NCBI RefSeq assembly: GCF_001975705.1
Contig: NZ_CP015093.1
Span: forward strand, 1,984,001-2,048,000
From: Salipiger abyssi
Lineage (GTDB): Bacteria > Pseudomonadota > Alphaproteobacteria > Rhodobacterales > Rhodobacteraceae
Direction: 5' to 3'
DNA: 64,000 nucleotides
Shown: piece after piece, positions 1 through 64,000 of the stretch
Layout: every line of letters starts with the position of its first letter
Numbering within the stretch: the first letter of the stretch is position 1
Program-made: the position numbers and the translations under genes
Notes under the pieces: generated by a model
Database searches by the model: none
Seen by the model: the letters and a program-made list of their open reading frames with translations, nothing else
Told to the model about the DNA's origin: nothing

Positions 1-1
1 G

Positions 2-454
2 GTGCCGGTGGGCCGCTACCTGCTGGCAAGCGAGATCGCGCAGGCGGTCGAGATGCAGCTCGAAGCCGTTGGGTTCGATGTGACGCTCAAGGAAATGAGT
101 TTCCCGTCCTATATCGAGAAGTACATCCGGGCGAACGATCTCGGCCAGCTCTCCTATCTCGGTCAGGCCTGGCCGACGCTCGACGCGGACGGCCTTCTGT
201 CGCTTTTCGAGGCGGGCGCGATCTATGCCTATTGGGACGATCAGCCCTTCAAGGAGGCGCTTGAGAAAGCCCGGCAGACCGTCGATCCGGCGGAACGTAA
301 GGAGATCTATGCGGGTGCCACGGAGCGGATGTGCGAACAGGCGCCGGTGGCCTTCATGTTCAACCAGCCGGTGGTCTATGCCATGTCCGACCGTGTCGAC
401 TGGACGCTGCGCGGCGACGACTGGGTGCGGGCCATCGACGTACATCTGAAGTAA
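2..454 (+). CDS. ABC transporter solute-binding protein, family 5, C-terminal part
   Basis: The open frame enters from the left edge, so only the last 150 residues are seen and the true start lies outside. The segment has the C-terminal signature of periplasmic oligopeptide/dipeptide-type binding proteins (SBP_bac_5): a lobe that positions a second subsite (VEMQLEAVGFDVTLKEMSF), an acidic middle, and a terminal AERKEIYAGA stretch followed by a hydrophobic strand near the end. Such proteins deliver peptides or related amides to an inner-membrane permease. No permease genes of that importer lie downstream in the window, so they are either upstream or absent. The hairpin after the stop suggests the transcript ends here. 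Family assignment is firm; the ligand is unknown. Confidence 0.8.
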   Translation: MPVGRYLLASEIAQAVEMQLEAVGFDVTLKEMSFPSYIEKYIRANDLGQLSYLGQAWPTLDADGLLSLFEAGAIYAYWDDQPFKEALEKARQTVDPAERKEIYAGATERMCEQAPVAFMFNQPVVYAMSDRVDWTLRGDDWVRAIDVHLK

Positions 455-485
455 TCCAACGGTTCCCGGACAGACATTGCGTCCC

Positions 486-506
486 GCGCCCTGCGCGGGG
501 CGCTTT
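486..506 (+). terminator. probable intrinsic terminator
   Basis: A GCGCCC / GGGCGC stem with a six-base loop is followed by TTT, 32 bases after the binding-protein stop. The T tract is short, so termination may be partial. It separates the importer fragment from the M81 gene. Confidence 0.45.
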
Positions 507-529
507 CCGATTTTGAAAGACAGACGCTC

Positions 530-2032
530 ATGACCTCTCCCAAGCGGCCCCGTGTCCTCATCGCCGGCATTTCGCACGAAACCAACAGCTTTGCTGCCGG
601 GCAGACGCCTCTGGAGAAATTCCTCGCGACAAACGATTTCCCCGGCCTGCAAACGGGCGACGAGATCGTCGCCTATCATCGCGGCCGGAATTTCGGCACC
701 TCGGGATTTCTGGCGCGGATGGAGGATGAGGCGGAGATCGTGCCCGCCATCTGGATGCATGGCGGGGCGGGCGGTCCTGCGGAGGACGCGGTCCTGACCT
801 ATTTCTGCGATCATCTGCTCGAGGCGTTCGACCGTGCGGGGCCGGTGGATGCGGTCTATCTCGATCTGCACGGCTCAATGGTCACGCCCGGCTGGCCGGA
901 TGCCGAAGGCGAGATCCTGCGCCGGTTGCGCGGCGTTACCGGACCCGATCTGCCCATCGTTGCCAGCATGGACTACCACGGCAACCTGTCACGGGCGATG
1001 GTCGGTGCGCTCGACGGTTTGAGCGCATACCGGACCTATCCGCATATCGACCGCGCCGAGACCGGCGCGCGGGCGGCGGAGCAGCTGCTGCGGATCTGGG
1101 CGGAGGGGCGACCCAATGAAAAGGCGCTGCTGCGCAGCGATTTCCTCATTCCGCTGCCTTTTGAGTGCACGCTGACCGACCCCTCCAGGATGCTTGTCGC
1201 GATGTGCGAAGAGCTGCCCGAGGGGGTGAGCGCGCTGGAATACGTGCCGGGTTTTCCGGCTGCCGACACCGCCGAGACCGGCCCCGCCGTGCTGGCCATT
1301 GGGCGCGATGCGGCGGCGGTTCGGGCGGCGGCGGAGAGGGTCTTTCAGGCGCTGGAAGCCGCCGAGCGGGATTTTGCGATCCCGGTCTACAGCCCTGAGG
1401 CGGCGGTCGCCCGGGCGGCAGAGCTGCGCGGCACCGGCCCCGTGCTGCTTGCCGACACGCAGGACAATCCCGGTGGCGGCGGCGCGGGGGACACCACGGG
1501 TCTGCTGAAAGCGATGGTCGCGGCGGACCTGCGGAACGCAGCCCTCGCGATCATGATCGACGGCGAGGCGGCACAGGCCGCCCATGCGGCGGGCGCCGGC
1601 GCGCGGCTGCGCCTTGCGCTTGGCGGCAAGCACGGGCCCGAGGGGGTGACGCCGCTTGAGGCCGTATATGAGGTGCGCGCCCTCTCCGACGGGCAGTTTC
1701 GCGCCACCGGAAAGGTGGTCGGCGGGCGCGAGATCGACCTCGGGCTGTCGGCGGTGCTGCGTCTGGGCGGCATCGATATCGTGACCGCCTCGAACCCGAT
1801 GCAACCCTATGACCCCGAGGTGTTCGCGCATCTGGGGCTCGACCCGGTGGGCTACGACATGCTGGGTCTCAAGAGCTCGGTGCATTTCCGCGCGGATTTC
1901 GAACCGCTTTCGCGCGGCGTGCTGATCGTGCGTGCGCCGGGCTGGCATCTGATCGACCTCGATGTGCTGCCCTATCGGAATTTGCGCGAAGGGATGCGTC
2001 TCGGCCCGCTCGGAAAGGCCTTTGGCGCCTAA
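530..2032 (+). CDS. M81 family metallopeptidase (MlrC-like)
   Basis: A 500-residue protein of the M81/DUF1485 family, named after microcystinase C. The N-terminal domain shows the family motif GISHETNSF (residues 13-21), then LDLHGSMV near 115 and SMDYHGNL near 145, which carry the metal-binding Asp and His residues. The C-terminal MlrC_C domain has the glycine-rich LADTQDNPGGGG stretch near residue 310. Length is normal for the family. Family members are cytoplasmic, metal-dependent amidohydrolases that act on small peptides or cyclic amides and are common in roseobacter catabolic operons. It is preceded by a terminator-like hairpin and followed by 279 bases without a gene, so it may be its own transcript. 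The substrate cannot be read from sequence. Confidence 0.82.
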   Translation: MTSPKRPRVLIAGISHETNSFAAGQTPLEKFLATNDFPGLQTGDEIVAYHRGRNFGTSGFLARMEDEAEIVPAIWMHGGAGGPAEDAVLTYFCDHLLEAFDRAGPVDAVYLDLHGSMVTPGWPDAEGEILRRLRGVTGPDLPIVASMDYHGNLSRAMVGALDGLSAYRTYPHIDRAETGARAAEQLLRIWAEGRPNEKALLRSDFLIPLPFECTLTDPSRMLVAMCEELPEGVSALEYVPGFPAADTAETGPAVLAIGRDAAAVRAAAERVFQALEAAERDFAIPVYSPEAAVARAAELRGTGPVLLADTQDNPGGGGAGDTTGLLKAMVAADLRNAALAIMIDGEAAQAAHAAGAGARLRLALGGKHGPEGVTPLEAVYEVRALSDGQFRATGKVVGGREIDLGLSAVLRLGGIDIVTASNPMQPYDPEVFAHLGLDPVGYDMLGLKSSVHFRADFEPLSRGVLIVRAPGWHLIDLDVLPYRNLREGMRLGPLGKAFGA

Positions 2033-2217
2033 TACGGTGTGAGTCGGCGTATCCTGACGACGGGGCGTGCCTCGGTCACACGCGCGGTGTCGAGCGAGCG
2101 TTGTCCGCCTCGGAAACGTCAAACCATCGAATGTTTCTATGTGCCCCCAGTCGGTAAAGCCGCTGGGGTGTCTGGTGCGGTTTGCCGGGCGGTGGATCCA
2201 ATCGGAAAAATGGTGAA

Positions 2218-2245
2218 TTTTTGGAACTATTGCGTGAAGTATAAT
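2218..2245 (+). promoter_or_regulatory. candidate sigma70 promoter for the TPP-enzyme/ABC operon
   Basis: A perfect TATAAT (2240-2245) lies 67 bases before the next start codon, with TTTTTG 16 bases upstream as a weak -35 box. The surrounding 60 bases are AT-rich in an otherwise GC-rich gap (2033-2311). The -35 match is poor, so an activator may be needed; the LysR gene of the cluster is one candidate. Confidence 0.35.
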
Positions 2246-2311
2246 GATCTTTTGTCACCTTCTGGCTGGGCTTAAGGTCGGATCATACCCAGATCAGGCC
2301 AGCGGCGAGAC

Positions 2312-3955
2312 ATGAAAGACACGGCGAATACCATGAAACTGCATCAAAGGCTGGCCCAGGCCCTCGTCGCCCATGAGACGACCCACCTCTATGGCCTTGT
2401 CGGCGATGCCAACCTGTTCATGGTGAACGCCTATGTGGAGGCGGGCAGCGGGCGCTACGTGGCCTGCACCCATGAGGCGAATGTCGTGCTGGCGGCCATC
2501 GGCTTTGCCCAGACGACCGGGCGGACCGGCGTCGCGACGATCACCCATGGCCCCGCGCTGACCAATGTCGTCACCGCGCTGACCGAGGCGGCACGCGGCG
2601 GCATCCCGCTTGTGGTGCTTTGCGGCGATACCGCGCCGGGCGATCTTCAGCACCTACAGAACATCGACCAGCGCGAGGTTGTCGCCAGCACCGGCGCCAC
2701 GTTCATCGAGATGCGCAGCGCCGCCAGCGCGATAGAGGATCTCGACCGCGCTTTCCGCATCGCGGCGCACCGCCGCTGCCCGGTGGTGTTCAATATGCGC
2801 GTCGATCTCATGTGGGAGGAGCTGGCGACGGTCTCCGAGCCGGTGCCCGTGCCTGCCTACGCCATGGCGCCCGCCTCGGGCGCGCAGCTGGAAGAGGCGG
2901 CCGGAATGCTTGCCTCGGCCCGCCGCCCGCTGATCCTCGCCGGCCGCGGCGCCTGTTCGCCCGAGGCACGGGACGCGTTAATCGCCCTTGCTGCCCGCAT
3001 TGAGGCGCCGCTGGCCACCACGCTCAAGGCGCAGGGGCTGTTCGGGGGCGCACCCGGCGATATCGGCATCTGCGGCGGGCTCAGCCATGCGACGGCGACC
3101 GAGGTCATCATGCAATCCGACTGCATCCTCGCCTTCGGCGCCAGCCTCAGCAAGCACACCACCGAGGAGCGCGCCTATACCAAGGGCAAGCGCGTGGTGC
3201 AGATCCTGCCCGACGCGGAAGAGACGCCGCGGCTCGACACGCCTTCGCTGCGGCTAATCGGAGATATCGCCGGCACCGCGCGGGCCTTTGCCGAGTTGCT
3301 CGACATGGCCGAAATCCCTGGCTCCGGCGCCACCGCCGGACTGGCCGCAAAACTCACCGCCGAGGCGGAGGCGTTCGCGACGGTCCCCGCCGTCGCGCAG
3401 ACGGCGCCCGGCACGGTCGACATGGGTCCGGCGCTGCGCCGGCTGCACCAGGCGCTCCCGCGCGAGCGGGTACTGGTCGCCGATCTCGGGCGCTTTGTCA
3501 CCACCGCCTGGCGCAACCTGCCGGTGACGCGGCCGCAGGATCTGGTCTACACCTCGCATTTCGGCGGCATCGGCTGCGGGCTGGGTCAGGCCATCGGCGC
3601 CGCCACCGCCATCGCCGACCGCCCCACGGTGCTGGTTGCCGGGGATGGCGGCTTTACCCTGTCGGGGCTGAGCGAGCTGGTGACCGCCGTGCGCGAAGAG
3701 GCGGATATGATCGTCATCCTCTGCAATGACGGCAGCTATGGTGCCGAGCATGTGCAGTTCACCAATCGCAGGATGGATCCGGCGCTGTCGATGATTGCCC
3801 GCATCGACTTTGCCGCCACCTGCGCGACGCTCGGTTTCGCCACGGTCCGCGTGACCGATGCCGCCAGTCTCGATGCCGCCTGTACCGCCATTGCCGAGCG
3901 CAAGGGCCCCGTTCTGATCGACCTGCGACTCGATCCCGAGAAGATCGAGATGTAG
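2312..3955 (+). CDS. thiamine-diphosphate-dependent enzyme, acetolactate-synthase-like
   Basis: A 547-residue protein with the three-domain layout of the acetohydroxyacid-synthase superfamily. The N-terminal Pyr domain carries the cofactor-activating glutamate in CTHEANVV (about residue 52). A central transhydrogenase-like domain follows. The C-terminal PP domain has the Mg/ThDP motif AGDGGF ... LCNDGSYG near residues 445-475. Glyoxylate carboligase replaces that glutamate with valine, so this is not a typical Gcl despite the glyoxylate-related neighbours. A start seven codons later (ATG at 2333) is also possible. The substrate is probably a 2-oxo acid made by the surrounding catabolic genes (inference). 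Confidence 0.78.
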   Translation: MKDTANTMKLHQRLAQALVAHETTHLYGLVGDANLFMVNAYVEAGSGRYVACTHEANVVLAAIGFAQTTGRTGVATITHGPALTNVVTALTEAARGGIPLVVLCGDTAPGDLQHLQNIDQREVVASTGATFIEMRSAASAIEDLDRAFRIAAHRRCPVVFNMRVDLMWEELATVSEPVPVPAYAMAPASGAQLEEAAGMLASARRPLILAGRGACSPEARDALIALAARIEAPLATTLKAQGLFGGAPGDIGICGGLSHATATEVIMQSDCILAFGASLSKHTTEERAYTKGKRVVQILPDAEETPRLDTPSLRLIGDIAGTARAFAELLDMAEIPGSGATAGLAAKLTAEAEAFATVPAVAQTAPGTVDMGPALRRLHQALPRERVLVADLGRFVTTAWRNLPVTRPQDLVYTSHFGGIGCGLGQAIGAATAIADRPTVLVAGDGGFTLSGLSELVTAVREEADMIVILCNDGSYGAEHVQFTNRRMDPALSMIARIDFAATCATLGFATVRVTDAASLDAACTAIAERKGPVLIDLRLDPEKIEM

Positions 3956-3968
3956 GCCCCAACCGAAT

Positions 3969-3988
3969 CCCGCCGCCGCTGCGGCGGG
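3969..3988 (+). other. GC-rich hairpin between TPP enzyme and ABC operon
   Basis: An eight-base-pair stem (CCCGCCGC / GCGGCGGG) with a CGCT loop lies 14 bases after the stop at 3955. There is no T tract, so it is more likely an mRNA-stabilising or attenuating structure than a full terminator. Confidence 0.35.
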
Positions 3989-4074
3989 TGACCATGGCCG
4001 CCTGTGGCAGCGTTTCCTCCGAACGCCACGACGGACCGAATGACGAAGAAACACCCAACAGGAGACCGTCTTTC

Positions 4075-5106
4075 ATGACCCTCACGCGACGCAACTTCCT
4101 CAAGACCTCCGCCGGCGCCGCCGCGCTCGGCGCCATCGGCGCACCCGCCTTCGCGCAATCCGACACGTTCATCGTGAACATGTTCGGCGGCCGCTGGGAG
4201 AACGATTGGCGCCAATACGTCATGCCGAAATTCGCCGAGCAGATCGGCAAGGATTTCGACCTCGACATTGGCCTCGGCATGGCCTGGATCTCGAATTTCC
4301 GCGCGGCGGGCCCGGACAATCCGCCGTTCCCCGCTGTCATGCTGAACGAGAAATACACCGCGATGATCCGCAATGACGGGTATTTCGCCGAGCTGACGCC
4401 CGAGAACGTGCCCAACATGGCCGATGTGATCGAACCGGCGATCCTCAAGGGCAACACCGCCGTCACGGGGATGCTAGCGCCGCTGGTCATCGCCTACCGC
4501 ACCGACATGGTGTCGGAGCCGCCGAAGGGCTGGGCCGATCTCTGGGACGAGCGCTTCAAGGGGCAGCTGGGCCTTTACAAGATCACCAACTCGGCCGCGA
4601 CCATGATGGCGATGTGGGCGGGCGAGCATTTCGGTTCGGGCCGCGACGACATCGAGACCGCCGTGGCGAAGTTCAAGGAACTCGCCCCCTTCCCGCAGAT
4701 CGGCTATTCGGCTCAGCTCACGCCGCTGCTGACACAGGGTCAGATCGCGGTGGCGCCCATCGACCTTGGCGAAGTGAAGACCATGCAGGAGCAGGGTCTG
4801 CCGGTGGATTACGTGGTGCCCGAAGAGGGCATGCTGGTCTTCGACCACTCGTTCTCGGTGTTCGAGAACCACCCGGACAAGCAGCTCGGCTTTGACTATA
4901 TCAATTTCGTGCTGTCGCCGGAAATCCAGCTGTGGATGGCCGAGAACTGGCTCATCGCGCCGACCAACAAGACGGTTACTCTGCCCGAAGAGCTTCAGAA
5001 ATGGCCGCTGCAACCCGAGGTGGTCAGCCAGGCGATCCGGTTTGACTGGGACGAAACGCTCGCCATCATGCCGGGCTTGAACGACCTCTGGGAACGGACG
5101 ATCTGA
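4075..5106 (+). CDS. ABC transporter substrate-binding protein, PotD/spermidine-like
   Basis: A 343-residue periplasmic binding protein. The chosen start (4075) has AGGAG 11 bases upstream and puts a twin-arginine signal at the N-terminus: TRRNFLKTS, a hydrophobic Ala-rich core, then a cleavage site after AFA. An in-frame start at 3988 would place 29 non-signal residues before it and is less likely. The mature part has the two-lobed fold typical of polyamine or ferric-type SBP_bac_6/8 proteins (VNMFGGRWENDW, later FDYINFVLSPEIQ). It is the first gene of a four-gene importer with the ATPase four bases downstream. The ligand is unknown; polyamine-type transporters of this class also take up small amides and amines. 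Confidence 0.82.
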   Translation: MTLTRRNFLKTSAGAAALGAIGAPAFAQSDTFIVNMFGGRWENDWRQYVMPKFAEQIGKDFDLDIGLGMAWISNFRAAGPDNPPFPAVMLNEKYTAMIRNDGYFAELTPENVPNMADVIEPAILKGNTAVTGMLAPLVIAYRTDMVSEPPKGWADLWDERFKGQLGLYKITNSAATMMAMWAGEHFGSGRDDIETAVAKFKELAPFPQIGYSAQLTPLLTQGQIAVAPIDLGEVKTMQEQGLPVDYVVPEEGMLVFDHSFSVFENHPDKQLGFDYINFVLSPEIQLWMAENWLIAPTNKTVTLPEELQKWPLQPEVVSQAIRFDWDETLAIMPGLNDLWERTI

Positions 5107-5110
5107 GACA

Positions 5111-6169
5111 ATGGCGACGGTTGAAGTCAGGGATCTGCGCAAGCGGTATCAGGATTTCCTCGCGCTCGACGGGGTGTCGCTGCGGGCCGAAAGCGGCCAG
5201 CTGGTGACACTGCTCGGGCCTTCGGGATGCGGCAAGAGCACCACGCTGCGGTGCCTTGCGGGTTTTCTCGAAGCGAATGGCGGGGACATCACGGTCGACG
5301 GGGAGTCGATCCTCTCGACCCCGGCCAACCGTCGCGGTTTCGGCGTGGTCTTTCAGAACTACGCCCTGTTTCCGCATATGACCGTAGCCGAGAATATCGG
5401 CTACGGTCTCAAGATCCAGAAACTGCCGAAATCCGAGATCGAGACCCGCGTCTATGACGCGATGAAGCTGGTGCGGCTCGACGGTCTGGGCGACCGGCTG
5501 CCGCGTGCCATTTCGGGCGGCCAGCAGCAGCGCGTGGCGCTGGCCCGCGCGCTGGTGCTGAAGCCCAAGCTGCTGCTGCTGGACGAACCGCTCGCGAACC
5601 TCGACGCGCGGCTGCGCGACGAGGTGCGCTGGCTGATCCGCGACCTGCAACAGCAGTCGGGCATCACCGCGTTTTACGTCACGCACGACCAGTCCGAGGC
5701 GATGGCCATGTCCGACATGGTCGCGGTGATGAAGGCCGGGCGCGTGGTGCAGTTCGCCACCCCGCGCGAGATCTATCAGAAACCGGTGGAGCGCTATGTC
5801 GCCGATTTCACCGGCGAGGCGAACTTCATCCCCTGCCAGTCGGTCACACCGCTGGGGCGGGGGCGCTATAAGATCACCGCCGCCGGCGCCGCCCTGGAGC
5901 TGGAGGGTGTGCCGGATATCGCCGGCCCCGCCGAGCTGCTGCTGCGTCCCGAGGCGCTGGCGCTGACCGACCGCGAGGCGGGCACTTTCCGCGGCACGGT
6001 CACGAAATCGGCCTTCCTTGGCGCCGCGCTGCATTGCGAGATCACCCTGGCCGATGGCAGCGTGCTGAAGCTCGCCGCCGCGCCGAACCACCCGGTCAGC
6101 ACCGGCGAAGAGGTCGGCATCGCCATCGACCGGAGCCACGCCTGGCTGATGCCCGAGGTCGCGCCATGA
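5111..6169 (+). CDS. ABC transporter ATP-binding protein, PotA-like
   Basis: A 352-residue ATPase. It shows Walker A GPSGCGKST (about 36-44), a Q-loop in VVFQNYALFP, signature SGGQQQR (about 135), Walker B LLLLDEPL, and switch His in VTHDQSEAM. A C-terminal TOBE-like domain from about residue 245 is typical of the spermidine/iron importer group. It powers uptake through the two permeases that follow. Its stop overlaps the first permease start (ATGA at 6166), showing translational coupling. Confidence 0.9.
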   Translation: MATVEVRDLRKRYQDFLALDGVSLRAESGQLVTLLGPSGCGKSTTLRCLAGFLEANGGDITVDGESILSTPANRRGFGVVFQNYALFPHMTVAENIGYGLKIQKLPKSEIETRVYDAMKLVRLDGLGDRLPRAISGGQQQRVALARALVLKPKLLLLDEPLANLDARLRDEVRWLIRDLQQQSGITAFYVTHDQSEAMAMSDMVAVMKAGRVVQFATPREIYQKPVERYVADFTGEANFIPCQSVTPLGRGRYKITAAGAALELEGVPDIAGPAELLLRPEALALTDREAGTFRGTVTKSAFLGAALHCEITLADGSVLKLAAAPNHPVSTGEEVGIAIDRSHAWLMPEVAP

Positions 6170-7020
6170 ACCTGCGCAACCCCAAGCTGCTGCTGGCGCT
6201 GCCGGCGATCGCGCTGATCTTTGTCTTCATGATCCTGCCGATCACCAACATGATCGAGATGAGCTTTCGCACGCCGGGCACCTCCGAGCCGTTCGGCGCG
6301 GATTATACGGCGATGCATTACGACCGCATCCTGAGCGACGGCTATTATTGGGGTGTGCTGCTGCGCTCGCTGCTGACGGCGGGGGCGGTGACGCTGCTCT
6401 GCCTCGTGGTGAGCTATCCCATCGCCTGGCACATGTCGAAGGCGCGGGGCATGAAGGCGGTGGTCCTTTACGCCTGCATCGCCTCGCCGCTGATGACCGG
6501 CGTGCTGGTACGCAATTTCGGCTGGATGATCGCCGCCGCGCTCAACGGCCCGCTGAACGAGGTTCTGCTGGGCCTTGGCATCATCGAGCGCCCGCTGCGG
6601 CTGCTCTTTACCCAGGGGTTGGTGATCCTGGCGCTGGTGCATGTGTTTGTGCCGTTCATGGTGCTGCCGATCAACAACGCGCTGCGCAACATCTCTCCGA
6701 CGCTGATCGAGGCGTCCTCGTCGATGGGCGCCAGCCGCCGCGAGGTGTTCCGCGACATCATCCTGCCGCTGAGCTTTCCCGGCATCTATCCCGGTATGAT
6801 CCTCGTCTATGTGCTGGCGGTGGCGGCCTATGTGACCCCGGCGCTGCTGGGCGGGCAGATGGTCAGCTATATGCCGACGCTGATCATCGGCGAGCTGACC
6901 GGCACCTTCCAGTGGCCCTTCGGTTCGGCGCTGGCCATCGTGCTGTCGGTCTCCACCATTCTGGTCGTGGCGCTGTTCACCGGGCTCACCGCGCGTCTTA
7001 TGGAAAGGGCCAAGGCATGA
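6166..7020 (+). CDS. ABC transporter permease, PotB-like
   Basis: A 284-residue inner-membrane protein with about six hydrophobic helices. The first is LLLALPAIALIFVFMIL near residue 10. The cytoplasmic EAA loop that docks on the ATPase is seen as EASSSMGASRREVFRD near residue 185. The start overlaps the ATPase stop by four bases, and the stop overlaps the next permease start in the same way. It forms a heterodimeric channel with the following gene. Confidence 0.88.
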   Translation: MNLRNPKLLLALPAIALIFVFMILPITNMIEMSFRTPGTSEPFGADYTAMHYDRILSDGYYWGVLLRSLLTAGAVTLLCLVVSYPIAWHMSKARGMKAVVLYACIASPLMTGVLVRNFGWMIAAALNGPLNEVLLGLGIIERPLRLLFTQGLVILALVHVFVPFMVLPINNALRNISPTLIEASSSMGASRREVFRDIILPLSFPGIYPGMILVYVLAVAAYVTPALLGGQMVSYMPTLIIGELTGTFQWPFGSALAIVLSVSTILVVALFTGLTARLMERAKA

Positions 7021-7826
7021 GCGGCACCGCCACATTCGCGCATCAGCGCCCGGTCAATCTAGGCTTTGGCCTGCTGATCGTGCTGCTCTACGTCTTCCTG
7101 ATGGCGCCGCTGGTGATGATCGTCGGTGCGTCCTTCACGGGCGGGCTGCTGATCGAGTTTCCGCCGCAGGGCCTGTCGCTGCGCTGGTATCTTGAGTTCT
7201 TCCAGCGGCAGGATCTGGTGGACGGGCTGCTGATGTCGCTGCGCATCGGCGCGATCACCGCCGTGGTCACCATGACGGTTGCCATGATGGCGGCGCTGGC
7301 GGGTCAGGCGGTCTCGGGGCGGCTGGCGGGCTGGTTCCAGCTGGGCATGACGCTGCCGCTGCTGGTGCCCGAGCTGCTGACCGCCGTGGGGCTGCTGTTC
7401 TTTCTCTACAAGATCGAGCTGGGCAAGACCGTGGCGGGGCTTCAGATGGGCCATATCCTGATGTCCTTTCCCTATGCCTATGTCTCCATCGCGGCGGCCA
7501 TGCGCCAGGTGCCGCAGTCGCTGGAAGAGGCGTCGCAAAGCCTCGGCGCGACCGGCTGGCAGACCTTCCGGCTGGTGATCCTGCCGCTGGTGATGCCGGG
7601 GCTGGCGATGGCCGGGATCTTTGCCTTCATCAACAGCTTCGACCTCTACACCATCTCGCTGCTGCTGAAGCCGCTCGGGGGCAACACCCTGCCGCTCGCG
7701 CTGTTCGATTTCCTGACCTACGAGTTCAAGCCCACGGCCGCCGCCGCCGCCACGCTGTCGATCCTGCTGTCGATCCTCGGCGTGGCGCTGGTGCAAAGGC
7801 TCGTCGGCCTGCAACGCGCCTTCTGA
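7017..7826 (+). CDS. ABC transporter permease, PotC-like
   Basis: A 269-residue inner-membrane permease, second half of the channel. It has six predicted helices (first at residues 17-38) and an EAA loop EEASQSLGATGWQTFRL near 175. The ATG at 7017 overlaps the upstream TGA. The next gene begins six bases after its stop, so the importer and the catabolic enzymes are very probably one transcript. Confidence 0.88.
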   Translation: MSGTATFAHQRPVNLGFGLLIVLLYVFLMAPLVMIVGASFTGGLLIEFPPQGLSLRWYLEFFQRQDLVDGLLMSLRIGAITAVVTMTVAMMAALAGQAVSGRLAGWFQLGMTLPLLVPELLTAVGLLFFLYKIELGKTVAGLQMGHILMSFPYAYVSIAAAMRQVPQSLEEASQSLGATGWQTFRLVILPLVMPGLAMAGIFAFINSFDLYTISLLLKPLGGNTLPLALFDFLTYEFKPTAAAAATLSILLSILGVALVQRLVGLQRAF

Positions 7827-7832
7827 GTTGCC

Positions 7833-8576
7833 GTGACAATGGATACCGCCCCCATGACCGCCCCCCGCGTTCTTTATCAGCTGGCAAGCCCCCTGCACCG
7901 CACGGTCGGGCCCGAGGTGGTCGACCGGCGGCTGCGGATGCTGCGCGACTGGGCGCCCTCGGCCGATGTTGCGATCAACGCGCCCGAGACAGGCCCCGGC
8001 GCCATCGAAAGCGCCGCCGATGCGGCCATGGTCTTCCCTGCCTTGCGCGACGCGGCGGCGGGCTGGGCGGAGCGCTATGACGCGGTGATCATCGGCTGTT
8101 TCAGCGACCCCGCCGTGGACGCGCTGACCGAGGTCGCGGGCATTCCGGTGATCGGGCCGGGTGAGGCGGGTATGCTGGCCGCCGTGCAGCTCGGCGCGCG
8201 GTTCTCGGTGCTGTCCTCCGATCCGACCCCGCCGGGCCTGCGCCGCCGCATTCGCGGCATCGGCATCGAGGGCAGCTTTGTCTCCGAGGTCACGGTGGGC
8301 GGCTCGGTCGCCGATCTCAACCGCGATCCCGACACGCATCTGCCGGGTATCGTTGCGCAGGCGCGGGCCTGCGTGGCGGCGGGCGCGGATGTTTTGGTGC
8401 TGGGCTGCTTTGCGCTGTCTTTCATTCCGGGCCTGCTTGGGAAACTCACAGAAGCGGTGGGCGTGCCCATCGTCAACCCGGTGATCGCCGGGCTCAAGGC
8501 CGCCGAGGCGGCGGTTCTCTACCGCGCGGGCCTGCCGCGCGGCCCTGCAAATACCAAGATCCGGAGTGCGGAATGA
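7833..8576 (+). CDS. Asp/Glu/hydantoin racemase family protein
   Basis: About 247 residues. It carries the two cysteines expected for a cofactor-independent racemase: GCFSDPA near residue 90 and LGCFALSF near residue 190, one in each half of the pseudo-symmetric fold. Characterised members include allantoin and hydantoin racemases and maleate isomerases, which fits the ureide-type enzymes downstream. The start is either GTG 7833 or ATG 7839 or 7854. The stop overlaps the next start (ATGA at 8573). Confidence 0.78.
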   Translation: MTMDTAPMTAPRVLYQLASPLHRTVGPEVVDRRLRMLRDWAPSADVAINAPETGPGAIESAADAAMVFPALRDAAAGWAERYDAVIIGCFSDPAVDALTEVAGIPVIGPGEAGMLAAVQLGARFSVLSSDPTPPGLRRRIRGIGIEGSFVSEVTVGGSVADLNRDPDTHLPGIVAQARACVAAGADVLVLGCFALSFIPGLLGKLTEAVGVPIVNPVIAGLKAAEAAVLYRAGLPRGPANTKIRSAE

Positions 8577-9478
8577 CTTCCTCTGACACCACCGCCCCGG
8601 CTCGGGACGACCCGTTCCCGAGCCTTGTCGACACGGCCCGCTTTCAGCGCAACCGACGCATCCCCATCCCGGATTTCGCCTATCCCGAGGGGGTGAAGAT
8701 TGCGGTGAACTTCACCCTTGATTTCGATGCCATGCTGCTGCGCCGCCTGCTGAACGAACCCTGGGGCCAGAAGGCCAAGGGCGAATTCGGCGGCCGGGTC
8801 GGCGTCTGGCGCATCATGGAGATGTTCGACGAAGAGGAGGTGAAGGTCACGCTCTTCACGCCGGGCCGGATCTGCGAGCTGTACCCGGAGGTGCTGAAGG
8901 ATGTGGTGCAGAACGGCCACGAGCTGGCCGACCACATGTGGGAGCACGAGGTTTATCCCGATCCCGAGATCGAAGACGCGCACCTGACCCGCACGCTTGC
9001 GGCGCTGAGTGCTGTGCAGGGCAAGCCGGTCACCGGCACCCGTTCCAGTCACACGCCGGGTCTGCTGAAGTCGAAGGGCGTGGTCTACAATTCCTTCAGC
9101 TCGGCCAGCGACATGCCGTTCTACGAGCTGGATGCGCAGGGCGCGAACCCGATCCTGCAACTGCCGTTCCACTACGCGCTGGATGACGCGATGTATTTCA
9201 GTTTCGGCTGGCTCGACACGCCGAACGATGCGCAGCGGGTCATGGATGTGGACGAGGTGTTCGAGATCTGGTGGGCCGCCTTCCTCCAGCAATACAGGCA
9301 GGGCGGCTATCTGAACTTCCTGCTGCACCCGTTCGTCTCGGGCCATGCGATGCGGGTCGATATGCTGCAACGGCTGATCCAGCGGATGAAAACCCTGCCG
9401 GGCGTCTGGTTCCCGACCTGCGACGCGCTGGCCCGGCACATCCTGACGACCCACCCGATGACGCCGGAGGCGAAGTAA
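8573..9478 (+). CDS. NodB-fold deacetylase/allantoinase-like protein (active type)
   Basis: A 301-residue polysaccharide-deacetylase-superfamily protein. Motif 1 TLDFDAM (about 52-58) and motif 2 NGHELADHMWEHE (about 120) hold the Asp and His residues that bind the metal. Cytosolic members without a signal peptide, such as PuuE allantoinase, open cyclic ureides, and this protein also lacks a signal peptide. It sits between a racemase and an M20 amidohydrolase, as expected for a ureide or hydantoin pathway. Identity as an allantoinase is inferred from context; it is not a close PuuE look-alike at its N-terminus. Confidence 0.72.
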   Translation: MTSSDTTAPARDDPFPSLVDTARFQRNRRIPIPDFAYPEGVKIAVNFTLDFDAMLLRRLLNEPWGQKAKGEFGGRVGVWRIMEMFDEEEVKVTLFTPGRICELYPEVLKDVVQNGHELADHMWEHEVYPDPEIEDAHLTRTLAALSAVQGKPVTGTRSSHTPGLLKSKGVVYNSFSSASDMPFYELDAQGANPILQLPFHYALDDAMYFSFGWLDTPNDAQRVMDVDEVFEIWWAAFLQQYRQGGYLNFLLHPFVSGHAMRVDMLQRLIQRMKTLPGVWFPTCDALARHILTTHPMTPEAK

Positions 9479-9481
9479 CCC

Positions 9482-10420
9482 ATGCCCTGGAAAGACAATT
9501 ACACCACTTCCGACGAAATCGGCATTCGCGACAGCGCCATCGCCTGGCCGGAGGGCGTGCAAATGGCGCTTGGCCTGACGGTGAACCTGAACCCGGCGGG
9601 CACCGGCAAGGGCATCACCGCCAAGGATCTGGCTTACCCGACCTGGCATTACGGGCTGAACGAGGGGCTGGACCGGTTTCTGGCGCTGTTCAAGGAGCTG
9701 AACATCCGCGCCAGTTTCGCCACCCCGGCGGTGATTGCCGAGAGCTATCCCGACCTCATGGAGCGCATCCTGGGTGAAGGCCACGAGATCGCGGCGCAGG
9801 GGCTTTATGGCGAAGACCCCGCGCTGCTGGCGCCGGGGCAGGAGGCCCGGCACATGGACCGCGCTGCCGAGGTTCTGACCCGTGTGACCGGATCGCTGCC
9901 CAAGGGCTGGTTCGCACTGTCGCGCCCCGACGACCGCGCCGCCACCGGCTGCGCCACGGATGAGACGATCGCATTGCTGAAAGCGCGCGGCTACCGCTAT
10001 TTCGGCAACGGGCTGGCGGATGATGCGCCGTATTACTGGGTGTCGGACGAGGCGACGAACGAGGCGCTGCTGACGTTGCCCTATTACTATCATTTCGACG
10101 ACACCTTCTTTCTGATGTTCCCGCGCGAGGGCACCGGGCTGGAGCGTCCGCAGGCGTTGCTCAACAACTGGCGGGCGGAGTTCCGGGCGCAGTACCGGCG
10201 CGGGCGCTATTTCAACCTGTGTGTGTCTCCGGCGCGCTCGGGTTGGGGGCACCGGTTCGAGAACCTCGCCACCGCGCTGCGCGAGGCGATGGGGCATCCG
10301 GGCGTCTGGGCCGCAACCGGCGCCGAGATTGCCGCGCATTGGCAGGCCACGCACCCGCCCGAGACCGCGCTGACGCTCGCGCCCAGCATCTGGCAGGATT
10401 ACCCGGACAGCCTGAGCTGA
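9482..10420 (+). CDS. second NodB-fold protein, metal ligands degenerate
   Basis: A 312-residue paralogue of the preceding gene, three bases downstream. The fold-level pattern is kept (AIAWPEGVQMALGLTVNL; GEGHEIAAQG; YYHFDDTFF). However, motif 1 reads VNLNPAG instead of TLDFD, and the second His of motif 2 is lost (HEIAAQGLYG). It may therefore be a non-catalytic partner of the active paralogue, or bind substrate differently. Similar tandem NodB pairs occur in catabolic operons. It is probably co-translated with its neighbours. Confidence 0.68.
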   Translation: MPWKDNYTTSDEIGIRDSAIAWPEGVQMALGLTVNLNPAGTGKGITAKDLAYPTWHYGLNEGLDRFLALFKELNIRASFATPAVIAESYPDLMERILGEGHEIAAQGLYGEDPALLAPGQEARHMDRAAEVLTRVTGSLPKGWFALSRPDDRAATGCATDETIALLKARGYRYFGNGLADDAPYYWVSDEATNEALLTLPYYYHFDDTFFLMFPREGTGLERPQALLNNWRAEFRAQYRRGRYFNLCVSPARSGWGHRFENLATALREAMGHPGVWAATGAEIAAHWQATHPPETALTLAPSIWQDYPDSLS

Positions 10421-10423
10421 GCC

Positions 10424-11547
10424 ATGGAGAGCGAAGACATTCTCAGGGGTCTGATGGCCTGGGTCGGGATCGACACGCCGACGGGCGACGTGGCGGGCAT
10501 CGGCAGGCTGCTTGACCTCATCCAGTCGCAGCTGACCCCCCTTGGCTGCGCGATCGAGCGAATTCCGGGGCGCGACGGCATGGGCGATCACCTCGTTGCC
10601 CGGTTCACGGGCGGCGCGGGGCCGGGGGTGCTGGTCACCAGCCATATCGACACGGTCTGTGCGCCGGGCAGCGTCGCGATCCGCCGCGAGGGCGACCGGC
10701 AATACGGGCCGGGCATCGCCGATATGAAGGGCGGCGGCTATCTCGCACTTTGTGCCATGCGCGAGATCGTGGAGTCGGGCACGCCGCTGGCGGGGCCGGT
10801 GACGCTGATCTACAATTCCGACGAGGAAATTGGCTCGCCCACCTCATACGCGCTGATCCAGGCCGAGGCGCGCCGCATGGGCGCGGCGCTGATCCCCGAA
10901 CCCGCGCGGGGGATGAGGCGATCACCTTCCGCAAGGGGCGGGCGAAATACACGCTCGAATTCCAGGGCCGCGAAAGCCATGCGGGCTCTGCCTTTGCCGA
11001 TGGACGCTCGGCCATCCTCCAGATGGCGCGGACCATCGGCCTGCTGGAGCGCATGACCGATCTGGACACCGGAACCACGGTGAATGTGGGCCGGGTGCGC
11101 GGCGGGACAGAGCCGAACGTAGTCGCGGGCCATGCGGCCTGCGACATCGACGTGCGCTTTGCCGAGGACGCGCTGGGGCAGGCGGTCGAAGACGCGCTCA
11201 AGGCGCTCACGTCCGACGACCCGGAGGTGACGATCACGCTGTCGGGCGAGATCGAAAAGCCGAGCCTTGCCCGCACGCCGGAAACCCGCGCCATGTTCGC
11301 TCGCGCCGCCGCAATCAACGCAGGTCTTGGCGCGCCGATGGCTGAGACCCGCTCGGGCGGCGGCAGCGACGGCAACTTTACCTGCGCCGCCGGGGTGCCG
11401 ACGCTCGATGGGCTTGGCGCCATCGGCAACAACTGGCATTCGCCGCAGGAACATATCCTTGTCTCGCCGCTGGCCCGCCGCATGGCGTTGCTGCGCGGCC
11501 TCATCCTGACCTATGCGGGCACGCGCCCGACCGGAGACCTCTCATGA
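10424..11547 (+). pseudogene. M20 family peptidase/amidohydrolase, one-base frameshift
   Basis: Two frames together encode a complete M20 protein. Frame 1 (10424 to about 10912) has VLVTSHIDTV (metal His and Asp), GIADMKGG and YNSDEEIGS (catalytic Glu pair). Frame 2 (about 10913 to 11547) continues with GDEAITFRKG, the dimerisation domain with GRESHAG, SGGGSDGN, and the last metal His in NNWHSPQEH. The break falls in a run of five Gs at 10908-10912; six would restore one frame reading EPARGDEAIT. This is either a true mutation or a homopolymer sequencing error. Intact relatives include allantoate amidohydrolases and carboxypeptidase G2-like enzymes, which fits the operon. Confidence 0.75.
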
Positions 11548-12281
11548 AATCAAGCTTCGGACAGACCCGTTCCGACATCCGCCGCAACCATGCGCTGCTG
11601 ACCCCGGAAAGCCACGAGTGGATCACCTCGCCCGACTGGCCGGGGGCCGAGCTGGCCTTTCTCATCAGCCCGGACATGGGCGCGAAATTCGCCATGGGGC
11701 TGGTGCGCAGCGCCGGGGGTCTGTCGGACATCGCCCCTGCCGCATCCGGTATCGCCCGGTTTGTCTTTGTGCTGGAGGGCAGCGTCAGCTTTTCCACGGG
11801 TCAGAGCCTTGGAACCGAGGGCTATGCCTTCCTGCCGCCTGAAGACGCGGCGACGCTCAGCACCTCGGCCGGTGCGCGGTTTGTGCTGTTCGAATGGCGG
11901 TTCCTGGCGCGCGGCGATGTGCCCGCGCCGGTCTTTGGGTCGCTCGGTGACATTGAGGGCACCCCTTTGCGCGGTGACGACTGGCTGATCGTGCAGAAGA
12001 TGCTGCCCACCGATGCGGGCTTTGATGGCGAGTTCAATATCATGAACTTTCACCCCGGCGCCTCGCTCGCCTATGTCGAGACGCATTTCATGGAGCATGG
12101 GCTGCTGATGCTGGACGGCGGCGGGGTCTACCGTCTCGATGACCGCTGGTATCCGGTGGGCAAGGGCGATGCGATCTGGATGGGGCCGCATGTGCCGCAA
12201 TGGTTCGGGGCGCTGGGGCGCGATAAATCGCGTTACCTGATCTACAAGAACTACAACCGGTCGCCGCTGGCGGTGCAATGA
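11544..12281 (+). CDS. allE: bicupin, (S)-ureidoglycine aminohydrolase-like
   Basis: A 245-residue protein of two cupin domains. The C-terminal cupin carries the AllE/YlbA metal site pattern YVETHFMEHG ... GGGVYRLDDRWYPV ... KGDAIWMG, then YLIYKNYNR, matching ureidoglycine aminohydrolase. The N-terminal cupin has lost the His ligands, as in the characterised family. The enzyme converts (S)-ureidoglycine to ureidoglycolate plus ammonia, the step after allantoate amidohydrolase. Its start overlaps the M20 stop. This is the most specific evidence that the cluster handles ureides. Promiscuous bicupins in other pathways remain possible. Confidence 0.7.
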   Translation: MKSSFGQTRSDIRRNHALLTPESHEWITSPDWPGAELAFLISPDMGAKFAMGLVRSAGGLSDIAPAASGIARFVFVLEGSVSFSTGQSLGTEGYAFLPPEDAATLSTSAGARFVLFEWRFLARGDVPAPVFGSLGDIEGTPLRGDDWLIVQKMLPTDAGFDGEFNIMNFHPGASLAYVETHFMEHGLLMLDGGGVYRLDDRWYPVGKGDAIWMGPHVPQWFGALGRDKSRYLIYKNYNRSPLAVQ

Positions 12282-12286
12282 GCCGC

Positions 12287-13207
12287 CTATCCGCCGTAAT
12301 TCGCAAACAGCGTCTTGATCGCTGCGGCAAAGGCCACCGACGAGGCGGTGGGCGTGCGCCCGGCCATGCGGCAGCAGGCCACCGGCGGGCTGTCGAAAGG
12401 CAAGTCGGTCAGCTCGACAAAGGCGATCTTTTCGCGGCGGGTTTGCAGGAACCGGCCAAAGACGATGCCGATGCCCATGCCGCTTTCGACCATCTGCCGC
12501 AGCAGGGTGAAGCTGTTGGTGCTCATGATTTCACGCACCGCGATATTGCCCTGCACCAGCGCGTCCTCAAGCAGCTGGCGCATCGGGATCGAGGCATCGG
12601 GAAAGATCATCTTTTCGCCCTCGATGTTTTCGAGCCGAACCGTGCGCAGCCGTGCCATGGGATGATCCAGCGCGGTCACGACATAGGTGCGCCGGCGCAG
12701 GGTGGCCAGCGTCTCGATCTCGGCCGAGGGCGGGAAGTTGTAGCCGAGCGCGATGTCGATATCGCCATCCTGCATCCGTGCGACGATCTCGCGGGTGTTC
12801 TCGACGATGATGGTGAACTTGAGGCCTGGGTGGTTGTAGCTCATATCGCGCAGCAGGCCGGGCAGCAGGTCCGAGGCCAGAACCTCGTTGACGCCGAGCC
12901 GCAGATGCCCGCGCTGAAGGCCCTGCAACTGGTCGATCTCATCCTGCGCGATGGTCAGTTCGTTGACCACCGAGGCGCAGCGGAACAGCAGGATCTCGCC
13001 CGCCTCGGTGAGTTCGAGCCCGGCGCGGCCTCGGTCGCGGCGGAACAGCTCGACATCGAGTGCGAGTTCGAGGTTCTTGATCTGCTTGCTGACCGCCGAG
13101 GGCGCCACATGCAGCTTTTCCGCCGCGGCGCGAAACGAGCCCAGCTGGGCCACTTCGATGAAGTGCCGCAGACCGGGCAGGCGCCCGAGGATTTTGCTGG
13201 GTGGCAT
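12287..13207 (-). CDS. LysR family transcriptional regulator
   Basis: A 306-residue LTTR. A winged helix-turn-helix at about residues 10-70 (FIEVAQLGSFRAAAEKLHV, then SAVSKQIKNLE) is followed by a LysR substrate-binding domain to the C-terminus. It is convergent with the catabolic operon and divergent from the FAD oxidase, whose start is 48 bases away. It probably controls the oxidase promoter and perhaps the whole cluster, with a pathway intermediate as coinducer (inference). Confidence 0.88.
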   Translation of the reverse strand: MPPSKILGRLPGLRHFIEVAQLGSFRAAAEKLHVAPSAVSKQIKNLELALDVELFRRDRGRAGLELTEAGEILLFRCASVVNELTIAQDEIDQLQGLQRGHLRLGVNEVLASDLLPGLLRDMSYNHPGLKFTIIVENTREIVARMQDGDIDIALGYNFPPSAEIETLATLRRRTYVVTALDHPMARLRTVRLENIEGEKMIFPDASIPMRQLLEDALVQGNIAVREIMSTNSFTLLRQMVESGMGIGIVFGRFLQTRREKIAFVELTDLPFDSPPVACCRMAGRTPTASSVAFAAAIKTLFANYGG

Positions 13208-13255
13208 CGGGATCTCCCGCGATCAAACAGGCCTGGATCAAGGAGCGCATCATAG

Positions 13256-14680
13256 ATGGACCGGAACGGCATTCAACATGGCAATGCGCGGGCCGTGGCG
13301 GTCACTGCACTTACCGAACTGCTTGGACCCAAGGGCCTCCTGACCGCTGCGCCGGATTGCGCGCGCTATGCTTCGGACCAGTCGGGCCTGCCGGGTGCCC
13401 TGCCGCTGGCGGTGCTGCGCCCGGCCAGTACAGATGAGGTCTCGCAGGCACTTGCCCTCTGTAGCCGCTACCGGATCGGCGTGGTGCCGCAGGGTGGGCG
13501 CACCGGGCTTTCGGGTGGCGCTTGCAGCGCCGAGGGCGCGGTCGTGCTCTCGACCGAGCGGATGGCGGGCATTGCCGAGATCGACCGCGAGGCGATGACG
13601 CTCACCGCCTGGGCGGGCACGCCGCTTGAGACGGTGCAGGAGGCGGCGCGGACCGTCGGGCTGGATTATCCGGTCGATATCGGCGCGCGCGGCACCGCCA
13701 CCATCGGCGGCACGATTGCGACCAATGCGGGGGGCATTCGCGTGCTTCAGCATGGTATGACCCGCGCCAATGTGCTGGGGCTCGAGGCGGTGCTCGCCGA
13801 CGGATCGGTGGTGTCGCGCTTGGGCAAGACGGTGAAGGACAATTCCGGTTTCGACCTGAAGCAGCTCTTTATCGGGTCCGAAGGCACGCTGGGCATCGTC
13901 ACCCGCGCGGTGCTGCAGCTTTGCCGGCAAGTGCCGCAGAGCGCGCTGGCGCTCTTCGCGCTGCCGGATCATGCGGCGGCCCTGGCCTGTCTGGCCGCCG
14001 CACGGCGCCGGTTCGGGTCGCGCATCACCGCCTTTGAAGGGATGTGGCCGGATTACTGGGAGTTTGTCTGTCATGCGACCTCGCTTGCCAGCCCGCCGAT
14101 GGCAGGGCGGCACGGCTTTTATTTGCTGATCGAGGTCGAGGCCGGATCCGAGGGCGCGGAGGACGAGCTGGAAGCGTTCTTTGCCGAGCTGTTCGAGGCC
14201 GGGCTGGCCGAGGATGGCGTGCTTGCGAAATCCGTTGCCGAGATGCGGGCGCTGTGGCGGGTGCGCGAGGCGGTTGGCGAGGCCGACGAGGGCTTCGGGC
14301 CGCATATCAACTTCGACATTGGCCTCTCACCCTCGGCCCTCGGGCGGTTCTGCGATGCCGCCGACGTGTTGCTTGCCGGGATGCTGGAGGCGAAAGGCAC
14401 GTTGAAGGTTGGCCATGTGGGCGATGGCAATGTGCATCTGCTGGTGGCTCACGACGGCAGCGGGCGGGCGGAGGAGCGGATCGAGGCCGCTGTCTATGGC
14501 CTGCTGCGCGACTGGAACGGGGCGGTGACCGCCGAGCATGGCATCGGCCGCATCAAGGCGCGCTGGATCGGTCATAGCCGGACGCCCGAAGAACTGGCCA
14601 TGATGCGCGGTCTGAAAGCCCAGTTCGATCCGCTGGGCATTCTGAACCCGGGTGCGCTGTTCGCAGATCCAGAGCGCTGA
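13256..14680 (+). CDS. FAD-linked oxidase, GlcD/D-2-hydroxyacid dehydrogenase-like
   Basis: A 474-residue two-domain flavoprotein. The FAD_binding_4 domain (about 40-210) includes the pyrophosphate loop QGGRTGLSGGACS and IGSEGTLGIVT. The C-terminal cap domain shows GHVGDGNVHLL (metal/substrate His) and the closing AEHGIGRIK. Family members oxidise D-lactate, glycolate or D-2-hydroxyglutarate and pass electrons to the membrane chain. The position, divergent from the LysR gene, suggests it oxidises the hydroxy-acid end product of the pathway, for example ureidoglycolate or glycolate (inference). Confidence 0.85.
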   Translation: MDRNGIQHGNARAVAVTALTELLGPKGLLTAAPDCARYASDQSGLPGALPLAVLRPASTDEVSQALALCSRYRIGVVPQGGRTGLSGGACSAEGAVVLSTERMAGIAEIDREAMTLTAWAGTPLETVQEAARTVGLDYPVDIGARGTATIGGTIATNAGGIRVLQHGMTRANVLGLEAVLADGSVVSRLGKTVKDNSGFDLKQLFIGSEGTLGIVTRAVLQLCRQVPQSALALFALPDHAAALACLAAARRRFGSRITAFEGMWPDYWEFVCHATSLASPPMAGRHGFYLLIEVEAGSEGAEDELEAFFAELFEAGLAEDGVLAKSVAEMRALWRVREAVGEADEGFGPHINFDIGLSPSALGRFCDAADVLLAGMLEAKGTLKVGHVGDGNVHLLVAHDGSGRAEERIEAAVYGLLRDWNGAVTAEHGIGRIKARWIGHSRTPEELAMMRGLKAQFDPLGILNPGALFADPER

Positions 14681-14699
14681 CGCTGGCCGGCGCCGGGGG

Positions 14700-15170
14700 T
14701 CAGCCGTAGAGCCAGAGGATCCCGGCACAGGCGGCGAAGGCGGCCACGAGGTTCATCGCCAGCCCGATCTTGAGGAAATCCGAGAACCGGTAATTGCCCG
14801 CGCCATAGACCAGCGTGTTGGTCTGGTAGCCGATGGGGGTGGCAAAGCTCGCCGAGGCGCCGAACATCACCGCCATGGTCAGGGCGCGCGGATCGAGCCC
14901 GGTGCTGTCGGCAAGGCCGATGGCAATGGGGGTGAACACCACGGCGACGGCGTTGTTCGTCACCGTCTCGGTCAGCGCCGAGGCCAGCAGATAGACCGAG
15001 AGCAGCTCGTCCTGGCCGACATAGCCCAGCACCACGAACAGCGCGGCGAGCCCGGCGGCGGGCACTTCCGGCGGGTAGAGTTCGAGCACGAAGAACAGGA
15101 ACAGCGCGACGATCAGCCCGAGGGCGATCAGTGCGTCGTAGGCTGCGACGAGGGAAAGCACTTCGGTCAT
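14700..15170 (-). pseudogene. SLC13-family permease, internally deleted
   Basis: Only 156 residues where the family has 400-600. The first 50 residues match the N-terminus (LYPPEVPAAGLAALFVVLGY). The frame then jumps to the last transmembrane part (LTETVTNNAVAVVFTP, FGASASFATPIGYQTN, GAGNYRFSDFLKIGL). The middle helices and the TrkA-C domains are missing. The join is in frame, so a short membrane protein could still be made, but it should not transport. The deletion marks the left border of the accessory island. Confidence 0.7.
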
Positions 15171-15900
15171 CGGGACTCACTTGTCTGTCAGCGTTAACGC
15201 CGTGGCGGAGGCAGTGGTTGCGTCCACTTCGCCCGCGCGCGAGAGACTTTGCCGCTATTGCACGGTCAGCCGGCCGAGAATGCGCAGCGCATTGAACCGC
15301 ACCGGGTTTGCCGGGGAGTGCCGGTGCGGGGCTGACCGGGTCGGTCAGCATGGAGATCCTCGGGCACTCCAGCACTTAGAGACAAGATCGAAGTTTTCAA
15401 AGATATTCTGGGTGATCGAACTTCCCTCACCGGAAAAAGAAAGCGGGAAGTTAATGTGGCGATCCGCGATCTAAAACGATCGTATGGTGTGGGTAGCTTG
15501 ACCGAAGAATATGTAAAATTGTCCATTGGCGAAGCAGAAAAAGTACTAGAAGGAATAGAGCCTTTGGGTTTGGGGGTTAGAGTGCGGCGAGAGGAAAAGG
15601 CGGCAGGTAAATCTGAAGCATCAGCTAGTGCGCCGACGAACGCAAGAATGCCAATTAGTCGAAAATCTATTACGTTTTGCGACCCATACTTTTAACTCCC
15701 ACGAGAGAAAGAGGCATACGTGGTTGTGCATGAAATGGGTCACGCTGCCCTGAATTGTTCAGACCGAATTCCCAAAGGTGTTGCAGTGCCCCGGATGCTA
15801 GCGCGAGTTGGTCAAGTGGTAGTACAGTTGGCTACGGCTGGAGGGCTGTTGACGCTCTGAACAAAGCAGGAGTAACGTTCAGATTGAATAATGCCTTTAC
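15171..15900. other. island left border, AT-rich, only gene scraps
   Basis: GC content falls sharply from about 15370. At 15350-15379 one frame reads MEILGHSST then stop, like box II of tyrosine recombinases, but too short to call. From about 15376 to 15695 a frame without its own ATG reads LRDKIEVFKDILGDR ... GSLTEEYVKLSIGEAEKVLEG, which looks like coding sequence of an unknown helical protein that has lost its 5' end. 15696-15900 shows no convincing gene. Confidence 0.4.
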
Positions 15901-16496
15901 TTGCACGGCGAAAAATTGCTGAAAACATCGCTATCCTCAATCGCGCGTGGTATCCTGTGTCTGGGAGGTTTGTCAGTATGTGGGCTTTATGCTGCGGAAT
16001 ATAGCACCGGCGGAGCTTTGGATGGTGCTCCCATTAGAATCGTGAACATCGAGAGACGATCCGAGAAACTTGTTGAATTTGAGATAGAATTGAGTCCCGA
16101 GTTCTCTCAGAGTGCATGTTCATTTTTAGACTTATCCCTTGGTGTGATGTCATTTTTGAAGAAAGTAAAACCGGATATCTTGTAACAAACGAAATTTCTA
16201 TAGACGATTTTGGGCTTCTTGATAACGAAATTGATGGCCGCCCTCGAGGGCTTTCGGGTATGAGAAAAACTACTTGGATTTGGCCAGTGGCTGAAGGCCT
16301 TGTGGCTATTAATGAAAAGGGAGTCGCCGAAAAGGAAGTATCAAGGCATGCGATGATTAAAGCGATCCCCCAAATGCTAACTGTGCCTTGCGACGTCCGC
16401 GATGCCTTTTCCATGATTGAGAATGGAAGTTATTCAGTTATAATTGGCGAATCGACCGTATTGCGTGCCAGCGATTTGGTTGTCGATAGACAGTAG
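15901..16496 (+). pseudogene. unknown exported protein, probably frameshifted
   Basis: Two overlapping frames of low GC. The first (15901-16185, TTG start) has a signal-peptide-like N-terminus (SSIARGILCLGGLSVCGLY) and a beta-rich stretch ending LVEFEIELSPEF. The second (16116-16496) continues in another frame with CDVIFEESKTGYLVTN and ends with IGESTVLRASDLVVD. Together they would make one small exported beta protein of about 190 residues, joined near 16110-16140. No family is recognised. They could also be two separate genes. Confidence 0.35.
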
Positions 16497-16597
16497 TCGC
16501 CAATCAATAACTGGATCGCAGCATGCTCAAGGTGAGTTTGACGCAATCTGAAAGATGCAATCCCTCTACTTCACCACATCCAAAACCGTATGCCCCT

Positions 16598-17640
16598 GAG
16601 GAGTGCCCCCACTGAAGTGGTCCACCACCTGGGATAGTTTTATCCCGATGTCAGGAGGACCAGGAGATGGCTGGAAAGCGAGACAAGCCCGAAGAGATCG
16701 TGCTGAAGCTACGGCAGGTTGAAGGTCTGCAAGGACAAGGGAGCTCGATTGCCGATGCTGTGCGCCAGATCGGCGTGACGCAGCAGACTTACTATCGATG
16801 GCGCAAAGAGTATGGCGGCATGAGCCGGGATCAGCTCAAACGTCTGAAGCAGCTGGAGACCGAGGATGCCCGGCTCAGGCGCGCGGTTTCAGATCTGACG
16901 CTGGACAAGGTGATCCTTACCGAGGCCGCCCCGGGGAAACGACTGAGCCCGGCCCGCCGCCGTTGTTGCATCGAGCATGTGCGGCAGACCCTCGGCGTAT
17001 CCGAACGCCGAGCCTGCCGCACATTGGGACAGCATCGCTCGACACAGCGCAAGGTGCCTATCGGTCTGCCGGATGAAGACCGGCTGACCGATGACATCAT
17101 CGCGCTGACGCGAGAGTTTGGGCGCTACGGATATCGCATGATAACCGGCATGCTGAACAACAGCGGCTGGCATGTGAACCACAAGCGCGTAGAGCGGATC
17201 TGGCGGCGGGAGGGGCTTACAGTCCCAAGAAAACAATCCAGGAAGGGACGGCTCTGGCTGAATGACGGCTCGTGCGTTCGGCTCCGGCCAGAACGCCCTA
17301 ACCACGTCTGGTCCTATGACTTTGTCCAGGACCGGACGCATGGCGGGCGGGTATATCGCACCCTCAACATCATTGATGAGTTCACAAAGGAGGCGCTGGT
17401 GATCCGTGTCAAACGCAGGCTCAATTCTGTCGATGTGGTGGATGCCTTGACTGACCTGTTCATCCTGCGCGGTCCGCCGGAATGCATACGGTCCGACAAT
17501 GGCGCGGAATTTATTGCCAAGAAGGTGCGGGCATGGATTGGCGCAGTCGGTGCCAAGACGGCCTTCATTGCGCCTGGCTCACCTTGGGAGAACGGTTACT
17601 GCGAAAGCTTCAACGCAAGGTTCCGGGACGAAATGCTGCG
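16598..17640 (+). mobile_element. IS3-family element (copy A), 3' part lost
   Basis: A left end near TGAGGAGTGCCCCC (about 16598) precedes a fused OrfAB transposase frame with no separate orfA stop. The element stops abruptly where the IS1595-family inverted repeat begins. The missing 3' end is not found on the far side of that insertion. Confidence 0.65.
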
Positions 17641-17647
17641 GTCTTAG
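16667..17647 (+). pseudogene. IS3-family transposase, truncated
   Basis: 326 residues: an N-terminal HTH (DAVRQIGVTQQTYYRWRKEY), a leucine-zipper-like stretch, an HTH_21 domain, and an rve core with catalytic Asp in VWSYDFVQD, Asp in IRSDNGAEF and Glu in GSPWENGYCESFN. The last native residues are RFRDEML; the final two codons come from the inserted IS1595 end. About 40 C-terminal residues are missing, so activity is doubtful. Confidence 0.75.
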
Positions 17648-17707
17648 ATAGCAAATGCACCAAGTTGCCGTCTGGATCGGCGTCGCAATCTCGGGTGGAA
17701 TGGTGCC

Positions 17708-18175
17708 ATGTCGGAACCACTGATTGTACAGACGCTGACGGAGAAGCGTGCCGAGATCCTCGGTCAGATCAAGGCATACGAAGCGCAGATTGCGCATGCG
17801 AAGCATGATCTGGCCCATGTGAACGCGACGATTGAGCTGTTTGCCGCACCGGAACGTCGGCGAGCCAGGTACATCGTGAGCCACGGGTTCTTCAAGAAAG
17901 GCGAGATTGCCGATATCTGTGTCCGCCACCTCGGGGTGGATGCCGAACTGACGACACGGGAACTGGCCGAGCGCGTCATGACGGAGCGCGATCTGGATAT
18001 CTCGGACACCACCCTCCGCAACTCGGTGGTTTTCAAGGTCGTCCAGGCGCTTCGCCATGCCAAGCGGCGGAAGCTCGTCCGGATGATCGAGAAGCGCAAA
18101 GGCATGTGCGTCTGGGGCGCCGGGGACGTCGTTACGCTGCGCGTCGTTGCCAGTACCCCTTCCACGACCGGCTGA
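17708..18175 (+). CDS. IS1595 passenger protein, unknown function
   Basis: A 155-residue protein inside the IS1595 element. The N-terminal 40 residues form a likely coiled coil (LTEKRAEILGQIKAYEAQIA). The middle and C-terminus look like a winged helix (LTTRELAERVM ... ISDTTLRNSVVFKVVQALRHAKRR). Such accessory genes are known in some IS1595 groups. It converges on and overlaps the transposase 3' end by 44 bases. Its role, perhaps regulation of transposition, is unknown. Confidence 0.6.
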   Translation: MSEPLIVQTLTEKRAEILGQIKAYEAQIAHAKHDLAHVNATIELFAAPERRRARYIVSHGFFKKGEIADICVRHLGVDAELTTRELAERVMTERDLDISDTTLRNSVVFKVVQALRHAKRRKLVRMIEKRKGMCVWGAGDVVTLRVVASTPSTTG

Positions 18176-19094
18176 CAGGGGATGCAAGCGCGCCGCCGAT
18201 CAGGCGGTCCGCCAGAACACCATTGCTCTCTTCCCGATGATCCTCGAGCCAGGCGGCGTGGACCGCATACGCATCGAGGTACCGCCCTTCGACCTTGAGA
18301 TGCTGCCCGCCAATCATCCGCCTGAGGCGCGAGAAGAAGCTTTCGGCCAGGTTCGTATGCACCCCACCCATGGTGTAACCCTCTGAATGGTTTATTCTTT
18401 GCATGTCAAAGTCGGTTTCCAGCGGATCCCAGTGCGCCACCTCGTCGGCCGAGACGACTGCACCGGCAGCAAGCCGTGCTTGTGCGAACTCTACGCCCTG
18501 CGCCTCTCGAAGAAATGCCCTCGTCAGCGTGCGACCGCCCCGCTCGCGAAGCACGACAACGACCCGGCGCTTCCCGCTCCGGTGTGCGAGCCGTCGGCGA
18601 TCGACACGATCTTCCCGCAGATTGGCGGGCCTGACATGACCGCAGAATGCAGCGCCATCCACCTCGATCTCGCCGCCGAGACGAAGGTCCCTGGTTTCCG
18701 CCATCATCGCCTCCCTCAGTTTGTGCATGAGCACGAATGCTGTCTTGTGCTGGACATCCAGGTCGCGCGAGAGCTGGACCGCGGAAAGCCCCTTGGAGGC
18801 GTTCACGAAGAGGCAGATCGCGCCAAGCAAATCAACGAAGGAGAGTTTTCGGGACGCGAAGATCGTGCCCGAGGTTACGCTGAACTGGCAATAACACGCG
18901 GCGCATTTGAACCGGCGCCGGGTCGTTAGATCGTATATGTCGAGGCAGCCGCATGTTGGGCAAACCGGCCTGCCAGCTGTCTCCGGCCAACGTAGTCGAC
19001 GGAAACGATCGTAGGCCGCGTCTTCGCCCTCGGAAAAGATCGACTTCAGGGAAAGGGTCCTGGCCGCCGCCGAAAGCAGAAAATGCTGTGCCAT
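18132..19094 (-). CDS. IS1595-family transposase
   Basis: 320 residues from the ATG at 19094, chosen because GGAGAGG lies five bases upstream; an in-frame start six codons earlier is weaker. An N-terminal zinc ribbon (CPTCGCLD ... FKCAACYCQF) is followed by an ISXO2-like DDE domain (GGEIEVDGAAFCGHV; SADEVAHWDPL; GGVHTNLAESFFSRLRRM). It looks complete and may be active. Confidence 0.85.
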   Translation of the reverse strand: MAQHFLLSAAARTLSLKSIFSEGEDAAYDRFRRLRWPETAGRPVCPTCGCLDIYDLTTRRRFKCAACYCQFSVTSGTIFASRKLSFVDLLGAICLFVNASKGLSAVQLSRDLDVQHKTAFVLMHKLREAMMAETRDLRLGGEIEVDGAAFCGHVRPANLREDRVDRRRLAHRSGKRRVVVVLRERGGRTLTRAFLREAQGVEFAQARLAAGAVVSADEVAHWDPLETDFDMQRINHSEGYTMGGVHTNLAESFFSRLRRMIGGQHLKVEGRYLDAYAVHAAWLEDHREESNGVLADRLIGGALASPVSRSWKGYWQRRAA

Positions 19095-19178
19095 GGGGTC
19101 CTCTCCGAGCAATAATGTTCACATATTTTTCTCTAAAATCCGCTCAATCAACGATTTGGTGCATTTGCTACCTAAGAC

Positions 19179-19379
19179 CGAGTGCCTCAACGAGCACCTG
19201 TTCGCAAACCGGCGCCACGCCCGGGAGCTTATCTCGGCCTGGCGCGACGACTACAATCACCACCGCCCCCACACGAGCCTCGACGGGCTCACCCCGTGGG
19301 AGTATCACCAACGGTCAGTAGAGGACCAAACCCTGAACAGAGCGAACTAAAAAACGCGGACTCCAAGGGGAGCAGGTCA
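19179..19379 (+). mobile_element. 3' fragment of a second IS3-family element (type B)
   Basis: Encodes the transposase C-terminus [17 protein letters not shown] ... [17 protein letters not shown] and ends with the inverted repeat GGGGAGCAGGTCA at 19367-19379. Both closely match the complete IS3 copy at 44302-45504. It begins directly at the IS1595 right end. Confidence 0.75.
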
Positions 19380-19760
19380 CATCGGGCGTGGTCAGGGAGA
19401 TTCAGCCGATTCGGAAAAGAGCAGAGCTCGCTTACGACGCGATGAAGAACCGGCATAAGCTGCGGTCCAGACTTACGGGTCCGAAACGCCCGGGTGACAC
19501 GGCGCATCACGTGATTGACGTGGACAGGCTGGACAAGGATTTTGTTCAGAAAGCGCTCGAAGGCGGATTTGAATTTAACGGCGCTGAAAACGGGATGTGG
19601 GCGAAACAGTCGAGCGGGAGAGGGCACCGTGCGTACAGTACTTGGGTATCCCGGCAACTTGCACGAATCGATGCAAAGGATCTTACGCCTGAACAAGCTG
19701 CGGGAAATCGCTGAGGACGCAAAGGACCGCATTGACGACAACGACGGGATCGTGAAGTGA
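19380..19760 (+). pseudogene. AHH-type nuclease toxin C-terminus, cut 5' and frameshifted
   Basis: The frame opens directly after the IS3 end without an ATG and reads RPGDTAHHVIDVDRL, then GGFEFNGAENGMWAK and SGRGHRAYSTWVSRQL. This is the pattern of AHH nuclease domains (HNH/ENDO VII superfamily) found at the C-termini of polymorphic toxins. Near 19690-19700 the frame shifts from LTPEQ to NKLREIAEDAKDRIDD, which ends at 19760. The large N-terminal delivery part is missing. The downstream gene overlaps its stop (GTGA), as expected for an immunity gene. Confidence 0.6.
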
Positions 19761-20325
19761 AATTTGTATATCCAAACGATGACGATCGCATTCTGCACAA
19801 TGCTGGCCATTTACCGTTTTCTGACGCAGAGTGTGATCGGCTTAAGGCGAATTTCAGAGGGGGCAGCATTGATCCCGATAGCGGAGTAGTTTGCGAGCCC
19901 GATTTTCCTCGACCCTTCACGCCAAAGATCTTCTGGGCCCAATCTGTTTCGTTGTTGTTTGTTCTGCCAGAATGGCGCGACGCGCATTGCTTCACCTTAC
20001 CTGATGTCTGCAAGGTTGGATGGCTGGTGACGGACACCCGCGGGACGTACTTGGCCTTTGATCTGAAGGTTCTGCAGCAAAAATTTCTGGAAGCGCTGGA
20101 TTTTTCGAAGAGCGCATTTGACGCCATAAAGAGTGCGTCGCTTGACCGGGAAGCTGGACCTCGCGTGGTCTCAAGCAGCAATGAGGCCAAACGCATGGAC
20201 GACCTTGAGGCAGCGAGGCCCGGCAGCGCGCCGTTGCGCTTGTGGCTTCCAAGAAAGGCGCAAGTGACGACCAAATGGAATTGGTCAGCGGTGGCGTTTG
20301 ATGACCTTTTGTTTGTTCGGAACGA

Positions 20326-20333
20326 CGTTGACC
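20326..20333. repeat. IS66 target-site duplication, left copy
   Basis: CGTTGACC, identical to 22810-22817 on the other side of the IS66 element; 8 bp is the normal IS66 duplication length. Confidence 0.9.
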
Positions 20334-20361
20334 GTAAGCGCTGTCTGCGCCCCACGCGGGA

Positions 20362-21912
20362 TCAGCTTGCCGGGTTGAAGTTCCAGGGCAGGAGCTCGTC
20401 GATCCTGCTGGCCGGGTGACCGGCGGCGATGGCCTCGAGGGTCGCCTTCAGGTAGGCGAAAGGCTCGACGCCGTTGATCTTTGCGGTGGCGATCAGGGAG
20501 GCGGCGCGAGCCCATGTGCGGCCGCCCTCATCGTGGCCGGCGAAGAGGGCATTCTTTCTCGTCAACGCGATCGGTCGGATCAGGTTCTCGACGGCGTTGG
20601 AGTCGATCTCGACGCGGCCATCGTGGAGGAAGGTCTGCAGGCCGGGCCAGTGGCGATGGATGTAGGTCAGCTTCTCGCCGAGCCGGGATTTTGCGGAGAC
20701 GCGAAGACGTTGCGCCTGCAGCCAATCGCCGAACGCGGCCACGAGGGGCGCGCTGCGGGCCTGTCGGGCAGACAGACGCTGGCCGGGGCCCATACCGCGG
20801 ATCTCGGCTTCGATGCGATAGAACTCGGCAATCCGGCGCAGTCCCTCGGCCGCAATCTCGGAGCCGTCGCGGTCGAAGACTTCCTTCAGCTTGCGGCGAG
20901 CGTGTGCCCAGCAGTGGGCAACCGTGATCGGCGCGCCGCCCTTGCGGGAGGGGCGCGTCAACCGATCGTAACCGGTATAGCCATCAAGCTGCAGGATTCC
21001 GTCGAAGCCCTGCAGGATCTGCTCTGCATGCGCCCCTGCGCGGCTGGGATGGTAGGTGAAGACCACGCCGGGCGGGTCCTCTCCGCCCCATCCGCGGTCA
21101 TCCCGGGCAAGCGCCCAGAGGTAGCCGGTCTTGGTTCGGCCACGGCCTGGGTCGAGGACCGGGGCGGTGGTCTCGTCCATGAACAGCTTGCCGGACGACT
21201 TGAGATGCTCGGTCAGCCTGTCGACCACGGGGCCGAGATGGAAGGCTGCTGTGCCGGCCCAGTCCGCCAGGGTGCTGCGGTCGATCTGGATGCCGGAGCG
21301 CGCCAGGATCTGGCTTTGGCGGTAGAACGGCAGGTGGTCCGCGAACTTGGACATCAGGACATGCGCGATGGCGCCCTCGGTCGGTAGCCCACCTTCGATC
21401 AGCCAAGGTGCTGCTGGCGCCTGGGTGACCCCGTCCGAACAGACAAGGCAGGCATACTTCGGCCGGGTGTCGACCAGGACCCGGAGTTGCGCCGGGATGA
21501 TGTCGAGGCGCTCGGTGCGGTCCTCGCCGATCCGGTGCATCCGGCCGCAGCCACATGGACAATCGAGGCTTGCGGGTTCCAGGACACGCTCGATGCGCGG
21601 CAACTCGGCAGGCAGATGGCCCAGGTTGCGACGCCGTGCCGGGCGCGGCGTGGCCGTCGACGGCGCAACCTGCTCCTTGCGGGTCTCGACCTCGGCGACG
21701 GCGGTTTCCAGGTCCTCGAAGGCCAGCTGTCGGTCATCATCGCTCAGCTTCTCGGACCGCTTGCCATGCACGACATGGTTCAGCTCGGCCACGAGATGCT
21801 CGAGCCGCCGGTTCGCGTCCTTCAGCGCGTCACGCTCCTGCAGCACCGCCAGCACGGCGGCGCGCTGGCTTTCGGGGATCGCGGACAGATCGATGGGTGG
21901 GGCGCTGGACAT
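20362..21912 (-). CDS. tnpC: IS66 transposase TnpC
   Basis: 516 residues from the ATG at 21912 (a start seven codons upstream is possible). The domains follow the IS66 pattern: N-terminal leucine-zipper-like helix (RDALKDANRRLEHLVAELNH), a zinc-finger region (CPCGCGRMHRIG), then the DDE domain with FMDETTAPVLD, LQLDGYTGYD and the Glu region HDGRVEIDSNAVEN, ending with the IS66 C-terminal tail. It is the catalytic subunit. Confidence 0.9.
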   Translation of the reverse strand: MSSAPPIDLSAIPESQRAAVLAVLQERDALKDANRRLEHLVAELNHVVHGKRSEKLSDDDRQLAFEDLETAVAEVETRKEQVAPSTATPRPARRRNLGHLPAELPRIERVLEPASLDCPCGCGRMHRIGEDRTERLDIIPAQLRVLVDTRPKYACLVCSDGVTQAPAAPWLIEGGLPTEGAIAHVLMSKFADHLPFYRQSQILARSGIQIDRSTLADWAGTAAFHLGPVVDRLTEHLKSSGKLFMDETTAPVLDPGRGRTKTGYLWALARDDRGWGGEDPPGVVFTYHPSRAGAHAEQILQGFDGILQLDGYTGYDRLTRPSRKGGAPITVAHCWAHARRKLKEVFDRDGSEIAAEGLRRIAEFYRIEAEIRGMGPGQRLSARQARSAPLVAAFGDWLQAQRLRVSAKSRLGEKLTYIHRHWPGLQTFLHDGRVEIDSNAVENLIRPIALTRKNALFAGHDEGGRTWARAASLIATAKINGVEPFAYLKATLEAIAAGHPASRIDELLPWNFNPAS

Positions 21913-21966
21913 GCGCAGATCATACCGCGCCAAATGCGCCGATGCCCCGTCATTCGTCGGGGCGAG

Positions 21967-22320
21967 TCACTCTGCCACAGCCGGCCGACGCACCTCCAGT
22001 GACCGCACCCGGCGCCAGTCCAGGCCGGCAAACAGGGCCTCGAATTGCGCGCGGTTCAGGGTCATGGCCCCGTCGCGGATCGCCGGCCAGGTGAAGGTGC
22101 TTTCTTCCAGCCGCTTGTAGGCCATCACGAGCCCACTGCCGTCCCAGAACAGGATCTTCAACCGGTCGGCCCGCTTCGAGCGGAAGACGAAGACGGTGCC
22201 GGTAAATGGGTCCTCGGCCAGCGTCGACTGGACCAGCGCTGCGAGACCGTCATGGCCTTTCCGGAAGTCCACCGGCTGTGTCGCCACCAGGATCCGCACG
22301 CCCTGCGAGGGCATCAACAT
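21967..22320 (-). CDS. tnpB: IS66 accessory protein TnpB
   Basis: 117 residues with the IS66 Orf2 signature: ATQPVDFRKGHDGLAALVQ, FVFRSKRADRLKILFWDGSG and a C-terminal LNRAQFEALFAGLDW. It is required with TnpC for transposition. Its start overlaps the tnpA stop, indicating coupled translation. Confidence 0.92.
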   Translation of the reverse strand: MLMPSQGVRILVATQPVDFRKGHDGLAALVQSTLAEDPFTGTVFVFRSKRADRLKILFWDGSGLVMAYKRLEESTFTWPAIRDGAMTLNRAQFEALFAGLDWRRVRSLEVRRPAVAE

Positions 22321-22724
22321 GGATGCGCCTCCAGCGCGTGGACTATCTCGGCAATCCGGGCCGCGGGCGCATCCTGTGCGAGCTCGATGATGACCGAACC
22401 CCGGACAACCCTAACTGGCGCCTCGGCGCGGTGCCGCTCGGGCTCGGGGGCCGTCGTGGTCTCATCCCGGACGACCAGAGGTGCGAAAACCGGCTCATCG
22501 ATCTCGACCGCAGGCAGCACGAGCTTGCCATCCTTGGCCAGCCGCCGCCACGCCGTCAGCTGGCTCGGCATGATCTCGTAGCGCGCGGCGACACCTGACA
22601 CCGTCGCCCCAGGCTCCAGGGTCTCGGCCACCGCCTGCGCCTTCACATGATCCGGCCAGCGCCTCTGCCCCGAGGCGAAGACTTCAACACCAAGCGCCGT
22701 GAGGAACGAACTCTTTGCGAACAT
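22314..22724 (-). CDS. tnpA: IS66 accessory protein TnpA
   Basis: 136 residues from the ATG at 22724, chosen over an upstream in-frame codon because the family starts just before the HTH. An HTH of the IS3/IS66 Orf1 type is visible (WPDHVKAQAVAETLEPGATV, then YEIMPSQLTAWRR). It probably binds the element ends. Confidence 0.85.
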   Translation of the reverse strand: MFAKSSFLTALGVEVFASGQRRWPDHVKAQAVAETLEPGATVSGVAARYEIMPSQLTAWRRLAKDGKLVLPAVEIDEPVFAPLVVRDETTTAPEPERHRAEAPVRVVRGSVIIELAQDAPAARIAEIVHALEAHPC

Positions 22725-22809
22725 TGCGAAACGCACTCCTTTTCTTTGGATGCGTATCAACTCGCAATGGCTGATCCCGTCGGCAATGTGGGGTGGCGAC
22801 ACCGTTTAC

Positions 22810-22817
22810 CGTTGACC
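22810..22817. repeat. IS66 target-site duplication, right copy
   Basis: CGTTGACC, identical to 20326-20333. Confidence 0.9.
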
Positions 22818-22873
22818 TGTCGAATAGCGGACTGGAGAAGTCGGCAACCGTGATTGAGGTGACAACCTTTTAG

Positions 22874-23432
22874 CGGGCAATGGCCGCGACGGCTGTCCGT
22901 TCAAATTAGGGTTTTCTTACATGATCTTTTAGGCTGCGCGTCTCACTCAAAAGATGCTTGAAACGACAGGTGCACCACCACTGGCACCTGCGCCACGCCG
23001 ACAGCATCTCGCCACGCCACCTTTGCCAACTTCGGCAGCCCCTGCCCATCGCATGGCTCCGTCCAGCGCGGCGGGTCGGCGCGGGTGGGTGTGCCGTAGT
23101 AGCGGATGGAGAGGGCGTGGGTGTCCGCGCTCAGGGTGAGGGTTTGGGTGTCGGTTTCGGTGATCATGGACGTGCCGCTTATGCAGAGGGTGAGTTTGAG
23201 GGGCGCAATAGAGCGGACCCTCTCAGAAGTGGTCTCACACGGCCTATCTGTTCCGCGTTCACCTGTCGTCTGTGCTGCTGACCTTGATCCCCCCAGACCA
23301 TGCTGCACGTCGCTATGGACGCCCGGCTCGAGGATGCTGCACTGCGGCAAATGCCCACCCATCGAACGGCAGATCAGGGCCGTGCGCGTCAACCTCGTGC
23401 TCTGGCCTACTGATGCAATGGGCTGACTCGCG
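22874..23432. other. gap with one weak small frame
   Basis: No confident gene. On the minus strand, 23167 to 22943 could encode 74 residues (MITETDTQTLTLSADTHALS ... KLAKVAWRDAVG ... HLSFQASFE) with plausible codon use but no clear ribosome-binding site and no recognised family. It may be a gene remnant. Confidence 0.3.
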
Positions 23433-23996
23433 TCAGACCTCCTCAAACCAAGGGTAGCGAGCTTCCGGCACCACGAGTTCTATGTCGTCTTCAATGTCCA
23501 CATAGAGATCAACGGCCCATTTGCGATTATGTCCCATGGCCGCGCACCAAGCCGCTACGATAGCGTCCCCCTCATGATCTGCTTCCGTGGCGGACACCGC
23601 GTCGTCATAGATCTCGCGGATCGCATTCTCGCCGGATACGCGGAGCAACAGCTTGGGGTGGCTTTCGTAGACGGGTAATCCGAGCCGCTTGGCCACAATC
23701 GCACCATTCAAGGTCATAGAGCTGTATAAGGAGTTCTGAGCAACAACCGAATTGCCGCCATATTTCCGTCGTAGCGCATCATCGCAGGCCGGCCCGCCCT
23801 TAGGTGACCAAGCCAAGAGGGTATCTATGCCGAGTGCAACCGCTGTTTTTGCATAGTCCTCGAACCAAGACAGTGCCTCGGCAGCATCGCGAACGGTAGC
23901 CTTGGCCACGACCTCAGGTGCGTCAGAAACTACCCGAATGGCCGCTACACCGTTTTTGCCTTTTCCACCGGGGTCGTAACCAAGAAACACCGTCAT
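23433..23996 (-). CDS. RuvC/RNase H-fold protein, DUF429-like
   Basis: 187 residues. The N-terminus FLGYDPGGKGKNGVAAI is the first strand and Asp of an RNase H/RuvC-like fold. Further conserved points are LLAWSPKGGPACDD (about 65), a SSMTLNGAIVAKRL helix, YESHPKLLLR and a C-terminal EADHEGDAIVAAWCA. This pattern matches DUF429, a predicted nuclease family of unknown biology. It stands alone between insertion debris and the RTX gene. Confidence 0.6.
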   Translation of the reverse strand: MTVFLGYDPGGKGKNGVAAIRVVSDAPEVVAKATVRDAAEALSWFEDYAKTAVALGIDTLLAWSPKGGPACDDALRRKYGGNSVVAQNSLYSSMTLNGAIVAKRLGLPVYESHPKLLLRVSGENAIREIYDDAVSATEADHEGDAIVAAWCAAMGHNRKWAVDLYVDIEDDIELVVPEARYPWFEEV

Positions 23997-24369
23997 GCCT
24001 AAGCCTTATCATTGCAGCAGTTGGATCGTTCGCATCATCTGCTACCTTCCCTTTTCCCTTGGGCGAAGTTGCTGGCAAGGGGCTGAACGTCAGGTTTCAG
24101 ATGCTGCGCCGCAGCTTGTTTCCTATCAAGGAAAGGCAGCTCAGGGCCGTGCGCAAAGGCCGCTGCAGCCCGCCAGCTGTTTGCCCCTCTGCGCCGCCGC
24201 AGGTCGGACAATTCTCCCGGTAGGTGAACGGCGCGCTGCGACGACGAAAGGCGGCTTCTCGCTCATCCCGAATCGTTCATGAATAAGCAACTGATTGCGC
24301 AGGCGGGCGAACTGGTTGGCGCATGATGACCGCTACGCAGCCTTGTCTCGGCACCAAACGACAGATTGG
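23997..24369. other. gap without a gene
   Basis: Contains an imperfect GC-rich segment (about 24100-24230, GCTCAGGGCCGTGCGCAAAG and neighbours) of a kind that recurs near 30350, 33000 and 34950 in this island. No open frame is convincing. Confidence 0.4.
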
Positions 24370-26061
24370 TCAGGCCAACAAGTCGAAGCTCTGACCATTT
24401 ATGAGAATGTCGATCTCTGCCTCGGCAGCGCCATCGATCAGTGCCCACAAGATCTGACCGGTGGGCTTGTATATCACGAAGGCCTCGGCCACGCCGGCGG
24501 CGCCCGCGTTTCCAGTTTCGGAGAAATTGACCTGGAAGTCCGAGGCGATCGCCGTTCCGCCATACTGAAGCATGTCGCCCTCGGCGTGGGAAAAATCCTG
24601 AACCCAGTCCGAACCATGACCTTCAACCCCAAGATGATAGAAACGGTCCGCGCCGGCCCCGCCATTCAGCCGGTCGTGACCGAAGCCGCCATTGATGAAG
24701 TCCATCCCGTCGCCACCGAGGATTACGTCGGACCAGTTCTGGCCAGTCAGCACATCATCGCCGACGCCACCGAAAATCGTGTCGACGCCCGCACCGCCAT
24801 CGATGGTGTCATTTCCGTCATCACCGCGCAGTTCGTCGTTTCCGTAGCCCCCATTCAGATAATCGTTCCCCGCGCCGCCATAGATCCTGTCCGGCCCATC
24901 CTGCGGTATATCGGCCCCCATCCTTCCGCCGTAGAGGACATCATTGTCGTCCCCGCCGGCGAGGTGATCCGCTCCTGCCCCACCTTCGATCGTATCGGAC
25001 CCGGAGGTGCGTCCACAATTGTCGTCGCCGAAGATCAAGTCGTCAAAGGCACTGCCGATGATCCGGTCATTGCCATTCTGCCCCATCACCGTCACGCCCT
25101 CTGGCTCGGCGGAGAGATCGATGACATCGTCACCATCTGTCTGGCCGAACACCCGTGTTGCATTGATTGTCCAGCCATAGGTCTCGGTAAGGATGGTATA
25201 GGCTGCAAGGTTGCTGAAGTCCGGCGCGCTCCCCAGCTCGATCCCCGTCGGAATCCTCGTTTCGCCCGGATCGAGCCTGGACCAGCCTTCAAGCGTCGCG
25301 TCGAAATCCGCAACGCTCATAGCGGAATTGTGAAGCATGTATCGGGCATTGACCAGGGAGGACAGGTCCCAATCTCCAAGATCGCTGGTAATGTGCATGC
25401 CTTGCAGCATGTGCGACATGTCGGTCACCTGACTGACATTCCAGTCCCCGATGTCGATGGCAGAGCTAACGCCCAGGAACATTCGGGACATGTCTGTCAC
25501 GCGGCTTGTGTCCCAGTCGCTGACTTCAGGATCGAAGCGCCAGGCAAACGCGAACATCCCACTCATGTTGGTCACGTTGCTCGTATCCCAGCTGCTCAGA
25601 TTGGCGTGAACGAGGCTGTAGTTGTTCTCGAACATATGGCTCATGTTGGTCACGTTGCTCGTGTCCCAACCACCGATATCGCCTGCGAAGCTCCTCGCGT
25701 CCCTGAACATCGACCCCATGTCGGTCACGCTGCTCGTGTCCCAGCTGGCGATCTGCACCCCCTGGAATGACGAAGCCCCGAGGAACATCCCGTTCATGGT
25801 CGTGACGTTCGATGTGTCCCAATCGCCGATGTCCTGGTTAAAGCTTGATGCGCCGTAGAACATCCCGAGCATGCTATTGACTGATCCTGTGTCCCAGCCG
25901 CCGATATCGACATTGAAGTCGCCGTTGTTCTGAAACGTCCTCTCCATCGACGTGACTGCGCTCGTGTCCCACGCCGCGAGATCGGAAGGGATGGGCCGCG
26001 TAGAACCGCCCGCCCCGACACTGAAATATTCGGTGAGATCATTGGTCGGTGCGGTTGGCAT
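24370..26061 (-). CDS. secreted BspA-repeat/RTX calcium-binding protein
   Basis: 563 residues with two repeat types. Residues about 25-260 hold nine copies of the BspA/DUF285 surface repeat (core [13 protein letters not shown], about 25 residues each). Residues about 310-480 hold glycine-rich RTX nonapeptides ([22 protein letters not shown]) that bind Ca2+. The C-terminal 60 residues ([11 protein letters not shown] ... [12 protein letters not shown]) look like a type I secretion signal. There is no Sec signal, so export is probably through a type I ABC exporter, which is not encoded nearby. A likely role is cell-surface or adhesive (inference). GGAGAG precedes the start. Confidence 0.78.
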
Positions 26062-26742
26062 CTACAGCTCTCCATGGGTGCGATCTATGATTGAGGGTAC
26101 TAATGGCCCGTTGTCGACGGTACCCGCATAAGGGGTAGGCAACGGGCACACTCGTGTAAAGAGAAAGCGCTTTGCGCTCTTGAGATCGCGGAAATTGATG
26201 CACCCGATACTGACTTGAGACCCGACTCTTCTCCGAATTTCCGGAAGGTCGGCAGATTGATTTCTGAGGCTACGCGGCGACGCCAAGCGGCAACCTACCT
26301 TGCGGACGCGGACGACGCGGTACTCGAGGCGGCGCCGATCGACCGCGAAAACTTGACCAAGCGCTTCGCGACCTTCGTAAATGGGCGCCGCAAGCCGATG
26401 ATTGCAGTGCAAGAGAGTACCGGAATCTCGGCCTTTTAAGCATTTTACGGCTGAAAAGGAACTTCGTTCTTTTCGAAGCGAAAGTCGCTTCCATCCGTAC
26501 CCCGATCGTCCAATGGCCTCGGGGTGACAGTCGGCTTTATTTATTTGACGATTCGATGTGTAATCGCGTTAGCGCTAGCACCAGTCACGCCCTATCAAAG
26601 TTCAAATGTCCGCAGAGGGCCGGAAGCGACAAGTTGCTCCGCCAGGGTGGTCGCGCAGCAGCGCCGCGTGTCCGCTCTGACCTGCCACTGAACTTTCATC
26701 CAGCTGCGATTTGAGCCCAGTTGGTCCATATTTGATCTTGGC
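26062..26742. other. 681-bp gap, no supported gene
   Basis: Short frames exist on both strands (for example + 26215-26439, reading RRQAATYLADADDAVLEAAP) but none has a ribosome-binding site or family signature. The segment next to 26061 must hold the RTX gene promoter. Confidence 0.35.
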
Positions 26743-28746
26743 TTATAGTCGATCAGCAGCCCAGCTCTGTGTCGCTTGCTCTTTAACGTCACGGATCTCA
26801 GCGCTCGACGAAATCTGCGCCGCCTTGCTGCCGCGCAATGGTTCGTCATGAAACAAATAGACTCGGGATAGGAAGTGCCCAAACTCGAGCGAGCCCTCAC
26901 CGCTGCGCTCACCGTTTCCGCTTGTCGAAACCACGACGCCGCCGCCCCAATCCTGCCCGCTGTCGTTGTTCGGATTGTAAAAATAGACCCGCATTATGCC
27001 GGACTGATCTTCGGCGACGCGCAAGATAGCGATGGCGTGCCAGCCAATGAACTGTTGGTTCGGATCGGTGACCGCGATGCCTGCGGGTTGCGGGTGGCTA
27101 ACTGGGCGATCGCCATTGTAGTGCGGGTGATAGGCGGCAAAAAAGCGGTGCAGGAAATTGTCGTAATCCGAAAGCTTGCCGGTAGCGACATCCACCGCCA
27201 CGGCACAGTCTCGCGACACCCACCAACCGTGAAACTCTGGGTTGATCCAGCGATGAGGATCACCTTCGCGCCCGATGCAAAGCTGCCCCATCTTGGCGTA
27301 GATTTTGTCCAAATGCGCCACCAACAGGACCGAGACCGGATCTGCGTCGATCGGACCAAAACCTGCCAGACCCACGGGCAGATGCGCCGAATTGATGTCG
27401 GTGCCTTCGAAATGCATCAAAATCGCATCGAACTCCGACGCTTGGTAGATGATATGAAGCAGGTAATCGGGCTCGACTTGGGACCACATGGAAATCGCGC
27501 GCGCCGACTGGCAGGTCGGGTTCGCTCCCTGGCCCACACCCAGCGGCTGGCCGATGATCTGCAGCACACCCGCAAGAACATGTGTTTCGGGGGACACGAG
27601 GTCGCCGAAGCCCATGCGGATACGGTCACGGGCGGAGCCACGCACCTTTTGCTGCAACTGCCGTTCCAAGGCCGGGACCATCGGCGCATGGTGCAGCACA
27701 CCACGTTCCAGCATCAATGTCAGGCCATAGATCGCCTGCGGCGTCGACAGCGTGACACCGGCACGGATCAAGTCCTCAATCAGGCGACGATAGTGGCGCC
27801 AGCAGTCCAGACCGGTCGTCCCGAGGCCCAGCGTTTCAGGCACAAGGGCGCGGTCGCTGTAGTCCAGCACGTAGAGCAGAAATGTCACGTGGTAGTCCGA
27901 GACGAGACCGGTATCGTGCATGGCCCGCGCGAAGCCCATCGCCTCGCGCGAAAGAGCGGCCTCGTCGAAATGCGCGATCCGTTCGCGGTATGCGTCCACA
28001 CCCGGATCGTCCAGCGACGCGACCGTGGGGCCAAACAGTGCACTGACGAGACGCTCCGCCCCCAAACGCTCGCTACCCGGCTCGGTCCCATTTTCGTTCA
28101 GGGCGATGGCGATCTGCACGATCATGTCTTTGACCACGCCGACCTGAATGGATCGCTGCTCCAGAAGTCGCCAGATTTCCGTCACCAGCACGCCCAGTAC
28201 ATCCGTGAGACCGATGTGCTCTGAGATGAAACGCAGAATGGCTTGCTTTTGCTCCTGGCGCGCGCCCAGAGCCCGCGTCGCCTCGTCCGACTGTCCGAAT
28301 ATATCGCGAACGTTGAGGGCCAGCACCTGCGTCAGGAAATGTCTCGCGTGGTCCTGATGCAGGTTGCGGTGTCGCATGGCGCCTGTAGCGACCGCGAGAA
28401 AGCGAAACAGGCTTGCGACTTCGAGGGCCACGAGGTCGGGTTCTTCGGCAAGCAGCGTATTGCCTGAGATTTGCGGGCGCAGCGCCTCCGGCGCATCCCA
28501 GTCCGACCCGACGAACAGCCCGGCAAGGTCCATTGCCGCGGCACGGGCAAAGATCACGTCGATCCCGCCGTCTGTCTGCAACAGCTGCCCGACCACTGCC
28601 AGAACGGCCTGTTGATGGGCCAGCTTGGCCTCCGGCTCTGCCGCCTCGAGCTGGTCGATCGTGACGTCCAAATCATGAGACAACCGGGCGTCCTGCGCCC
28701 GGCTGTCGATAGCATGATGCTGCTCTTCGTCGGTGGTGTTCATCAC
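26743..28746 (-). CDS. large protein with C-terminal papain-like cysteine protease domain
   Basis: 667 residues, no signal peptide or membrane segment. Residues 1-400 are mostly helical with no recognised domain. Residues about 400-600 contain what looks like a papain-type triad: Cys412 in GANPTCQSARAISMW, His570 in QQFIGWHAIAIL and Asn591 in YFYNPNNDSG, in the order and spacing of papain-like peptidases or transglutaminase-like enzymes. The start overlaps the stop of the ATP-grasp gene by four bases, so the two are translationally coupled. This suggests a two-enzyme system: one forms an amide or peptide bond and the other cleaves or transfers it. The family is not known to me; the protease call rests on the triad pattern. 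Confidence 0.6.
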   Translation of the reverse strand: MMNTTDEEQHHAIDSRAQDARLSHDLDVTIDQLEAAEPEAKLAHQQAVLAVVGQLLQTDGGIDVIFARAAAMDLAGLFVGSDWDAPEALRPQISGNTLLAEEPDLVALEVASLFRFLAVATGAMRHRNLHQDHARHFLTQVLALNVRDIFGQSDEATRALGARQEQKQAILRFISEHIGLTDVLGVLVTEIWRLLEQRSIQVGVVKDMIVQIAIALNENGTEPGSERLGAERLVSALFGPTVASLDDPGVDAYRERIAHFDEAALSREAMGFARAMHDTGLVSDYHVTFLLYVLDYSDRALVPETLGLGTTGLDCWRHYRRLIEDLIRAGVTLSTPQAIYGLTLMLERGVLHHAPMVPALERQLQQKVRGSARDRIRMGFGDLVSPETHVLAGVLQIIGQPLGVGQGANPTCQSARAISMWSQVEPDYLLHIIYQASEFDAILMHFEGTDINSAHLPVGLAGFGPIDADPVSVLLVAHLDKIYAKMGQLCIGREGDPHRWINPEFHGWWVSRDCAVAVDVATGKLSDYDNFLHRFFAAYHPHYNGDRPVSHPQPAGIAVTDPNQQFIGWHAIAILRVAEDQSGIMRVYFYNPNNDSGQDWGGGVVVSTSGNGERSGEGSLEFGHFLSRVYLFHDEPLRGSKAAQISSSAEIRDVKEQATQSWAADRL

Positions 28747-30050
28747 ACGTAAAAATCCAATTCTTCCTGCGCCTTCAGCAGGTCACGCAGTTTTATCGGA
28801 TCGTCCCCCGCAAAGAAGACCAGCCCCCAATGCGTGCCGAAGGCGGACCGGTCCGGGACCGTCTCCTCTGTCGGTGCGACCAGTTCATGCGACTCGAAAT
28901 ACGGGTGCTCCGTGGTTTCCTTGGGCATCTCGAGTTTACTGACGACACGGCGGCGCGGATAGACACCAAAACAGCCCGCGTAGCACTTGGCATCCTCGAC
29001 CGCACGCGGGAAGAAGGCGTCGACCTCCTCCTTGGTGCTTTTGGGGTCGAAAACGAGTATGGATGCCTGATAGGCATTAAAGCCATAGGCGCGCTCGATC
29101 AGCTCGAACGCTTTGAAGCCCGGCGGGCGATAGGCGACCTCACCGAAGTACATCTCCCCGTCAGAGGTGACGAAGTACTCAGGGTGGATCTGGCCGAACT
29201 GGATATCGAACGTCTTGATCAGCTTCTCGATCTGTTTGGTGATCGCTTCCCGCCAGCTTTCGAGTTCGTGGGTGGCTGGCACGAAGACGGAGTAGCCCAG
29301 CGTCACGTATTCGGAGATGTTGAGAAACTTGATCTCGCCGTCATGAATCCAAGCCTCGACCGCGAATTCCCAGCCGTCCAAATGGCTTTCCATCAGCAGC
29401 GGGTACTCTTCTTCGGGAATCTTGTCGATGTCTTCGATGTCACGGATCATGCGATGCCCCAGACAGCCGGCCTTATCGAAGGCCTTGACGTGTATCGGGT
29501 CGCCCGGGTCGCCATCGAGCTTGAGCAGCGTCTGGTTGACCCGCTTCATGAAGCGGATGATGTCGTCTTTCTCGTAGGCCTCCTCGAAGATCCCGACACG
29601 GATGCCGCCCAACTGGGCGCGGCGCTTCATCAGGGCCTTGTCGCGGAACAGGATGGATTGCCCGTACATGCGCGGCTTATCCATGAGCACTGCGTTGATC
29701 GCACCCGACCACTCGACGGTCTCCTCGAACAACGGGATGGCTACATCGACACCATCGTCCTTGAGCCGCTGGGCGATTTCCACGGACTGGTCGTTGAGCC
29801 GTGCGAAGTCCCACGGAATGAACGGAATGTTGTTGGCCTCGCAGAAATCCGCGGCCCAATCCGGCGCGACCACGACGTAGCGACGGTCGAATTTTTGGGC
29901 GGCCTTGATTGCGTTCACGCTCCAGCCGAGCAAGGCGACATAGCCTTTGTTCGGATCCTTGGGAGTTTCAGTTCCGCGCACGGAATCCAGCGTAGGATCG
30001 GTCCAGCCCGAAAGAACCTCAGCTGTCGGTGTTTCAATTTTCTTAGACAT
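28743..30050 (-). CDS. ATP-grasp ligase
   Basis: 435 residues from ATG 30050, chosen because GGAGG lies eight bases upstream; the longer in-frame start would add 46 poorly coding residues. It shows a pre-ATP-grasp domain (GYVALLGWSVNAIKAAQ, VVVAPDWAADF) and the ATP-grasp core with Lys in IHVKAFDKAG, the hinge YPLLMESHLDG, and Mg-binding acids in GQIHPEYFVTSDGEMYFGEV. It then ends with YRPPG and a 110-residue C-terminal region. Such enzymes join a carboxylate to an amine or thiol via an acyl phosphate. First gene of the pair with the papain-like protein. Confidence 0.78.
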   Translation of the reverse strand: MSKKIETPTAEVLSGWTDPTLDSVRGTETPKDPNKGYVALLGWSVNAIKAAQKFDRRYVVVAPDWAADFCEANNIPFIPWDFARLNDQSVEIAQRLKDDGVDVAIPLFEETVEWSGAINAVLMDKPRMYGQSILFRDKALMKRRAQLGGIRVGIFEEAYEKDDIIRFMKRVNQTLLKLDGDPGDPIHVKAFDKAGCLGHRMIRDIEDIDKIPEEEYPLLMESHLDGWEFAVEAWIHDGEIKFLNISEYVTLGYSVFVPATHELESWREAITKQIEKLIKTFDIQFGQIHPEYFVTSDGEMYFGEVAYRPPGFKAFELIERAYGFNAYQASILVFDPKSTKEEVDAFFPRAVEDAKCYAGCFGVYPRRRVVSKLEMPKETTEHPYFESHELVAPTEETVPDRSAFGTHWGLVFFAGDDPIKLRDLLKAQEELDFYV

Positions 30051-30577
30051 TAGCAGGCCTCCATAAAGGTTGCGCACTAAACTGACGCCCTGATCGGCAG
30101 CACAGTAGTCAACATGCAGATGTTGACTGAGACCTAACGTCCCAAGCGCCTTTTTCCAGCCGGGCCGCCCCGGCGGCGGACGGACCACGTCACAAACGGT
30201 GAGGTGCGCCTAGATTTGTAGACGCTTTGCCCCCTTACTTTGAGCCGAGGAGGCGACCATGGGGACAGCACGATCCATGCCACGACTGCGAGATGTCCAG
30301 CTGAAACGGGCGGAGCGCTGTCGGTTAGTGCGCTGGCCACGGAGGTCGAAGAGGGTGGGGAGCGGACCTTCGCTGCGCTCTAGACGAACGGCAGCGATGC
30401 GCAGAAAGCCGACGCTCATAGCGCGTTATGACTGGTCGTCGGAAGGAAGCGATACATAATTAAATGGAATTCAGAAATCTCCAAAACATCAAATTTCACA
30501 GTAGATTTGCAATGGGCAATCTGGACCTATTAGAAAAAATATAAAATCATTACTGTCAGAGTGTTTATTGGGGGGGG
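30051..30577. other. gap; promoter region of the ATP-grasp operon
   Basis: No gene is supported. 30470-30577 is AT-rich like the adjacent receiver gene. 30340-30430 carries GC-rich island filler (GGACCTTCGCTGCGCTCTAG) resembling other gaps. The upstream region of the ATP-grasp start must contain its promoter, which is not obvious. Confidence 0.35.
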
Positions 30578-31045
30578 CTATTTTTTCACCTCGCTACCAG
30601 CTTCAATAGAAGCGGTGGGGTCATAAGAGATTACATGCGTAATCTCTTCCTTCAGTTCAGTCGGCCTGCCCTTCAAGATATACGTGCAGTCTAGATTTCT
30701 GGCTTCTTGCTCCACGTCGGGGTCCCTGTGCACCGAGTAAATTATCACTTGTCGGCCCCTGTAGCCTTGATTTCGTGCGTGCCAAGCTACATGTAGGCCG
30801 GGATACTTCTTGTATACAGTCTTGGTCATGCCAGGGCCGCTCTGAGGTGAGGTTGAAATAGGGACGTTCAGATCTAGAATTAGAGTCCTGTAAATCTCCT
30901 TTGATATTGCCCGAAGCGCGCTATCAGCGTCGGACGCCGATATGACCTCGAAACCCTTGGCTTCCAAGAAGTCTACGAGCCATTGGATATTAAAAATCTC
31001 GTCATCCATCAGGACGATAGTATCTGGCTTAGTTGTGACGGCCAT
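30578..31045 (-). CDS. single-domain response regulator (receiver)
   Basis: 155 residues, a lone receiver domain without an output domain. Key residues are present: acidic pair Asp14/Asp15 (VLMDDEIFN), phospho-acceptor Asp58 (LILDLNVP), Ser104 (VIIYSVHRD) and Lys125 (YILKGRP). The start lies 17 bases inside the kinase gene, so it is translationally coupled. As the last gene of nuclease-kinase-receiver it probably accepts phosphate from the kinase. The effector is likely reached by protein contact, perhaps the nuclease (inference). GC is clearly lower than in the host genes. Confidence 0.82.
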   Translation of the reverse strand: MAVTTKPDTIVLMDDEIFNIQWLVDFLEAKGFEVISASDADSALRAISKEIYRTLILDLNVPISTSPQSGPGMTKTVYKKYPGLHVAWHARNQGYRGRQVIIYSVHRDPDVEQEARNLDCTYILKGRPTELKEEITHVISYDPTASIEAGSEVKK

Positions 31046-31763
31046 CGTCTTCCTCTCCGTCTGGAATTTTCAGCGTAAAAAGCAATCCATCTCCATCGCG
31101 CTGTACGGACATGGAGCCATGAAGACGCTTCTCCATCAAGAATTTGCATATATAAAGCCCAAGGCCGGTGCCTGAAGCGATAATATTCCGTGCATTGCCA
31201 CCTCTAAAGCCAAGATCGAAAATTTTCCTGATCTCAACCTCTGAAATCATCGATCTAGGAACGCTCCGAACGGTGATGACCGCGTCTCCAGTTGAAGATT
31301 GAATCCATTGTCTAATTTTCACTTGACTATCTGAAGCGCTGTATTTTACTGCGTTATCGAACAGGTTCATTAGAACCTGCCTCAACGCCTCAGGATGTCC
31401 TGGTACCTTATTTTGTTCTCTTTTGTTCAAAAGGTCGATAGATATACCTTTTGCGGCACCTTCCTCTTGATAGTACATCGCAGCCTCAATAACCACTTGA
31501 GGCAAAACTATTTTTCTACTCGGGCGATCCGCCTCGTATTGTGTCGAGGATAGATAGGCGAGATTCCTGACCAGAGTAATTACGCCCTCGAGTTGTGCGC
31601 GGGCAGCCTTCGTTCGTTGAACTCTGCGGCCCTCTCCTATGGTGCCATCAACCAGATTATCCAGTGTTCCCGCAACTCCATTTAATGGGTTGATAACCTG
31701 ATGCGTGAAATTGGCAAGCAATGGTAGGTCGATTTCGAAATCTTCGTTGCCGTCATCTGTCAT
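31029..31763 (-). CDS. soluble sensor histidine kinase
   Basis: 244 residues consisting only of the kinase core. HisKA has phospho-acceptor His21 in FTHQVINPLNG. The HATPase domain has N box LMNLFDNAVKYS (about 131-142) and G box SGTGLGLYICK (about 197-207). There is no membrane segment, PAS or GAF domain, so the signal must come from a partner protein. The start overlaps the nuclease stop by 11 bases and its stop overlaps the receiver start by 17, so the three proteins are made together. Confidence 0.85.
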   Translation of the reverse strand: MTDDGNEDFEIDLPLLANFTHQVINPLNGVAGTLDNLVDGTIGEGRRVQRTKAARAQLEGVITLVRNLAYLSSTQYEADRPSRKIVLPQVVIEAAMYYQEEGAAKGISIDLLNKREQNKVPGHPEALRQVLMNLFDNAVKYSASDSQVKIRQWIQSSTGDAVITVRSVPRSMISEVEIRKIFDLGFRGGNARNIIASGTGLGLYICKFLMEKRLHGSMSVQRDGDGLLFTLKIPDGEEDDGRHN

Positions 31764-32706
31764 TCACTGCCCTCAACTGAAAGAAGACCTGTGTAGCGCT
31801 GCATATTTCAAAGGTGTCACATCGAGCTAGAAGTAGGATCGGATTAAGAAAAGAGAGAGCGCTTTTGTCAATTTGACCTTTAGGGTTTAGAGCGCTGAGC
31901 CGTAGTGAGCCATCGGCGACACTACATTCAAGGGCTTCCGCTTGCACGAGATGTCGAACTGTCGCTGCAATAGTTCTGAAGCTCACCTCTTCGGGTTTCC
32001 CTAAGTCTCCCTGAATCGTCAGCCAGGGCCAGTCGGAAACATTATCTAGGGGAACTCCTTGAGAAAACCAGCCGTATGTTTTTAGATCATCCATTCTCTT
32101 GTCGAAAAGTTCGACCAAAGCTGATGCTGCCGTCAATGGGAGCTCCGGGCTTTGATCGAATGCGAGCGCTCCGTTGGCCGCCTGAACGAGCTTTGATAAG
32201 GCCGATATGATATCGAATGATGTACCGCAGCCCTTCACAGTGCTTCCTAATAGACCGTGAGCCAACGCTACATTTTGATGCAGGCGCAAAAGAGCAGGGA
32301 AATCATAGCCCCGCCAAACCCTAATCTCAGGCCGCCGTCGTTCCGTGTTCCAGCGTGAAATCTCAGTTTCACATTGCGGTGAAGGTTGGGAATTTGTTAC
32401 AAGAAGCAAAAAATCCGCCCCGTGAGAATCTGCATATGAAATCTTTTTCCACAACGTGGGCCAATCTACGGAACTGGAATAATGCTTGCACTCAATATAC
32501 CAATTTCGCTTCGTGTCTGCACCGGTCAAGTCTGAAAAATTTTGCTCTGCCTGGATGTCCCTTCCACCATCGGCACCCGGAGTGCGCCAAATAACATTTC
32601 TAAATCCAACAGCACGAACTAAGTCTAATGTTAAATTTTCAAATTGCGTGGGAGATAAGTCATTTATCCGACTGACAATGCCCTCGTCCGAAATTGAGCT
32701 CATCAT
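31753..32706 (-). CDS. Mrr-type restriction endonuclease-like protein
   Basis: 317 residues. The first about 130 residues form an Mrr_cat PD-(D/E)xK domain: LSPTQFENLTLDLVRAVGF, catalytic Asp50 in GADGGRDI, and Glu72/Lys74 in YIECKHY, followed by the ISYADSHGADFLLLVTNS strand-helix. The remaining about 185 residues are unrecognised and may be a sensor or DNA-binding part. Mrr-like enzymes usually cut modified or foreign DNA. Coupling to a kinase and a receiver is unusual and suggests a phosphorelay-controlled defence module (inference). Confidence 0.78.
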   Translation of the reverse strand: MMSSISDEGIVSRINDLSPTQFENLTLDLVRAVGFRNVIWRTPGADGGRDIQAEQNFSDLTGADTKRNWYIECKHYSSSVDWPTLWKKISYADSHGADFLLLVTNSQPSPQCETEISRWNTERRRPEIRVWRGYDFPALLRLHQNVALAHGLLGSTVKGCGTSFDIISALSKLVQAANGALAFDQSPELPLTAASALVELFDKRMDDLKTYGWFSQGVPLDNVSDWPWLTIQGDLGKPEEVSFRTIAATVRHLVQAEALECSVADGSLRLSALNPKGQIDKSALSFLNPILLLARCDTFEICSATQVFFQLRAVNDR

Positions 32707-33082
32707 ATTCCAACCTTACTTCTGAAGATCTCTCTTGAGCCACTCTTCCCCATCAGTCGAGCGTAGGGGTCACAAACCCTCCTAAGCCAAGTTTTGTCGA
32801 AAAGCCAGCCATGGATAGGACCCACTAAGGTGTCGAGCGTCCGCCTTTTTTGAAGGCGCAGTCAGTTGCAGGCTACTGCTTGTGGGAGTTTTCTGGTTCA
32901 GCAGGCGCTATGGTCCAGTTCAGAACGATCCGCTCTCCGGACCCGCAAGAAGAGCGACAGAGAGATTATGCTGAAAATTCCGCGCTTCGTCCGAAGAACC
33001 GGAAAGGGCTGGGACCGGCCATCTGCTGCGTCTGGCACGAAGGTCGGCTCTGGGCCGGCCGCGATGGACCGGCCCCTAGCGC
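32707..33082. other. 376-bp gap
   Basis: No gene is supported. It should hold the promoter of the nuclease operon near 32720-32800 (AT-rich). 32990-33075 is GC-rich filler of the type seen in other island gaps (GAAGGTCGGCTCTGGGCCGG). Confidence 0.35.
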
Positions 33083-33715
33083 TTAGATTTCTACCGACTC
33101 TGCGATCGCGAGCGCATCCTCTAGTTCCACGCCGAGGTAGCGCACGGTGCTGTCCATCTTCGTGTGGCCAAGCAATAGCTGCACTGCTCTAAGATTGCCG
33201 GTCTTCCGATAAATCTGCGCAACCTTCGTGCGACGCATGGAATGGGTACCATAGGCGCTCGGCTCAAGACCGATGGAGACCACCCAGTCCCGGACGAGGC
33301 GAGCATACTGCCGCGTCGAAATGTGCAACCGTTCGTGGAACCGTCCCGGCCAGAGATGCTCCGACCCGACCATGAGCGGGGACTCGAGCCAGGCTCCGAT
33401 TGCTTTCCGGGTCCCTTCGGTAATCTCGAAGCTTACGGGCCTGCTTGTCTTGCTCTGAACGATCGCAGCGCGGTGCTTGACCTGCCCTGCAGCGTAGACG
33501 TCGGCGACCTTGAGGCGTACCAGGTCGCAGCCTCGCAACTTGCTATCGATAGCAAGGTTGAAGAGCGCCAGTTCTCGGGTCCGATGGGCGATCTCCAGTC
33601 GGACCCGGATCGCCCAGACATGCTTCGGTTTCAGCGGGCGTTTTTGGCCGACGATACGGCCTTTGTTCCAAGCGGGCCGGCAGGCACGGATTGCTGGCAG
33701 GTTGGCGGTAGACAT
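33083..33715 (-). CDS. tyrosine recombinase (integrase)
   Basis: 210 residues from ATG 33715, chosen because GGAGG lies seven bases upstream; a longer frame to 33877 is unlikely. Catalytic residues are visible: Arg in SKLRGCDLVRLK, His-x-x-Arg in THSMRRTK, and His plus nucleophilic Tyr in LLGHTKMDSTVRYLG. The N-terminal core-binding domain is very short, as in resolvase-like small integrases. It may integrate or resolve part of the island. Confidence 0.85.
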   Translation of the reverse strand: MSTANLPAIRACRPAWNKGRIVGQKRPLKPKHVWAIRVRLEIAHRTRELALFNLAIDSKLRGCDLVRLKVADVYAAGQVKHRAAIVQSKTSRPVSFEITEGTRKAIGAWLESPLMVGSEHLWPGRFHERLHISTRQYARLVRDWVVSIGLEPSAYGTHSMRRTKVAQIYRKTGNLRAVQLLLGHTKMDSTVRYLGVELEDALAIAESVEI

Positions 33716-34343
33716 AGCGGTTCCTCCACTCCGCCGGTCCCACCACGTCTTCGGCGTTTCGCCGACGGTCAACTTTACCATCGATCTGCGGCGAAAGTCG
33801 GCTCCGAGCCCAAAGCTACCCATGCTGCGCATCGTACCAATGCCTGCTCTTCGGAGCACGGCCAAAACGTGACACAATCAGAGGTGGTTTTTCCAAGGGT
33901 TTGTGCCACAAGTTTTCTCAAAGCCTAAGGTTATGACCCCCTGAGTGACAGAAGCGGCCGTTTTTCTCGATAGTGGTTCGCTTCGAAGTTCATCGAGAGC
34001 ACTCGACAGGGAGCTTGCGCTTTCGTACCCTCTAAGTCGTCGATTGACCTACGCAAGGGACATCTGCTTGGCCTATGTGATTGTTGGTGTCTCAAGCAAA
34101 ACTGGACACATCCATCGTCTCGCTCCGATGAAAGAGCGCGGCGAATATTAACTGACAGCACCCGATCTTACAGCAGACGAGCGGAAGCGCGAGGCCAATT
34201 ACACTTGGGTGGTAGATACTGAGGAGGCCGTCCAGCTTATTGAAGATGAGGGTTACTATGCGCGGATGCAGAACGTCGAGAATGATCAAACGCCTGATTT
34301 TATCGCCAACGAGTTTATCAAGGTTTTCCGAATCCCCTAGGCT
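33716..34343. other. gap with a 3' gene remnant
   Basis: 33716-34150 holds no gene. From 34152 to 34340 a frame without ATG reads LTAPDLTADERKREANYTWV, then EEAVQLIEDEGYYARMQ and FIANEFIKVFRIP, with good coding character. It looks like the 3' end of a lost gene, or a small gene with a GTG start (GTG in YTWV). No family recognised. Confidence 0.35.
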
Positions 34344-34358
34344 GTGCGGAGACTCCAA

Positions 34359-34787
34359 ATGAAATGCCTTCAAATGGTGGCCCTGAGCATCCTGCCAACG
34401 GTAGCGATAGCTCAGAACCTGACGACGACTGTCGAAACCACAACCGTGGTATCTCAAGAGAATCTAGATTCCGCCAGTCTTTCTCAACTCACATCTGCAA
34501 TCCGATCCTTTAATGGGAAGACCGTGCACTTCAAAGGTCATCTATTATATAATTCCATTTCTGAGGAAGAGTGGTGGCTCGCAACCGACGATGGATTGAC
34601 AATCAAGATCGAACTTGATGACGGCCGGCAAGTAACGCAAACCGCGAAGCGGTGTCCGAGCATCTTTGGCTCGAATGACCGCCAACAAGGCTGCCCGGTA
34701 TCGTTGGATGTCGAGCTCGAAATAGACAGCATGTATGATTACATCATTTCCCTAAAGGGAATTGGCTTCAACGTAACCTTTGAATAA
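34359..34787 (+). CDS. small exported protein of unknown function
   Basis: About 142 residues from ATG 34359. A signal peptide is clear: MKCLQMVALSILPTVAIAQN with a likely cut after AIA. The mature part is beta-rich (TVHFKGHLLYN ... WWLATDDGLTIKIELDDG) and has two cysteines (RCPSI, QGCPV) that could form a disulphide bridge. It looks like an OB-like or small periplasmic domain; no family is recognised. Low GC suggests foreign origin. Confidence 0.55.
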   Translation: MKCLQMVALSILPTVAIAQNLTTTVETTTVVSQENLDSASLSQLTSAIRSFNGKTVHFKGHLLYNSISEEEWWLATDDGLTIKIELDDGRQVTQTAKRCPSIFGSNDRQQGCPVSLDVELEIDSMYDYIISLKGIGFNVTFE

Positions 34788-35131
34788 TTATAAGTCAGCC
34801 TGCTCTACGTAACTCGACACCTCTTACCTGCCCTGGGCAGTAGTTTCGGACAGTATTCTGGCACCGGCCAGAAACCACTGTTTTTCCCTATCTCTCGAAA
34901 GCCGCCATTAGCGCAGCCTCAGCGAAGGGTTGCTTTGTCCCGCCCTGCCGACCTTCGCCCATGACAGATGCTGCGCCATGCACGAATGGCCGCTTCGGTG
35001 ACGATGCGGTGCCGCATCGTCGGTCGCTTCGAACGGCAGGTCTGGGCCGTGAGTGTCAGGCAGCGGGAGGCCGGAGGGGCCATGCGGTTTGTCTGCTTCA
35101 GCAGTTTCGCCACTGCATCTAGAGATGACGG
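34788..35131. other. 344-bp gap
   Basis: No supported gene. 34905-35105 carries the GC-rich filler with internal symmetry (GATGCGGTGCCGCATCGTC) seen in several island gaps. Confidence 0.35.
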
Positions 35132-35671
35132 TCAATTTGCCAGTTGCTTACAGACAAAGTCGGCGCGTGATGCAATGTCGGCACGCGGCAGTTCAGTGAT
35201 TTTGTATCCGAGCGCGGTGTAGGTCTCACGCATGACGGCACAGGTCGCTTCGGCTTCGGCGCGAGTCTGCTTGCGTTCGGTGTCCTGTGCGAAGATGTCA
35301 TCCCAGAATGGCGCCAGGAAGACGCGGGCGTTGTAGCGGGCTGCCTTGGCCGCTGCAGCGACGTGGGGCGGCACGGGGAGGCTGCATAGGGTCAGGTACC
35401 CCATGATGTCGGGAATGCCTCGGTCGAAGATCACGGGGCCTGAGAGCGTTTGTGCGGCGCTGTGGGCGCGCAGGTCCCGCTCCAGCATCCGTTCGGCATA
35501 GGCCATGCGATCCGCCCAGGGGAGTGCATCTCCGCCGCGCGCCATCTCCTCGCGAATGACCGCGCGGCCGGATTCGGGAATTGTGTGAAAGCCACGGCGG
35601 GCAAGCTCGGTGATGAGGCTGGTCTTGCCCGCACCGGGGCCGCCCGTCACGACGAAGAAATTGTCGCTCAT
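35132..35671 (-). CDS. AAA-family ATPase/kinase, copy 1
   Basis: 179 residues from the ATG giving MSDNFFVVTGGPGAGKTSL. It shows Walker A GGPGAGKTS, a Walker B-like VIFDRGIPD, and a C-terminal ETYTALGYKITELPR typical of the AAA_28 group of small predicted kinases. A second copy of about 85% identity lies at 60643-61182. The longer frame to 35872 runs over a conserved upstream sequence that is shared by the second copy but shows no coding pattern. Function unknown. Confidence 0.72.
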   Translation of the reverse strand: MSDNFFVVTGGPGAGKTSLITELARRGFHTIPESGRAVIREEMARGGDALPWADRMAYAERMLERDLRAHSAAQTLSGPVIFDRGIPDIMGYLTLCSLPVPPHVAAAAKAARYNARVFLAPFWDDIFAQDTERKQTRAEAEATCAVMRETYTALGYKITELPRADIASRADFVCKQLAN

Positions 35672-35838
35672 CGGCCATCCTCGGGTTTGACAGGGGAAGG
35701 GCTGCGACGGGATCAACACGCCGACAGGCGCGGATCGAGGCAGCATGAATTTTCGCAGGGAAAACAGCACCGGTCTGCGCGGCAGAGGCAAATCCTCTGA
35801 CGAAAAGGGCAGAACCATCTGGTGTTTTTCAAGGGGTG
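35132..35838. repeat. direct repeat (AAA gene plus upstream region), copy 1
   Basis: About 700 bases resemble 60643-61345 in the same orientation, including the gene, the GGGCTGCGACGGGATCAACA stretch and the hairpin CAGAGGCAAATCCTCTG. Similarity stops at CAAGGGG; in the second copy the tRNA-Ala 3' end follows within 15 bases. Confidence 0.7.
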
Positions 35839-35960
35839 GGAAGGGGCACGTAGTTTTGCCTCTTGGTGTCAAATTTTCCCTTTGAAATCAGTGTGGAAAA
35901 ATCCCCGCGAGACGCTTGAACTGCCTTTTCTGTCAGATAGGTTTGCCTCCCAGCGGTCAT

Positions 35961-35984
35961 GAAAAAGCCGACCCGAAGGTCGGC
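35961..35984 (-). terminator. intrinsic terminator after tniQ
   Basis: On the minus strand, a 7-bp stem (GCCGACC / GGTCGGC, loop TTCG) is followed by TTTTTC, 25 bases after the tniQ stop. A strong terminator shape. Confidence 0.8.
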
Positions 35985-36008
35985 TTCTGATGCGGAAATC
36001 GTCTCGCT

Positions 36009-37649
36009 TCAGATCACGTCGCACCATCTGAAGAACCGCTGGCATTTGTCTCCGATCCGCAGTGGGCGGACGCCATAGCGATAGAGTTCCTTGCTCAGAT
36101 TGGCCGCGTCGCGATTGCGGCTGTCGGCCAGCTCCGTTAGGGACACGTGGTTGGTTCGGAAGTGCTCCACGCTTCTGGCGCAGACCACCCGCCACCTGCG
36201 ATGCTTCGCGTCGGAGAATGGCAGGATGTGGTCGATGTGCCCACATTCCAGAAGGGCGCGAATGGTGCGCGTATCGGTTTTCAACCGCAGGCTGGCTTCG
36301 CCAAGGGACAATGCCTCGTCAGCCGGGATGGTTGTTGTCTGCCGGATAGCACGGATGGAGACCGACAGATCGCCAAACCTTGCCTCGGTTGGGGCGGAGG
36401 CAAATAGAGGTAGGTGATTGTCCAGGACGCACGCCACGACCTCCGCCAGAGATGTCTGGCACTGAAGCGCCGCTTCCCGGAATGGCACCGCATCCTCCGG
36501 CGTTTTCGCCCCTGGCTTTGCCAAGCTATTCAGCTTCTTCAGAAAACCAGTGACCTCGCCTTCGTCAAAATATGATGCGCCTTTCGGACAGGCCGGAGCA
36601 TGAGATATGAGCCCTTGCGCCCGCAGCAACCTCAATGTTGCCAGTGTCATGCCGAGGATTTCCCCGGCACGCGTCGCCGCGGTTGCGGGCGTATGGACCC
36701 GCTGTTCGGGTGTCGGGACGCCAAGGATGATGGAACCCTCGGTGACGGGGAAGTTCGACCAGATGTATTCGCGAACGCTGTCGCGGATGATGTCGAAGGC
36801 AGGATCTTCGTCGCGGTCCCGCAGCCAATTATAGAACAGCCCGAACCGGTGACGATGAAGACGGGCGTCAATCGGCGTGAGGGACTGTATCTCGCGCAGG
36901 GTCGCCAGTATGGCATCCAGTCCGTTTCGCATTACCGCGTATCCGGCATTTCCCGCCCGTAGCCAGTCCCGCGCCGAGATTTCCGAACGCTTCGCGTCAG
37001 CCCCCAAGATCATCAGCGCACCTAGGTTCTCGGCGGTCTGGGTGGCAACATGGATTGGGAGATCATCGAACCATCCACTGCCCCGCCCCGTGCCGATCCG
37101 TCCGGCAAGCCAGGTTTCGAGATGCCGCTCATTCTCGTCCACGTAGGTGGGCTGCGGTGGCAAATAACCCTCCAGAAGGCGAACAATATCGAACGCATCT
37201 CTGCCGTGTCCCAAGGATACCAATGGCTCCAGCAGGCAACCATGAAGGTGGCAGGTGCGGATACTCTCGAGCTGCCAGAGGCCAAGATGAATACCTGAAG
37301 CGCGTTCACGTTGCTGACGCGCTTCGGAGATGCAGACTGGACAGACCCGCGCGTTCGTCCTCTGCAAGCATGTGAACTTCAGGTGGGCGCAACCCAACTC
37401 GAACCATCCATCCCCCATAAGGCGCGGCGACCAGAATTGCAGTATGCGGTGATCCGCCCCGCCCAAGGTTGCCAAACGCTCGATTTCAGCCGGGGCGCCG
37501 TTCATCAATTGGCTGTAGTCGATGCCGACATCCGAGCAGAACGTCACGAGGCGCCGGACGCCATTGCGCCGCGCCAGGCGCGAGGCAAAGGAGGCCGCCG
37601 TTTCGCCCGGAATGCACGTCACACGAAGAGGAAGGCGTTTCACGATCAT
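36009..37649 (-). CDS. tniQ: TniQ family transposition target-selection protein
   Basis: 546 residues, within the longer TniQ/TnsD size range. The N-terminal TniQ domain (LPLRVTCIPGETAASFASRLARR) leads into a zinc-binding region with CPVCISEAR near 102 and CHLHGC near 135. The C-terminal half holds HTH-like segments (ATRAGEILGMTLATLRLL; LGEASLRLKTDTRTIRALL) for target DNA binding. The start overlaps the tniB stop by four bases. It is the target-site selector of the Tn7-like operon. Confidence 0.85.
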   Translation of the reverse strand: MIVKRLPLRVTCIPGETAASFASRLARRNGVRRLVTFCSDVGIDYSQLMNGAPAEIERLATLGGADHRILQFWSPRLMGDGWFELGCAHLKFTCLQRTNARVCPVCISEARQQRERASGIHLGLWQLESIRTCHLHGCLLEPLVSLGHGRDAFDIVRLLEGYLPPQPTYVDENERHLETWLAGRIGTGRGSGWFDDLPIHVATQTAENLGALMILGADAKRSEISARDWLRAGNAGYAVMRNGLDAILATLREIQSLTPIDARLHRHRFGLFYNWLRDRDEDPAFDIIRDSVREYIWSNFPVTEGSIILGVPTPEQRVHTPATAATRAGEILGMTLATLRLLRAQGLISHAPACPKGASYFDEGEVTGFLKKLNSLAKPGAKTPEDAVPFREAALQCQTSLAEVVACVLDNHLPLFASAPTEARFGDLSVSIRAIRQTTTIPADEALSLGEASLRLKTDTRTIRALLECGHIDHILPFSDAKHRRWRVVCARSVEHFRTNHVSLTELADSRNRDAANLSKELYRYGVRPLRIGDKCQRFFRWCDVI

Positions 37650-38602
37650 GATCTCCGTGCCCCCCTTGCAAACACTTGACGGGCATCGACGCGATAGAAA
37701 TCCGGGATGATGAATGGGTTGAACTCGTCATCACAGGACGTGCGCAGTTGATAGGCCCGCATGAAATGCGAGCTGGACAGGGCTGTTTCTTCCTGCAGAA
37801 ACGCCTGTTCGATGGCTTCAAGGATCAGCTCGATCACCAGCCCGAACTGGTTGGCCGCTGCATGTATCAGCCGTTCGCCATGTTCCAAGCCCAGAAGGTC
37901 TGGTGCCGGTGCCAGCTCTGCCCGTTCGCAGTAGTTCTCCAGCAGGTCGAGCACATCGTTTGCATGTGCCGCAGGCGTAAGGCTTTCGAAATGGACGGTT
38001 TTCATCCGGCGGGCCAGTTGGGGATCGTGATTGAGGATATCCTCCAGTTCTTCTGTGCCGGACAGGATGATCCCGACGGGCCACTCGTCGTCGGTCATCA
38101 AGGTTTTCAGCATGGAGGCGACAGAGTTGAGCTCATGTTTGGTGCCGCGGGATGCCAGATCCTGTGCCTCGTCGAGGTGGACGAACAGCACTCGCCGTTC
38201 GCGCAGGTGATGGCGGACCAGATCCCAGATGTACCAGGCCTGCCGCTCGGAGCTGATCTGATACCCGAGGGCGCGCAACAGCGTCTGCCCGACGAATTTC
38301 AGCGTCGCTGGCGACGGCACGCGCAGACTGATGATCGTGGCATCTCCATGCCCTGCCGTATCCAGCCGCCCCCGCTCTGATTTCAGGAGATGCGCGATTG
38401 CAGCACTTTTCCCGGCGCCCGATGGCCCCGAAAGCGCCAGGCCATGGGCCTCGTTGACCCGCTCCGTCTGGATATCGGCCAATCGTTTCTCAGCAAGTCG
38501 GGAAAATACCTGTTCCAAGGGGGTGAACCGATCATGGCGGATGAAATGATCCCGCAGCATCGCAATGCGCAGGACGGTTTGATCAATGTGATCATTCGTC
38601 AT
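37646..38602 (-). CDS. tniB: TniB/TnsC-like AAA ATPase
   Basis: 318 residues from ATG 38602. Walker A SGPSGAGKSA (about 58-67), Walker B LFVHLDEAQD (about 125), sensor ILSGTEEL (about 165). Matches TniB/TnsC, which links target selector to transposase. Its start overlaps the tniA stop by 11 bases. Confidence 0.87.
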   Translation of the reverse strand: MTNDHIDQTVLRIAMLRDHFIRHDRFTPLEQVFSRLAEKRLADIQTERVNEAHGLALSGPSGAGKSAAIAHLLKSERGRLDTAGHGDATIISLRVPSPATLKFVGQTLLRALGYQISSERQAWYIWDLVRHHLRERRVLFVHLDEAQDLASRGTKHELNSVASMLKTLMTDDEWPVGIILSGTEELEDILNHDPQLARRMKTVHFESLTPAAHANDVLDLLENYCERAELAPAPDLLGLEHGERLIHAAANQFGLVIELILEAIEQAFLQEETALSSSHFMRAYQLRTSCDDEFNPFIIPDFYRVDARQVFARGARRS

Positions 38603-40706
38603 CGTTGAATCTCCAACGGTTGCGGCGTTCGCGTTTTTTGGAATGAGCGTCATCTGGTGCGGCGATGTTTTGCGTCTCGTTCGACGCCGTCCCGCGCGGG
38701 CTGATCTGGATGCCGTCCGCCAAAGGATCAGACGACGGGGAGATATGCCCCAGACGCTCGGCGTCAGAACGGACCGGATAGCGCAGGGCGGCCTGACTGC
38801 GCTCGACATCCGCATCGGTCACATGGAACGGGGTCAATTCGCGCAGGGCAAAGGCGCGCCGGTTGGCCTCGGAAATCCGTTCTATGGCCCGCAAAACCAC
38901 CGGAGCGTCAATCAGGGCATCTTTCCGATACTTGTGCCGGATTGCCCGCATCCCCTCGCGAAGTTGGTCGTAGCTGACGCCCGCGAACCCCGATTGATTG
39001 GCAATCGCAGGATACCATGTGGCGCCGACCTTGACAGCGATCCAGCCGATGTCGCGCAGGTCAGCCCGTATTTCGACTGACCGTTCCGGCGAGTGCAGAA
39101 ACGCTTCCCGCAGTGCGTCGCAGCTGTAGGTCAGGCCCGAGAACATCACGCCGTCTCCCCTGAGTTTGCGGGACAAGGGACGCCCGAAGGCTTTCCTCAG
39201 CGTGAGGCCATCCGGCACCGGCGCCGGTGCCGTGTCATGTTCCGCAACGAGCCGGGCCCAGGCCGCGTTCGGTGTTTCGCCCTTGAGGGAGCCATGCGGC
39301 TGGTTGTGGTAGATATCGACGATGTAGGTCAGCAGGATCGTGATCAGATCATCGTCGCAGAGGCAGGCCAGTTGCTCGGACGGATAGTCGCCACGCTGGA
39401 CCGTATCGAAGAATGTGCGCCCAGCCAGCAAAGGCATCAGCTGGTGCCCGAGCGTGCGGAAGAAGGACTCGATATGACCGCGCAACCACGGAAGACCGGC
39501 TGGTGGCAGGTGTGCCGTTACGCCCAGGGATGTCACGGTTCCCTGAAAATCATCGGAGACGAAGGCCGATCCCATGTCGGTGACAAGGGTGCCGATGCCG
39601 CCGTGGTGGCGCCAGGTACTCTCGCAGCCCGCGGCTTTTGCAATCGGTGTCTTGTCCTCGAAAATGTCTCGCAGGGCGCGGATTGCGTCGTCGGAATTTG
39701 GTGTCTCTGCCAGGCGCATGGACACCACGCATTTCGTGGCGCAGTCGATGGCGATGTAGAGCCAGCGGCGACCGCTCTCGAAGCGTTCCTGGCGCTCTCG
39801 CGGCAGATGATCCCAGATGCCGCTCAGGGTAAGCAGAGAAATGACATCAAGGCGATTTTCGTCCATCTCCACGCGCTCAAGCGGATACTGGACATCGGGG
39901 CCGCTGTCGAACAGGGTGAAGCGTGAGGCTGCCGCAGCGGCGCCGTGTCTCTTGGCATAGACGTAAAACGGGTCCGCCATGTCGAGGCGACGCCGAATAC
40001 TTGCCGCAGACGGGATGGCCAGAGCCTCCGCCCCGGCGTCCACCCGCCGCTTGTTTTCCGCCTCGAACAGCGCCACGTTTTCCTTGATCGCTTGTGTCTT
40101 CGTCGGTCTCTGCGTGTCGGCATAGGTCTCAATGACCTGGTTCATCAGGGCCTCGGCGCGAGGACACCATCGCGGAGCCTTGTTGCCTGACCTGTGGGTC
40201 GCCGGAATAAGCGCCAAGGCGGAGAAGCCAGCTTTCTCGTACTTGCGGACCCATTGAAACAGTGTCCTGCTCCCCGGCAGCTGTCGCGTCACGATGTCGG
40301 TTCCGGGCTTGGCCGGTCTGCGGGTCTCCGGCGTTTCCCCGAGGAGGCGCTGAACCTCCTCAGACAGTTTCGCACGTCCCCGCGCGAAGCCGTCATGGGT
40401 TCGATTGATGTCCCCGCTCGCAGAAAGTGTCAGAAACGCATCGCAGACGGCTTTTCGCCAGAGCGCCAGACGCCTGACTCTCGGCGGCAATTCACTGATC
40501 TGCTGGACGGGCTGCCCACGACGTGCTTCTTGTGACGCCCGATCAAAGTATGCGGGGTAATAGCTGGTATCGGGGCGCCGTATCAGCTCGGAAAGTTCCT
40601 CGTGCGAGAATGTCTCGGTGATCCCCGGCTGCCCGACACGCTCGAAAATGCCGCCACTGCTGGTGATCTCCACCGGCCGCATTGCGACGCCTGCTGTCGT
40701 GATCAT
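38592..40706 (-). CDS. tniA: TniA/TnsB-like DDE transposase
   Basis: 704 residues. N-terminal HTH domains, then an rve core with Asp in VEMDENRLDV, Asp in LVTDMGSAFV and Glu in RGHIESFFRTLG, and a Mu-type C-terminal beta barrel. The start is uncertain: ATG 40706 lies at the IS256 insertion point, while ATG 40682 (MRPVEITSS) has AGCAGG upstream. The IS256 copy directly upstream separates it from the tnsA-like gene, so expression may now depend on read-through or a promoter in the element end. Confidence 0.87.
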   Translation of the reverse strand: MITTAGVAMRPVEITSSGGIFERVGQPGITETFSHEELSELIRRPDTSYYPAYFDRASQEARRGQPVQQISELPPRVRRLALWRKAVCDAFLTLSASGDINRTHDGFARGRAKLSEEVQRLLGETPETRRPAKPGTDIVTRQLPGSRTLFQWVRKYEKAGFSALALIPATHRSGNKAPRWCPRAEALMNQVIETYADTQRPTKTQAIKENVALFEAENKRRVDAGAEALAIPSAASIRRRLDMADPFYVYAKRHGAAAAASRFTLFDSGPDVQYPLERVEMDENRLDVISLLTLSGIWDHLPRERQERFESGRRWLYIAIDCATKCVVSMRLAETPNSDDAIRALRDIFEDKTPIAKAAGCESTWRHHGGIGTLVTDMGSAFVSDDFQGTVTSLGVTAHLPPAGLPWLRGHIESFFRTLGHQLMPLLAGRTFFDTVQRGDYPSEQLACLCDDDLITILLTYIVDIYHNQPHGSLKGETPNAAWARLVAEHDTAPAPVPDGLTLRKAFGRPLSRKLRGDGVMFSGLTYSCDALREAFLHSPERSVEIRADLRDIGWIAVKVGATWYPAIANQSGFAGVSYDQLREGMRAIRHKYRKDALIDAPVVLRAIERISEANRRAFALRELTPFHVTDADVERSQAALRYPVRSDAERLGHISPSSDPLADGIQISPRGTASNETQNIAAPDDAHSKKRERRNRWRFNDDE

Positions 40707-40713
40707 GTCGGAT

Positions 40714-42112
40714 GGTAGTGCCCCGAGAGATGGTGTAAGAGCGCCGACCTTCGGAGAGGTTCAAGGCTGATCAGGTCGCCACGGCGGACAGCCTGACGGT
40801 TGTAGTGTCGGTGACACGCGCCAGGCTTTCAAGCGACATGTATCTCCGCGCAACCGTCCATTCGTCATTGGTCTCGAGCATCAGCGCGCCGACGAGACGG
40901 ACGATGGCCTCGTCGTTCGGGAAGATGCCGATGACGTCAGACCTGCGCTTGATCTCCCGGTTCACCCGCTCCAGTGGGTTCGTCGACGCGATCTGGGCCC
41001 AATGCTCACGTGGAAAATCCATGTAGGCGAGGACGTCGTCGCGCGAGGCGTCCATGAGGGCGCCGAGCCGCGCCTGCTTCTCGCGCAGCGCGTCAGCCAC
41101 GACCTCCCACTGGGCTTCGGCATCCGCCTTGTTTTCCTGGGCGAAGATCGTCTTCAGCATTGCCGCCACGGCCGTGCGCTGCTTGGTCGGAGCATGGGCA
41201 AGCGCGTTTCTCATCCAGTGAACGCGACAGCGCTGGTGCGTCGCGTCGAACACCCGCCGCGCGGCAGCCCGCAGCCCCTTGTGGTCATCGGAGACCACCA
41301 GCTTCACGCCGCGCAGGCCACGGTCGGCGAGAGAGCGCAGGAAGTCGGTCCAGAACGTTTCTGCTTCGGATGGACCGGTGGCGACGCCGAGAACTTCGCG
41401 CTTGCCGTCCTCGTTCACAGCTACCGCTATTATCACGGCGCGGCTGATGATCCGCCCGCTCTCGCGCACTTTCACGTAGGTCGCGTCGAGCCAGAGATAG
41501 GGCCAGGCGCCTTCGAGCGGCCGGGAGAGGAATGCATTCACCCGCTCGTCGATTTCGACACAAAGGCGACTGACTTGGCTCTTCGACATGCCGCCAGCGC
41601 CCATCGCCTTCACCAGATCGTCTACGGAGCGCGTCGAGACCCCGTGGACGTAAGCCTCCTGGATCACCGCCACCAGCGCCTTCTCAGCAGTCCGTCGCGG
41701 CTCCAGGAAGCTGGGCAGGTAGCTCCCCTTTCTCAGCCGCGGGATTTCCAGCGCGATCCGACCGGCACGAGTGTCCCAGTCGCGGTCCCGGTAACCGTTT
41801 CGCTGAACCTCCCGCAGGGGAGAGCGAGCGCCCTTCGCGGCACCGGTTCGCGCCTCGACCTCCACTTCCATGATCCGCTCGGCCGCGAAGGCCAGCATCT
41901 CGCGCACGAGATCGCCATCGGCCTGCTTCGCAACCAGCTCAATCAGCGTCATTCTGTCATCGGTCATCGTCATCTCCGTTCTTGGTTCAAGGTCTCGCAA
42001 CCCGAACCTTCTCGAAGATCGGCGGTGGCCGCCAGCGTCACACCCGGCCGCGCGCTGCGCTACGCTGGGGGCTCCGCGCGCGGCCTCCTACACCAAGCGT
42101 TGGGACACTACC
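40714..42112 (-). mobile_element. IS256-family insertion sequence, copy 1
   Basis: 1399 bp with ends GGTAGTGCCCCGAGAGATGG and, in reverse complement on the other side, GGTAGTGTCCCAACGCTTGG. A perfect 8-bp target duplication TGTCGGAT lies at 40706-40713 and 42113-42120. It splits the Tn7-like operon between the tnsA-like gene and tniA. The encoded transposase is identical to those of copies 2 and 3. Confidence 0.95.
40771..42000 (-). CDS. IS256-family transposase, copy 1
   Basis: 409 residues with the Transposase_mut pattern: [38 protein letters not shown] Asp in [11 protein letters not shown], Asp in [10 protein letters not shown] and Glu in [13 protein letters not shown]. Complete, no frameshift. 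Identical in protein sequence to 54852-56081 and 57545-58774, implying recent spread. Confidence 0.95.
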
Positions 42113-42142
42113 TGTCGGATTTCGAAAAACGGAAGCGAATGG

Positions 42143-42643
42143 TCATTGCGCCACCTCCGCCAGTTGGGGGCGGGTTCTAGCGAGCTTGCGTGCCGCACCT
42201 GCGGCCTTGGCACGGTCGATATGTTGCTCGGTGACGAGCAGGACCCGGTCTGCGAACCGTTTCGACACGGCCGTTGCGATGTTTTCCAACTGGGAAACGA
42301 AGTTGAGGTGGAGCACCCGCGACATAGGCTTGATCGCCACCGCGATGCGCTCCCCGCTGGTCAGCGTGATCAGGAAGTCGAAGACGTGGTGCGAGGGACG
42401 ACCATCGGCGCCGGGAAAGGAGACGGCAGGCGGCTGTTCCTGAATGTTGTGAACATCGTCACGCACCAGCATGAGGCATAGGAAGGCGTATTCGAGCGCG
42501 CTCTCGAACTGGATGATGCGCGGGCGCGGGAAGCCTGGGAGGGCGGCCACCATCGAGCCGCGCAGGCTCCCCTTGGAACGGCGCGCAATCGGTCGCGTCG
42601 CGTGGCTCGGCTCCGGCCCGCGGTAGATCAGGTTCTGTTTCAT
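42143..42643 (-). CDS. TnsA-like transposon endonuclease
   Basis: 166 residues from ATG 42643 (or 176 from 42673). The pattern is TnsA-like: Glu in IIQFESALEYAF, a QPPAVSFPG strand, Asp in HHVFDFLITL and Lys in IAVAIKPMSR, giving an E-D-K triad in the TnsA order. It would cut the 5' strand of the element ends and so allow cut-and-paste movement. Originally 28 bases upstream of tniA; now separated by IS256 copy 1. Ends and C-terminal TnsC-binding part are not obvious. A related PD-(D/E)xK protein is the alternative. Confidence 0.62.
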   Translation of the reverse strand: MKQNLIYRGPEPSHATRPIARRSKGSLRGSMVAALPGFPRPRIIQFESALEYAFLCLMLVRDDVHNIQEQPPAVSFPGADGRPSHHVFDFLITLTSGERIAVAIKPMSRVLHLNFVSQLENIATAVSKRFADRVLLVTEQHIDRAKAAGAARKLARTRPQLAEVAQ

Positions 42644-42821
42644 GGTGATCGGAGCGCACCTTTCTCGTGTCATCGGCCCACAGGGGCCGAAGACAGGAGG
42701 GCGCGATCTCCCCCTTTCTTAAGAATGAGTTGAACTGCCCTGCCGGACGGCTGTCCGGCAGGTTGACTTTGAGACCGACTCGGGGGATGAATATGGCGTC
42801 GGCTTCAAACGACACTCTATT

Positions 42822-42855
42822 CAAAAGGCCTTCCTGTTGGCGCAGGAGGGTCTTT
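42822..42855 (-). terminator. probable terminator after the Ner-like gene
   Basis: On the minus strand a stem GACCCTCCTG / CAGGAAGGCC with a six-base loop is followed by TTTTGA, 14 bases after the Ner-like stop. One internal mismatch. Confidence 0.5.
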
Positions 42856-42868
42856 TCCTTTGTCGGGG

Positions 42869-43129
42869 TCAGGTTTGCTGTCCGGTGGGCTCCTCCTCTG
42901 CTGGGTACCTGTCAGGAAAGAGTTCTTGCGGTGTCATACCGATGGCCTCGGCCAGCGCCTTTTCGATCTTTTCGGACCTTCTGAGGCCTTGGCTCACCAA
43001 CGTGACCGATGAGCGAAAAACATCGAGCTCGCGCGCGATGGACGCAATGGATTTGCCGCGCAAGCGCAGTTCCATCTTCAGACGCTCATGAGGTGCATTG
43101 ATAAGATCGGGCATCTCTTCCGCAAACAT
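42869..43129 (-). CDS. Ner/Nlp-like DNA-binding protein
   Basis: 86 residues. The pattern HERLKMELRLRGKSIASIAREL, then VTLVSQGLRRSEKIEKALAEAIG and a closing PQELFPDRY, is the Ner/Nlp HTH family known from Mu-like transposable phages. Placed upstream of the Tn7-like operon on the same strand, it may repress transposase expression. It is divergent from 43278-43757 with 148 bases between. Confidence 0.75.
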   Translation of the reverse strand: MFAEEMPDLINAPHERLKMELRLRGKSIASIARELDVFRSSVTLVSQGLRRSEKIEKALAEAIGMTPQELFPDRYPAEEEPTGQQT

Positions 43130-43277
43130 GATTTCCTGACTTCGTACCCGGAAAGGAATCAGGCGCTGATTCGCGAGTCAATAAATTCTTTCTGGCTCAA
43201 TGTGTTAAAAACTCCGGTGGAATTCACGACTTTGAAAGTCATGGGCTTAAGTTGCCAACTTGATGCGAGATGAGAAG

Positions 43278-43757
43278 ATGGCGTTTCCAAAAAACTGCAT
43301 CCGGGTGCATGGCGAAAACATCATTGTCTATGACTGCGGCCACGGCCGGATCATGCATCACGCCGACCTGCTTCGGGCGATGGAGCGGACGCGATCTCTG
43401 GCGCAGGTCAAAGAGGCGTTCCCGGCCAGCCGCCGAAATCTTCTGGATGTGCTGACCACGTTCGGCTTCGACTTCGATCAGTTGCTTGCAGAGCAGTTTG
43501 CCGAAGGCTTGGCGGACACGAAACTTGCCGAGCTGCACACGGTCGACGCGAAGTGGATTGCCAAAAAGCGCGTCTCCTTGGGTCAGGCGAGGCAACCTGG
43601 GCGTCCAGCTGCTGACCGTTCGGATCAGGAAGTCATCAGGGCATACGAGAGCGCCGGAAGCTATGCCGCCGCAGCCCGTTCCATGAAGCTCGATCAGCGA
43701 ACATTCAGGAGGCTGTATCTTCTTGCAAGGTCTCGGACGGGCCAGAATGTCGGCTGA
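43278..43757 (+). CDS. unknown protein with C-terminal HTH-like segment
   Basis: 159 residues from ATG 43278 (MAFPKNCIRVHGENIIV). The N-terminal part looks globular and alpha/beta; residues about 100-155 contain YESAGSYAAAARSMKLDQRTFRRLYLL, a Fis-like HTH pattern. Divergent from the Ner-like gene, so both may share a control region at 43130-43277. No family recognised; a transposon-associated regulator is possible. Confidence 0.5.
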   Translation: MAFPKNCIRVHGENIIVYDCGHGRIMHHADLLRAMERTRSLAQVKEAFPASRRNLLDVLTTFGFDFDQLLAEQFAEGLADTKLAELHTVDAKWIAKKRVSLGQARQPGRPAADRSDQEVIRAYESAGSYAAAARSMKLDQRTFRRLYLLARSRTGQNVG

Positions 43758-43788
43758 GCCGGGGGACAACGTCTCCGGCCTCGATGCC

Positions 43789-44079
43789 TCAGTCGGACGA
43801 GGACAGAATCCGGGCGACAACTTCGGGTTCGGCTTCGTTCAGGCGTAGCAGCAGATGGGCCGCTCGATCCGGTCGTCGCCGTCCCTGTTCCCAATCTCGG
43901 ATCGTACTGAGGGGAAGGCCGTAGCGTTCGGCGAAGCGGCTTTGTGACAAGTTCTGAGCCTTGCGGATCGCTGCGACGTCAACCGTGGCAGGCTCGAACT
44001 CCGCTGCAGGCTCAAGCCTGCCCTCGGCGATAGCCAGGGCCTCTTTGACACTCGTGACCAGTTCGGTTTCAATTGCCAT
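43789..44079 (-). CDS. XRE-family HTH regulator, antitoxin-like
   Basis: 96 residues from ATG 44079. An N-terminal linker (ETELVTSVKEALAIAEGR) precedes a Cro/C1 HTH (IRKAQNLSQSRFAERYGLP, then STIRDWEQGRRRPD), like HigA/NadS antitoxins. No toxin gene lies within 130 bases upstream. An inverted repeat at 44123-44142 is a likely self-regulatory operator. Confidence 0.72.
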   Translation of the reverse strand: MAIETELVTSVKEALAIAEGRLEPAAEFEPATVDVAAIRKAQNLSQSRFAERYGLPLSTIRDWEQGRRRPDRAAHLLLRLNEAEPEVVARILSSSD

Positions 44080-44122
44080 GCTGCACTCCCGAGGCCAATT
44101 CTTGAGTTTCAGAGTGTACGGC

Positions 44123-44142
44123 ATTGCCGTATTGGCGGCAAT
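44123..44142. promoter_or_regulatory. candidate operator of the XRE regulator
   Basis: A 7-bp inverted repeat ATTGCCG / CGGCAAT with six bases between lies 44 bases upstream of the XRE start, where such regulators usually bind. Confidence 0.4.
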
Positions 44143-44330
44143 GGTTCCGCTTTACGATCAGGATTCATCGGCCTAGGAGCTCGACGAGCCAAGGGAAGCC
44201 TTCGTCGCTCTCATTCTGGAAAGATGCGTACCACCGCATCAGAAAACATGATCTGGCTTGGTGTGATTACGCCGATATCTCCGATCTTGTTCCAGAAATC
44301 GTGACCTGCTCCCCATAGAGTCCGCGTTTT

Positions 44331-45149
44331 TTAGTTCGCTCTGTTCAGGGTTTGGTCCTCTACTGACCGTTGGTGATACTCCCACGGTGTGAGCCCGTCG
44401 AGGCTCGTGTGGGGGCGATGGTGGTTGTAGTCTTCGCGCCAGGCCGAGATAAGCTCCCGGGCGTGGCGCAGGTTGGCGAACAGGTGCTCGTTCAGGCACT
44501 CGTCGCGCAGGCGGCCATTAAAGCTCTCGACGAAGCCGTTCTGCATGGGCTTTCCTGGCGCGATGTAATGCCACTCGACCTTGCGGTCCTCCTGCCATTT
44601 CAGGATGGCATTCGATGTCAGCTCCGTTCCGTTGTCACTGACCACCATACATGGATAGCCGCGCACCCGGGCGATGCTGTCGAGCTCACGGCCGACACGT
44701 TGCCCCGACAGCGAAGTGTCCACGACCGTCGCCAGGCATTCCCGGCTGAAGTCGTCGATGACGCACAGCACCCGGAACCGGCGCCCGTCTGAGAGGCTGT
44801 CCGAGACGAAGTCCAGGGACCATCGCTGGTTCGGCCCTTGTGGGATCGCCATCGGGGCCCTCGTTCCGATCGCGCGCTTGCGACCGCCGCGCTTGCGCAC
44901 TGTCAGGCCCTCTTCCCGGTAGATCCGGTAAAGCTTCTTCCAGTTCACCTTCCAGCCTTCGCGACCAAGAAGCAGGTGCAGCCTTCGATAGCCGAAGCGA
45001 CGCCGTTCGCTGGAAATCGCCTTCAGCCTCTCCCGCAGCTCGGCGTCTACAGGTCTAATTGATCCACGTCGATACACACGCGGGTCGATCCCGGCCAGGG
45101 CACAGGCCCGCCGCTGGTTGTAGTTCTTCTCTGTCATGGCCCAGTCCAC
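44331..45149 (-). CDS. IS3-family transposase OrfB
   Basis: 272 residues: HTH_21 ([18 protein letters not shown]) and an rve core with Asp in RWSLDFVSD, Asp in [10 protein letters not shown] and Glu in [12 protein letters not shown]. Normally made as an OrfAB fusion by -1 slippage at A AAA AAC (45179-45185, minus strand). Confidence 0.9.
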
Positions 45150-45172
45150 GGCTCGTCGCCTTGCACCGGGCT

Positions 45173-45439
45173 TCAGAAGTTTTTTCCCAGCATCTCCTTG
45201 AGCGTGGCCACATCCAGCATCTGCTCCGCGAGCATCTTCTTGAGCTTCGCATTCTCAGCCTCCAGCGCCTTCAGCCGTTTGGCCTCCGACACCTCCATGC
45301 CGCCATACTTCGAGCGCCACTTGTAGAACGTGCCGTCACTGATGCCATGCTTCCGGCACAGCTCCTTGGCACCTATCCCGGCCTGGTGCTCCTTTAAAAT
45401 GCCAATGATCTGCTCTTCGCTGAAACGGCTTTTCCGCAT
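45173..45439 (-). CDS. IS3-family OrfA
   Basis: 88 residues with the IS3 HTH ([20 protein letters not shown], then [12 protein letters not shown]) and a leucine zipper ([15 protein letters not shown]). Ends MLGKNF at the slippage site. Confidence 0.92.
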
Positions 45440-45858
45440 TGTCTGTCTCCTCGTTTGGAGAACAGGCTAACTTCAAAACGCGGACTTTTCAGGGGAGCAG
45501 GTCAATCGTGCTCGCCCCCATTTTGCGCGTAGGCTTGGCACACACCATGCTCGCGCATGGTTCGCAGAATTGAAGCCTTCAGAGCTGCACTTCTTGCTCC
45601 AATTTCGCGCAGATAAACCAGAGGACCGAGATCTACCCCTTCACTGCGAGCGGCAGCATAGGGCAGCTCAGCGTTGTAGTAACGCTCATTGTCCAAGAGC
45701 ATCGAGGTATCGAAGGGCGCGCCGTAAGCTATTCTGAGCGCATAGCTCGCAATTGGCCCCTGCTCCATCTGCTTTTTGGCAGAGTTTGGATCGAGAGAGG
45801 GAGTACGATAGACCGCATACTCGTCGTCACTTAGACCCGCTAAGAACTGATCGATCAT

Positions 45859-46186
45859 AACCTCGGTTACGCGATCTTGTAGAGCTTTTTAACCCATCGT
45901 TCGTGAGGGATGGGGCCGTTCCTCCGGCGCGAAATTTCCTTGCGATGTCACCCCTGCCTCTGTGCAAGGAAGCTTAACACGACCGAACGATAACGAATGT
46001 CTTGCGGCGCGTATGACGTTTAAGCTCGCTGCATCGCTTTTGGTATCGTTTGCGTTGGACGATTTTCCAACTTGCGGGGCCGCCAGAAGGCTGCAGGATG
46101 CAGGAGAGTTCGGGAACCGGTGGTGCACGGCACTCGAGAAATTTCGCTATATCGGAAGACCAAAAAAGGTTAACTCGGGGAAGACC
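45859..46186. other. gap upstream of cas3
   Basis: The open frame of cas3 can be extended to 45962, but the added 75 residues look non-coding. The gap should contain the cas promoter. An 8-base string CTATATCG at 46147-46154, 33 bases before the cas3 start, matches positions 2-9 of the pseudo-spacer at 48659. Confidence 0.4.
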
Positions 46187-48643
46187 ATGGCGCTTTTGGA
46201 CTGGCCCGGAAAATCCGCCCCCGAGGGCGGAATTGAACATCCGGCATTCTATCACATGATCGATGTTGCCGCGGTGGCGGAGTGCCTGTTGGGCGCGCTG
46301 AGTATTTCCGTCGAGCGCAAGGCGTTTTATGTCCTGGCGGCGGGTCTGCATGATCTCGGGAAGATCAGCGCCAGCTTTCGCGACATGCTGGGGGAGGGGA
46401 AACCGCAGAGTGCAGGCCGCCACTGGGAGGTGACCGAAGCGTTCCTGTGCGAATTCGACAGACATCTGGCGTCGATTGCAGAGGACGTTAGCTGCCGTCA
46501 CGATCTCTATGCCGCGATTGCCGGGCATCATGGCCGCCCGCCGGTTCAGGAAAGTTTTGACCGCATGATCCGGGCCGCGGGTCGAGAGGCGAAGCCGGAT
46601 GCGCTGGCGGCTCTCAAGGCATTGATCGCGCTTTGGCCAGAGGCGTGTTTCGATCTGCCCGGCGATGAGGTCGCCGCGCAAACATGGTGGCTTCCGGGGC
46701 TGATCGCCGTTGCGGACTGGCTGGGATCGAACCCGCTCTATTTTCCGCCCGTTGCACCGGGGCCCGGCGCAAAAGACTATCTGGACGTAGCGCGCGGAAA
46801 GGCGGCAGCGGCGGTGCGACAGGCGGGTCTGGATCTGCCCGCCGTGTCGCAGGCTCCGGTTATTCCTGAAGACTGGAGCTTGCGCCCGATGCAGCAGGCC
46901 GCGCAGGTCATCTCCTTACCGGACGGGCCAGCGCTGGCGCTGATCGAGGATGAGACGGGCTCGGGCAAGACCGAGGCCGCCCTGATCCTTGCGCAGCGCA
47001 TGATGCTGGCCGGCAAAGGCGCGGGGCTGTTTTTTGCCTTGCCCACGATGGCCACGGCGAATGCGATGTTCGACCGCTGCGCCGATCTGGTCGGCAGGCT
47101 CTATGAAACCGCGCCGAGCCTGGCGCTGGCGCATGGGCGCGCAGGGCTGTCGCATCGTTTTCGGGAGTTGATCCGCGCAAGCCGAAGCCCTGCGCAACCC
47201 TCCTGCACCGAATGGCTGGCCGATGACCGGCGGTGCGCGCTTTTGGCGAATGTCGGTGTCGGCACGGTGGATCAGGCGCTTTTGTCGGCGCTGCCGGTGC
47301 GCCATGCGATGCTGCGCCACTATGCGTTGTCGCAGAAGATCCTGATCGTGGACGAGGTTCACGAGATGGGTGATCCCTATATGGTCGAAGAGCTTGGCCA
47401 TCTGCTGCGGCTGCACCGTCGCATGGGCGGATCGGCGATCCTGATGACAGCAACGATGCCGATGGATCTCAGGGCGCGGCTTTGCCGGGCGTTTGGGTGC
47501 GCGCCGCCCGAAAGCCGTGCCTACCCAGCGCTGACCGTGGCGGGACATGGCCAGATCACCGATCTGCCTCCGGTGAAGACACGCGGCCCGGTTCGGGTCG
47601 TGCGCCTGCCGGAGCGGGACGCGGCGCTGGGTCTTTTGCAGCAGGCGGCTGCGGAGGGCGCGGCGGCGCTCTGGGTGCGGAATGCGGTGGACGATGCCAT
47701 CGACGCCGTTCAGGCCTTACGGGCACGGGGTGTCGATGCCGGTCTGCTGCATGCCCGTTTCGCGCTGTGCGACCGGATGCGTCACGAACAACGGGCGCTT
47801 GCCACCTTTGGCAAGGCCCGGGAGGATCGTCCGGGCCGGGTGCTGGTGGCGACGCAGGTGGTCGAAAGCTCCCTCGATCTGGATTTCGACGTCATGGTGT
47901 CCGACCTTGCGCCAATCCCGGCGCTGGTGCAGCGGGCGGGGCGGCTCTGGCGGCATATGGACCGGCGTCCCGCCGGGGGCCGGCCCTGTGCCGCGCCGGT
48001 GCTGCATGTCGTCTCGCCCGATCCTGGGGATGTCGCCGACCGGCTGTGGCTGCGCCGTGTGCTGGATCGCGGCGCGTTCACCTATTCGCTCGACCTGCAA
48101 TGGCGCGCAGCGCGCGCCTTGTTTGCTGCCGGACAGATCGATGCGCCGGACGGTCTGCGCGCGCTCATCGAAGAGGGGCTTTCGGGCGGCACGCTGCCGG
48201 AGGCTCTGGCGCAGGCGGAAGAGGATCGCATCGGGCAGGGCTTTGCGCAAACCGATCTCGCACAGCAGAACCTGATTGACCTGTCGCAGCCCTATCGCGG
48301 GATCAAGGGGTTTGCCGACGATGCCGATTTCCCGACACGGCTGGGTGTGGAGCAGCGCGTGCTGGTGTTGGCGCGCAGGGCCGAGGCGGGTCTGGTGCCG
48401 CTGGATGCGGACAGCTGGACAGTGGACAGCCGCCAGCGATCCGAGATCAGCGCAGCCGCGCGCCGGCTCAACGGCCTGCCTCTTCCCGATCAGTCGGCGC
48501 CGGAGATCGCCGCAGTGAAACGGGACTGGCCGGAGTGGCTGCAAACCCGTCTGACGCTGTGCCCGGTGGCGGAGGACGGCACGATTTGCGAGGGCTTGTC
48601 ATATGATCCGGAAGCAGGTTTAATTCTCGGCAGTTCCCGGTAG
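46187..48643 (+). CDS. cas3: CRISPR-associated helicase/nuclease Cas3 (type I-E)
   Basis: 818 residues from ATG 46187, which puts the HD domain at the N-terminus as expected. HD nuclease: His23 (AFYHMIDV), His55-Asp56 (GLHDLGKIS) and GHHGRPP. SF2 helicase: Walker A DETGSGKTEA (about 256), DEVH box (VDEVHEMG, about 389), TATMP motif III, and motif VI QRAGRLWRH. It unwinds and degrades target DNA after Cascade binding. Its stop codon lies inside the first degenerate repeat of the CreA-like unit (48631-48658). Intact, so this is an interference-competent system rather than a transposon-type Cascade. Confidence 0.95.
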   Translation: MALLDWPGKSAPEGGIEHPAFYHMIDVAAVAECLLGALSISVERKAFYVLAAGLHDLGKISASFRDMLGEGKPQSAGRHWEVTEAFLCEFDRHLASIAEDVSCRHDLYAAIAGHHGRPPVQESFDRMIRAAGREAKPDALAALKALIALWPEACFDLPGDEVAAQTWWLPGLIAVADWLGSNPLYFPPVAPGPGAKDYLDVARGKAAAAVRQAGLDLPAVSQAPVIPEDWSLRPMQQAAQVISLPDGPALALIEDETGSGKTEAALILAQRMMLAGKGAGLFFALPTMATANAMFDRCADLVGRLYETAPSLALAHGRAGLSHRFRELIRASRSPAQPSCTEWLADDRRCALLANVGVGTVDQALLSALPVRHAMLRHYALSQKILIVDEVHEMGDPYMVEELGHLLRLHRRMGGSAILMTATMPMDLRARLCRAFGCAPPESRAYPALTVAGHGQITDLPPVKTRGPVRVVRLPERDAALGLLQQAAAEGAAALWVRNAVDDAIDAVQALRARGVDAGLLHARFALCDRMRHEQRALATFGKAREDRPGRVLVATQVVESSLDLDFDVMVSDLAPIPALVQRAGRLWRHMDRRPAGGRPCAAPVLHVVSPDPGDVADRLWLRRVLDRGAFTYSLDLQWRAARALFAAGQIDAPDGLRALIEEGLSGGTLPEALAQAEEDRIGQGFAQTDLAQQNLIDLSQPYRGIKGFADDADFPTRLGVEQRVLVLARRAEAGLVPLDADSWTVDSRQRSEISAAARRLNGLPLPDQSAPEIAAVKRDWPEWLQTRLTLCPVAEDGTICEGLSYDPEAGLILGSSR

Positions 48644-48718
48644 GTCCGGGATCTCCCGTCTATATCGAGCGGGGTTGCAGTTCCCTTTAACGTTCCCCGC
48701 CTCAGCGGGGATAAGTCT
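48631..48718 (+). ncRNA. CreA-like degenerate mini-CRISPR RNA
   Basis: Two diverged copies of the local I-E repeat flank a 32-nt pseudo-spacer. Repeat 1 (48631-48658) reads CAGTTCCCGG, loop TAGGT, CCGGGATC, ending TCCCG; repeat 2 (about 48690-48715) reads CGTTCCCCGC, loop CTCA, GCGGGGATAA. The last 8 bases of repeat 1 (ATCTCCCG) match the array handle ATCAACCG at 6 of 8. The pseudo-spacer 48659-48690 starts TCTATATCGAG, and the same 11 bases recur at 48716 after an AAG motif. This is the form of a CreA antitoxin RNA: it is expected to load onto Cascade and repress a nearby promoter. Transcription is probably read-through from cas3. Confidence 0.72.
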
Positions 48719-48747
48719 ATATCGAGGGGTATAAGGGGTAAAAAAAT
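48716..48747. promoter_or_regulatory. predicted Cascade/CreA target at the creT-like promoter
   Basis: Positions 1-11 (TCTATATCGAG) equal the seed end of the pseudo-spacer at 48659; later positions match only at 13, 14 and 17. The three bases before it are AAG (48713-48715), a canonical I-E PAM. The site ends one base before the TTGACA box. Limited pairing is expected to permit binding without Cas3 cleavage. Confidence 0.65.
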
Positions 48748-48748
48748 C

Positions 48749-48777
48749 TTGACAGCCGAGCTTGTGAAGGCTGTTAT
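48749..48777 (+). promoter_or_regulatory. strong sigma70 promoter of the creT-like RNA
   Basis: TTGACA (48749-48754), 17-base spacer, TGTTAT (48772-48777); start predicted near 48784. One of the best promoter matches in the window. Confidence 0.7.
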
Positions 48778-48783
48778 GGAAGG

Positions 48784-48940
48784 CAAGAAGGGGTGAGGGT
48801 TTCCCCTCACCCCTTCTTTGTGGAGCCACATCGGCTGTTGCCGCAGCCGCTCGGTGACGGGAGGTTAAGAAGATGCTTACGATACCTTAACGCGCCCGTT
48901 ACCGCCCTTTTAGGTTATACTAACGGGGCGGTAACGGGCA
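48784..48940 (+). ncRNA. CreT-like toxin RNA with mini-ORF
   Basis: Begins with a perfect 15-bp hairpin (arms 48785-48799 and 48804-48818, loop TTTC). Next come the ribosome-binding site GGGAGG (48859-48864), eight bases, and the mini-ORF at 48873-48890. A perfect 14-bp stem-loop follows (arms 48894-48907 and 48926-48939). Known CreT RNAs combine a strong ribosome site, a mini-ORF with rare codons and a stem-loop, and act by sequestering a rare tRNA. The exact ends of this RNA are inferred. Confidence 0.62.
48873..48890 (+). CDS. mini-ORF of the CreT-like RNA (M-L-T-I-P)
   Basis: ATG CTT ACG ATA CCT TAA, preceded by GGGAGG at ideal spacing. The ATA isoleucine codon is very rare in a GC-rich genome, and CTT is also uncommon. 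A five-codon frame with this strong a start makes sense as a ribosome/tRNA trap rather than a protein gene. Confidence 0.55.
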   Translation: MLTIP

Positions 48941-48978
48941 AGCTTGTCGCCCCAAGTTAATTTATTTTAGAGAGTGCA

Positions 48979-50471
48979 ATGTCTCTCAATTTGATCTCTG
49001 ATGCCTGGATTCCCGTCCGCATGGCAAATGGTGAGCGCAGCATCGTTGCGCCGCATCAGATGGCCGATCCGGAAATTGCCGCGCCCGACTGGCCCCGTGC
49101 CGATCTCAACCTGGCCTGCTACGAATTTCTGATCGGTCTGGTCTATCTGGCCGCGCCGCCGGCGCATCGCGAGGACTGGTCGCGGAAGCGCCCCGATCAG
49201 GTGCAGCTTGAAACCCGTCTGGCGGACTATGCCCATGCGTTCGAGCTTTTGGGCGACGGGCCGCGCTTCCTGCAGGATTTGGAAGAGCTCTCCGGCACGC
49301 CCTCGGCCCCCGATCTCTTGTTCATCGATTCCTCCGGTGAGAATACGGCGAAAAACAACGCCGATCTGATGGTGCATCGGGACAGGTACAAAACGCTCGA
49401 CTTGCCGCTCGCCGCGATGGCCCTTTATGCCTTTCAGCAATTCGCGCCGTCCGGCGGGGCGGGCAACCGCACCTCGATGCGTGGCGGCGGGCCGCTGGTC
49501 ACGCTTGCCGATCCGGGCACCGGGTTGTGGGATCTGGTCTGGGCCAACACGCCTTATGGGCCTTCTGACCGACCGGCAGCCCCGGAGGATCTGCCGTGGA
49601 TGCGGCCGACGCGCATCTCGGAAAAGGGGCAGGAAGTCACACCCTCGCAAGCGCATCCGGTCGAGGCGTTTTTCGGTATGCCGCGCAGGTTGCGGCTGAT
49701 CGGCGAGGGCCGCGTGACGGGGGTGATCCAGCGGCCTTACGGTACGAATTACGCGCTCTGGCGGCACCCGCTGTCGCCCTATTACCGTCTGAAAGCGGGC
49801 TCTCCGCTTCTGCCGCGTCATCCGGCTTCGGGCCGATTGCCCTATCGAAACTGGGCGGGGGTCGTCTTGAGCGACCCGCAGAAAGGCGACGACGGGCTGC
49901 GTTTGCGCGCCACCTGCATCGAAGAGATCTTCCCCCGATACAGGACGCAACCCAAGCGGATGATCGCGGCTGGCTGGGCGATGGACAATATGAAGCCTCG
50001 GGATTTTCTTTGGGCCGAGCTGCCGCTTCTGAGCTTCGATGCGGAAGCGCAGGTGCTTGCCGAGGCGTTGATCGGGGCGGCCGATACCGTGGCCTCGGGG
50101 CTGCGGCGCGCGCTCTCCGTGCTCGTCTCCGAAGGCAGCGCGCGGCAGATGGAGCTGGATCGGTTCTGGGCCGAGACGGAAGGCGATTTTACCGGCGCGC
50201 TCGCGGATCTGGCGCAGGTGGATTTCGACGAACTGGCGATTGCGCAGCGCTTTCTGTCGGCCATCGGCAAACAGGCGCTGGCGCAGTTCGATGCGCTGGC
50301 TTTGCCGGGGCTTTCGGATGGAAAGATCGAGCATGCGGCCAGGGCCGTCTCGGAGTGGCGGTTTCTGGCGGCCCTGGTCCATGGGCGCAGCAAGGCGGGC
50401 CGAACCCTGTGGGAAACGCTGTATCTGACGCCGCCCGATCCGGCGGCAGACAGGCAACAGGAGGCTGCGGT

Positions 50472-50475
<4 letters not shown>
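48979..50475 (+). CDS. cas8e: Cascade large subunit Cas8e (Cse1/CasA)
   Basis: 498 residues, normal for Cse1. Starts MSLNLISDAWIPV, the family's opening motif, and continues with YEFLIGLVYLAAPP, NTAKNNADLMVHRD (PAM-sensing region), QQFAPSGGAGNRTSMRGGGPL and the C-terminal four-helix bundle. It recognises the PAM and recruits Cas3. The start is 39 bases after the CreT-like stem-loop. Its stop overlaps the cse2 start by four bases. Confidence 0.93.
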
Positions 50476-52723
<2,248 letters not shown>

Positions 52724-52727
<4 letters not shown>

Positions 52728-53395
52728 TGTATCTCTCGCGATTGCGCCTCTCGCGGGATCCGAAGGTGGCCGCGCTCGATGTGCTGCTCGATCCCACGCC
52801 GGGAGGCGACAGGCTCGATGCCCATCACCGGCTTGTGTGGACGGCCTTTGCCGGCGATCCGCAGGCCAGGCGCGATTTTCTGTGGCGGGAGGAGGGGCAG
52901 GGCGTCTTTCTGGTCCAGTCTTCCCGCCCGCCTGAGGACAGCCCGTTTTTCGAGACGCCGGAGGTGCGTGAACACGCGCCCGACCTGCGGGCCGGAGACC
53001 GTCTGTCCTTTCTTTTGCGCGCGAATGCGACACGCGATTTGGGAGGGGAGAAGCGCAGGCGCGTCGATGTGGTCATGAACCTGCTCCACGGGGTGCCCAA
53101 GGCGGAGCGCAACCGGAAGCGGATGGATCTGGCTGCCGAGGCGGCAGATCAATGGATGACGGGGCAGGGCAGCCGTGCGGGATTTGCGCCCGAACGGATC
53201 GAGGTGCAGGACTATCGCACCGTGACCCTGCCGGGGTATCGCGGGCGGCGGCGCGGAGAGCCGCGTTTCGGCATTCTGGATTTGACCGGACAGATCACCC
53301 TGACCGATCCCGACGCCTTTGTGCAGAAGCTGACGCAAGGCTTTGGGCGGGCGAAGAGCTTTGGTTGCGGGCTGATGCTGATCCGGAGGGCCTGA
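52724..53395 (+). CDS. cas6e: crRNA endoribonuclease Cas6e (CasE)
   Basis: 223 residues. Tandem RRM-like fold starting MMYLSRLRLSRDPKV; likely catalytic His in LDAHHRLVWTAF; C-terminal glycine-rich loop GFGRAKSFGCGLMLIRR. It cuts each repeat at the base of the hairpin and stays bound. The degenerate repeats at 48631 and 48690 keep a short hairpin and may also be substrates. Confidence 0.93.
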
Positions 53396-53398
53396 GCC

Positions 53399-54605
<1,207 letters not shown>

Positions 54606-54689
54606 CAGGACGCCCCAAACCCGAGGCGAAAAACCGGTACGTTCTTTGACAATTGAATAATTGTGTTTTTTCAGGTCTTTCTACGAAGA
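54606..54689 (+). promoter_or_regulatory. CRISPR leader
   Basis: 84 bases between cas2 and the first repeat. Contains TTGACA at 54646-54651 followed by an AT-rich stretch (AATTGAATAATTGTG), fitting array promoter and integration-host-factor function. No clean -10 box at standard spacing. Confidence 0.6.
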
Positions 54690-54739
54690 CCGTTCCCCGC
54701 TCGCGCGGGGATCAACCGGTGCGGCGCGGGTAGCCCATA

Positions 54740-56138
54740 GGTAGTGTCCCAACGCTTGGTGTAGGAGGCCGCGCGCGGAGCCCCCAGCGTAGCGCAGCGC
54801 GCGGCCGGGTGTGACGCTGGCGGCCACCGCCGATCTTCGAGAAGGTTCGGGTTGCGAGACCTTGAACCAAGAACGGAGATGACGATGACCGATGACAGAA
54901 TGACGCTGATTGAGCTGGTTGCGAAGCAGGCCGATGGCGATCTCGTGCGCGAGATGCTGGCCTTCGCGGCCGAGCGGATCATGGAAGTGGAGGTCGAGGC
55001 GCGAACCGGTGCCGCGAAGGGCGCTCGCTCTCCCCTGCGGGAGGTTCAGCGAAACGGTTACCGGGACCGCGACTGGGACACTCGTGCCGGTCGGATCGCG
55101 CTGGAAATCCCGCGGCTGAGAAAGGGGAGCTACCTGCCCAGCTTCCTGGAGCCGCGACGGACTGCTGAGAAGGCGCTGGTGGCGGTGATCCAGGAGGCTT
55201 ACGTCCACGGGGTCTCGACGCGCTCCGTAGACGATCTGGTGAAGGCGATGGGCGCTGGCGGCATGTCGAAGAGCCAAGTCAGTCGCCTTTGTGTCGAAAT
55301 CGACGAGCGGGTGAATGCATTCCTCTCCCGGCCGCTCGAAGGCGCCTGGCCCTATCTCTGGCTCGACGCGACCTACGTGAAAGTGCGCGAGAGCGGGCGG
55401 ATCATCAGCCGCGCCGTGATAATAGCGGTAGCTGTGAACGAGGACGGCAAGCGCGAAGTTCTCGGCGTCGCCACCGGTCCATCCGAAGCAGAAACGTTCT
55501 GGACCGACTTCCTGCGCTCTCTCGCCGACCGTGGCCTGCGCGGCGTGAAGCTGGTGGTCTCCGATGACCACAAGGGGCTGCGGGCTGCCGCGCGGCGGGT
55601 GTTCGACGCGACGCACCAGCGCTGTCGCGTTCACTGGATGAGAAACGCGCTTGCCCATGCTCCGACCAAGCAGCGCACGGCCGTGGCGGCAATGCTGAAG
55701 ACGATCTTCGCCCAGGAAAACAAGGCGGATGCCGAAGCCCAGTGGGAGGTCGTGGCTGACGCGCTGCGCGAGAAGCAGGCGCGGCTCGGCGCCCTCATGG
55801 ACGCCTCGCGCGACGACGTCCTCGCCTACATGGATTTTCCACGTGAGCATTGGGCCCAGATCGCGTCGACGAACCCACTGGAGCGGGTGAACCGGGAGAT
55901 CAAGCGCAGGTCTGACGTCATCGGCATCTTCCCGAACGACGAGGCCATCGTCCGTCTCGTCGGCGCGCTGATGCTCGAGACCAATGACGAATGGACGGTT
56001 GCGCGGAGATACATGTCGCTTGAAAGCCTGGCGCGTGTCACCGACACTACAACCGTCAGGCTGTCCGCCGTGGCGACCTGATCAGCCTTGAACCTCTCCG
56101 AAGGTCGGCGCTCTTACACCATCTCTCGGGGCACTACC
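54740..56138 (+). mobile_element. IS256-family insertion sequence, copy 2 (in spacer 1)
   Basis: 1399 bp, same ends as copy 1 but reversed. A 9-bp duplication TAGCCCATA lies at 54731-54739 and 56139-56147. It sits in the leader-proximal spacer, so no spacer has been added since it arrived, and it may block transcription of the rest of the array. Confidence 0.95.
54852..56081 (+). CDS. IS256-family transposase, copy 2
   Basis: 409 residues, identical in protein sequence to copies 1 and 3. Same orientation as the array. Confidence 0.95.
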
Positions 56139-57487
56139 TAGCCCATATCTTCGTCATACCGTTCCCCGCTCGCGCGGGGATCAACCGCTCGGCCAACGCT
56201 CGATCAGGATCGCTTTGAGCCGTTCCCCGCTCGCGCGGGGATCAACCGCGCGACCACGCGAAGGTGCCACCAGAAACGCCCCGTTCCCCGCTCGCGCGGG
56301 GATCAACCGACATCCACCCCGGTGAAGCGCGGGAAGCTCGCCCGTTCCCCGCTCGCGCGGGGATCAACCGGGGCGCTGGTTTGCCCCGTGATCGACCAGC
56401 GACCGTTCCCCGCTCGCGCGGGGATCAACCGCGGTTACGTTTGGGCTGGTAGTTCGGCGGATCCCGTTCCCCGCTCGCGCGGGGATCAACCGGCTCACGG
56501 CCGCGACGACGCGCTCCTGCCCCTCCGTTCCCCGCTCGCGCGGGGATCAACCGTCGAACAGTCCAGGGGCTCGTCCGACGAATGGCCGTTCCCCGCTCGC
56601 GCGGGGATCAACCGATCACGTTCCCCATGCAAACCAGCGGGGAGCCCCGTTCCCCGCTCGCGCGGGGATCAACCGGCGGCAGATGACTTTCGCCTTGTCG
56701 AAGCTCACCGTTCCCCGCTCGCGCGGGGATCAACCGCACCACGTTGCTTGCGTCGAATATAAGGTTCACCGTTCCCCGCTCGCGCGGGGATCAACCGTCG
56801 GATGTCGCAGGTTCGATCCCTGTCACTGGCCGTTCCCCGCTCGCGCGGGGATCAACCGCTGCACGTACCGGTCGAAGCGATCTGCGATTTCCGTTCCCCG
56901 CTCGCGCGGGGATCAACCGAGCCAATGCCTTATCGCCATTTCGCGTTACGCCCGTTCCCCGCTCGCGCGGGGATCAACCGGTCTTCCACCGCGATACGAA
57001 ACACCTTGAGGACCGTTCCCCGCTCGCGCGGGGATCAACCGCATTTTGCGCCGAACCGAATGCAGTTGCTCGATCCGTTCCCCGCTCGCGCGGGGATCAA
57101 CCGGCGCCTAGAGTTTTGAGCCGTGCGCTTTCGATCCGTTCCCCGCTCGCGCGGGGATCAACCGGCACGAAGCAGGCCGGCCGCGGCCTCGTGCGCCCGT
57201 TCCCCGCTCGCGCGGGGATCAACCGCGTTCACGGGACATCGTGAAACCTCTTCAAAACCGTTCCCCGCTCGCGCGGGGATCAACCGGTCCGGGTTGCGCT
57301 CGATGACCTCGAGCAATTCCGTTCCCCGCTCGCGCGGGGATCAACCGGGCCTGAGACCACGATGGCCGCAGACGCGAATCCGTTCCCCGCTCGCGCGGGG
57401 ATCAACCTTGCCCAGCCAGCATTTGCCATTCACATTCGGCCCGTTCCCCGCTCGCGCGGGGATCAACCGGATTCGCACGCCGCCGCC

Positions 57488-58886
57488 GGTAGTGCCCCGA
57501 GAGATGGTGTAAGAGCGCCGACCTTCGGAGAGGTTCAAGGCTGATCAGGTCGCCACGGCGGACAGCCTGACGGTTGTAGTGTCGGTGACACGCGCCAGGC
57601 TTTCAAGCGACATGTATCTCCGCGCAACCGTCCATTCGTCATTGGTCTCGAGCATCAGCGCGCCGACGAGACGGACGATGGCCTCGTCGTTCGGGAAGAT
57701 GCCGATGACGTCAGACCTGCGCTTGATCTCCCGGTTCACCCGCTCCAGTGGGTTCGTCGACGCGATCTGGGCCCAATGCTCACGTGGAAAATCCATGTAG
57801 GCGAGGACGTCGTCGCGCGAGGCGTCCATGAGGGCGCCGAGCCGCGCCTGCTTCTCGCGCAGCGCGTCAGCCACGACCTCCCACTGGGCTTCGGCATCCG
57901 CCTTGTTTTCCTGGGCGAAGATCGTCTTCAGCATTGCCGCCACGGCCGTGCGCTGCTTGGTCGGAGCATGGGCAAGCGCGTTTCTCATCCAGTGAACGCG
58001 ACAGCGCTGGTGCGTCGCGTCGAACACCCGCCGCGCGGCAGCCCGCAGCCCCTTGTGGTCATCGGAGACCACCAGCTTCACGCCGCGCAGGCCACGGTCG
58101 GCGAGAGAGCGCAGGAAGTCGGTCCAGAACGTTTCTGCTTCGGATGGACCGGTGGCGACGCCGAGAACTTCGCGCTTGCCGTCCTCGTTCACAGCTACCG
58201 CTATTATCACGGCGCGGCTGATGATCCGCCCGCTCTCGCGCACTTTCACGTAGGTCGCGTCGAGCCAGAGATAGGGCCAGGCGCCTTCGAGCGGCCGGGA
58301 GAGGAATGCATTCACCCGCTCGTCGATTTCGACACAAAGGCGACTGACTTGGCTCTTCGACATGCCGCCAGCGCCCATCGCCTTCACCAGATCGTCTACG
58401 GAGCGCGTCGAGACCCCGTGGACGTAAGCCTCCTGGATCACCGCCACCAGCGCCTTCTCAGCAGTCCGTCGCGGCTCCAGGAAGCTGGGCAGGTAGCTCC
58501 CCTTTCTCAGCCGCGGGATTTCCAGCGCGATCCGACCGGCACGAGTGTCCCAGTCGCGGTCCCGGTAACCGTTTCGCTGAACCTCCCGCAGGGGAGAGCG
58601 AGCGCCCTTCGCGGCACCGGTTCGCGCCTCGACCTCCACTTCCATGATCCGCTCGGCCGCGAAGGCCAGCATCTCGCGCACGAGATCGCCATCGGCCTGC
58701 TTCGCAACCAGCTCAATCAGCGTCATTCTGTCATCGGTCATCGTCATCTCCGTTCTTGGTTCAAGGTCTCGCAACCCGAACCTTCTCGAAGATCGGCGGT
58801 GGCCGCCAGCGTCACACCCGGCCGCGCGCTGCGCTACGCTGGGGGCTCCGCGCGCGGCCTCCTACACCAAGCGTTGGGACACTACC
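57488..58886 (-). mobile_element. IS256-family insertion sequence, copy 3 (in spacer 23)
   Basis: 1399 bp in the opposite orientation to copy 2. An 8-bp duplication CCGCCGCC lies at 57480-57487 and 58887-58894. With copy 2 it forms an inverted pair around 22 repeats. Confidence 0.95.
57545..58774 (-). CDS. IS256-family transposase, copy 3
   Basis: 409 residues, identical in protein sequence to copies 1 and 2. Antisense to the array. Confidence 0.95.
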
Positions 58887-60336
58887 CCGCCGCCGGGGGT
58901 GACCTCGACCGTTCCCCGCTCGCGCGGGGATCAACCGATGTGACCATTGCCCCGGAATACGTTGAGGGGCCGTTCCCCGCTCGCGCGGGGATCAACCGCG
59001 ATGATCGACGCCAAGAATTTTCGCGCCCAACCGTTCCCCGCTCGCGCGGGGATCAACCGGGCGCAGATGTCGGTGACGGCACGAGCGGACCCCGTTCCCC
59101 GCTCGCGCGGGGATCAACCGGGCGAGCTGATGGATCTTCTTCAGCCGCTGGCCCGTTCCCCGCTCGCGCGGGGATCAACCGGCGCAGCAAGCCATAGCAG
59201 TCAGCGCCACTGCCCGTTCCCCGCTCGCGCGGGGATCAACCGCGACTCGTGAACAGCGACGACCCGAGTGGCGACCGTTCCCCGCTCGCGCGGGGATCAA
59301 CCGATCACCAGTGGGCAGGAGCAGGCCGCTCGGGTCCGTTCCCCGCTCGCGCGGGGATCAACCGCGCTGAACCGCGACCTGGCCGCCGCATCTGGCCCGT
59401 TCCCCGCTCGCGCGGGGATCAACCGTCGGCTGGCGTCATGGGCGAGGGACAGGAAAACCGTTCCCCGCTCGCGCGGGGATCAACCGGCCCGAGCCGCCGG
59501 CGAGCTGGTGGAGATCGTCCGTTCCCCGCTCGCGCGGGGATCAACCGCTGGCCGGGCAGTTGAACGACCAGATCAACGGCCGTTCCCCGCTCGCGCGGGG
59601 ATCAACCGGAATGATGATGGAACGGCAATACGAGATCGCCCCGTTCCCCGCTCGCGCGGGGATCAACCGGGACATTACCCATGGTTTCCCGGATGTGGTC
59701 GCCGTTCCCCGCTCGCGCGGGGATCAACCGGAAACCGGCATCATGAATTTCGCCGGAGACCACCGTTCCCCGCTCGCGCGGGGATCAACCGCGCCGCACC
59801 TTGCCGCCGCTGGCCGTTCCGAACCGTTCCCCGCTCGCGCGGGGATCAACCGAGACCGGACATCGTCCCGACTGGGACGTCAAGCCGTTCCCCGCTCGCG
59901 CGGGGATCAACCGCTGTCGTTGCCATCAACCGTGTGCCGCAGCCGCCGTTCCCCGCTCGCGCGGGGATCAACCGATGGACGGGCAGGGCGGTGACCAGTC
60001 GATGATCCGTTCCCCGCTCGCGCGGGGATCAACCGGAACGTCAGGGGCACCCGATCTCTCTGGAGGCCCGTTCCCCGCTCGCGCGGGGATCAACCGCTGG
60101 ATGATTTGCCCACCCTAAACGGCCTCGATCGTTCCCCGCTCGCGCGGGGATCAACCGGCTCGGGGCGGATCATATCGGTGCGAGACAATCCGTTCCCCGC
60201 TCGCGCGGGGATCAACCGAGCACCAACTTCTCATACGGGTCGAGATCATCCCGTTCCCCGCTCGCGCGGGGATCAACCGGAAAAGTTCCCCGACTGGGAT
60301 CCGACGAATGACCGTTCCCCGCTCGCGCGGGGATCC

Positions 60337-60642
60337 GCTTTGAGGCGAGGCGAAGGCTAACAAATTGGCTGCTGCAACAGCACGGCTCCCACTGGCGTCC
60401 CATGGGCCTTCGCAGCCGCAGTGAGATCGCGCATTCGCAGCTAACGACCGCTTGGTACCGCACGGTCGACGTTCACCCAATAAAAGTGCTGGCGATGGCC
60501 GAACGGCCGGTCTGGTGAGGCTGCACCGCAGCAAAGGCGTCTTTGGTGAACGGCTGGAGTGGGCCGAGAGATTCAGGTGGTAGGGAGGGATCGCGTGGCT
60601 TGCCCGCTTCAGCAGTCTCGACGCGGCATCTGGAGGTGACGG
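60337..60642. other. 306-bp gap after the array
   Basis: No gene supported. GC-rich filler resembling other island gaps (CTTTGGTGAACGGCTGGAGTG). Confidence 0.35.
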
Positions 60643-61182
60643 TCAAATAGTCAGTTGCTTAAGGACAAAGTCGGCGCGTGATTCGATGTCGGTACGCGGC
60701 AGCTCAGTTATCTCGTATTCGAGTGCGGAGTAGGCCTCATACATGGCTTCACAGGTCGCTTCGGCTTCAGCTTGGGTCTGCCTCCGCTCGGTGTCTTGTG
60801 TGAAGATCTCGTCCCAGTAGGGCGCCAGAAAGACGCGGGCGTTGTAGCGGATCGTCCTGGCCGCTGCGGTGACGTGCGGCGGCACTGGGAGGCCGCAGAG
60901 CGTCAGGTAGCCAAGGATGTCGGGAATGCCGCGGTCGAAGATCACGGGGCTTGAGAGCGCCTGTGCCGTGCTGTGGGCGCGCAGGTCATGTTCCAGCATC
61001 CGCTCGGCATAGGCCATGCGGTCCGCCCAGGGGAGGGCGTCTCCGCCGCTCTGCATCTCCTCGCGAATGACCGCGCGGCCGGATTCGGGGATTGTGTGGA
61101 CGCCGCGTCGGGCAAGCTCGGTGATCAGGCTGGTCTTGCCCGCACCGGGGCCGCCCGTCACGACGAAGAAATGGTCGCTCAT
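60643..61182 (-). CDS. AAA-family ATPase/kinase, copy 2
   Basis: 179 residues: MSDHFFVVTGGPGAGKTSLI with Walker A, VIFDRGIPDILGYLTLCG, and EAYSALEYEITELPR at the end. About 85% like copy 1 at 35132-35671. It lies directly beside the tRNA-Ala 3' end. Confidence 0.72.
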   Translation of the reverse strand: MSDHFFVVTGGPGAGKTSLITELARRGVHTIPESGRAVIREEMQSGGDALPWADRMAYAERMLEHDLRAHSTAQALSSPVIFDRGIPDILGYLTLCGLPVPPHVTAAARTIRYNARVFLAPYWDEIFTQDTERRQTQAEAEATCEAMYEAYSALEYEITELPRTDIESRADFVLKQLTI

Positions 61183-61345
61183 GGGCCATCCTCGGTTGTG
61201 AAGGGGGAAGGGCTGCGACGGGATCAACACGCCCAAAGGCGCGCATCAAAGCAGCATGGATTTTCGTAGGGAAAACAGCACCGGTCTGCGTGGCAGAGGC
61301 AAATCCTCTGACGAGAAAGGCAGATCTATCTGGTGCTTTTCAAGG
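60643..61345. repeat. direct repeat (AAA gene plus upstream region), copy 2
   Basis: See 35132-35838. The two copies lie 25.5 kb apart in the same orientation and enclose the Tn7-like operon and the CRISPR-Cas locus. Confidence 0.7.
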
Positions 61346-61351
61346 GGATTT

Positions 61352-61427
<76 letters not shown>

Positions 61428-61524
61428 GATGATGCCGTCTCCGGCGTCGTGCGCGTCGATCTACGCAATGCCGCGGGCGGGTTCAAGTGAAAAAATCACC
61501 GCCCACGGCAGAAATCCGTCAGCC

Positions 61525-61845
61525 TCAGCCGTCGTCGTCCTCGCTTGCGACATCGGCGATGTCGTCGAGCGAAACGTTGTCGTCGTCCTCGTCCTCGAGC
61601 ACGTCGTCATCGTCGAGATCGACCTCGACATCGTCTTCGAGCAGATCGGACTCGTCCGAGTCTTCCTTGGCGGCGCTGCGCTTGGCACCGTCGGCGGCAT
61701 CGGCGACGAGCATCGCGCGCTTGCCGGTGTCCAGTTGCAGGACCTCACCCGTATACGGGCTGACGATCGGGTCCTTGTTCAGGTCGTAAAACCGCTTGCC
61801 CGTCGTCGGGCAGACGCGTTTTGTACCCCATTCTTCTTTGGGCAT
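61525..61845 (-). CDS. FYDLN acid domain protein (TIGR02300 family)
   Basis: 106 residues from ATG 61845. Conserved N-terminus MPKEEWGTKRVCPTTGKRFY, then DLNKDPIVSPYTG, followed by a very acidic tail. Found in alphaproteobacteria next to core genes; function unknown. Confidence 0.88.
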   Translation of the reverse strand: MPKEEWGTKRVCPTTGKRFYDLNKDPIVSPYTGEVLQLDTGKRAMLVADAADGAKRSAAKEDSDESDLLEDDVEVDLDDDDVLEDEDDDNVSLDDIADVASEDDDG

Positions 61846-61952
61846 GGGTGGTCCCCTTCCGCTTGTCCGGTCATGTCGACAATCCGCGCCCTCTGCCATA
61901 TCAGGGAAGCGGTGTCAAAGGCTTTGGCCATGTTGCTGTTGAGGCAGAGCAT

Positions 61953-62645
61953 ATGGGGCAGATCACACTTCCTGGCAACCCGCCGATCGCGGTCACGCTG
62001 CGCCGTTCCGCACAGGCGCGGCGGCTGTCGCTGCGGCTGAGCCAGATCGACGGGCGGGTGACGCTCACGCTGCCGCGCCGGGTGCCCGAGCGCGAGGCGC
62101 TGGGGTTCCTGCGCGACAAGGAGGCCTGGCTGCGCGGCCATATGGAGGCGCGCGGCGAGGATGTGCGAATCGCCGTCGGCGCGGTGCTGCCCGTCGAGGG
62201 CGTGCCGCGCGTGCTGCGCGCAGGGACGGGGCGCAGCGTGGCGCTGGCGCCGGATGCGGTCGCGGTGCCCGGCCCGGAGGAGCGCATGGCAGCGCGGCTC
62301 CAGGGCTGGCTGCGTACGCTGGCCCGCGAGCGGCTAGCAGAGGCGTCGGACCGTCATGCCGCCGCGCTGGGGCGGCCCTATACCCGGCTCACCCTGCGCG
62401 ACACGCGCTCGCGCTGGGGCTCCTGCACTGCCGACGGGGCGCTGATGTATTCCTGGCGGCTGATCCTCGCGCCGCCCGAGGTGCTCGACTATGTCGCCGC
62501 CCACGAGGTGGCGCATCTGGCCGAGATGAACCATTCCCGCGCCTTCTGGGACACGGTGGAGCGTCTCTATGGCGACTGGCGCGGCGCCCGGCGCTGGCTG
62601 CGCGACGAGGGCGGCGGGCTGCATCGCTACCGTTTCGGAGATTGA
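61953..62645 (+). CDS. DUF45/YgjP-like metallopeptidase
   Basis: 230 residues from ATG 61953. HExxH zinc motif in VAAHEVAHLAEMNHS, with the third ligand in NHSRAFWD and the upstream TRSRWGSCTADG signature. This SprT-like family is linked to YgjP; substrate unknown. Confidence 0.85.
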   Translation: MGQITLPGNPPIAVTLRRSAQARRLSLRLSQIDGRVTLTLPRRVPEREALGFLRDKEAWLRGHMEARGEDVRIAVGAVLPVEGVPRVLRAGTGRSVALAPDAVAVPGPEERMAARLQGWLRTLARERLAEASDRHAAALGRPYTRLTLRDTRSRWGSCTADGALMYSWRLILAPPEVLDYVAAHEVAHLAEMNHSRAFWDTVERLYGDWRGARRWLRDEGGGLHRYRFGD

Positions 62646-62678
62646 CCTTCGGCGCGTTTGTGATCACATTGGTGCATC

Positions 62679-63332
62679 ATGAATGTCACGCCCCCCCGCG
62701 CCACCGAAATCGTCACCTCCGCCCATGACCGGGTCTATCGCGGGCTGCGCACGCGCATCATGCTCGGCCAGATCGCCCCGGGCGAATCGCTGACCCTGCG
62801 CGGCATCGGCAAGGAATTCGCCGTCTCGATGACGCCCGCGCGCGAGGCGGTGCGCCGGCTGGTCGCCGAGGGCGCGCTGAGCATGTCCTCCTCGGGCCGG
62901 GTCTCGACGCCGGAGCTGTCGAACGAACGTATCGAGGAGCTGGCGGCGCTGCGCGCGCTGATCGAGGTGGAGCTGGCCTCGCGGGCGCTGCCACGGGCGC
63001 ATATGGCGCTGATCGACCGTTTGCAGACCATAAACGGGGTGATCGCCGATGTCGTGCGCAACCGCGATGCGGTGGGCTATATCCGCTCCAATCTGGAATT
63101 TCACCGCACGCTCTATCTGCGCGCCCAGGCGCCGGCGATGCTGGCCATGGCCGAGACGGTCTGGCTCCAGCTCGGGCCGACGATGCGGGCGCTTTACGGG
63201 CGGCTGCGGCGCTCTGAGGCGCCGCAATATCACCGGCTGATGATTGCCGCGCTGAAGGCCGGCGACGAGCCCGGGCTGCGGCTCGCGGTGCGCTCGGACG
63301 TGACGCAGGGGCTGAAGATGCTGACGAGCTGA
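62679..63332 (+). CDS. GntR family transcriptional regulator (FCD type)
   Basis: 217 residues. GntR winged helix (VYRGLRTRIMLGQIAPGES; MTPAREAVRRLVAEGAL), then a helical FCD ligand-binding domain (RALIEVELASRALPRAH; NLEFHRTLYLRA). 34 bases after the metallopeptidase. Ligand unknown. Confidence 0.87.
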   Translation: MNVTPPRATEIVTSAHDRVYRGLRTRIMLGQIAPGESLTLRGIGKEFAVSMTPAREAVRRLVAEGALSMSSSGRVSTPELSNERIEELAALRALIEVELASRALPRAHMALIDRLQTINGVIADVVRNRDAVGYIRSNLEFHRTLYLRAQAPAMLAMAETVWLQLGPTMRALYGRLRRSEAPQYHRLMIAALKAGDEPGLRLAVRSDVTQGLKMLTS

Positions 63333-63339
63333 GCGCCCG

Positions 63340-64000
63340 TCAGGCGGCGAGGCCGCGTGCGCCCATGTTGAGGAACTTGTCGCGCCGCGCCTTGACCAGC
63401 GCCTTGGGCTTCATGTCGTCCATCTCGGCCAGCATTGCAGCGATGGTCTGGCCGACCGCCGCGATGGAGGCCTCGGGGTCGCGATGCGCGCCACCCAGCG
63501 GTTCGGCGATGACGCGGTCGGCGATGCCGAGCTTGAGCAGATCCTGCGCGGTCAGGCGCAGCGCCTCGGCGGCCTCGCGCATCTTCTCCGCGTCTTTCCA
63601 GAGGATCGAGGCGCAGCCCTCGGGCGAGATCACCGAATAGACCGAATGTTCGAGCATCGCCACGCGGTTGGCGGTGGCAAAGGCCACGGCGCCGCCGGAG
63701 CCGCCCTCGCCGATGATGACCGAGACCAGCGGCACACCGATCTGGAGGCATTTCTCGGTCGAGCGCGCGATGGCCTCGGACTGGCCGCGCTCTTCGGCGC
63801 CCTTGCCGGGATAGGCGCCGGGCGTGTCGACCAGGGTGATCACCGGCAGGCCGAAACGGTCGGCCATGTCCATCAGGCGGATCGCCTTGCGATAGCCCTC
63901 GGGGCGCGCCATGCCGAAATTGCGCTCGATGCGGCTTTGGGTGTCGTTGCCCTTTTCATGGCCGATCACCATCACCGGACGGTCGTTGAACCGCGCGAGC
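63340..64000 (-). CDS. accA: acetyl-CoA carboxylase carboxyltransferase alpha subunit, C-terminal part
   Basis: The 5' end lies outside the window; about 219 residues are seen. Clear AccA signature: [60 protein letters not shown] and [15 protein letters not shown]. It transfers carboxyl from biotin to acetyl-CoA in fatty-acid synthesis. A core gene that fixes this end as chromosomal. Confidence 0.95.

What the first reader, a model, noticed from the sequence alone, without database searches (positions are those of the whole stretch)
48631..48940. CreTA-like CRISPR-guarding toxin-antitoxin RNA pair between cas3 and cas8e
All parts are visible: two degenerate I-E repeats around a 32-nt pseudo-spacer; an 11-nt seed match (TCTATATCGAG) to a site with an AAG PAM; that site abutting a TTGACA-17-TGTTAT promoter; and a short RNA with a 15-bp hairpin, GGGAGG, a five-codon mini-ORF with rare ATA, and a 14-bp stem-loop. 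Established knowledge: CreA RNAs use Cascade to repress CreT, whose release kills cells that lose Cascade. Here the antitoxin unit precedes the toxin and shares the cas3 stop codon. I know of no described example in this lineage.
Basis: partly seen in the sequence, partly recalled or inferred. Interest (0 to 1): 0.95.

Follow-up and report, generated by a model that had tools for sequence, protein, structure and literature searches.

The report
CRISPR-guarding toxin-antitoxin RNA pair (CreTA)
Between two CRISPR genes of this bacterium lies a small unit in which a degenerate CRISPR guide matches a site just before the likely promoter of a five-codon, hairpin-flanked mini-gene with a rare codon; its parts recur in related bacteria, and it is predicted to poison cells that lose their CRISPR complex.

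Summary
In the 335-bp cas3-cas8e gap of a Rhodobacterales type I-E locus lie two degenerate repeats, a 31-nt pseudo-spacer, an AAG-flanked target with an 11/11 seed match, a TTGACA box, and a hairpin-flanked mini-ORF (ATG CTT ACG ATA CCT TAA) behind a Shine-Dalgarno. Counting the window, 28 of 89 cas3-cas8e gaps hold such a guide/target pair (shuffles expect 1.2). Guides differ, yet guide-target mismatches avoid positions 2-5, 7 and 11 and pile up at 6, 12 and 18, the bases Cascade flips out. Mini-ORFs picked without regard to codons carry a rare codon at codon 4 in 15 of 20 (ATA 10, TTA 4, AGG 1). The RNA's two 5' hairpins covary, and a model built on them found one further member beside another cas3. 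Toxicity, processing and repression are untested. CreTA is a known kind: haloarchaeal I-B, Acinetobacter I-F, and Citrobacter rodentium I-E in the same gene gap. New here is a lineage with a nearly fixed rare-codon register, a guide embedded in the cas3 tail, and a second repeat whose end serves as the target's PAM. A few loci have the guide but no toxin-like RNA and resemble CreR autoregulators.

The parts
45962..48643 (+). cas3 (its true start may lie further in); its last codons and stop overlap psiR1
   Evidence: Cas3 HD, DEAD and C-terminal Pfam domains
48630..48658 (+). psiR1: degenerate repeat that keeps a short hairpin and a 5' handle ATCTCCCG (array: ATCAACCG)
   Evidence: the 28 handles of the family are listed
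48659..48689 (+). psiS: pseudo-spacer, 31 nt; CreA guide begins TCTATATCGAG
48690..48718 (+). psiR2: second degenerate repeat, hairpin kept, 3' end changed to ATAAG...
48713..48715 (+). PAM AAG, inside the 3' end of psiR2
   Evidence: PAM-blind test
48716..48747 (+). Cascade target (protospacer); first 11 nt identical to the guide
48749..48777 (+). predicted PcreT promoter: TTGACA - 17 nt - TGTTAT (the -10 is weak)
   Evidence: not reported by the strict scan
48785..48818 (+). CreT hairpin H1, 15 bp, at the predicted 5' end of the transcript
   Evidence: covarying in the family
48832..48849 (+). CreT hairpin H2, 6 bp with loop UUGCCG
   Evidence: not in the minimum-energy fold of the window's 110-nt 5' segment
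48859..48864 (+). Shine-Dalgarno GGGAGG
48873..48890 (+). CreT mini-ORF ATG CTT ACG ATA CCT TAA; rare ATA is codon 4
48894..48939 (+). CreT hairpin H3, GC-rich, begins 3 nt after the stop codon
48979..50475 (+). cas8e (cse1), first Cascade gene
   Evidence: PF09481, 8e-74
50472..54340 (+). cse2, cas7e, cas5e, cas6e (the rest of the complex that the unit would guard) and cas1
   Evidence: cse2 by position only, no Pfam match
54690..60340 (+). CRISPR array, 61-nt period, 47 exact copies of the repeat core, split by two IS copies

Best explanation
The cas3-cas8e gap holds a CreTA-type unit: a degenerate mini-CRISPR whose guide matches an AAG-flanked site at the likely promoter of a predicted hairpin-flanked mini-ORF RNA, and it is predicted to let Cascade keep that toxic RNA silent, so that loss of Cascade would release it. 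Inferred working: (1) creA is transcribed as the tail of the cas3 message and cut by Cas6e at psiR1 and psiR2, giving a crRNA-like RNA. (2) Cascade with this guide pairs at seed positions 1-5 and 7-11 beside AAG and covers the promoter without the full match needed for Cas3 attack. (3) If Cascade fails, CreT is made. Its Shine-Dalgarno loads ribosomes on a five-codon ORF. The rare AUA at codon 4, with a stable stem-loop starting at +22 from the start codon, would hold or exhaust tRNA-Ile(CAU), for which one gene was found, and stop growth. Shown here: the anatomy, its conservation, the mismatch pattern, the codon-4 rule, the hairpin covariation. Not shown: transcripts, processing, repression, toxicity.
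For: Guide/target pairs behind a repeat handle in 28 of 89 gaps, 1.2 expected. Mismatches at positions 6, 12 and 18 in 19, 19 and 17 of 28 pairs, none at 2-5, 7 or 11 (p 1.6e-11 over positions 1-11; p 1.3e-7 in the first 19 loci); in the seven loci added after the pattern was seen (L101, L108, L109, L115, L120, L121, L188) position 6 takes 6 of 11 mismatches. PAM-blind best pairs are preceded by AAG in 25 of 33. Automatic mini-ORFs: rare codon at codon 4 in 15 of 20, against 3 of 21, 1 of 21 and 5 of 15 at codons 2, 3 and 5; in this genome ATA is 0.2-0.5% and TTA 0.02-0.06% of codons. H1+H2 covariation 0.524 against 0.208 shuffled and at most 0.18 slid (the structure was read from the same alignment). 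The RNA model found an untrained member beside a cas3, with its own AAG target and ATA at codon 4. Peptides differ between loci, so an RNA toxin fits. One Ile(CAU)-like tRNA gene, assigned by recalled resemblance.
Against: No expression or toxicity data. The window's -10 box is weak and a strict scan finds no promoter; H2 is absent from the window's minimum-energy 5' fold. Codon 4 is ATG, ACA, ACA and CTT in L008, L050, L075 and L115, and L016 stops after three codons; some may be decayed or work otherwise. The 3' stem-loop is not unusually stable in 8 of 22 loci (z above -2). Nine loci have guide and target but no recognised mini-ORF RNA (three of them with an unusual or no PAM), so the guide can serve another end. 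Whether CreT ends before cas8e in the window is unclear, so the promoter might drive cas8e. In the haloarchaeal relative, deleting codons 2-3 left the toxin active, so the codon-4 register may not be essential. The module does not follow the cas8e tree.
Confidence: 0.82

Rival explanations
1. CreR-type autoregulation only: the guide lets Cascade repress a promoter that drives cas8e and the rest of the operon; the hairpins and mini-ORF are a leader that tunes translation, not a toxin.
For: Four loci carry guide and target with a gap of only about 160-175 bp and no room for the CreT RNA (L015, L070, L113, L120; the targets of L070 and L113 follow AAC and AAA). CreR is an established kind (review PMC12737573, passages).
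Against: It does not predict rare codons at codon 4, an SD of 5-8 of 8 matches on so short an ORF in all 21 hand-picked loci, or a stem right behind the ORF. A loose scan flags a terminator-like site between the ORF and cas8e in 9 of 22 loci, clearest in L022, L043, L047 and L054.
Confidence: 0.1
2. Hybrid: PcreT drives both CreT and cas8e in some loci, perhaps this one. A dip in Cascade raises toxin and Cascade together, so only cells that cannot rebuild Cascade die.
For: By the loose scan, 13 of 22 loci show no terminator-like site before cas8e (one, L188, is cut by its contig end). In the window the tool's scan lists only a 5-bp stem that overlaps the cas8e start, no more than shuffles give.
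Against: The same loose scan does flag a T-rich stretch 18 nt before cas8e in the window. No transcript data; cas8e may have its own promoter or be read from cas3. Odds lowered from 0.3 to 0.25 on recheck for this flag.
Confidence: 0.25
3. Chance or relic: a decayed mini-array with accidental seed repeat and unrelated hairpins.
For: Some relatives look decayed (L021 start lost). The module is scattered on the cas8e tree (20 changes for 21 rows).
Against: 28 of 89 against 1.2 expected; position-specific conservation; covariation.
Confidence: 0.03
4. Peptide toxin: the encoded peptide is the poison.
For: In C. rodentium translation of a 96-bp CreT ORF is needed.
Against: Peptides are 3 to about 12 residues and unrelated between loci, while a rare codon at codon 4 is kept in most.
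Confidence: 0.05

Closest known systems
Halobacterium hubeiense CreTA (type I-B; PMC8501985, abstract and parts 2-4 of 6 read)
   Same: Two divergent repeats, seed match at 1-5 and 7-11 beside a PAM, mini-ORF with AUA, essential stem-loop; its two AUA codons are also codons 4 and 5.
   Different: Archaeal, type I-B, leaderless without SD, creT before creA; no 5' hairpins mentioned in the parts read.
Haloarcula hispanica CreTA (type I-B; as described in PMC8501985 and PMC12737573)
   Same: SD, start codon, rare codons next to it, stem-loop; Cascade-repressed.
   Different: AGA codons and tRNA-Arg(UCU), one repeat only, between cas6 and cas8.
Citrobacter rodentium type I-E CreTA (PMC12055562, passages)
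   Same: Type I-E, between cas3 and casA, PAM-flanked target next to a promoter, Cascade-dependent; toxicity shown there.
   Different: Guide on the opposite strand, 96-bp ORF without rare codons, no homology found by its authors.
Acinetobacter type I-F CreTA (PMC10097628, passages and one section)
   Same: cas3-csy1 gap, two repeats, SD plus mini-ORF, RNA toxin; further members were found by its authors in the same gap of relatives.
   Different: Divergent orientation, 33-bp ORF, another proposed mode of action than rare-codon tRNA sequestration.
CreR, Cas-regulating crRNA-like RNA (review PMC12737573, passages)
   Same: Degenerate guide that sends Cascade to a promoter in the cas locus; loci L015, L070, L113 and L120 look like this.
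   Different: Generally no toxin; represses cas genes.
Standalone mini-arrays matching cas8 promoters (Shmakov et al. 2023, doi 10.1093/nar/gkad495; recalled, not held)
   Same: Mini-arrays with partial matches to cas8 or cargo promoters across type I.
   Different: Recalled as a survey; whether it lists these loci could not be checked.
Phage lambda bar minigene AUG AUA UAA (recalled, no call)
   Same: Very short ORF with AUA that ties up tRNA-Ile as peptidyl-tRNA.
   Different: Not CRISPR-linked; no stem-loop; only a functional analogy.

Membership tests
CreTA (CRISPR-regulated toxin-antitoxin) | Two divergent repeat-like sequences flank a pseudo-spacer, outside the array, within a class 1 cas locus | tested here: met
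CreTA (CRISPR-regulated toxin-antitoxin) | psiR1 keeps the 5' handle better, psiR2 keeps the hairpin part better | tested here: met
   Counted by eye for the window only: handle 6 of 8 in psiR1, 4 of 8 in psiR2; first 21 nt 12 of 21 against 16 of 21. Family handles AT...CC in 28 of 28, but that pattern was the search condition
CreTA (CRISPR-regulated toxin-antitoxin) | Partial seed complementarity (1-5, 7-11) to a PAM-flanked site | tested here: met
CreTA (CRISPR-regulated toxin-antitoxin) | Target lies in or at the toxin promoter | tested here: inconclusive
   TTGACA directly after the protospacer, weak -10; strict scan negative; a -35-like box 17-41 nt from the target start in 20 of 28 loci, by a loose pattern
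CreTA (CRISPR-regulated toxin-antitoxin) | Toxin RNA: efficient start, rare codons, stable stem-loop (tRNA-sequestering group) | tested here: met
   (sequence level, for the window; relatives vary)
CreTA (CRISPR-regulated toxin-antitoxin) | CreT is toxic when not repressed | not testable with these tools
   Needs expression
CreTA (CRISPR-regulated toxin-antitoxin) | CreA processed by Cas6 and repression dependent on Cascade | not testable with these tools
   Needs small-RNA sequencing and reporters
CreR (cas autoregulation) | Guide targets the promoter of the cas operon | tested here: inconclusive
   Scans disagree on a terminator between CreT and cas8e in the window
CreR (cas autoregulation) | Not coupled to a toxin-like gene | tested here: not met
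   Mini-ORF RNA present and conserved
Citrobacter rodentium-type I-E CreTA | Guide divergent from a 96-bp ORF without rare codons | tested here: not met
   Same-strand guide and 18-bp ORF with ATA; paper

The most novel reading that the evidence does not exclude
A separate, alphaproteobacterial line of CRISPR guards built from one self-targeting mini-array. Its antitoxin is carved out of the cas3 message, so stopping cas3 transcription would also arm the toxin. The end of its second repeat has turned into the PAM that makes a copy of its own spacer the target. Its toxin is a ribosome trap with the rare codon set at codon 4 against a stem-loop. In some loci the same repressed promoter also feeds the Cascade operon, so a cell gets a chance to rebuild Cascade before it dies.
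Probability: 0.28. Interest if true: 0.85.

Novelty: new variant of a known kind. Interest (0 to 1): 0.72.

Why it matters
CreT RNAs are so small and variable that plain sequence search finds few; the Acinetobacter authors had to inspect cas3-csy1 gaps by hand. Here a bacterial family with about 20 members is held together by guide-target pairs and covarying hairpins, which gives a way to find more. The 6/12/18 mismatch pattern is natural, comparative evidence that Cascade's flipped-base pairing shapes regulatory guides. The codon-4 register and the choice among ATA, TTA and AGG make tRNA sequestration testable by single synonymous changes in ordinary laboratory bacteria. The coexistence of toxin-bearing, apparently decayed and guide-only loci in related genomes may show how guards turn into regulators or the reverse.

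Tried and rejected
Rejected: chance; a known Rfam family (six weak hits, all far below gathering scores; best E 0.0008 to CsrC, on the hairpin alone); H1 as a terminator of creA (H1 of several relatives is followed by no T run). A plasmid BLAST with the window's gap found nothing. RNAalifold on the full-length alignment recovered only H2, so H1 was taken from pair counts. The covariance model gave five matches at E below 0.001 among 394 family genomes, the five at cas3 ends, and among 385 class genomes nothing but the window below that; weak hits (E 0.001-0.1) were not followed up, and only about 10 candidates per genome were scored under strict filters, so members can be missed (L101, in the sampled genome G388, was not found). 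Whether Cascade genes stay intact more often beside a guide pair: 0 of 20 against 7 of 59 with a stop or frame break, suggestive only, not tested formally. Does the module follow the cas8e tree? No: 20 changes for 21 rows, like shuffled labels.

Rows dropped before counts: loci with no cas3 end found, with a gap over 700 bp, duplicates between collections, and two copies of the window's own locus (L002, L003); 89 gaps remained, the window and L188 among them. Gap lengths printed by my scripts are one base too long. The automatic mini-ORF count used 21 of the 28 paired loci that passed the SD score; one of the 21 (L066) is probably a spurious ORF, one (L018) was started elsewhere than in my hand choice, and L047 and L075 did not pass. 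R1's training rows are also its best hits, so only L188 is independent; L055, L060 and L101 were classed as CreT by eye. The guide-only group of the tree holds three loci (L061, L070, L113) added by hand outside the 28.

Literature: searches showed no CreTA in Rhodobacterales in the listings of the held library, which lacks most subscription papers. Beyond the papers named in Closest known systems, PMC9458426 was seen as one passage, PMC10192219 as passages on peptidyl-tRNA drop-off, PMC11656645 as passages.
Full report
What is there. The window is G000:C5:1984001-2048000 of a 5.26-Mb genome; its cas8e is nearest to those of Celeribacter, Lutimaribacter and Nioella, that is, Rhodobacterales. 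A type I-E locus runs cas3 - cas8e - cse2 - cas7e - cas5e - cas6e - cas1 into one array with 47 exact copies of a 21-nt repeat core.

Is it more than chance? I took 79 cas8e loci, further loci from unnamed relatives and plasmids and one locus found by an RNA model, and cut out 89 usable cas3-cas8e gaps, the window included. Gap length is split: 44 of 61 gaps without a guide pair are at most 125 bp, while the 28 with one are 160-606 bp. Requiring only a repeat-like handle, a type I-E PAM and at least 8 of 11 seed matches, 28 of 89 gaps have a pair; dinucleotide shuffles give 1.2. Without any PAM condition, the best pair (at least 9 of 11) is preceded by AAG in 25 of 33 gaps.

The strongest single result is the pattern of mismatches between each guide and its own target. 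Over 28 loci, positions 2-5, 7 and 11 never differ; positions 6, 12 and 18 differ in 19, 19 and 17 loci; position 1 in 3, 8 in 3, 9 in 7, 10 in 3. The sixth and twelfth bases do not take part in pairing, and the published CreA guide needs exactly positions 1-5 and 7-11 (PMC8501985); that position 18 is flipped too is recalled. The criterion for choosing pairs treated positions 1-11 alike, so the excess at position 6 (19 of 35 mismatches, 3.2 expected, p 1.6e-11) is not built in. I saw the pattern first in loci that stay in this count; in the seven loci added later position 6 takes 6 of 11 mismatches. The guides differ between loci, so this looks like repeated co-evolution under Cascade pairing. 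The lesser peaks at 9 and 15 are unexplained.

The toxin-like RNA. Downstream of the target come a TTGACA-like box (in 20 of 28 by a loose pattern), a hairpin H1 where the transcript should begin, a small hairpin H2 with a UUNNNG hexaloop in 15 of 18 aligned loci, a Shine-Dalgarno 7 nt before the start in 13 of 21, an ORF of 3-8 sense codons in most, and a hairpin H3 right behind it. On 18 aligned sequences, 84.8% of cells in H1 and H2 pair, with a covariation score of 0.524 against 0.208 for shuffles (0 of 500 as high) and at most 0.18 when the partners are slid; the structure was read from the same alignment, which favours it somewhat. In the window's own minimum-energy 5' fold H1 forms but H2 does not. 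H3 is not alignable, but its main helix starts 15-30 nt from the ORF start in 19 of 22 loci (median about 23) and has z at or below -2 in 14 of 22.

Codon 4. I first saw by eye that the rare codon sits at codon 4. A script that picks the ORF by Shine-Dalgarno score, start codon and a length of 2-14 codons gives a rare codon (ATA, TTA, AGA, AGG or CTA) at codon 4 in 15 of 20 ORFs, against 3 of 21 at codon 2, 1 of 21 at codon 3, 5 of 15 at codon 5 and 1 of 10 at codon 6. In the window's genome ATA is 0.2-0.5% of codons and TTA 0.02-0.06%, depending on the ORF filter. Among 42 tRNA genes found three bear CAT; by resemblance to known tRNAs, recalled, they are the initiator, the elongator Met and one tRNA-Ile2. 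The peptides share nothing, so the RNA and its codons are what is kept. A likely reason for the register, inferred: with codon 3 in the P site the front edge of the ribosome (about 15 nt ahead, recalled) touches a stem that starts near +22, so the rare codon waits in the A site against a roadblock. Against making the register essential: in H. hubeiense CreT, whose two AUA are also codons 4 and 5, deleting codons 2-3 left it toxic.

An independent member. A covariance model of H1, H2, SD and the first codons was run on 394 genomes of the family. The four best matches were known cas3-cas8e loci; the fifth (L188, E 4.5e-5) was not in the training set, lies directly after a cas3 end at a contig edge, and has its own AAG target, a guide that differs from it at position 6 only within the first 12, and ATG GGT CCG ATA. 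Weaker matches (E 0.006 and above) were not followed up, and the search scores few candidates per genome.

Architecture that differs from published CreTAs. Guide and toxin lie on one strand, guide first. In 24 of 28 loci psiR1 overlaps the end of cas3, and in 10 of 28 the cas3 stop codon is the TGA of the repeat handle. So CreA probably comes from the cas3 message. In the window the target follows psiR2 directly, and the end of psiR2 supplies the PAM. This looks like a repeat-spacer-repeat-spacer unit in which the second repeat lost its protective CCG end and turned its own second spacer into a target. That history is inference.

Toxin or regulator? Four loci (L015, L070, L113, L120) have guide and target in a gap of about 160-175 bp with no room for CreT; they look like CreR, though L070 and L113 lack a standard PAM and L120 shows no -35-like box. 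A loose scan flags a terminator-like site between the ORF and cas8e in 9 of 22 CreT loci, the window among them, and none in 13; the stricter tool finds none in the window beyond a 5-bp stem over the cas8e start. I therefore hold CreTA as the best reading and a hybrid (toxin plus Cascade autoregulation from one promoter) as a live sub-case, its odds lowered slightly on recheck.

Distribution. On a quick cas8e tree of 89 rows the CreT-bearing loci are scattered (20 changes for 21 rows; shuffled mean 19.1); sister species such as Rhodovulum steppense and R. euryhalinum differ. The module is therefore gained or lost often. Cascade genes look broken in 0 of 20 loci with a guide pair and 7 of 59 without, in the direction expected of a guard, but too few to conclude. 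The genome carries 8 identical copies of an IS; two have split the array and none lies in the cas genes.

Novelty. Type I-E CreTA in the cas3-casA gap is in print for Citrobacter rodentium, AUA-using CreT for a haloarchaeon, and a CreTA in the cas3-csy1 gap for Acinetobacter. Systematic mini-arrays at cas8 promoters are recalled from Shmakov et al. 2023, which was not held. I saw no Rhodobacterales CreTA in the listings of the held library. So this is a new variant of a known kind, now with a family, a codon rule and a structural signature.

Noticed in passing
window 40771-42000, 54852-56081, 57545-58774: Three identical copies of a Mutator/IS256-type transposase; 8 identical copies in the genome. 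Two split the CRISPR array, none lies in the cas genes.
   Followed up: partly
L015, L070, L113, L120: Guide and target directly before cas8e without a CreT RNA: possible CreR-type autoregulators in type I-E. L070 and L113 lack a standard PAM; L120 shows no -35-like box.
   Followed up: partly
L101 gap before cas8e: Mini-ORF with three TTA codons in a row (ATG GCC CAA TTA TTA TTA CAA AAC TGA) behind a perfect SD and a Cascade-type guide/target pair; would aim at tRNA-Leu(UAA). Its 3' stem-loop is weak.
   Followed up: partly
L066 1868-2059; L061 4738-5010: Guide-bearing gaps with a small predicted protein (63 aa) or a 90-aa ORF, the latter running into cas8e and perhaps spurious, instead of the mini-ORF RNA: possible protein cargo under Cascade control.
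   Followed up: no
family guide/target pairs: Secondary mismatch peaks at positions 9 (7 of 28) and 15 (13 of 28) between the flipped bases; no explanation.
   Followed up: no
CreT hairpin H2, window 48838-48843: UUNNNG hexaloop kept in 15 of 18 aligned loci on covarying stems; role unknown.
   Followed up: no
L008, L021, L075: Guide and target kept, but the mini-ORF has lost its rare codon or start: toxins that may have decayed.
   Followed up: no
L029, L033: Gaps of over 1 kb between cas3 and cas8e hold CRISPR-like repeats with 61-nt or 122-nt spacing.
   Followed up: no
own genus (G088, G419, G475, G627): The four congeners listed lack cas8e, so the CRISPR locus may be a recent arrival in this genome.
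   Followed up: no
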